NCBI RefSeq assembly: GCF_022095675.1
Contig: NZ_JAHYSG010000146.1
Coordinates: 1 to 27,519 of the forward strand
Direction of reading: 5' to 3'
DNA from: Dactylosporangium sp. AC04546
GTDB lineage: Bacteria; Actinomycetota; Actinomycetes; Mycobacteriales; Micromonosporaceae
Length of the DNA stretch: 27,519 bases
Shown here: positions 1-27,519 of the stretch, in pieces
Numbering within the stretch: the first letter of the stretch is position 1
Layout of the letters: each line of letters begins with the position of its first letter
Notes under the pieces: model-generated
Databases searched by the model: none
What the model was told of the DNA's origin: nothing
The model's input: only the letters and a program-made list of their open reading frames with translations
Program-made: the position numbers and the translations under genes

Positions 1-265
1 CGGCCAGCACCAGCCCACCGGCGGCCGGCCGCACCGCCCGCACCAGGCCCCACACTGCCCGGAACCGCCGCCCGGCCGCCGGACGCCGGGGAATGCCGCG
101 TGGCAGCGGTGCGGAGACGGCGTCGCCGCGGGCGGCCACGGAGGTCGACGGAGTGGGGCGGCAGGCGACGGTGGTCGGGGGCGAGTGGCGGGGCCCTAGC
201 GGGCCGAGCCAGCGGGCCGTCACCAGCGCGGTGCGCAGGCGCGGCGGGACGGTTCGGGCGGTCAT
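1..265 (-). CDS. cydC: CydC, ABC exporter half, N-terminal fragment
   Basis: This reading frame is open to the left edge and starts at an ATG whose last bases form the TGA stop of cydD (ATGA overlap). The visible part is about 88 residues. The first 65 or so are polar and proline/arginine-rich; after that comes VWGLVRAVRP followed by a hydrophobic stretch, the usual beginning of the first membrane span of a CydC-type exporter. CydC pairs with CydD to export cysteine and glutathione, which is needed for cytochrome bd assembly; that role comes from the family and from position behind cydD. The ATP-binding domain would lie outside the window. The long polar leader is unusual, so the true start could be an internal GTG nearer the first membrane segment. 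Confidence 0.6.
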   Translation of the reverse strand, partial: MTARTVPPRLRTALVTARWLGPLGPRHSPPTTVACRPTPSTSVAARGDAVSAPLPRGIPRRPAAGRRFRAVWGLVRAVRPAAGGLVLA

Positions 266-1928
266 GGGGTCACCGCGGCCAGGGTGCGGGGAGCGGGGAA
301 GGCGATCTCGCGGTCCGCGAGGGCGACCAGGGACGGGCGGTGGGCGACCAGGATCACCGTGCGGCCCTCGGCGTGGGTGCGGATCGCGGACAGGATCGAC
401 GCCTCCGTCCCCGCGTCCAGCCCGGCCGTGGGCTCGTCGAGCAGGACCACCGGGGCGTCGCGGAGGAAGACGCGGGCCAGGGCTATCCGCTGGCGCTGGC
501 CGGCCGACAGGCCCGCGCCGCCGTCGCCCAGCGGCGTGGCGAAGCCGGCCGGCAGGGCCTCGATGAAGTCCAGGGCGCCGGCCCGGGCCGCCGCGGTGCG
601 CAGCGCCGCGTCCGGGGCGTCCGGGGCGCCGAGTCGGATGGCCTCGGCGATCGTGCCCGCGCCGAGCCACGGGCGCTGGGGCAGCCAGGCGACCTGCCGG
701 CGCCACGCCGTGAGGTCCAGCGTCGCCAGGTCGGTGCCGCCGACCTGGATGCGGCCGGCGGCGAGGGGCGCGAAACCCAGCAGGACGGCCAGGGCCGTGG
801 ACTTGCCGCAGCCGCTCGGGCCGGTCAGGGCGACCAGCTCCCCGGGGCGCACCTCGGCGGTGAACGACGGCAGGGACGGCTCGGCGCGGCCCTCGTGGCG
901 CACGACCGCGCCCTCGAAGCGGATCGCGCCCACCGGGCCGGCCGGCGCGGCCCCGGTGCCCTCCGACGCCGTGCCCGAGGCCGGCGGCGGGGTCTCCAGC
1001 AGGTCGAACGCCTCCGTGGCCGCGGCCAGACCCTCGGCGCTGGCGTGGTAGTTGGCGCCCACCTGGCGGAGCGGGAGGTAGGCCTCCGGGGCGAGGATCA
1101 GCACGAGCAGCGCGGTGGCCAGGGACAGCTCGCCGTCGACGAGGCGCAGGCCGATGCCGACCGCGACCAGCGCGACGGACAGGGTGGCCAGCAGCTCGAG
1201 CACGAGCGAGGACAGGAACGCGACGCGCAGGGTGCGCATCGTGACGCGGCGCTGCTGGGTGCTGATCTCGGCGACGATGGCGGCCTGGCGGCGGGCGCGG
1301 CCGAAGACGCGCAGGGTCGGCAGGCCGGCGACGACGTCGAGGAAGTGGTGGGAGAGGCGGGCCAGCAGGCGGAACTGGCGCCGGTTGGCCGCCTCGGTGT
1401 GCCGGCCGACGAGGATCATGAAGACCGGGATGAGCGGCAGGGTCACGGCGATGGTGGCGGCGGCCACCAGGTCGGCCGGGGCGATGCGGGTCAGGACGAT
1501 GGCCGGCACGAGGGCGGCCAGGACGAGCTGCGGGAGGTACCGCGCGAAGTACGCGTCGAGCGCGTCCAGCCCCCGCGTCGCCAGGGTGACGACGTCGCCG
1601 CTGCGCCGCGCGCCCGGGCCCAGCGCGACCACGTGGGCGAACAGCCGCGCCCGCAGCTGGCGCTTCACGGCCGCCGCCGAGCGGGCCGCGGCCACCTCCT
1701 GGGCCCAGGCGACGGCGGCCCGGGCCGCGACGACCGCGGCCAGCCAGCCGAGCGTCGGGGTCAGCGCCGCGAGCGAGGCGCCGCCGAGATACACCGCGAC
1801 GATCCCGTCGGCGAGCAGCGTCGCCTGGGCGACCACGAGGGCGGCGAGCGCGACGCCGAGGACCACCGACAGCGCCAGGTAGGCGCGGGTCGCCGACGCA
1901 TACCGCAGCAGCCGCGGGTCGAGCGGCC

Positions 1929-1932
<4 letters not shown>
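262..1932 (-). CDS. cydD: CydD, heterodimeric ABC transporter subunit for cytochrome bd assembly
   Basis: A 556-residue ABC exporter half. The N-terminal half carries about six membrane segments, beginning with LALSVVLGVALAALVVAQA. The C-terminal half is an ABC ATPase with Walker A GPSGCGKST, signature LSAGQRQRIALAR and Walker B VVLLDEPTAGLD. With CydC it exports reduced thiols to the outer side of the membrane, which supports haem insertion into cytochrome bd (family knowledge). The start is the GTG at 1932, which shares bases with the cydB stop (GTGA overlap) and gives the family N-terminus RPLDPRLLRYAS; a longer in-frame reading upstream only shadows cydB. The 3' end overlaps cydC by ATGA. 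Many actinomycetes fuse these two proteins; here they are separate and translationally coupled. Confidence 0.93.
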
Positions 1933-2933
<1,001 letters not shown>

Positions 2934-2946
2934 GACGGTGCTTCCC

Positions 2947-4347
2947 TCAGTAGGCGAAGGCGAGCGGGCGGTCCTCGTCGGAGGCATCATCCGACTCGGG
3001 TACGACAATTTCCGGTGCGCCGGCCCGGGCGTAGCGCAGCATGAGCATCAGCTCGATGACGGCGAGCCCGCCGTACAGCAGGGTGAAGACGATCAACGAG
3101 GTCGCGACGTGTGCCGTGGACACCGTCGGCGACACACTCTCAGCGGTCTTGAACAGGCCGAACACCGTCCAGGGCTGCCGGCCGACCTCGGTGAAGATCC
3201 AGCCGAACGAGTTGGCCAGCAGCGGCATCGCCACGGCGGACACGGCGGCGATCCACAGCCACCGCCCGGCCGGCCGCCGCCCGCGCCGGGTGGCCCACAG
3301 CGCTACCGCCGCGACCGCCATCGCGAGCGCGCCGAACCCGATCATCAGCCGGAACGACCAGTAGGTGACGGGCACGTACGGCACGTAGTCGCCCTCGCCG
3401 TACCGCTCGACGTACGCGGCCTGCAGGTCGTTGATGCCCTCGACGGAGCCGGACGGCGAGCCGGTCGCCATGAACGACAGCAGCGACGGGATCCGCACCG
3501 ACGCCAGCTCCGAGCGCCCGTCCAGCGAGCCGATCGTGAAGACCGAGAACGACGCCGGCTCCGACGTCTCGTAGAGCGCCTCGGCCGCCGCCATCTTCAT
3601 CGGCTGCTGCTCGGTCATGACCCGCGCCTGCAGGTCGCCGGTGACGAGCACCCCGACGCCCGCGACGAGCACGACCCAGGCGCCGAGGCGCAGCGCCGGC
3701 CGGAACACCTCGCTCTGGTGGTCGCGGCGGACGTGCCACGCGGCGACGGCCAGCATGAGGGCGCCGGCGGTGAGGAAGCACGCGGTGATGGTGTGCGGGA
3801 AGGTCACCAGGGCCGTGGAGTTCGTCAGTACCGCGACGATGTCGGTCAGCTCCGCCCGCCCGCGCTCAGCGTTGACGGTGTAGCCGACCGGGTGCTGCAT
3901 CCAGGAGTTCGCGGCCAGGATGAAGTACGCCGACAACATCGTGCCGATCGAGGCGAGCCAGATCGTGGCCAGGTGCACCTTCTTCGGCAGCCGGTCCCAG
4001 CCGAAGATCCACAGCCCGAGGAACGTCGACTCCAGGAAGAACGCGAGCAGCCCCTCGATGGCGAGGGGCGCGCCGAAGATGTCGCCGACGAACCGCGAGT
4101 ACGCGCTCCAGTTCATGCCGAACTGGAACTCCTGGACGATGCCGGTGACCACGCCCATCGCGAAGTTGATCAGGAACAGCTTGCCCCAGAACTTGGTGGC
4201 CCGCAGGTACTCCGGCCGCCCGGTGCGCACCCACGCCGTCTGCAGGCCGGCGACGAGCGCGGACAGACCGATCGTGATGGGGACGAAGATGAAGTGGTAC
4301 ACCGTGGTGACCGCGAACTGCCACCGCGCGAGATCCAGCGCGTCCAT
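2947..4347 (-). CDS. cydA: Cytochrome bd oxidase subunit I (short Q-loop type)
   Basis: A 466-residue membrane protein that binds the three haems and the quinol site of cytochrome bd. Visible ligand positions are His18 (YHFIFVP), Glu98 and Glu106 (IEGLLAFFLEST), His185 (FPHT) and Met335 (YWSFRLM). The quinol loop contains Lys251 and Glu256 in the motif KMAAAE, and GRQPW is at 389-393. The loop is short compared with E. coli CydA, which is normal for Gram-positive enzymes. The ATG at 4347 gives the canonical N-terminus MDALDLARWQFAVTTVYHF but has no clear Shine-Dalgarno. The upstream gap is only 66 bp and ends in the NAD-kinase-like gene on the same strand, so read-through from that operon is possible. 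Confidence 0.97.
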   Translation of the reverse strand: MDALDLARWQFAVTTVYHFIFVPITIGLSALVAGLQTAWVRTGRPEYLRATKFWGKLFLINFAMGVVTGIVQEFQFGMNWSAYSRFVGDIFGAPLAIEGLLAFFLESTFLGLWIFGWDRLPKKVHLATIWLASIGTMLSAYFILAANSWMQHPVGYTVNAERGRAELTDIVAVLTNSTALVTFPHTITACFLTAGALMLAVAAWHVRRDHQSEVFRPALRLGAWVVLVAGVGVLVTGDLQARVMTEQQPMKMAAAEALYETSEPASFSVFTIGSLDGRSELASVRIPSLLSFMATGSPSGSVEGINDLQAAYVERYGEGDYVPYVPVTYWSFRLMIGFGALAMAVAAVALWATRRGRRPAGRWLWIAAVSAVAMPLLANSFGWIFTEVGRQPWTVFGLFKTAESVSPTVSTAHVATSLIVFTLLYGGLAVIELMLMLRYARAGAPEIVVPESDDASDEDRPLAFAY

Positions 4348-4413
4348 GTACCGCAGTCTCGCGGCCCGGCGTCGCGACCGGTCAGGGTCGAAGGTCCCGA
4401 ACCGGCCCGTGCT

Positions 4414-5304
4414 CTACGTCACGAGCCGCAGCCGGCGGGCGGCGACGCCGATCGTCACCCGCTGACCCCAGGCCAGCTCCAGGCGGTCGGCCTCCAGGCC
4501 GTCGGCGAACACCACCAGGCGCTCGCTCTCGCCGGACAGCTCCAGGCGCTCGTCCGGGCCGAGCCGGCCGGCGGTGAGGGTGACGCCGGTCGCCGGCGAC
4601 GGCCAGGCCTCCCGCACGAACCAGGTCAGCGCGGCCTCGCCGGGCGCGGGCCGCGCCGGGGCGTCGGCGCGCTCGCGGGCGATCGACGAGCACCAGCCGG
4701 TGGCGCCGGTGCCGGTGCCGACCACCACGCCGGAGGACGAGTGCCGCTCGCGCCCGCCGTCCGGGGTGGAGACGGTGTACCGCGCGGACTGGTGCGTGGG
4801 GTGCCCGAAGTACACCTCGTTGAGGCCGATCAGCTCCTGGCCGTCGTCGAGCCGGGCGGACACCATGGTCCGCAGCTCGGCGTCCACAGTGGACAGCCGG
4901 GGCAGGAGCCGCGCGGCCGCCGGCGGGGCGTGGCGGACCAGGACGCCGGGGTTGCGCTCCGGCTCCGGGTTGACGCCGAGGACCGGCTGGCCGTCGAGGT
5001 ACTTCGCCACGTTGGCGACGAGCCCGTCCTGCCCGACAGCGACGACGACGTCCTCCGGCGCGAACAGGAACCGGGACAGGTCCTCGCGGTCCAGCCGGCC
5101 CCGCCGCCAGTCGGCCGGGACGGCCGCGCCCACCGTGGTGAGCGCGGCCTCCAGGGCCCGGTGACGGGCCTCGACCTCGGCCAGGTCGCGGCCCCGCTGG
5201 CGCAGGAAGTAGGCCGCGGCGGCGCGGGTGCCGTGGCGCGCGAGCAGCTCGTCGAGCTCGCTGCGCCGCGACACCAGCACCACCCGCGGTGCCAGGGTGC
5301 TCAT
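4414..5304 (-). CDS. NAD-kinase-like protein with variant GQDG motif
   Basis: A 296-residue protein with the layout of the NAD kinase fold. VVVAVGQDG (residues 86-94) replaces the usual GGDG but keeps the aspartate; LNEVYFG at 161-167 supplies the family NE pair (Asn162, Glu163); GTGTGATGW at 196-204 corresponds to the glycine-rich nucleotide loop. True NAD kinases phosphorylate NAD to NADP in the cytoplasm. With GQDG, and residues 1-80 unlike a typical NAD kinase N-terminus, activity is plausible but not assured. The ATG at 5304 overlaps the SPFH stop (ATGA), so the two are translationally coupled and probably work together. Control is likely by the dyads upstream of the SPFH gene. A longer in-frame reading upstream only shadows the SPFH gene. 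Confidence 0.85.
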   Translation of the reverse strand: MSTLAPRVVLVSRRSELDELLARHGTRAAAAYFLRQRGRDLAEVEARHRALEAALTTVGAAVPADWRRGRLDREDLSRFLFAPEDVVVAVGQDGLVANVAKYLDGQPVLGVNPEPERNPGVLVRHAPPAAARLLPRLSTVDAELRTMVSARLDDGQELIGLNEVYFGHPTHQSARYTVSTPDGGRERHSSSGVVVGTGTGATGWCSSIARERADAPARPAPGEAALTWFVREAWPSPATGVTLTAGRLGPDERLELSGESERLVVFADGLEADRLELAWGQRVTIGVAARRLRLVT

Positions 5305-6359
5305 CGCGACAGCCGCCCGAGCAGGTTGGTGACCACGTCCGGGGTGACCGTCAGCTGGCCGATCTCCGGCAGCTGGCCCGCCAGCTCCTTGAGGGCGAGG
5401 GCCTGCAGGACGGCCGGCGGCAGGTCGCGGTACGCGGCGAGGCGGCTCGCCTCGGCCTCCGCCTCGGCCAGGCCGACGGACCGTACGCCCTCGGCGCGCG
5501 CCGCGCTGCGCAGCGTGTCGGCCTCGGCCTCGGCCGCCGCCGCGATCCGGGCCCGCTCGGCCGCGCCGGCCGCGGCGACCTGCGCGCGCTCCTCGGTCGC
5601 CTGGGCGACGACGAGCGCGGCGGACGCGTCGAGCTCGGCCTTGCGCCGGGAGTTGGCGCCGTGCTGCTCGACGAGCTGCTGCTCGCGCCGGGCCAGCTCG
5701 ATCTTGTTCTGCAGCTCGTTCTCGGCGATCGCGCGCTCCTGCTCGACCGCGCGGGCCCGCCGGCTGTACGTGGCCCGGTCGGCCTGCTCCTGCACCGCCT
5801 CCCGCGTCGGGGTCTGCAGCGCCCGCTCCAGGTCCGGCTCGGGCCGGATCGCCACGACCCGGGCGCTGACCACGCTGACGCCGGTGTCGGCCAGCCGCGG
5901 GTCGCCGCCGAGCGCCGCGGTGACCGCCTCGCGGACCGGGGCGATGCCGGCCGTGAGCGCCTCGGTGAGCGCCAGGCGGGCCAGCAGGTCCAGGGCCGGC
6001 TGCTGGGCCAGCTCGGCGAGCAGCGTGGCGACCTGGTCGAGCGGCTGGCCGCGCCACCGGCCGTTGCCGGGGTCGACGGAGAAGTCGAGGCGCTCGGCGG
6101 CGGTCGCCGGCGCGCTGATGCGGTAGGTGACGGTGGCCTGGACGGTGACGTCGGCGAAGTCGCTGGTCCGCGCGTGGAACAGCAGCGGCAGCTCGCGGTC
6201 GTCGATCGGCACCTCGGACAGCACGGCGGTCAGCGGGCGGTACCAGAACGACTGGCCGATGCCCTCGTGCCGGATCCGCCCCTGGACGTGGTGGCGCACC
6301 CAGCTGGTCGGCGCCCCGCGCAGGTGGCGCAGGAAGAAGCGGCGAGTCACGTCCGCCAT
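5301..6359 (-). CDS. SPFH/band-7 domain protein, no obvious membrane anchor
   Basis: A 352-residue SPFH (stomatin/prohibitin/flotillin) protein. Residues about 35-190 form the beta-rich SPFH part, for example FADVTVQATVTYRIS. Residues about 195-310 are a long charged, alanine-rich coiled coil (AVEQERAIAENELQNKIELA and onward), and the tail ends in PDVVTNLLGRLSR. Such proteins oligomerise at membranes and scaffold partners. No hydrophobic N-terminal anchor is visible, so membrane contact would be peripheral or through a partner. The ATG at 6359 has GGGAGGT six bases upstream. It is the first gene of the pair with the NAD-kinase-like protein and is transcribed away from the NUDIX regulator; the perfect dyad at 6379-6397 sits just upstream of its ribosome-binding site, where the promoter must be. 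Confidence 0.88.
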   Translation of the reverse strand: MADVTRRFFLRHLRGAPTSWVRHHVQGRIRHEGIGQSFWYRPLTAVLSEVPIDDRELPLLFHARTSDFADVTVQATVTYRISAPATAAERLDFSVDPGNGRWRGQPLDQVATLLAELAQQPALDLLARLALTEALTAGIAPVREAVTAALGGDPRLADTGVSVVSARVVAIRPEPDLERALQTPTREAVQEQADRATYSRRARAVEQERAIAENELQNKIELARREQQLVEQHGANSRRKAELDASAALVVAQATEERAQVAAAGAAERARIAAAAEAEADTLRSAARAEGVRSVGLAEAEAEASRLAAYRDLPPAVLQALALKELAGQLPEIGQLTVTPDVVTNLLGRLSR

Positions 6360-6378
6360 GGTGGACCTCCCGGTAAGT

Positions 6379-6397
6379 TATCGTCAGGCTGACGATA
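6379..6397. promoter_or_regulatory. Perfect 19-bp operator-like palindrome, site 1
   Basis: TATCGTCAGGCTGACGATA has two perfect 9-bp arms around one central base. It lies 20 bp upstream of the SPFH start codon and overlaps a possible -10 box (GATAAC on the minus strand). A neighbouring NrtR-type regulator makes it a likely binding site, probably for repression. Confidence 0.75.
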
Positions 6398-6412
6398 TTC
6401 GCCTGAACCCTT

Positions 6413-6431
6413 TCTCGTCAACGTGGTGATA
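6413..6431. promoter_or_regulatory. Imperfect copy of the same operator, site 2
   Basis: TCTCGTCAACGTGGTGATA matches site 1 at 13 of the 16 half-site positions with the same 3-bp spacer. Its centre is 34 bp from that of site 1, about three helical turns. Its right half contains GGTGAT, the likely Shine-Dalgarno of the NUDIX gene (start 6437), so protein bound here could block its own synthesis. Confidence 0.6.
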
Positions 6432-6436
6432 AATAC

Positions 6437-7102
6437 ATGACATCGTTCGCCGTCACCGTCGACCTGGTGCTGCTCACGATCCGCGACGGCGCCCTGAGCG
6501 CGCTGCTCATCCGGCGCGCGATCCCGCCGTACCGGGGCGACTTCGCGCTGCCGGGGGGCTTCGTGCTGCCGGAGGAGGACCTGGACGCGGCCGCCGCCCG
6601 CGAGCTGGCCGAGGAGGCCGGCATCGCCGCGCCCGGCCACCTCGAGCAGCTGGCCAGCTACGGCACGCCGGGCCGGGACCCGCGCGGCCGGGTGGTCACG
6701 GTGGCGTACCTCGCGCTGCTGCCCGACGCCCCGGCGCCCACGGCCGGCAGCGACGCCGCCGGGGCCGAGTGGGTGCCGGTCAGCGCGCTGCCGGCCCTCG
6801 CGTTCGACCATGCCCGCATCCTCGCCGACGGGGTCGAGCGGGCCCGGGCGAAGCTGGAGTACACCCCGCTCGGGGCCGCCTTCTGCCCGCCGGAGTTCAC
6901 GATCGCCGAGCTGCGGCAGGTGTACGAGGCGGTCTGGGACACCCGGCTCGACCCGCGCAACTTCCACCGCAAGGCCACGTCGACGGAGGGCTTCGTCGAG
7001 CCCACCGGCCGGTCCACCGCCGGCGAGCGGGGCCGGCCGGCCCAGCTGTACACGCGCGGCGCGGCCACGGTCCTCTACCCCCCGATGCTGCGGTCGCGGT
7101 GA
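6437..7102 (+). CDS. NUDIX hydrolase / NrtR-type transcriptional regulator
   Basis: A 221-residue protein with an intact 23-residue Nudix box at residues 41-63 (G-x5-E-x7-R-E-L-x-E-E-x-G-I), so it can still be a hydrolase. The C-terminal part (about 140-221, with PPEFTIAELRQVYEAVW and NFHRKATS) is the winged-helix domain found in NrtR regulators. NrtR proteins use the Nudix fold to sense ADP-ribose or related NAD breakdown products and control NAD metabolism (established for the family). The divergent NAD-kinase-like/SPFH pair and the two dyads between the genes fit that role. The ATG at 6437 has GGTGAT six bases upstream. Whether it retains catalysis or only senses ligand cannot be told from the sequence. 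Confidence 0.9.
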   Translation: MTSFAVTVDLVLLTIRDGALSALLIRRAIPPYRGDFALPGGFVLPEEDLDAAAARELAEEAGIAAPGHLEQLASYGTPGRDPRGRVVTVAYLALLPDAPAPTAGSDAAGAEWVPVSALPALAFDHARILADGVERARAKLEYTPLGAAFCPPEFTIAELRQVYEAVWDTRLDPRNFHRKATSTEGFVEPTGRSTAGERGRPAQLYTRGAATVLYPPMLRSR

Positions 7103-7136
7103 ACGACCCGCGCCTGCTCGAAGCGGTGTGAACCGT

Positions 7137-7156
7137 ACAGTGACACGTGCTACTGT
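7137..7156. promoter_or_regulatory. 20-bp near-palindrome over the -10 box of the Spo0M-like gene
   Basis: ACAGTGACACGTGCTACTGT is symmetric at 16 of 20 positions (ACAGT-N2-CACGTG-N2-ACTGT). Its right end contains TACTGT (7151-7156), a -10-like box 6 nt before the ATG at 7163. A weak -35 candidate, GTGAAC, lies 17 bp further upstream at 7128-7133. The layout suits an operator that blocks a leaderless promoter. Confidence 0.5.
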
Positions 7157-7162
7157 CCCGTG

Positions 7163-7801
7163 ATGATACGTGCCGTGCTGCATGAGCCGTGTGTACGGCC
7201 CGGCACCCTGGTCCCCGGTGAGGTGCACGTGCGCGCCGGGGCCACGGCGCTGCCGCCCGGCGAGGTCACGCTGAGCGTCGAGACGCGCTCCGGCGTCGCC
7301 GTCATCCGGCACCGGATCACGGTCGCGTCGCCGGTGCCGGCCGGCCGTGCCCGCTCGGTGCCGTTCCTGCTGCCGCTGCCGTGGGAGACGCCGCTCACCC
7401 GGCCGATCCCGGCGGTCTCGGTGCTGCTGCGCACGGCGGCGTTCGGCGAGTCGGCGGTCGAGCCGATCGACGTCCACCCGCTGCTGGGGCACCAGCGCGT
7501 GCTCGACGCCGTCCGGCGGCTCGGGTTCCGGCTGGTCGACGCGTCGCTGGAGACCGGCCCGCTGCCCGGGGTGCGCCGCTCGGTGCCGTTCCACCAGGAG
7601 TTCACGTTCCGGTCGGGGGCCGGGGCGGAGCTGCGCGTGGTGACCGTCGCCGGCCCGGCGGCACTCGACGTGGTCGCCCGGCTCGGCAGCGCTACGCTGA
7701 CGTTCGCGGTCCGCGCCGGAGCAGACCCGTTCGCGACGCTGCGGGCCTGGCTTCCGATACCAGATCGTGACGCAACCGACGACCACCTTCACCCCGTCTA
7801 A
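7163..7801 (+). CDS. Spo0M-like arrestin-fold protein
   Basis: A 212-residue protein resembling the Spo0M (sporulation-control) family: an arrestin-like beta-sandwich with VRPGTLVPGEVHV near the N-terminus, RSVPFLLPLPWETPLT in the middle, and the family segment HPLLGHQRVLDAVRRLGFRL followed by PFHQEFTFR. Spo0M proteins are cytoplasmic and affect sporulation or morphology in Bacillus by a poorly defined mechanism. It is somewhat shorter than the roughly 250 residues of the Bacillus protein. Start choice: ATG 7163 sits 6 nt after TACTGT and would be leaderless; the GTG at 7160 is an alternative one codon earlier. The last 16 codons are unusually rich in A/T-ending codons (7 of 16), hinting that regulatory sequence for the next gene is embedded there. 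Confidence 0.7.
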   Translation: MIRAVLHEPCVRPGTLVPGEVHVRAGATALPPGEVTLSVETRSGVAVIRHRITVASPVPAGRARSVPFLLPLPWETPLTRPIPAVSVLLRTAAFGESAVEPIDVHPLLGHQRVLDAVRRLGFRLVDASLETGPLPGVRRSVPFHQEFTFRSGAGAELRVVTVAGPAALDVVARLGSATLTFAVRAGADPFATLRAWLPIPDRDATDDHLHPV

Positions 7802-7838
7802 CCAACGTGATCCCGGCCGAGTCCAGAAGGCATCCCGA

Positions 7839-9113
7839 ATGACGTCCGACGTCCCGCGCGGCACCACCCGCCGGTCCCTGTTCCTGGTCGCGGGGGCCTC
7901 GGTGCTCGCCGCGTGCACCGCCAAGCCCGGCGACGCCAAGTCCGGCGGCACCTCGGGCGCGGGCGCGTCGCCCAGCTCCTCGCCGATCCCGCCGGCCACC
8001 GCGCAGATCACCGCGCCGGCCGCCGGCGCCGCCAACGTGCACACCGCGGTCGAGGTCGCGGTCGCCGCCACCAACGCCGCGAAGACCGAGGTGGTCTTCG
8101 TCGACGCGGCCGGGGCCCAGGTGCCGGGGGTCCCGCACCAGGTCGCCGGGCAGTGGATCCCGGGCCAGCAGCTGAAGTACGGCACCGCCTACGAGGCCCG
8201 GGTCACCGTCACCGGCAACGACGGCCAGGCGGTCACCGCCTCGGCGGCGTTCACCACGATGAAGAAGCCCGGCAGCCTGGCCAAGGTGTCGAGCATCATC
8301 GCCAACGGCCAGACCGTCGGCGTGGCGATGCCGGTCATCATCAACTTCGGCGTCGACGTCGCCAAGGAGCAGCGCGTCGCGGTCCAGCAGCGCCTCTCGG
8401 TCGTCAGCAGCCCCGCGCAGGAGGGCGTCTGGCACTGGTTCAACGCCAAGGAGGTGCACTTCCGGCCCAAGGAGTACTGGCAGCCGGGCACCAAGCTCAC
8501 CGTGCGCGCGGCCGTCGGCGGCCTGCCGGTCGGCGGGAAGTGGTACGGGGAGCGCGACGTCACCTTCGAGGCCGCCGTGGGGCGCAAGTTCCTCATGGAG
8601 GTCGAGAACAAGACCCACCAGCTGACCGTGACCCAGGACGGCACGGTCATCCGCACCTGCCCGGTCAGCCTCGGCAAGCCGTCCAGCCCGTCCGCGAGCG
8701 GCCACTTCATCGTCATGATCAAGAACGAGTGGGAGTGGTTCGACTCCGCGTCCTTCGGCGTCCCGAACGACTCCGCCGACGGCTACCGCACCAAGGTGTA
8801 CTGGCCGCAGCGCCTGACCTGGGACGGTGAGTACCTCCACTCCGCCCCCTGGTCGGAGAAGGACCAGGGCAAGCGCAACGTCTCGCACGGCTGCACCAAC
8901 CTGTCCGCGGCCAACGCGGAGTGGCTGTGGAAGAACACCCTGATCGGCGACCCGGTGATCATCCGCAACACCGAGGAGCACGTGAAGTGGGGCAACGGCT
9001 GGACCGACTGGGACATCAGCTGGGACCAGTACGTCAAGGGCAGCGCCATCCCCTACACCCCGCCCGCGGCGTCGCCGTCGGCGTCGGCGTCACCGTCACC
9101 GTCCGCTTCCTGA
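7839..9113 (+). CDS. L,D-transpeptidase (YkuD) Tat lipoprotein
   Basis: A 424-residue exported cell-wall enzyme. The N-terminus has a twin-arginine motif (TTRRSLFL) and a lipobox ending at Cys26 (VLAAC), so it is probably a Tat-exported lipoprotein. Residues about 50-240 form Ig-like domains. The YkuD catalytic domain spans about 250-390 with the active-site sequence NVSHGCTNLS, His350 and Cys352, and the upstream HSAPW element. Such enzymes make 3-3 cross-links in peptidoglycan and resemble mycobacterial LdtMt2. The C-terminal tail is a low-complexity Pro/Ser/Ala stretch. ATG 7839 is preferred because AGAAGG lies about 9 nt upstream and the signal peptide begins correctly; upstream in-frame codons overlap the Spo0M-like gene. 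Confidence 0.93.
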   Translation: MTSDVPRGTTRRSLFLVAGASVLAACTAKPGDAKSGGTSGAGASPSSSPIPPATAQITAPAAGAANVHTAVEVAVAATNAAKTEVVFVDAAGAQVPGVPHQVAGQWIPGQQLKYGTAYEARVTVTGNDGQAVTASAAFTTMKKPGSLAKVSSIIANGQTVGVAMPVIINFGVDVAKEQRVAVQQRLSVVSSPAQEGVWHWFNAKEVHFRPKEYWQPGTKLTVRAAVGGLPVGGKWYGERDVTFEAAVGRKFLMEVENKTHQLTVTQDGTVIRTCPVSLGKPSSPSASGHFIVMIKNEWEWFDSASFGVPNDSADGYRTKVYWPQRLTWDGEYLHSAPWSEKDQGKRNVSHGCTNLSAANAEWLWKNTLIGDPVIIRNTEEHVKWGNGWTDWDISWDQYVKGSAIPYTPPAASPSASASPSPSAS

Positions 9114-9121
9114 CCGGAGCC

Positions 9122-9151
9122 GGCCCGGGGCAGCAGCGCCTGCCCCGGGCC
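9122..9151. terminator. Strong bidirectional hairpin terminator
   Basis: GGCCCGGGGCAG (9122-9133) pairs perfectly with CTGCCCCGGGCC (9140-9151) around the 6-nt loop CAGCGC. It lies between the convergent L,D-transpeptidase and LAxTG surface-protein genes and can serve both. Only two Ts follow, which is common in GC-rich actinomycetes. Confidence 0.85.
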
Positions 9152-9158
9152 TTCCCGG

Positions 9159-10334
9159 CTACGCCACCGCGGTCACCCGGCGGCGGCCCAGCCGGACCAG
9201 CAGCAGGCCGGCCACCAGCAGCAGCCCGCCCGTCAGCGTCATCACCGCGACGTTGGCCCCGGTGACGGCGAGGATCGGCCGCCGGTACATCCCCGCGTCC
9301 AGCACCACCGTCGTCCCGCCGGCCGCGGTCACGGCGGCGGAGATCCCCGCGGTCACCGGCTGCCCGGGGTCGGCCACCGGCACGAAGTCGGAGTCACGGG
9401 AGCGGTCCGAGCCGCGGGCGTACCGGCTGAACGCCCACTGGACCGACGAGATGTCCCCGTCCGGGTCGACGGGCCCGGTACCGATGGCGACCACCACGGT
9501 CCCCGCGGCGACGGCCGGGACGTCGTAGGTCCCGTCCGCGCCGGTCACCGCCTCCCGCAGGTCGATCCCGGCCGCGGCCGACGCACCGGCCTGACGCCGG
9601 CGCAGGTGGTCGCGCAGCTGCTGGGCCAGGTCGGCGTCCGAGGCGGCGCTGAGCTCGCCGGCGCTCACGACGAGGACGGGCAGGCCGCGGATGCCACGCT
9701 CGCCCGCCGAGCGGATGCCGTCGCGGTTGCTGTCGTTCCAGGCCCGGCCCCGCACCCGCGCGGTCGCCGCCGCGGCGGCCCCCACGCCACCGGGATCGGC
9801 CGCCGCGGCCCCGACCGCCCCGTTGGCGGCGGCCGTGTTCGCGGCGGCAGCCGCGCCGGCCGAGGCCGCGTTCGCCCCGGCCGCGTTCGCCCCGGCCGCG
9901 TTCGCCCCGGCCGCGTTCGCCCCGGCCGCGCCGTCAGCTTTCGCTGTGCCGTTGCCGGCGGCGGCCCCATCGGCACCGGCCGAACCGTTCCCGCCTGCGG
10001 CCCCGTTCGCACCCGCCGCGCCGTTCCCACCGGCCGCCGCGCCGCCCGAACCAGCCGCTGAACCAGCCGCTGAAGCGGACGCCGCGCCGGCCTGGCTTGC
10101 GGCCGTCGACGGGCTCGGCGACGCATTGGTCTTCGCCGGCTTCCTCGCGCCGCCGTCCGCCTTCTTCGCTCCGCCGCCGGACGCCGCCGGCGGCGACGCG
10201 GCCGGAGTGTCCGGGGCGGCGCCGGCTGGCGCTGACGGTACCGTCGCCGCCAAACCCGCCGCCGCCACCATCACCGCAGCCGTCATCGCCAGGCGGGACC
10301 TGGCCCGCCCTCCCCTGTGTCCGCCCCGAAGCAC
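9159..10334 (-). CDS. LAxTG sortase-anchored surface protein with Ala/Gly repeat region and SdrD B-like domain
   Basis: A 391-residue secreted protein. Residues 1 to about 40 are a signal peptide ending in PAGA. Residues about 40-185 are low-complexity Ala/Gly/Asn sequence with partly collagen-like Gly-x-x triplets and a GANAA repeat. Residues about 190-345 contain VRGRAWNDSNRDGIRSAGE, typical of SdrD B-like (Cna-B-related) repeats with Ca-binding-like aspartates. The C-terminus has LAVTG at 355-359, a hydrophobic span and a basic tail: a cell-wall sorting signal of the LAxTG class used by class E sortases. The GTG start at 10334 has AGGAG 9 nt upstream; the internal ATG at residue 17 lacks this. 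No sortase gene lies in the window. Confidence 0.82.
   Translation of the reverse strand: MLRGGHRGGRARSRLAMTAAVMVAAAGLAATVPSAPAGAAPDTPAASPPAASGGGAKKADGGARKPAKTNASPSPSTAASQAGAASASAAGSAAGSGGAAAGGNGAAGANGAAGGNGSAGADGAAAGNGTAKADGAAGANAAGANAAGANAAGANAASAGAAAAANTAAANGAVGAAAADPGGVGAAAAATARVRGRAWNDSNRDGIRSAGERGIRGLPVLVVSAGELSAASDADLAQQLRDHLRRRQAGASAAAGIDLREAVTGADGTYDVPAVAAGTVVVAIGTGPVDPDGDISSVQWAFSRYARGSDRSRDSDFVPVADPGQPVTAGISAAVTAAGGTTVVLDAGMYRRPILAVTGANVAVMTLTGGLLLVAGLLLVRLGRRRVTAVA
9871..9930. repeat. Four perfect 15-bp tandem repeats
   Basis: TTCGCCCCGGCCGCG is repeated four times without a mismatch at 9871, 9886, 9901 and 9916. It encodes the GANAA repeats of the LAxTG surface protein on the minus strand. 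Because 15 is a multiple of 3, copy number can change in frame and alter the length of the stalk-like region. Confidence 0.9.
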
Positions 10335-10394
10335 GCCGCCCCGCTCCTGTTACCGAAGAGGTGTCGCCCCGTGCGACGCCAGTTGCGATCGTAT

Positions 10395-10412
10395 GCACCT
10401 TTTGCACCTTTT
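10395..10412. repeat. 9-bp tandem repeat in the surface-protein promoter region
   Basis: GCACCTTTT occurs twice in a row (10395-10403 and 10404-10412); on the minus strand it reads AAAAGGTGC twice. It lies 60-80 bp upstream of the GTG start of the LAxTG surface protein, in the only relatively AT-rich stretch of the gap, next to TTGCC and CATACGAT elements that could be promoter boxes. It may be a repeated activator site. Confidence 0.5.
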
Positions 10413-10447
10413 GTTGGCAAATGCTGACCGAATGGCGGCGTGTCGGG

Positions 10448-11692
10448 CTACTCGTGTGGCACCGGGATGCGGGTCCAGCGGCGGCCGTCCTCCGAGCGGT
10501 ACACCGCGTCGCCGTCGAAGGCCAGGTACACGCCCGGCACCGCCGACTGCACCTGCACGTGCAGGCCGGTCACCGTGATGCGCTCGGGCAGGCCGTCCGG
10601 GCGCTCGTTGCGGTAGTGCCGGCCCTGGTCGGAGCTCACATACCAGCGGGGCGCCCGGTCGTCGCGGATGAGCACGACGTGGCTGCCGTCGGCGGCGACG
10701 TACGTGTCCCCGCTGGTGTAGTAGCCCTCGCCGATCGGCAGCGTGTGGCCGGGGTCGACCGGGCGCCAGGTCGCGCCGCCGTCGGTGGTCTGCTGGACCT
10801 CCACGACCAACCGGGCTGGCGGGGTCGCATCCGGGTCGGTGTTCGTGGAGAGGACGGCGTACCCCGTGCGGCCGTCGGCCGACGACGCGACCGCCAGCTC
10901 GGCACCCGGCTGGTCGAAGACGTGCACCCGCCACGTGCGTCCCCGGTCCGGGGTGAAGGCGACGACCGGGCGGCGGTCGGGGCTGAACATGTAGCCGGAG
11001 ACCCACATCCCCGGCGAGGCCGGCCGCTCCGACACCGCGTACACCGACAGGTCCGGCTGGCTCGCGAGGGGCGCCATCCGTCCGGCCACCGGGTCGACGG
11101 CGAGCAGCCGGCACCGGTCCTCCGCCCGCCTGACCGGCGCGCACTGCAGCCAGCCCTGCGGCGGTACCGTGGAAACCTCCTCGTCGGCGAGGACCAGCTC
11201 CCGCCACGTGCGGCCGCCGTCGAGGCTGACGTGGTTGTGCCAGATGAGCTTCGGGCCGGTCTCGCCGGTCTCGTCGCCCGGCGTGTTCGTGGTCCGCATC
11301 AGCACGCCGGGGGCGGGGGCCTCGACCTGGCCGTCGCCGAAGTCCTCCTGGCGCACGGTCCAGGTGCGGCCGCCGTCGTCGGAGCCGAGCAGCTTCGCCG
11401 GGCAGCCGTCGCAGCCGCGCACGCCGGCGTACAGGTGCTGGGCGTCCGTGGCGGTCGCCGAGAGCACCGGGCCGGTGCGCACCTGTGTCGGGGGCGGCGG
11501 CGCCGCGTCCGGCCCCGTCCGGAGCGTGACGAGCGCCAGCCCGGCGGCGACCGCCACGACCACCGCGGTGGCGACCGCGCGCCGCCGCCGGTGCCGGCGC
11601 CACGCCTTGCGGTACACCCCGTCGGCGCTCAGCCGCGTCGGCGGCCCGTCGGCGCCGGCCAGCTCCTCGAACCTCGTCCGCAGTCCGGTCAT
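10448..11692 (-). CDS. Membrane-anchored Asp-box (BNR) repeat protein, putative sigma-factor partner
   Basis: A 414-residue protein with a short basic cytoplasmic N-terminus (1-38), one membrane span (about 39-57) and an extracytoplasmic part. The latter carries six Asp-box motifs: SDDGGRTW at 104, SLDGGRTW at 156, TPDRGRTW at 247, TTDGGATW at 302, SSDQGRHY at 353 and SEDGRRW at 400. Asp-boxes mark beta-propellers such as sialidases and sortilin; no sialidase active-site pattern is evident. The ATG at 11692 overlaps the stop of the ECF sigma gene (ATGA), the usual arrangement for a regulator of that sigma factor. It has no zinc-finger anti-sigma motif, so a role as membrane anti-sigma or sensor, with the first 38 residues binding sigma, is inferred from context only. 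Confidence 0.75.
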   Translation of the reverse strand: MTGLRTRFEELAGADGPPTRLSADGVYRKAWRRHRRRRAVATAVVVAVAAGLALVTLRTGPDAAPPPPTQVRTGPVLSATATDAQHLYAGVRGCDGCPAKLLGSDDGGRTWTVRQEDFGDGQVEAPAPGVLMRTTNTPGDETGETGPKLIWHNHVSLDGGRTWRELVLADEEVSTVPPQGWLQCAPVRRAEDRCRLLAVDPVAGRMAPLASQPDLSVYAVSERPASPGMWVSGYMFSPDRRPVVAFTPDRGRTWRVHVFDQPGAELAVASSADGRTGYAVLSTNTDPDATPPARLVVEVQQTTDGGATWRPVDPGHTLPIGEGYYTSGDTYVAADGSHVVLIRDDRAPRWYVSSDQGRHYRNERPDGLPERITVTGLHVQVQSAVPGVYLAFDGDAVYRSEDGRRWTRIPVPHE

Positions 11693-12213
11693 CGCCCCTC
11701 ACCCACCGTCGTCATCGCCCCGTCCGTACCGATCAGGTCGCGCAGCTTCGCCAGCCCGCGCGCGGTCTGGCTCTTCACCGTCCCCGCCGAGCAGCCGAGC
11801 GTGGCGGCGGTCGCCTCGACGTCGAGGTCGTGGTAGAACCGGCAAACCAGGACGGCCCGCTGCCGGGCCGGCAGCCGCCGCAGCGCCGCCGTGAACGCCA
11901 CCCGGCTCGCCGTGTCGTCGCCGTCGCGGGGGTGTTCGGGCAGGTCGGCCACCGACTGCTCCCGCCGCCGCCAGACCCGCCGGACGTCGGACAGGTAGGC
12001 CCGCACGAGGCAGGTCCGCACGAAGGCGTCCAGCGCCTCCCGGTCGCGCACCGTCCGCCACGCGACGGCCAGCCGCATGAACGCGTTCTGCGTCAGGTCG
12101 TCGGCCCAGTGCCAGTCCCCGCACAGGACGTACGCGGTCCGCCGTACCGCCTCGTGCCGCGCGACGAAGTACTCGCGGAACTGGCGCTGGTCCTCACTCT
12201 CACCGTCGGGCAT
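11689..12213 (-). CDS. ECF RNA polymerase sigma factor, sigma-E family (SigE/TIGR02983 type)
   Basis: A 174-residue ECF sigma factor. Region 2 spans about 12-85 with AYVLCGDWHWADDLTQNAFMRL, the variant typical of the actinobacterial sigma-E family. Region 4 spans about 105-165 with LPARQRAVLVCRFYHDLDVE and the helix-turn-helix ATLGCSAGTVKSQTARGLAKLR. It directs RNA polymerase to a small regulon, probably in response to a surface signal sensed by the co-translated Asp-box membrane protein. The ATG at 12213 has a strong GAGGAGGTG site 3 nt away. The gap to the divergent ThuA gene is 86 bp; I could not define an autoregulated ECF promoter in it. Confidence 0.93.
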   Translation of the reverse strand: MPDGESEDQRQFREYFVARHEAVRRTAYVLCGDWHWADDLTQNAFMRLAVAWRTVRDREALDAFVRTCLVRAYLSDVRRVWRRREQSVADLPEHPRDGDDTASRVAFTAALRRLPARQRAVLVCRFYHDLDVEATAATLGCSAGTVKSQTARGLAKLRDLIGTDGAMTTVGEGR

Positions 12214-12299
12214 CGCACCTCCTCACTCCCTAGGTGCGCATCACCCCCGGGTTCGGTTGCACGCGCCAGGAACCGCGGTGCCGATCTATGATCATGCGC

Positions 12300-12917
12300 A
12301 TGGATCTCGCCGTCGTCGTTCGTGGCGGCTGGGAGGGGCACCGGCCGGTCGAGGCGACCGACCGCTACGCCGCCTGGCTGCGCGCCCAGGGCACCGAGGT
12401 GGTCACGTCCGAGTCGCTCGACGTGTACACCGATGCCGACCTCATGCGCCGGGCCTCGCTCGTCGTGCAGTGCTGGACGATGGGCACGATCACCGCCGAG
12501 CAGCTGGCCGGGCTGTCGGGCGCCGTCCACGCCGGCGCCGGGTTCGCGGGCTGGCACGGCGGCCTGATCGACGCCTTCCGCGCCGCGCCCGACTACCAGC
12601 GCATCACGGGCGGCCAGTTCGTGCACCACCCGCCCGAGTTCGTCACGTACGACGTGCGCCCCACCAGCGACCACCCCGTCGTCGCCGGCCTGCCGCCGTT
12701 CACGGTGCACACCGAGCAGTACCGGGTCCACGTCGACCCGTCGATCGAGGTCCACGCGGTGACGGACGTCGACGGGGTCGCGATGCCGGTGGTGTGGACG
12801 ACCCGCTGGGGCGCCGGCCGGGTGTTCGTGACCACCGTCGGGCACGAGCTCAAGGACCTCGAGGTCCCCGAGCACGACGAGATCATCCGGAGGGGCCTGG
12901 TATGGGCGAGCCGCTGA
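12300..12917 (+). CDS. ThuA-domain protein
   Basis: A 205-residue protein of the ThuA (trehalose utilisation, class-I glutamine amidotransferase-like) family. Features are the opening MDLAVVVRGGWEGHRP, the central GFAGWHGGLIDAFR and the C-terminal WTTRWGAGRVFVTTVGHE. In rhizobia ThuA works with the dehydrogenase ThuB in handling 3-keto-trehalose or related disaccharides, and the next gene here is also a Gfo/Idh/MocA dehydrogenase. TATGAT (12287-12292) lies 7 nt before ATG 12300, so the transcript is probably leaderless; the ATGs at 12288 and 12294 fall within or just after that box and are less likely. It overlaps the next gene by 16 bp. Confidence 0.88.
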   Translation: MDLAVVVRGGWEGHRPVEATDRYAAWLRAQGTEVVTSESLDVYTDADLMRRASLVVQCWTMGTITAEQLAGLSGAVHAGAGFAGWHGGLIDAFRAAPDYQRITGGQFVHHPPEFVTYDVRPTSDHPVVAGLPPFTVHTEQYRVHVDPSIEVHAVTDVDGVAMPVVWTTRWGAGRVFVTTVGHELKDLEVPEHDEIIRRGLVWASR

Positions 12918-13990
12918 CCGTCGGCATCGTCGGCGCCGGCAAGATCAGCGCCGCGTACGCCGAGACCCTCGCCCGGCTGCCCGGCGTCCGCCTGACCCGG
13001 GTGGCCGACCTGGACCTCGGCCGCGCGGCCGCGCTGGCCGCGGATCTTCCAGGTGTACTGCCGGTGCCGCCCGACGAGCTGCTGGCCTGCGCCGACGTGG
13101 ACGCGGTGCTCAACCTCACCGTCCCGCGGGCCCACGCGACCGTGGCGCTCGCCGCCCTCGCCGCCGGCAAGCACGTCTACGGCGAGAAGCCGCTGGCCAC
13201 CGGGACCACCGAGGCCGCCGAGGTGCTGGCAGCGGCGGCAGCGGCCGGGCGCACCGTCGCCTGCGCCCCCGACACGGTGCTCGGCACCGGCCTGCAGACG
13301 GCCCGCGCGTCCCTGGCGGCCGGCGACATCGGCGTCCCGGTCGCGGCGACCGCCTTCATGGTCACCCCGGGCCACGAGCGCTGGCACCCGTCGCCGCAGT
13401 TCTACTACGAGCCGGGCGGCGGCCCGCTGTACGACATGGGCCCGTACTACCTGACGGCGCTGGTGCACCTGCTGGGCCCGGTGCGCAGGGTGACCGGCAT
13501 GGCGTCCACCCCGCGCCCGACCCGCACGACCCTGGACGGCGTCACGTTCCCGGTCGAGGTGGCGACCCACGTGACGGGCGTCCTGGAGCACGCGTCGGGC
13601 GCCCTGACGACCCTGATGATGAGCTTCGACGCCTGGACGGGCCGCCTGCCCCGCATCGAGGTCTACGGCACCGAGGGCACCCTGAACGTCCCGGACCCGA
13701 ACGGCTTCGCCGGCGACGTCCACCGCTTCGCGGGCGCCACCCGGGAGTGGACGAAGCTCCCGGACCTGGCCGGCTACCGCGACGCCGCCCGCGGCTACGG
13801 CGTGGCGGACCTGGCCCGCGCCCTGCGCACGGGCACGCAACCCCGCGCGTCGGCCGACCTGGCCTACCACGTCCTGGACGTGATGGAGTCCCTGCTCTCC
13901 GCCGCCGCAACGGGCACGACGACGACCGTGACCAGCACCTGCGAGGTCCCCGCGCCGGTCCCGCTGGCTGCCGACCCGGACAGGGCCTAA
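12902..13990 (+). CDS. Gfo/Idh/MocA family NAD(P)-dependent sugar dehydrogenase
   Basis: A 362-residue oxidoreductase. The Rossmann domain opens with VGIVGAGKISAAYAETL (7-23), and EKP at 95-97 is the conserved nicotinamide-site lysine motif. The C-terminal alpha/beta domain includes PGGGPLYDMGPYYLTALVHL, where the family has catalytic residues. Substrates of the family are sugars, inositols or their keto derivatives. With the overlapping ThuA gene it forms a ThuAB-like pair, possibly converting a glycoside to its 3-keto form or back. ATG 12902 was chosen because the Rossmann strand begins four codons later; the frame is open much further upstream but there it only shadows the ThuA gene. No transporter or repressor gene is adjacent. 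Confidence 0.93.
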   Translation: MGEPLTVGIVGAGKISAAYAETLARLPGVRLTRVADLDLGRAAALAADLPGVLPVPPDELLACADVDAVLNLTVPRAHATVALAALAAGKHVYGEKPLATGTTEAAEVLAAAAAAGRTVACAPDTVLGTGLQTARASLAAGDIGVPVAATAFMVTPGHERWHPSPQFYYEPGGGPLYDMGPYYLTALVHLLGPVRRVTGMASTPRPTRTTLDGVTFPVEVATHVTGVLEHASGALTTLMMSFDAWTGRLPRIEVYGTEGTLNVPDPNGFAGDVHRFAGATREWTKLPDLAGYRDAARGYGVADLARALRTGTQPRASADLAYHVLDVMESLLSAAATGTTTTVTSTCEVPAPVPLAADPDRA

Positions 13991-14006
13991 GACGTACGCT
14001 GTGGGG

Positions 14007-14399
14007 ATGACGGCCGTCGAGGAGCTCGGGCGCTCCAAATATGTCAGCCTCACCACGTACCGTAAGGACGGCACGGCCGTCGCCACGGCCGTGTGGCATG
14101 TGCCCGACCAGGGGGAGCTGTTCATCGTCTCCAACGCCGACGCCTGGAAGGTCAAGCGCATCCGCAACGACCCGCGGGTCCTCGTCACCGCGTGCGACAT
14201 CCGCGGGCGGGTCGCGCCCGGGGCCGTCAGCGCCGAGGGGACCGCGCGGCTGCTCGACGACGCCGGCACGCAGCACGCGCGGCGGCTGCTCGCCCGGCGG
14301 TACCTCACCTCGCGCGTCGGCAACTCCCTCGCGCGGCTGCTGCGGCTGCGGCGGCCGCCGGTCGTCGGGATCGCCGTGAGCCTCAGCCCGAGCGGGTGA
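14007..14399 (+). CDS. PPOX-class F420-dependent oxidoreductase
   Basis: A 130-residue split-barrel flavin/F420-binding protein related to Rv2061-type enzymes. It carries KYVSLTTYRKDGTAVATAVWHV near the N-terminus and VSNADAWKVKRIRNDPRVLVTACDIRG in the middle, the typical cofactor-binding pattern of the family. It probably acts as a dimer in the cytoplasm on an unknown substrate. ATG 14007 lies 6 nt after TACGCT (13995-14000), which suggests a leaderless transcript; the GTG at 14001 would overlap that box. The gap to the upstream dehydrogenase is 16 bp, so it may also be read from that operon. Confidence 0.88.
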   Translation: MTAVEELGRSKYVSLTTYRKDGTAVATAVWHVPDQGELFIVSNADAWKVKRIRNDPRVLVTACDIRGRVAPGAVSAEGTARLLDDAGTQHARRLLARRYLTSRVGNSLARLLRLRRPPVVGIAVSLSPSG

Positions 14400-14435
14400 G
14401 CGACGAGCCCAGCTAGTGGTAAGCATCGCCGGGAA

Positions 14436-14464
14436 CCGATGGGCGGGCGGCGGCGTCCCATCGG
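14436..14464 (+). promoter_or_regulatory. Inverted repeat immediately before a lipoprotein start
   Basis: CCGATGGG (14436-14443) and CCCATCGG (14457-14464) are perfect 8-bp complements around 13 nt. The right arm ends one base before ATG 14466, where a ribosome-binding site should be, and the left arm contains the alternative ATG 14439. It may be a hairpin limiting translation or a protein-binding site. Confidence 0.45.
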
Positions 14465-14465
14465 C

Positions 14466-15365
14466 ATGAGACGGATCTGGGCGCTGTGGATCACCCTGCT
14501 CGTCGTGACGGCGGCGGCGACCGCCGGGTGCGCGGGGAGTGGCGGCGACGGCATCGGCGGGCCCGGCGACGACCCCGACCGCCTGCGCAAGCAGGCCCGG
14601 GACGCCCTCGCCCGGTATGACGAGGCCGTGCGCACCGCCGGCGGGCAGCAGCGGTTCGTCCCGGTCGGCGACCTGACCGGCCAGGTCGGTGACTGGGAGG
14701 CCGGCCGCGAGGAGAACAAGGCGTCGCTGCTCGCCGGGCAGGTCGTGGCCGGCGGTGCGCTGCCGGCGCCGCCGCAGGCGACCGGCACCGTCACCTGGGA
14801 CGGCGGGGCCACGCTCGACGTGCCGCTCGTCGGGGCCGAGGCGAGCCTCGCGGCGATCCCCCGGGGCGACTGCGGCGGCTGCCCGCCGCTGACCGTCACC
14901 GGCGCCCGGCTCACCACCGCGAAGATCAGCACCACGCGCGGGCCGGCGACGGTGCCGGCCTGGGAGTACACGCTGCGGGACACGGCCGTGCGGGTGACCC
15001 GGCCGGCCGTGGCCGCGTCGGCGGCGGTCACCGTCACGCCGCCGTCGTGGGACCCGTTCAACGCGCCCGGCGGGCTGCCGATCGACTCGGCGAGCGTGAA
15101 CGCGGCCGGCACGACGCTGACCGTGGTGTTCGTGGGCAGCCAGGGGCCGGCCAGTGTGCCGTGCGGCGCCGACTACACGGGCGAGGTCGTCGAGTCGGCC
15201 AACGCCGTCGTCGTGATCATCGTGACCCACCCGCACGCGGCGGACGAGGCGTGCACGGCGATCGGCTTTCCCCGGACGCTGAGCGTCGAACTGGCGGCGC
15301 CGCTGGGCGAGCGGGCGCTGCTCGACATCCAGCAGGGATTGCCGATAGCAGTCACCAGGAGCTAG
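14466..15365 (+). CDS. Lipoprotein of unknown function
   Basis: A 299-residue exported lipoprotein: MRRIWALWITLLVV is the signal, with the lipobox ending at Cys22 (TAGC). A helical segment follows (about 38-60, DDPDRLRKQARDALARYDEA), then beta-rich sequence with two CGG/CPP cysteines near 139-142 and two more near 233 and 260. I do not recognise the family. ATG 14466 gives a compact signal peptide; ATG 14439 would add nine residues (MGGRRRPIG) and is possible. Neither has a good Shine-Dalgarno. The stop (TAG, 15363-15365) directly abuts the stop of the convergent AfsR-like gene, with a 14-bp duplication across the junction. Confidence 0.75.
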   Translation: MRRIWALWITLLVVTAAATAGCAGSGGDGIGGPGDDPDRLRKQARDALARYDEAVRTAGGQQRFVPVGDLTGQVGDWEAGREENKASLLAGQVVAGGALPAPPQATGTVTWDGGATLDVPLVGAEASLAAIPRGDCGGCPPLTVTGARLTTAKISTTRGPATVPAWEYTLRDTAVRVTRPAVAASAAVTVTPPSWDPFNAPGGLPIDSASVNAAGTTLTVVFVGSQGPASVPCGADYTGEVVESANAVVVIIVTHPHAADEACTAIGFPRTLSVELAAPLGERALLDIQQGLPIAVTRS

Positions 15366-15377
15366 TCACCAGGAGCT
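15350..15377. repeat. 14-bp perfect tandem duplication spanning two convergent stop codons
   Basis: AGTCACCAGGAGCT occurs at 15350-15363 and again at 15364-15377. The first copy carries the last codons of the lipoprotein and the second the last codons of the AfsR-like gene. Removing one copy would leave both proteins the same but make their 3' ends overlap. Confidence 0.9.
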
Positions 15378-18300
15378 GAGCGCGGCCTCGGCCCGGGCGA
15401 CCGCCGCCGCGTACTGCAGCTCGCGGGCCCGGCACAGCGCCTCCTCGGCGAGGGCGCGGTCGCCGAGCGCGAGCGCCCGGATGCGGCGCAGGTCGGGCTC
15501 GGCGAACCCGCTCTGCCCGGGCAGGCCCCGCTCCAGGGCGGCCCCCGCGGCGGCGGCGGCCTCCCCGGTGCGGCCGAGAGCCAGGCAGGCGTCGGCGTGC
15601 AGGGCCTGGAGGCGGCCGAAGCGCAGGATCGTGTCGCCGAGGTGCTCCCGGGCGGCGTCGATGCGCTCCAGGCCGGACGGGTCGCCGGAGCGCACCTCGG
15701 CCCAGCCCAGGACGATCCCGGCCAGGCTCTGGTACTCCCGGTGGCCGCCCCGCTCGGCGGTGGCGAGCGTGGCCCTGGCCTCCGCCAGCGTCGCCGCCGC
15801 GTCGTAGCGGTCGGCGGCGACGACGGCCGCGTAGTTGGCGACGTACATGTCGAGGAACGGCTCGCCGACCCGGGCCGCCCGCTCCCGGGCCGCGCGCAGG
15901 TGCCGGTCGGCGGCGTCGAAGTCGCCGAGCAGGTTCGCCGCGATCGAGGCCGGGGCGAGCGCGCCGATCACCGGGTCCCAGTTGACGATCGTGAAGACCG
16001 GCAGGTCCCCGGCGGGCAGCGCGGCGAGCGCGGTCTCGAAGCACTTGTTGGCCCGGACCAGGTCGAGCTCGCTCAGCGCGGCGGCGCCCTCGTGGACCTC
16101 GGCGACGAGCGCGGCCCACGGGTCGCCGCTGCCGCCGGCGGTCGCGGAGCGCGCCACCTCCACGCCCCGGGCGGTGTTCCCGGCGGCCGTCTGGAAGGAG
16201 GCGTACCCCCACAGCGCCGGCAGCACGTCGAGGACGGGCCGCCCGCGCAGCCGCAGCAGGAGCGGCTCCATGGCGGCGTACTGCGCGGTGACCACCGGCG
16301 CCAGGTAGCCGTCGGTGGCCTGGTGCATGTACGCGAGCCGGATCCGCAGGTCGAGCTCGGCGGCGTCGCGCTTCTCGTTGGCCGGTGCGCGGTGCACCAT
16401 GCCCAGCGCCTCCTCCAGCATCGCGGAGGCCTGCTCGTGGGCGGTCCGGTCGTACGCCTCGCGGGCCGCGTCGGCGAGCGCGGGCACCACCTCGTACGGC
16501 GACAGCACCGGCAGCGCGGCCCGCAGGTGCGTCGCCAGGTCGGCCGCGGTGGCCAGGCCGGTGTCGCGCAGTGCCTGGGCGGCCCGGGCGTGCAGCCGGG
16601 CGCGGCGCAGCGGGCCCTGGTCGAGGTATGCCGTCTGCCGCACGAGGTCGTGGGAGAAGCGCAGCAGGCCCGGGTCGTCGGTCGCGGTGAGCACGCCCGA
16701 CACGACGGCGGTGTCGAGGGTGTCGAACAGCGCCAGCTCGTCGATCTGCACGACCTCGCGCAGCACCGGCACCGACACGTCGCGCCCGAGCACCGAGGCG
16801 ACCGCGACCACGGCGTTGACCTGGCCCGGCAGCTTGGCGAGCCGGCGCCGGACGACCTCCTGCACCCGGACCGGCACGTGCTCGGGCTCCAGGGTGTGCT
16901 CGGCGGCGAGGACCCGCAGCAGCTCGACGACGAAGAACGGGTTGCCGCCGGTCCGGTCGACCAGCATGGCCACCGTCTCGGCCGGCACGTCCTCGCCGGT
17001 CACCGCGCGGGCGAGCGTGGCCACACCCTGCGCGTCGAGGCCGTGCAGCGGCAGTCGTACCGCGGACGCGTCGGTCAGCAGCTCACCGAGCGCACCGGCG
17101 AGGGGCGCGTCCGGGGCCAGCTCCGCCTCGCGGTAGCCGACCGCGAGCAGCACCCGGCTGCGCCGCAGCGCCTTGGCGAACATGGTGAGCAGCACGGTCG
17201 ACGGCGCGTCGAGCCAGTGCGCGTCGTCGACGACGAGGACGAGCGGCGCGTGCTGGGACCCGGCCGCCGCGAGCCGGCAGAGGCCATCGACGATGCCCTG
17301 GTACAGCCGTGAGCGGGCGAGGTCGGGGTCGGCGAGCCGCTCCGCGGCCGGCAGCGGCAGCGTCTCGCTCAGGGTCGGGTCGAGCACCGCGGGCAGGTTC
17401 CCGTACGGCGCGAACGCCACCGCCAGGTCCGCCTTCGCGCCGGACTCGGCGATCCCGCGCAGGATCTGCGCCCAGGGCAGGAACACCGGCGGCGCCTCCC
17501 CGTCGACGCCGGTGCCGGTGCCGACGTGGCCGGTGGCCCGGGCGGTGAGCTCCCGCAGCAGGGCCGACTTGCCGATGCCCGGGCTGCCGGAGACGAGCAG
17601 CAGCCGCCCGCGCCCGCCGGCGGCCTCGGCGAGCAGCCGGTCGACGGTGCGCAGCTCGGCGTCGCGCCCGACGAGCCCGCTGTCGTCGTCGTTCGCCGGC
17701 GCCGGTTCGTGCGCCGGTTCGGGTTGCCGTGGTGGCGGTGGTGCCGCCCTCGCCGGTGCCACCGGGCCGTTGAGGTGCGGCGCCTGGCGCAGGATGTCCT
17801 GCTCCAGCTGCTGCAGCGCCGGCCCCGGTTCGATGCCGAGCTCGTCGACCAGCCCGGCGCGCGCCCGCGCGTACGCCGCCAGGGCGTCGGCCTGCCGCCC
17901 GCCCCGGTACAGCGCGAGCATGAGCTGGCCCCACACGCGTTCGCGGTAGGGGGCCTCGGCGAGCTCGGCCTCGCTGAGGTACACGACCTCGGCCTCCCGC
18001 CCGAGCGTCAGCAGCGCCTCGCAGCGCTCCTCGACCGCGGTGAGCCGCAGCTCGTGCAGCCGCCCCCGCTCGGCCCGCGCGAAGCTCGAGTCGCCGAGCT
18101 CGGGCAGCGGGTCGCTGCGCCAGAGCTTGAGCGCAGCGTCGAGCACCCGCAGCGCCGCGTGCGGGTCGCCGCCCTGCCGCGCCTGCTCGACGGCGGCGGC
18201 GAACCGCGTCGCGTCGACGGCCTCGACGGGCACGTTGAGCTGGTACCCCGGCGCCCGGCTGACCAGCACGTTCGACTTGTCCCGCGCGCTGCGCCCGGGT

Positions 18301-18521
18301 TCGAGCGCCCGCCGCAGCCGGGACACGTACGCCTGCAGCGAGGCGATCGCCCGCTCGGGCGGCTCGTCGGCCCACAGCTCGTCGATGAGGCGCTGCACCG
18401 ACACGGTGCGCCCGGGCTGGAGCGCGAGCATGGCAAGGACGGCACGCTGCTTCGGCGTACCGGTGTCGACCGGCCCGTCGCCGTTGTCCACCTCGAGCGG
18501 GCCAAGGATCCGCAGCTGCAG
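15366..18521 (-). CDS. AfsR/SARP-family regulator with BTAD, AAA/NB-ARC-like ATPase and TPR region
   Basis: A regulator of about 1051 residues. The N-terminal winged helix (1-100) includes the family opening LQLRILGPLEV. The bacterial transcriptional activation domain spans about 102-250 (DPLPELGDSSFARAERGRL, VWGQLMLALYRGGRQADALA). A Pro-rich linker follows, then a nucleotide-binding domain from about 280 with Walker A GSPGIGKSA (about 312-320) and VLVVDDAHWLD as Walker B, then alpha-helical TPR-like repeats to the end. SARPs activate secondary-metabolite or developmental genes. The first GTG (18491) would cut off the conserved LRILGPLEV strand; in frame upstream there is no ATG, GTG or TTG before a stop, but CTG 18521 follows GAGAGGGGG, so CTG is proposed as start. 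No C-terminal LuxR HTH is seen. Confidence 0.88.
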   Translation of the reverse strand: MQLRILGPLEVDNGDGPVDTGTPKQRAVLAMLALQPGRTVSVQRLIDELWADEPPERAIASLQAYVSRLRRALEPGRSARDKSNVLVSRAPGYQLNVPVEAVDATRFAAAVEQARQGGDPHAALRVLDAALKLWRSDPLPELGDSSFARAERGRLHELRLTAVEERCEALLTLGREAEVVYLSEAELAEAPYRERVWGQLMLALYRGGRQADALAAYARARAGLVDELGIEPGPALQQLEQDILRQAPHLNGPVAPARAAPPPPRQPEPAHEPAPANDDDSGLVGRDAELRTVDRLLAEAAGGRGRLLLVSGSPGIGKSALLRELTARATGHVGTGTGVDGEAPPVFLPWAQILRGIAESGAKADLAVAFAPYGNLPAVLDPTLSETLPLPAAERLADPDLARSRLYQGIVDGLCRLAAAGSQHAPLVLVVDDAHWLDAPSTVLLTMFAKALRRSRVLLAVGYREAELAPDAPLAGALGELLTDASAVRLPLHGLDAQGVATLARAVTGEDVPAETVAMLVDRTGGNPFFVVELLRVLAAEHTLEPEHVPVRVQEVVRRRLAKLPGQVNAVVAVASVLGRDVSVPVLREVVQIDELALFDTLDTAVVSGVLTATDDPGLLRFSHDLVRQTAYLDQGPLRRARLHARAAQALRDTGLATAADLATHLRAALPVLSPYEVVPALADAAREAYDRTAHEQASAMLEEALGMVHRAPANEKRDAAELDLRIRLAYMHQATDGYLAPVVTAQYAAMEPLLLRLRGRPVLDVLPALWGYASFQTAAGNTARGVEVARSATAGGSGDPWAALVAEVHEGAAALSELDLVRANKCFETALAALPAGDLPVFTIVNWDPVIGALAPASIAANLLGDFDAADRHLRAARERAARVGEPFLDMYVANYAAVVAADRYDAAATLAEARATLATAERGGHREYQSLAGIVLGWAEVRSGDPSGLERIDAAREHLGDTILRFGRLQALHADACLALGRTGEAAAAAGAALERGLPGQSGFAEPDLRRIRALALGDRALAEEALCRARELQYAAAVARAEAALSSW

Positions 18522-18616
18522 GATGCCCCCTCTCGCCCGCGCGCCGACCCCAGAGCCTACCGGCCCTCCTCAGCAGCGATGAGAACCTGAACGGCCACCG
18601 CGCCCCACCCGGTCGT

Positions 18617-18651
18617 CGGGCAACCCGACCCACCCGGCCGACGGTTGCCCG
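18617..18651. promoter_or_regulatory. 9-bp inverted repeat between the AfsR-like and nuclease genes
   Basis: CGGGCAACC (18617-18625) and GGTTGCCCG (18643-18651) are perfect complements separated by 17 nt. The 239-bp gap (18522-18760) also holds a possible -10 box for the regulator (TAGGCT on the minus strand, 18554-18559) and the duplication at the nuclease stop. The repeat may terminate the nuclease transcript or be an operator for the regulator gene. Confidence 0.4.
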
Positions 18652-18749
18652 GCAGGCCCGAGACCCGCCTCACACCGCCGGCCCTCACGTTCCGCGATCA
18701 CTGCATCACGATAGGTCAGGATACGCAACGGGGGGGCCGGCGGTGCGGG

Positions 18750-18771
18750 TCAGGCGCAGGTCAGGCGCAGG
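18750..18771. repeat. 11-bp tandem duplication at the nuclease stop codon
   Basis: TCAGGCGCAGG is present twice, at 18750-18760 and 18761-18771. The second copy contains the TGA stop and last codons of the secreted HNH nuclease (minus strand); the first is a duplicate just downstream, placing another TGA in a different frame. Confidence 0.85.
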
Positions 18772-19393
18772 TGTTCAGCATCGACTGCAGGGCCGTCTTC
18801 TCCGACGACTGCAGGGTCAGCGCCCAGTAGTACTTGACCGCGATCCACATCCGCGCGTACGTGCAGCGGTACGAGCTCAGCGGCGGCTGCCAGGTCGACG
18901 GGTCCTGGTCCCCCTTGGACTGGTTGACGTTGTCGGTCACGGCGATGAGCTGCGGGCGGGTCAGGTCGTTGGCGAAGCTCTGCCGCTTGGCCGTCGTCCA
19001 CGAGCTGGCGCCCGAGCGCCACGCCTCGGCCAGCGGTACCACATGATCGATGTCCACGTCGGACGCGGCGGTCCAGGTCGCGCCGTCGTAGGGCGAGTAC
19101 CAGCGGCCGGAGGTCGCGGCGCAGGCGCTGTCGGTGACGACCGAGGAGCCGTCGCGCTTGAGGACCGTCTCGCGCGTGTTGCACGCGCCGCTGATCGTGA
19201 TCCAGTGCGGGAACAGGTCGCGGGAGTAGCCGCTCGTGGAGCCCTGCGTGGCCACGGTCAGGGCGTTGAGCCAGCTCTGGGCGGTCGACTTCGACGGGAT
19301 GCCGGGCGGGGTCGCACCGGCCGGGACGGCGAACGCGAAGGTGGCGAACACCGCCGCCAGGCCGGCGACGATCCAGCGGAACGGTCGGGACAT
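18761..19393 (-). CDS. Secreted HNH endonuclease (DUF1524/GmrSD C-terminal type)
   Basis: A 210-residue protein with a signal peptide ending in PAGA (about residue 27). The nuclease part has DVDIDHVVPLAEAW (112-125), ANDLTRPQLIAVTDNVNQSKGD (141-162) and DPSTWQPP, the order of conserved elements in the DUF1524-type His-Asn-His family. Four cysteines (71, 91, 177, 209) could form two disulphides, as expected outside the cell. It probably degrades extracellular DNA for nutrients or competition. The ATG at 19393 has AAGGAG five bases upstream. A possible 48-aa ORF ends 25 bp upstream on the same strand. Confidence 0.92.
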   Translation of the reverse strand: MSRPFRWIVAGLAAVFATFAFAVPAGATPPGIPSKSTAQSWLNALTVATQGSTSGYSRDLFPHWITISGACNTRETVLKRDGSSVVTDSACAATSGRWYSPYDGATWTAASDVDIDHVVPLAEAWRSGASSWTTAKRQSFANDLTRPQLIAVTDNVNQSKGDQDPSTWQPPLSSYRCTYARMWIAVKYYWALTLQSSEKTALQSMLNTCA

Positions 19394-19418
19394 CGATACT
19401 CCTTCAGATCGAGGAGCA

Positions 19419-19565
19419 TCAGTCTCCAGCCACGGCCGTGACGGTGTGAACATCCCAGCGGCGTCCGGTGCCGCACGGAATGGTGAACTTTGGGCGTTCG
19501 TCGACACCTTCGGCGAAAAGTTCTTCCGCGGCTGTGTCGAAATCCGGCGGCGCCGGTCGACGCAT
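19419..19565 (-). CDS. Possible 48-aa small protein upstream of the nuclease
   Basis: An ORF of 48 codons starting MRRPAPPDFDTAAEELFAEG and ending VTAVAGD. The composition looks protein-like (acidic helix, then KFTIPCGTGRRWDVHT), and it would be the first gene of an operon with the secreted nuclease. Against it: about a third of its codons end in A or T, unlike all neighbours, it has no Shine-Dalgarno, and it fills the region where the promoters of the nuclease and the divergent DUF4287 gene are needed. It may simply be promoter DNA. I do not recognise a family. Confidence 0.3.
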   Translation of the reverse strand: MRRPAPPDFDTAAEELFAEGVDERPKFTIPCGTGRRWDVHTVTAVAGD

Positions 19566-19598
19566 GAACAGAAGGACCAACCACGAAGGAGACCGACG

Positions 19599-19910
19599 AT
19601 GTCGTTCCAGGCGTACCTCGACGCGATCGAGACCAAGACCGGCCGCACGCCGCGGGAGCTGCTCGCCGACGCGGCCGGGCGGGGGTTCGAGGGGCCCGCG
19701 GTCAAGGCCGGCGACGTGATCGCGTGGCTCAAGGAGGACTACGGGCTCGGCCGCGGCCACGCGATGGCCCTCGTGCACGTCATCAAGCACGGCCCGACGA
19801 TCCCCGGCAAGCACGTCGGCACCACCGGCGCGCACCGGGACGAGAGCGACACCCTCTGGCTCGACGGCAGGGGAACCCGGCCGGGGGCCGCCGCGTCCAA
19901 GGGCGCATGA
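19599..19910 (+). CDS. DUF4287 domain protein
   Basis: A 103-residue protein with MSFQAYLDAIETKTGRTPRE, DVIAWLKEDYGLGRGHAMAL and VHVIKHGP, the signature of the DUF4287 family. Function is unknown; these are small cytoplasmic proteins found widely in bacteria. The ATG at 19599 has an ideal AAGGAG seven bases upstream. The stop codon overlaps the start of the following META-domain lipoprotein (ATGA), so the two are translationally coupled. The gap upstream to the nuclease start is 205 bp and must hold both promoters. Confidence 0.9.
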   Translation: MSFQAYLDAIETKTGRTPRELLADAAGRGFEGPAVKAGDVIAWLKEDYGLGRGHAMALVHVIKHGPTIPGKHVGTTGAHRDESDTLWLDGRGTRPGAAASKGA

Positions 19911-20674
19911 GACGAATCGCCGCGGCCCTCTTGGCCGTCGCCGCGACAGCGGCCGGCTGCGCGCAGGCAGGCGGAGACGACACGGCCCAGCCGTCGCCGT
20001 GGGGCTCCACGTACACGGCGACCGCCGTCACCGAGCAGGGTGCCCCGAAGCGGCTCGCCGACGGGACCCGCATCGAGCTGCGGTTCATGCGCGACGGGCG
20101 GCTCATCGCCACCGCCGGCTGCAACCAGCTCAGCGGCAAGGCCCGCATCGACGAGGCGCGCCTGCGCGTCGACGAGCTGGCGAGCACCGAGATGGGCTGC
20201 GACCCGGCCCGGCACGAGCAGGACCGCTGGCTGGCGGGGTTCCTGCAGCGCGGGCCGGGCTGGCGCCTCGCCGGCGACCGGCTCACCCTCGACGCCGAGG
20301 GCACCACGCTCGACCTGGTCGCCGGCACGCCGCGCCCGCTGGCCGGCCCCCGCTGGGTCGTCGACACCCTGGTCAAGGGCGAGATCGCCGGCTCGCTCCC
20401 GGCGGGCGTGGAGGCGTGGCTGACGTTCACCGCCGACGGCAAGGTGTCCGGCAGCGACGGCTGCAACCAGCTCGGCGGCGCCTACACGGCCGAGGGGTCC
20501 ACGATCAGGTTCACCGACCTGGTCACCACCAAGATGGCCTGCCAGGACGAGCGGGCCTCGGTGGAGTCGGCGGTACTGCAGGTGCTGCGCGGCGAGGTGC
20601 GCTCCGCGATCGACGGCGACCACCTGACCCTGACCGCCCCCGACGGCACGGGCCTGCGCCTACGGGCGGCCTGA
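19907..20674 (+). CDS. Lipoprotein with two META (HslJ-like) domains
   Basis: A 255-residue lipoprotein. The signal peptide has a lipobox ending at Cys18 (TAAGC). Two META domains follow, marked by GCNQLSG at 71-77 and GCNQLGG at 185-191, each with the later conserved TEMGCD or TKMACQ element. In E. coli the single-domain HslJ is a heat-shock outer-membrane lipoprotein linked to novobiocin resistance; the role of the duplicated actinobacterial form is unknown. The ATG at 19907 overlaps the DUF4287 stop. The 3' end overlaps the convergent DUF1992 gene by 15 bp, with no room for a separate terminator. Confidence 0.9.
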   Translation: MRRIAAALLAVAATAAGCAQAGGDDTAQPSPWGSTYTATAVTEQGAPKRLADGTRIELRFMRDGRLIATAGCNQLSGKARIDEARLRVDELASTEMGCDPARHEQDRWLAGFLQRGPGWRLAGDRLTLDAEGTTLDLVAGTPRPLAGPRWVVDTLVKGEIAGSLPAGVEAWLTFTADGKVSGSDGCNQLGGAYTAEGSTIRFTDLVTTKMACQDERASVESAVLQVLRGEVRSAIDGDHLTLTAPDGTGLRLRAA

Positions 20675-21055
20675 ACCGGCCCGGCCCCGCCAGGCGCGCA
20701 GCACGGCGTCGACGTCGAGGGGGCGCAGCACGACCGGCGGCCCCTCGACGTGCCCGCGGTTGGCGTGCTCGATGCGGTCGTTGAGCTCGGCGACCGCGGC
20801 GCGCACGCGCTCCTCGGTGCGGTACCGGCGCACCGTCGCTGGGAAGTCCTCGATCTCGCGCCGCAGCCGCAGCGTGGGCGGGATGCCGCCGGCCAGGTCC
20901 TCCCGCTGGGCGAGGGACCTGACCCACCAGTCCTCGTCGTAGAGCTCACCGCGGTCGGGCAGCGGCTTCCCGGCGCCCGGCAGGTTGTCGAACTGCCCCT
21001 GCTCCTGCGCCTCCCGGATGAGCCGGTCGATGTGCGACTCGTACCCACTGGTCAT
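20660..21055 (-). CDS. DUF1992 (DnaJ-C28-like) protein
   Basis: A 131-residue cytoplasmic protein. The segment IDRLIREAQEQGQFDNLPG followed by GKPLPD is the diagnostic motif of the DUF1992/DnaJ homologue subfamily C member 28 conserved domain; no J-domain is present. Function is unknown. ATG 21055 gives MTSGYESHIDRLI; the GTG at 21061 would add two residues. TACGCT on the minus strand (21065-21070) is a -10-like box 9 nt before the ATG. The gene is convergent with the META lipoprotein and divergent from the DedA gene with a 37-bp gap. Confidence 0.87.
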   Translation of the reverse strand: MTSGYESHIDRLIREAQEQGQFDNLPGAGKPLPDRGELYDEDWWVRSLAQREDLAGGIPPTLRLRREIEDFPATVRRYRTEERVRAAVAELNDRIEHANRGHVEGPPVVLRPLDVDAVLRAWRGRAGSGRP

Positions 21056-21092
21056 GGTCACCCCAGCGTACCCGTGGCAGGATGATCTACTG

Positions 21093-21683
21093 GTGGAGCA
21101 ACTCCGGCGGTACGGCTATCCGGCCCTGTTCGTGCTGGTCCTGCTGGAGGGCGTCGGCATACCGACCCCAGCGGTCAGCGCGGTGGTGGCCGCTGCCGTG
21201 CTGGCCGGGCAGGGCAGCTTCAGCCTGCCCGTCGTGGTCGCGGTCACGCTGGTCGCGGCGGTGGCCGGCGACAACCTCGGCTACCTGCTGGGCCGCCGGG
21301 CCGGCCGCCCGGCGATCCTGCGCTGGGGCCGCCGGGTCGGCCTGACCGAGCCCCGCTTCGCCCGGGCCGAGCGGTTCCTGACGGCGCGGGGCCGCAACGT
21401 GATCCTGTTCGCCCGGTTCGTCGACGGCCTGCGCCAGACGAACGGCCTGATCGCCGGCGCCGTGGCCCTGCCCTGGCGCGCGTACGTCACCCGCGACGCG
21501 ATCGGCGCCGTGGTCTGGACGGCCGTGTGGGTGACGATCGGCGCCGTGACCGGCGGCAACCTCGACCGCGTCCACGCCTGGCTGGGCCGCTACGAGCTGC
21601 GCTTCGCCGTCACCGCCGCGGTCGTCGCCGCCCTGGCCCTGTGGTGGTACCTCGGCAGGCGCAGACGCCGCCGCGACGACTAG
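21093..21683 (+). CDS. DedA-family membrane protein
   Basis: A 196-residue inner-membrane protein with four to five hydrophobic segments. The family motif FARFVDGLRQTNGLIAG is at 106-122, and Glu19 in the first membrane hairpin (LLEGVGIPTP) matches the conserved acidic position. DedA proteins include flippases for undecaprenyl phosphate and phospholipids. The tail is strongly basic (GRRRRRRDD). The GTG at 21093 gives the usual N-terminal VEQLRRYGYPALFVLVLLEG; longer in-frame readings overlap the DUF1992 gene and are not membrane-like. Its TAG stop shares the palindrome CTAG with the convergent small gene. Confidence 0.88.
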   Translation: MEQLRRYGYPALFVLVLLEGVGIPTPAVSAVVAAAVLAGQGSFSLPVVVAVTLVAAVAGDNLGYLLGRRAGRPAILRWGRRVGLTEPRFARAERFLTARGRNVILFARFVDGLRQTNGLIAGAVALPWRAYVTRDAIGAVVWTAVWVTIGAVTGGNLDRVHAWLGRYELRFAVTAAVVAALALWWYLGRRRRRRDD

Positions 21684-21802
21684 CGGAAGAGGGCGTTCGC
21701 GGCCAGGGTGAGCAGGACCGACAGCACCACCGAGACCAGGAGCATCAGCAGGCAGCCCAGGCCGCCGCCCAGCGGGCGGATCTCGACGTCGCCGATGCGC
21801 AC
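21680..21802 (-). CDS. Small single-pass membrane protein (40 aa)
   Basis: Forty residues starting MRIGDVEIRPLGGG from GTG 21802, then the hydrophobic span LGCLLMLLVSVVLSVLLTLA and the tail ANALFR. The codons are G/C-ending throughout, and the layout of a short polar head plus one membrane span is consistent. GACACT on the minus strand (21809-21814) could be a -10 box 6 nt before the start, so it may be leaderless. I recall similar short ORFs in other actinomycetes but cannot name the family. The stop overlaps the DedA stop by four bases (CTAG). Confidence 0.65.
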   Translation of the reverse strand: MRIGDVEIRPLGGGLGCLLMLLVSVVLSVLLTLAANALFR

Positions 21803-21816
21803 CCGTCCAGTGTCGC

Positions 21817-22014
21817 TCAGCCGGCCACCCAGCGCTCGGGGGCGGCGCCGCCGACGAAGCCGACGTAGCGGCCGCCCGCCGGGAAGCCGGCCAGGACCCG
21901 CAGCTCGGGCGGCAGGGCGCGCAGGCCCGCGGCGCCGAGGGCGAGGGCGTGCTGGTGTCCAGAGGGTAGCCGTAGCCGGAGGAGCGCACGGCCTCCCGCC
22001 CGTACCGTCCACAT
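21817..22014 (-). pseudogene. Small ORF with a probable internal frameshift
   Basis: From ATG 22014 the frame gives 65 residues ending ALGAAGLRALPPELRVLAG, then a glycine-rich stretch with GRYVGFVGG. The last 43 codons are strongly G/C-ending and protein-like. The first 19 codons of this frame use many A/T-ending codons, whereas the other minus-strand frame over the same stretch (RYGREAVRSSGYGYPLD) has good codon use. This suggests a frame change near 21950-21965, from decay or a sequencing indel. I do not recognise the product. It fills most of the gap between the 40-aa gene and the FadR-type regulator; I see nothing else in 22015-22086 except the regulator's -10 box. Confidence 0.35.
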
Positions 22015-22086
22015 CGGACACGGCGGTGCACCCCCCGGCCCCAGCCGAGCGGCTCGACGAACTCTTGCAGCGTAAAGTGTGAGCCC

Positions 22087-22794
22087 ATGACCGGCGGGGC
22101 GGAGTTCGCGAAGCTGCGGCGCACCTCCGCCGCGGCCGACGCCGTCCGCGCCATCCAGGAGATGATCGTCGACGGGCGGCTCGTCCCCGGCCAGCGCCTG
22201 CCACCCGAGCGGGAGCTCAGCGAGCTGCTCGGGATCAGCCGGCCCACGCTGCGCGAGACGATCCGCTCCCTGGTGAGCATGAACATCCTGGAGAGCCGCC
22301 ACGGCGCCGGCACCTTCGTCGCCTCGCTCGACACCGCCGACCTGCTGGAGCCGCTGCAGTTCGTGATGGCGCTCAACGAGCGGACCATCGACGAGCTGTT
22401 CGAGGCCCGCCTGGTGCTCGAGCCGGCCCTCGCCGCGCTCGCCGCCGAGCGGGCCGGCGCCGAGCAGGTCGCGGCGCTGCGGGCCGCGCTCGACGACCCC
22501 GACCCCATGATCGCCGACGTGCGCCTGCACGCGCTGCTCGCCGAGACGGCCGGCAACGCGCTGCTGGCGGCGATGCTGGAGACCCTGGCGACGCTCGGGC
22601 GCTCCAGCCGGGCCCGCACCGCGCAGCGTCCCGGGGTACTGGAGCGCACCGCGGCCGACCACGCGGCGATCGTCGCCGCCGTCGAGGCCCGCGACCCGGC
22701 CGCCGCCCGCGCGGCGATGACGGACCACCTGACCCGGATCGCCCGGGCCGCCCGGCTTTCGAAGAGCGTTCACATTCCCGGGAACGCCCCGTAA
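22087..22794 (+). CDS. FadR-subfamily GntR transcriptional regulator
   Basis: A 235-residue regulator. The winged helix (about 15-80) contains GQRLPPERELSELLGISRPTLRE, the GntR recognition region. The FCD ligand domain (about 95-225) has LFEARLVLEPALAALAAERA and metal-type positions in DVRLHALLAETAGN and in the later DHAAIVAAVEARD and DHL. It most likely controls the MFS gene that follows 9 bp later and responds to a transported sugar or its metabolite. ATG 22087 lies 8 nt after TAAAGT (22073-22078), suggesting a leaderless transcript. The final codons (CTT, GTT, ATT) break the G/C-ending rule where they overlap the MFS promoter. Confidence 0.92.
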   Translation: MTGGAEFAKLRRTSAAADAVRAIQEMIVDGRLVPGQRLPPERELSELLGISRPTLRETIRSLVSMNILESRHGAGTFVASLDTADLLEPLQFVMALNERTIDELFEARLVLEPALAALAAERAGAEQVAALRAALDDPDPMIADVRLHALLAETAGNALLAAMLETLATLGRSSRARTAQRPGVLERTAADHAAIVAAVEARDPAAARAAMTDHLTRIARAARLSKSVHIPGNAP

Positions 22795-22797
22795 GTT
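22769..22797 (+). promoter_or_regulatory. Promoter for the MFS gene embedded in the regulator's 3' end, with operator-like dyads
   Basis: TTCACA (22769-22774), a 17-bp spacer and TAAGTT (22792-22797) form a good -35/-10 pair; the GTG start of the MFS gene lies 6 nt downstream at 22804. The spacer contains the perfect palindrome TTCCCGGGAA (22775-22784), flanked by GCGTTC (22766-22771) and GAACGC (22782-22787). The TAA stop of the regulator gene is part of the -10 box. Confidence 0.6.
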
Positions 22798-22803
22798 GTC
22801 GGC

Positions 22804-24006
22804 GTGATCGCACGCGGCACGGTGGCCCTCTCCTACGTCCTGTTCATCCTGGTGGGCCTCGGCGCCGGTGTGAACGGCGTCGTCCTGCTGCCCCAGCTGC
22901 ACGACTACGGCGTTGACCGCACCCTGTTCGGCCTGGTCTTCTTCGCCGGCTCGGCCGGGTTCGTCGCGGCCGGCGCGGTCACCGGCCCGTTCGTGCACCG
23001 CTGGGGCTGCCGGGCCGCGCTGCTGCTCGGCGTCGCCACCTACGTGCTCGGCGGGCTGTACATCGCCACCCGCCCGCCGTTCGCCGCGTTCGTCCTGGTC
23101 CAGCTGCTCACCGGGTTCGGCACCGGGCTGCTCGAGTCGGTCCTCAACGCCTACGTCGCGGCGCTGCCCGAGGCGACCGGCCGGCTCAACCGGCTGCACG
23201 CGTTCTTCGGCGCCGGCGCCCTGCTCGGCCCGCTGCTGGCCACCTGGATGCTGCGGTTCACCACCTGGCCGATCGTGTTCCTCGCCCTCGCCGGGGTGGC
23301 GGTGCCGCTCGGCCTGGCCGTCGCCGCGCTGTTCCCGCGCCGGGCCGCCGACCCCGCCGTGGCGGTCAGCGAGGAGCACACCGGGCGGCGGCTGCTCGGC
23401 CCGGCGCTGCGCAGCCGGGTCGTGCTGCTCGGCTCGCTGCTGCTCACGGTGTACGTCGGGCTGGAGATCGGCGTCGGGAACTGGGCCTACAGCTACCTCG
23501 TCGAGGCGCGCTCGGTGAGCGGCACGGCCGCCGGCGCGACGATCAGCCTCTACTGGCTCGGGCTGACCCTGGGGCGGTTCGTGCTCGGCTCGGCGGCGAC
23601 GCGCGCCGGGCTGACCGCCACCGGCCTGATGTACGGCTGCCTCGCCGGCATCACCGTGGCCGCCGCCCTGACCTGGGCCCTGCCCGGGGCGGTGCCGCTC
23701 GCGGCCGGCTTCGCGCTGCTCGGGTTCTTCCTCGGCCCGGTGTTCCCGACCGCGATGGTCGTCGTCCCGCCGCTCGCCGGCCCGGGGCTGGCCCCGACCG
23801 CGATCGGCGTCATGAACGCCGGCTCCGTCGTCGGCGGCGCGGCGCTGCCGTGGCTCGCCGGTGCGGTGACCCAGGGGTACGGCGCCTGGACCCTCATGCC
23901 GTTCGCGCTGGTGCTGGCGTTCGCGCAGCTCGCCGTGTGGTGGCCGGTCGCGGCCGGGTCGCCGCTGACGACCCGGCCGCGGCAGGAGGAGCTAACCCGC
24001 GCGTAG
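22804..24006 (+). CDS. MFS transporter, sugar-type (FHS/YbjJ-like)
   Basis: A 400-residue protein with about twelve hydrophobic segments. N-half features are LVGLGAGVNGVVLLPQL, FVHRWGCRAALLLG and HAFFGAGALLGPLLATWML; the C-half has GNWAYSYLVEARSVSGTAAG followed by YWLGLTLGRFVLG. These match fucose/glucose-type MFS proteins and YbjJ-like members, so uptake of a sugar with protons is likely; the substrate is not predictable. The GTG at 22804 follows the regulator by 9 bp and has no Shine-Dalgarno but sits just after a TAAGTT box. Its 3' end overlaps the convergent SDR-like gene by 15 bp. Confidence 0.9.
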   Translation: MIARGTVALSYVLFILVGLGAGVNGVVLLPQLHDYGVDRTLFGLVFFAGSAGFVAAGAVTGPFVHRWGCRAALLLGVATYVLGGLYIATRPPFAAFVLVQLLTGFGTGLLESVLNAYVAALPEATGRLNRLHAFFGAGALLGPLLATWMLRFTTWPIVFLALAGVAVPLGLAVAALFPRRAADPAVAVSEEHTGRRLLGPALRSRVVLLGSLLLTVYVGLEIGVGNWAYSYLVEARSVSGTAAGATISLYWLGLTLGRFVLGSAATRAGLTATGLMYGCLAGITVAAALTWALPGAVPLAAGFALLGFFLGPVFPTAMVVVPPLAGPGLAPTAIGVMNAGSVVGGAALPWLAGAVTQGYGAWTLMPFALVLAFAQLAVWWPVAAGSPLTTRPRQEELTRA

Positions 24007-24843
24007 CTCGTCGAGCAGCGCGGGGCGCTGCGGCGCCCAGCCGAGCGAGCGGGCCTTGTCGCCGGAGGCCTGCTGGTCGAGCAGCAGGGCGTCGGCGAAC
24101 AGCGGGCCGAACCGCTCGCGGGACGCCTCGACCGGCTCGGCGACCACGCCGCCGGGCCCGGCGGCCGCCTCGGCGATCTCCCGCACCGTCGGGCTGGCCC
24201 CGGACACCGCCAGGAGCCGGCCCAGCGCCTCGCCGCGGGTGGCGATCAGCGCGTACAGCGCGGCGGCGTCGTCGACGTGGATCGTGGTCCAGTGCTGGCC
24301 GCCGTCGCCGACCAGGCGGACCCGGCCGGCCTCGTCGCGGCCGGGCAGGAGCACGCCGGCCGGGATGCCGCCGCCGGCGCCGTACACGATGCCGGGCGTG
24401 ACGACGGTCGCGGCCAGGTCGGCGTCGAGCACCGACGCCTCCACCGGCAGGCGCCAGGCGGTCAGCGCCGGCGGCCGCAGCGGCGAGTCCTCGGCGATGT
24501 CCGCGTTGTCGCCGTAGAGCCACACACCGCTGGTGTGCACGTACGGCCGGCCGGTCCCGCCGAGGGCCTGCACGGCCGCGGCGACGACGGCCCGGTCGAG
24601 GCGCTCGGTGTCGGGCCCGCCGGTCGCGGCGAGGTGCACGACGGCGTCGGCGGCGGCGAAGCGCTCCGCCGTCCACGCCACGTCGAAGGCGTCGCCGACG
24701 GCCGCGTCGGCGCCGTGCTTGCGCACCTTCCCGGCCGCCTCCTCGTTGCGCACGAGGGCGGTGACGTCATGCCCGGTCGCGGCCAGCCGCCGCACCAGCG
24801 CGGAACCGATGTACCCGGTCCCGCCGGTCAACACGATCTGCAT
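23992..24843 (-). CDS. NAD(P)-dependent epimerase/dehydratase-like SDR
   Basis: A 283-residue extended-type short-chain dehydrogenase relative. GGTGYIGS at 7-14 is the Rossmann nucleotide motif, VVHLAATGG (68-76) is the second conserved strand, and HTSGVWLYGDN (103-113) occupies the active-site position. The usual YxxxK is not present, so it is an atypical SDR and may not be an epimerase. The ATG at 24843 lies 7 nt after TAGCGT on the minus strand (24851-24856), consistent with a leaderless transcript; a longer in-frame reading upstream has no family similarity. Its substrate is unknown. Confidence 0.88.
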   Translation of the reverse strand: MQIVLTGGTGYIGSALVRRLAATGHDVTALVRNEEAAGKVRKHGADAAVGDAFDVAWTAERFAAADAVVHLAATGGPDTERLDRAVVAAAVQALGGTGRPYVHTSGVWLYGDNADIAEDSPLRPPALTAWRLPVEASVLDADLAATVVTPGIVYGAGGGIPAGVLLPGRDEAGRVRLVGDGGQHWTTIHVDDAAALYALIATRGEALGRLLAVSGASPTVREIAEAAAGPGGVVAEPVEASRERFGPLFADALLLDQQASGDKARSLGWAPQRPALLDELRAG

Positions 24844-24924
24844 GCGCCTGACGCTAGAGCGCCTCGCCGGGTGGCGTCTCGTGATGCTGATCGCGACGAC
24901 CATCGGGAATATTCGTGGCGCCCG

Positions 24925-25131
24925 CTACACCCTGAACCGGCCGACCTCGCGTTGCAGCTCGGTGGCCAGGCGGGACAGCTCGGTGACCGTCTCGTCGGCC
25001 TCGGTCAGCGTCGCCTCGGTCGCCTGGCGCGCCTTCGTGATCACGCCGCGGTCCGCCACGAACCCGCTGAACCGGCCCCGCGCGACGGTGACCCGCACCG
25101 CAGCGCGCCGGCCCGCGACGCTGTCCACCAC
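24925..25131 (-). CDS. 68-aa protein resembling a methyl-accepting chemotaxis protein C-terminus
   Basis: The last 19 residues, TELSRLATELQREVGRFRV, look like the extreme C-terminus of actinobacterial methyl-accepting chemotaxis proteins, preceded by a coiled-coil-prone stretch (TKARQATEATLTEADETV). Residues 1-30 are basic and beta-like and do not resemble a chemoreceptor. The GTG at 25131 has GAGGG seven bases upstream and codons are G/C-ending, so it looks translated. It could be a relic of a lost chemoreceptor or an independent small protein that joins receptor-type helical bundles. No che gene is in the window. It lies 81 bp upstream of the SDR-like gene on the same strand and is divergent from the MBL-fold gene. 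Confidence 0.6.
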   Translation of the reverse strand: MVDSVAGRRAAVRVTVARGRFSGFVADRGVITKARQATEATLTEADETVTELSRLATELQREVGRFRV

Positions 25132-25262
25132 AGTTGTTCCCTCGCCGCCCGAAAACGTCAGATGTCGCGCGCGCCGGATGTCGCCGCATTGGTCCGATCG
25201 GCGCCACCCCGGGAGGGTTGAGCGTTTTGGTTACTCCGCGGCGGGCCGGGCAGTGCACGCGG

Positions 25263-26225
25263 ATGACCTACCGCATGGATCGAAAGACGCTCGGGGCGGC
25301 GGTGCTGGCCGCCGCGGGGGCCGGGGCCGGTGTGGCGCTGGCCCGGTCGCTGCGGGAGGACACCCCCGCGGCCGGCGAGCACGCCTGGACGGTGCACCCG
25401 GCCGGCGCGCCCGGTGCGGAGCGCACGCGCGGCGCGGCCACCGCCACGTTCGTCGGCACCGCCACCGTGCTGTTGCGCCTCGGCGCGTTCACCCTGCTCA
25501 CCGACCCGAACTTCCTGCACGCGGGCCAGCGGGCCTACCTGGGGTACGGCCTGTCGAGCCGGCGGCGCACCGAGCCGGCCCTGTCGGTCGACGAGCTGCC
25601 GCCCCTCGCCGCGGTCGTGCTGTCACACCTGCACGGCGACCACTTCGACCGGGTCGCGAGGCGCGGGCTGCCGCGCGACGTGCCCGTGCTCACCACCCGC
25701 CCGGCCGCCCGGCGGCTGCAGCAGTGGCGGTTCGGCGAGGCGGTGGGCCTGGCCGACTGGCAGAGCGCCACGTTCTCGGCCGGCGGCGGCGAGACGCTGC
25801 GGGTGACCGCGGTCCCCGCCCGGCACGGCCCGGCCGGGGTGCACCTGGCCATGCCCGTGACGATGGGCAGCGTCATCGACTGGCAGCCCGCCGACGGCCG
25901 GCGCCTGCGGCTGTACGTGAGCGGCGACACCCGCTACAGCCACCGCGTCCTGCGCGAGATCCCGGAGCGCTTCGGCGGCATCGACGCGGCCCTGCTGCAC
26001 CTCGGCGGCACCCGCCTGCTGGGCGTCCTGGTCACCATGGACGCTCGCGACGGGGTGGCCCTGTCCCGCCTGCTCGCACCGCGCCGCATCGTGCCGATCC
26101 ACTACGACGACTACCCGGTGTTCCGCGAGCCGCTGTCGACCTTCCTGCAGATGGCCGAACTGTCCGGCCTGGCCGAGGCGGTCCGCCCGGTGTACCGCGG
26201 CCAGACGATCGACCTGGCGGGCTGA
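25263..26225 (+). CDS. MBL-fold metallo-hydrolase (UlaG/NAPE-PLD-like), N-terminally anchored
   Basis: A 320-residue metallo-beta-lactamase-fold hydrolase. HLHGDHFD at 122-129 is the zinc-binding HxHxDH motif; ARHGP and SGDTRYS supply further ligand positions, and VPIHYDDYP gives the last histidine. The opening ATFVGTATVLLRLGAFTLLTDP is typical of UlaG/NAPE-PLD-like members. A hydrophobic segment at about 10-27 may anchor it to the membrane. ATG 25263 is chosen; ATG 25275 is also possible and neither has a clear Shine-Dalgarno. In-frame sequence further upstream is not protein-like. In the 131-bp gap to the divergent 68-aa gene I see only the 8-bp palindrome CCGATCGG and no convincing promoter. 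Confidence 0.88.
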   Translation: MTYRMDRKTLGAAVLAAAGAGAGVALARSLREDTPAAGEHAWTVHPAGAPGAERTRGAATATFVGTATVLLRLGAFTLLTDPNFLHAGQRAYLGYGLSSRRRTEPALSVDELPPLAAVVLSHLHGDHFDRVARRGLPRDVPVLTTRPAARRLQQWRFGEAVGLADWQSATFSAGGGETLRVTAVPARHGPAGVHLAMPVTMGSVIDWQPADGRRLRLYVSGDTRYSHRVLREIPERFGGIDAALLHLGGTRLLGVLVTMDARDGVALSRLLAPRRIVPIHYDDYPVFREPLSTFLQMAELSGLAEAVRPVYRGQTIDLAG

Positions 26226-26236
26226 ACCGGCTACGG

Positions 26237-26260
26237 GCTGAGCTAGCTGCTGAGCTAGCT
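26237..26260. repeat. 12-bp tandem duplication at a small gene's stop codon
   Basis: GCTGAGCTAGCT is repeated at 26237-26248 and 26249-26260. On the minus strand it reads AGC TAG CTC AGC twice, so the small membrane protein has its stop codon duplicated in frame, and a third in-frame TAG follows at 26231-26233. Confidence 0.9.
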
Positions 26261-26416
26261 GTTGAACACGCTGGCGAAGAACTCCCCGAAACCGTTGGCG
26301 ATGTCGAGCAGACCACCGCCGATCGACGAGACGATGTTCGCCGCCGACTGCGGGCGGTACGCGACGAAGAACACCAGGAACGCGAGGCCACCCCATCTGA
26401 GGATCTTCTTGACCAT
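26255..26416 (-). CDS. Small membrane protein (53 aa)
   Basis: Fifty-three residues beginning MVKKILRWGGLAFLVFFVAY, a short basic head plus one membrane span. It continues RPQSAANIVSSIGGG, then LLDIANGFGEFFASVFNS, which looks like an amphipathic helix. The ATG at 26416 has a very strong GGAGGAGAAGG site, and a good promoter lies 40-65 bp upstream. Similar short proteins with a basic head, one span and an IGGG turn are, to my recollection, frequent in actinomycetes without an assigned function. It converges on the MBL-fold gene with a 29-bp gap containing the 12-bp duplication. Confidence 0.82.
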   Translation of the reverse strand: MVKKILRWGGLAFLVFFVAYRPQSAANIVSSIGGGLLDIANGFGEFFASVFNS

Positions 26417-26452
26417 CTGCTGCCTTCTCCTCCCTCCGGGCCGTGCGCATTC

Positions 26453-26481
26453 AGGGTAGTCGTTGAACTACATGTAGTGAA
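26453..26481 (-). promoter_or_regulatory. Promoter of the 53-aa membrane protein
   Basis: On the minus strand TTCACT (26476-26481), a 17-bp spacer and TACCCT (26453-26458) form a clear sigma-70-like promoter, 37 bp upstream of ATG 26416. Confidence 0.65.
26467..26478. promoter_or_regulatory. 12-bp perfect palindrome overlapping the small-protein promoter
   Basis: ACTACATGTAGT is a perfect palindrome covering part of the -35 box and the spacer of the promoter at 26453-26481. A second palindrome, CCATGCATGG, lies at 26488-26497. Both are in the 202-bp gap shared with the divergent Hsp70-like gene and are operator candidates. Confidence 0.5.
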
Positions 26482-26618
26482 GACGACCCATGCATGGTGC
26501 ACTGACGATCGCAGCACACTGAGCCCTCATTCACGACGGTTCACTCACCGCTCCGTACAGGTCGCTGGAGCCGATCGGACGGATAGCCAGGCCGGTGGCG
26601 GTCCGTATATTGGGCGTC

Positions 26619-27519
26619 GTGGACGTGCGAGGGTACCGGCTCGGGGTCGACTTCGGTACCTCGAACACCGTGGCGATGCTGGCCTGGCCCGACGGGCACG
26701 TGCGCCCGCTGCTCTTCGACGGGTCGCCGACGCTGCCCTCGTCGGTGTACGACGACCCCGGCAACGGCCTGCTGGTCGGGCGCGACGCGGTGCACGCGGC
26801 GCGGATCAGCCCCGAGCGCTTCGAGCCCAACCCCAAGCGCCGCATCGACGAGTCCGCCGTGCTGCTCGGCGAGCGGGAGCGGCCGACCGCCGACCTGATC
26901 GCCGCCGTGCTCGCCCGGGTCGCCGGCGAGGCCCGGCGGGTCTCCGGCGGGCAGCTCGGCCCGGTCACCGTCACCTGCCCGGCCGCGTGGGCGCAGACCC
27001 GCCGCGGGGTGCTGCTCGCCGCGGCCGAGCGGGCCGGGCTCGGCGCCGTCACGCTGGTGCCCGAGCCGGTCGCCGCCGCGCACGTGTTCTGGACGATGGT
27101 GGGTGACGCGGCCCCGCCCGGCTCCGCGTTCCTCGTCTACGACCTGGGCGCCGGCACCTTCGACGCCTCCGTGGTCCGCCACGGGGCGGGCGCGTTCACG
27201 GTCCTGGCGACCGAGGGCCTCAGCACCAGCGGCGGCCTCGACATCGACGCGGCGATCGTCGGCTACCTCGGCGCGGCGCACGCCGGCCGTGAGCCGGCCG
27301 CCTGGAACCGGCTCGTCCACCCGACCACCAGCGCGGAGCGGCGGGCCAGCCGGATGCTGTGGGACGACGTGCGGGCCGCGAAGGAGATGCTGTCGCGCAC
27401 CGCGGCGACGATGATCCACCTGCCGGCGTACGACACCGACGTCCCCCTCGGCCGGGACCAGTTCGAGCAGCTCGCCCGCCCGATCCTGACCGCCACGGTG
27501 ACCGCCTCCCGCGCCGCCG
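26619..27519 (+). CDS. Hsp70/DnaK-like ATPase protein, incomplete at right edge
   Basis: The visible 300 residues cover most of the actin-like ATPase domain. LGVDFGTSNTVAM (8-20) is phosphate loop 1, TCPAAWAQTRRGVLLAAAERAG is the connecting region, VPEPVAAA follows, and LVYDLGAGTFDASVV is phosphate loop 2, then GGLDIDAAIVGYL. It is divergent from housekeeping DnaK and resembles actinobacterial Hsp70-family proteins that carry unrelated C-terminal domains; that end is beyond the window. GTG 26619 lies 7 nt after TATATT (26606-26611), so the transcript is probably leaderless. It is divergent from the 53-aa membrane protein gene. Confidence 0.9.
   Translation, partial: MDVRGYRLGVDFGTSNTVAMLAWPDGHVRPLLFDGSPTLPSSVYDDPGNGLLVGRDAVHAARISPERFEPNPKRRIDESAVLLGERERPTADLIAAVLARVAGEARRVSGGQLGPVTVTCPAAWAQTRRGVLLAAAERAGLGAVTLVPEPVAAAHVFWTMVGDAAPPGSAFLVYDLGAGTFDASVVRHGAGAFTVLATEGLSTSGGLDIDAAIVGYLGAAHAGREPAAWNRLVHPTTSAERRASRMLWDDVRAAKEMLSRTAATMIHLPAYDTDVPLGRDQFEQLARPILTATVTASRAA

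Follow-up and report, generated by a model that had tools for sequence, protein, structure and literature searches.

An NrtR-family regulator encoded in the window, the 27,519-nucleotide stretch of Dactylosporangium sp. AC04546 DNA analysed here, probably represses both its own gene and a divergent pair of genes, encoding an SPFH protein and an NADK2-like protein, through two operators that lie between them. Computation shows that the dyads are conserved and where they lie, that they are linked to the regulator gene both in cis and in trans, that a predicted promoter overlaps them, and which families the proteins belong to. In this proposal, a regulator whose family responds to NAD-related molecules would control an SPFH–NADK2-like pair that is uncharacterised and occurs in many actinobacterial families. 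As operators and promoter are proposed at base resolution, the trigger of the pair is directly testable.

The control region is the 77-bp gap (6360-6436) between the SPFH gene on the minus strand and the NUDIX gene on the plus strand. The features of the locus are:

6437..7102, plus strand: NUDIX and NrtR_WHD regulator, 221 aa (PF00293, PF21906), Nudix box intact
5301..6359, minus strand: SPFH / Band_7 protein, 352 aa (PF01145), with a long C-terminal helix in the model
4414..5304, minus strand: NAD-kinase-like protein, 296 aa, its start overlapping the SPFH stop codon
6379..6397, no strand: dyad 1, predicted NrtR-type operator, TATCGTCAGGCTGACGATA, perfect, with 9 of 9 arm positions self-complementary around one base
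6413..6431, no strand: dyad 2, predicted second operator, TCTCGTCAACGTGGTGATA, imperfect, with 5 of 8 positions self-complementary
6371-6366, minus strand: likely SPFH Shine-Dalgarno, GGGAGG, 7 bp from dyad 1
6392..6421, minus strand: predicted SPFH promoter, TTGACG (6421-6416), 18 bp, TATCGT (6397-6392)

The gene identities given by the initial annotation (NUDIX with an NrtR winged helix, SPFH, NAD-kinase fold) agree with the domain profiles and the fold model. Its account of the dyads also held on recount: dyad 1 is perfect, dyad 2 is identical to its arms at 13 of 16 bases, and the centres (6388 and 6422) are 34 bp apart, corresponding to 3.24 turns at 10.5 bp per turn. As had been described, dyad 1 adjoins the SPFH ribosome-binding site, with GGGAGG 7 bp off, and dyad 2 covers the region of the NUDIX Shine-Dalgarno, the ATG being at 6437. 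The genes cydA (4347-2947) and cydB (2933-1929) begin 66 bp past the NADK-like gene on the same strand and are possibly an extension of the SPFH–NADK operon. An SPFH–NADK–cydAB unit was rejected as a general target: of the neighbourhoods read, those of the window and of D. sucinum alone have cydA after the pair. A Spo0M-family gene (7160-7801) lies immediately 3' of the NUDIX gene and is retained in a sister genome (locus L035).

With up to 3 mismatches allowed, the window has a single match to the 18-letter dyad pattern, and 100 shuffles have none. Dyads of any sequence (8-bp arms, spacer 1 or 3) number 4, and five shuffles of the window gave 3-7, so that a lone perfect dyad is unremarkable in this GC-rich stretch; the case for the dyads rests on position and conservation, not on the window alone. 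Across the 13-Mb genome, the wider consensus TWTCGTCANNNTGACGAWA (up to 2 mismatches) is found at one place besides the window, as often as its reversed control; at this extra place (L072) there is no SPFH, NADK or NUDIX match. Weaker sites are common, since the bare core TCGTCANNNTGACGA has three exact places and a total of 102 at up to one mismatch (reversed control, 23), and weak extra targets may be among these looser matches. The two other exact cores (L001, G000:C8:36889; L002, G000:C8:40463) lie 3.6 kb apart on one contig.

Conservation of the dyad pair and its overlap with a predicted SPFH promoter

The initial annotation had proposed searching actinobacterial genomes for the motif, and this search found the dyads conserved upstream of SPFH–NADK and NUDIX genes. 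At E<=0.001 the NUDIX query matches 58 of 61 relatives, the window genome included, with other Nudix proteins and paralogues among the matches; the NADK-like query matches 18 at 1e-20. SPFH adjoins the NUDIX gene in 16 of 17 loci (L005-L021, of which L005 is the window; absent at L012). Of these 16 intergenic regions, 14 have the 34-bp spacing and L019 has 36 bp; at L010 the second dyad falls outside the extracted region, and an apparently identical record (L102) has the 34-bp spacing.

For a wider set, genome contigs were scanned with an NADK alignment, a procedure blind to the DNA motif, and of the loci it found, at least 538, the best 80 were taken. Dyads were scored in the 79 of these 80 with an aligned SPFH start, L113 being excluded because it lies at a contig end. 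The score is 15-17 of 18 in 74 of the 79 loci, whereas the top score in 1580 mononucleotide shuffles of SPFH upstream regions is 13. Two dyads, both scoring at least 12, are found in 66 of the same 79 loci, with spacings of 34 bp (50 loci), 33 bp (nine), 45 bp (five, all Micrococcaceae) and 27 bp (two, both Acidimicrobiales). Nine Lentzea loci have the SPFH-proximal dyad only (L129, L130, L137, L141, L146, L147, L153-L155). The tandem arrangement is therefore not obligatory, as Lentzea keep one dyad and Acidimicrobiales have the 27-bp spacing. By eye, the single-dyad Lentzea loci carry a separate promoter-like sequence upstream of the dyad.

Scans with the motif alone led back to the same genes. 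A 21-letter pattern matches in 41 of 296 genomes, with none for the reversed control, and of the 30 loci read 29 are SPFH–NADK promoters, with a neighbouring NUDIX gene in 23; the window is not among the matches, as the last two A's of the pattern are missing from it. The exception (L183, G083:C1:439069) is a TTATCGTC-N5-GACGATAA dyad away from SPFH, and the same genome has a second such site at 445508. A looser tandem pattern is found in seven of 396 genomes, five of the seven places being at SPFH–NADK, window included, and the other two (L073, L079) away from SPFH. The locus sets of the genome scan and the profile scan overlap (e.g., G002 and L081 are apparently one record). Judged from these comparisons, the dyad pair represents widely conserved probable switch sites in Actinobacteria.

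The dyads coincide with the only promoter-like site found between 6250 and 6550, the predicted SPFH promoter (shuffles: mean 0.0, sd 0.1); the match is in the SPFH direction, and the scan gave none for NUDIX. One half of dyad 1 (6392-6397, minus strand) is the predicted -10 TATCGT, the inner half of dyad 2 is the predicted -35, and its outer half is the likely NUDIX Shine-Dalgarno. SPFH transcription is expected, from the usual spacing, to start at about 6385, within dyad 1. Among the 79 scored loci (from the best 80 of at least 538), the arrangement TTGAC[AG]-17/18-TAnnnT is present in 63, compared with 7 of 3950 shuffles in which spacers of 16-19 bp were allowed. The five Micrococcaceae have TTGACA as their -35, and TAnnnT, again 18 bp away, lies between the dyads.

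Alignment columns were analysed in 49 of the 80 loci, chosen for the 34-bp spacing and for scores of at least 14 in both dyads, so the dyad letters in these columns are conserved partly through selection by score. This applies to TTGACG and TATCGT, which are present in 49 of 49 and most letters of which were scored. The columns are numbered in the SPFH direction, and their dyad 1 is the NUDIX-side site, equivalent to dyad 2 of the window. Here, an unscored T at spacer position 11 completes TTGACG in 49 of 49 loci, while the equivalent position in the partner dyad is T in 8 of 49. Similarly, A36 of TATCGT is constant (49 of 49) and its symmetry partner varies (A14 C13 T11 G11). With T11 and A36 constant and their partners variable, conservation of both is better ascribed to the promoter than to the operator.

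The initial annotation had read possible cooperativity into the 34-bp spacing, a step that loses its force because promoter geometry, with the -35 in one dyad and the -10 in the other, can account for the distance. The spacing is thus not by itself evidence of cooperativity; cooperative binding can occur but is not required. Helical phasing was also set aside as support: although 33, 34 and 45 bp have nearly the same phase, the promoter can dictate the first two and the third was seen in one family. For the imperfection of dyad 2, the simplest explanation is the embedded NUDIX Shine-Dalgarno, a suggestive reading supported by the position of the dyad just before the NUDIX start. In the 61 of the 80 loci with two scored dyads and a divergent NUDIX gene, a TCACC-type outer half (16 loci) goes in every case with a match to 8-10 of 11 letters of a Shine-Dalgarno within the dyad (at least 9 in 15 of the 16), although the GGTGA that defines the type supplies two of these letters by construction; in the other 45 loci the match never exceeds 8. 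In Actinoplanes, an ATG lies inside the operator, as seen by eye.

In the mechanism that we infer, comprising binding, repression, ligand and kinase activity, the 77-bp gap would be a two-operator control region with one NrtR-family dimer per dyad. Occupation of dyad 1 would cover the -10 and the expected start of the SPFH–NADK promoter, and occupation of dyad 2 would cover the SPFH -35 together with, at the other end of the dyad, the ribosome-binding site of NUDIX. The operators overlie the -35, the -10 and the other gene's ribosome-binding site, and their occupation is accordingly expected to act in both directions, blocking SPFH–NADK transcription and causing auto-repression of the regulator. 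The protein would be freed from DNA when its Nudix domain takes up a ligand, for which ADP-ribose or some other nucleotide derived from NAD is the likeliest candidate, and this release would switch on the SPFH scaffold and the NADK2-like kinase. From the sequences compared, it is probable that the NUDIX protein binds the dyads and represses. That it binds them and activates SPFH–NADK instead is unlikely. The -10 TATCGT matches the consensus at four of six positions, so the promoter could be weak, and we infer the direction of control; however, the dyads lie over predicted core promoter elements, in positions typical of repression, and MsNrtR, which has been characterised, represses both its target and its own gene (PMC6800001).

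Association of the dyads with the NUDIX regulator gene

NUDIX is divergent from SPFH in 72 of the 80 loci kept from at least 538, and all 72 have a dyad scoring at least 15. Of the seven other loci with an aligned SPFH start, which lack a divergent NUDIX gene, five score no higher than 13 (L096, L100, L121, L136, L148). The two that retain dyads (L083, L087) are both Plantactinospora, and both genomes carry elsewhere a NUDIX gene (70% identical to that of the window) preceded by two dyads 34 bp apart. In the genus g57, represented by 13 genomes picked for carrying the motif, each genome has one NUDIX homologue (L190-L201, L214) whose aligned start is preceded, at 32-35 bp, by a dyad scoring 15 of 18; in the six of the 13 whose SPFH site was read, there is no NUDIX gene within 1.5 kb on either side. 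Across the 15 genomes examined in which the two genes are unlinked, the dyad thus precedes the NUDIX gene too. There are also counter-examples. Allorhizocola has SPFH–NADK without a dyad, yet a NUDIX gene (63% identical) elsewhere has similar dyads, and a 4.5-Mb genome (G036, locus L049) keeps regulator and dyads in a different gene neighbourhood and gives no NADK match at 1e-20. The initial annotation supposed a single regulator for both directions, and on this cis and trans link, together with the motif scans, such shared action is the most likely arrangement.

The protein itself has the domain architecture of the family, with PF00293 (2.5e-20) and PF21906 (4.9e-16) both above the Pfam cut-offs, and predicted palindromic operators stand at its own gene and at the target. 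Against NF050029, the equivalog model of the ADPR-responsive repressor, it scores 133.5 bits with a cut-off of 400, which makes it a family relative and not an equivalog. Residues were counted and a tree was built for 140 distinct NUDIX sequences, after removal of duplicates, short rows and rows with stops. The recognition helix DxRNFHRK, in which position 173 is P, A or S, is present in all 96 distinct regulators with the operator, and position 181 is Thr in 94 of the 96. PRNFHRK is also found in 10 of the 44 regulators without the operator, but the operator label is strict, and three of these ten are Nocardioides rows marked 'other' that carry TTATCGTC in one half. The agreement is inflated because the regulators are related: in a quick tree the operator label needs six changes against a shuffled mean of 37.5, and the operator-bearing sequences are not one clade. 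Paralogues associated with TAGTC, TGTC, AATGTC or TTCTC-type dyads have the helices RPNFRRK…L, RNFYRK with Q/K at 181, RNFSRK…L or AGNFHRK…L. The pairing of dyad types with recognition-helix differences (L051-L070, L203-L227) points to a possible protein-DNA recognition code.

It is distinctly unlikely, on this evidence, that a different transcription factor binds the dyads and that the NUDIX protein is a neighbouring enzyme. With its Nudix box intact, the protein could be a plain enzyme, and its binding here is predicted. However, it has a winged-helix DNA-binding domain, the dyad precedes its gene at unlinked loci too, five of the seven loci without an adjacent NUDIX gene (from the best 80 of at least 538) have no dyad, and the recognition helix is not the same in paralogues whose dyads are clearly different. 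It is very improbable that the symmetry is incidental and the sequence conserved only as promoter elements. Although promoter hexamers are matched by the inner half-sites, where conservation is higher than in the outer halves, outer-half position 7 and positions 47-49 are constant in the 49 loci (chosen by dyad score), the Micrococcaceae keep dyad 2 with their -10 between the dyads, Lentzea keep the SPFH-proximal dyad without the other, and unlinked NUDIX genes retain the dyad. The perfect inverted repeat could also suggest an RNA hairpin (leader structure or terminator), but the chance of this is negligible, as the predicted SPFH start inside dyad 1 means that the hairpin would not be transcribed whole, and the sole terminator-like site found lies within the SPFH gene (6358-6340) and is not a dyad.

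Family relatives, ligand and paralogues

The binding and repression proposed for the NUDIX protein have precedents in characterised relatives. MsNrtR of Mycolicibacterium smegmatis, the repressor of nadABC and of itself with ADP-ribose as ligand, likewise combines NUDIX and winged-helix domains and is divergent from its target, with a palindrome between (PMC6800001). The two systems differ in the dyad (GTTTTCGA-N7-TCGAAAAC in mycobacteria, TTATCGTC-N5-GACGATAA in the window), in the target (nadABC or SPFH–NADK) and in the Nudix motif, which is intact in the window protein but less conserved in MsNrtR, for which no hydrolase activity was detected (PMC6800001). SoNrtR of Shewanella oneidensis (3gz5/3gz6/3gz8) aligns over residues 6-214 (E 8.7e-28) with the positions of its ligand arginines conserved. 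Its DNA binding is suppressed by ADP-ribose (PMC4666351); the part of the literature consulted describes it as a repressor of NAD-metabolism genes and does not mention an SPFH/NADK pair.

The best-scoring solved sequence for the window regulator is BtAraR of Bacteroides thetaiotaomicron (5bs6, E 3.4e-32), which uses two tandem semipalindromic operators at one promoter, probably with one dimer each (PMC4666351). However, BtAraR responds to L-arabinose, has Gly at the position of SoNrtR Arg98 (Arg in the window regulator), and controls arabinose genes through sites 3 or 42 nt apart, whereas the window sites, 34 bp apart between centres, precede SPFH–NADK. The family of the regulator, operators of the palindromic type and the use of tandem sites within the NrtR family (BtAraR) are already known. 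The NUDIX / SPFH–NADK divergon was described in no paper found by title or abstract; the founding 2008 NrtR regulon study (Rodionov) or Huang 2009 may mention it.

By analogy with these relatives, an ADP-ribose-type ligand may well be the signal. Release by ADP-ribose or a related compound would follow the family pattern, as SoNrtR and MsNrtR respond to ADP-ribose and NdnR of C. glutamicum, a member of the same family, to NAD (PMC4666351; PMC6800001). Arg41 and Arg98 of SoNrtR contact ADP-ribose (PMC4666351); by our own count, with an offset of 3 in chain numbering, they align with R27 and R83, which are present in all 96 operator-bearing regulators and in 44 and 42, respectively, of the 44 others. 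Neither PRNFHRK nor R27/R83 is specific to the group, as both are also found in regulators without the operator.

The Nudix box is intact in 95 of the 96 operator-bearing regulators and in 29 of the 44 others. It is impaired in NAD-type NrtR proteins (PMC4666351), a difference that is no bar to family membership of the window regulator. Since the box is intact, the window protein may hydrolyse its ligand. A self-resetting switch for NAD breakdown, in which the regulator senses ADP-ribose and destroys it at its intact Nudix site, is a more doubtful extension. If it existed, NAD cleavage, triggered for example by stress, ADP-ribosylation or NADase attack, would give a transient pulse of the SPFH scaffold and the NADK2-like kinase, a dedicated actinobacterial response apart from the nadA-linked NrtR. 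A search for a defence system led nowhere, the one weak match being the NUDIX protein (E 0.0079).

The link to NrtR drawn by the initial annotation stands for family membership but probably not for a role in NAD synthesis. In the window's assembly, nadA (G000:C162:8721-9632) is divergent from a NUDIX paralogue (L052, 46% identical) with a broken Nudix box, and the dyad between them, GTTTTCG-N9-CGAAAAC, resembles the mycobacterial NrtR site (PMC6800001). As nadA adjoins this other paralogue, with its different dyad, NAD synthesis is probably not the task of the window paralogue. The listed contamination of the assembly (G000) is 11.54%, so that in principle the contig carrying nadA may be foreign; a second nadA is on G000:C199. 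A broad NAD regulon was rejected as the main reading, with nadA beside the other paralogue and the full consensus at only one further genomic place (up to 2 mismatches). The comparison suggests that NrtR paralogues within one genome may divide their work through different operators, with one group keeping an intact hydrolase motif.

The SPFH and NADK-like proteins

The SPFH protein contains the domain that defines its family (PF01145, 1.1e-11). Its model is weak overall (pTM 0.39), and the SPFH domain of mouse stomatin is matched with a TM-score of 0.80 on target. No transmembrane helix is apparent by eye.

The NADK-like protein falls below the gathering score of Pfam NAD_kinase (14.1 against 25.5 bits), and seven of 13 relatives match this profile at E up to 1 (best 0.00077), so that by sequence it would be a divergent NAD kinase member at best. 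The AlphaFold2 model (pLDDT 89.1) has a predicted NAD-kinase fold. The 50 Foldseek matches listed are NAD kinases, or are titled so or as putative kinases; among them, Pseudomonas NADK has the lowest E-value and human NADK2 the highest TM-score (0.76 on query). A sequence-profile search also gives mitochondrial NADK2 as the best match (1.6e-13). The protein contains NE, TGTG and DG, which we take to be NAD-kinase motifs from the roles usually assigned to them. NAD kinases typically have a glycine-rich GGDG. Human mitochondrial NADK2 (7r4j, 7n29) shares profile match and fold with the bacterial window protein, whose kinase activity is putative, but the GGDG of the comparison is GQDG or GPDG in the window group.
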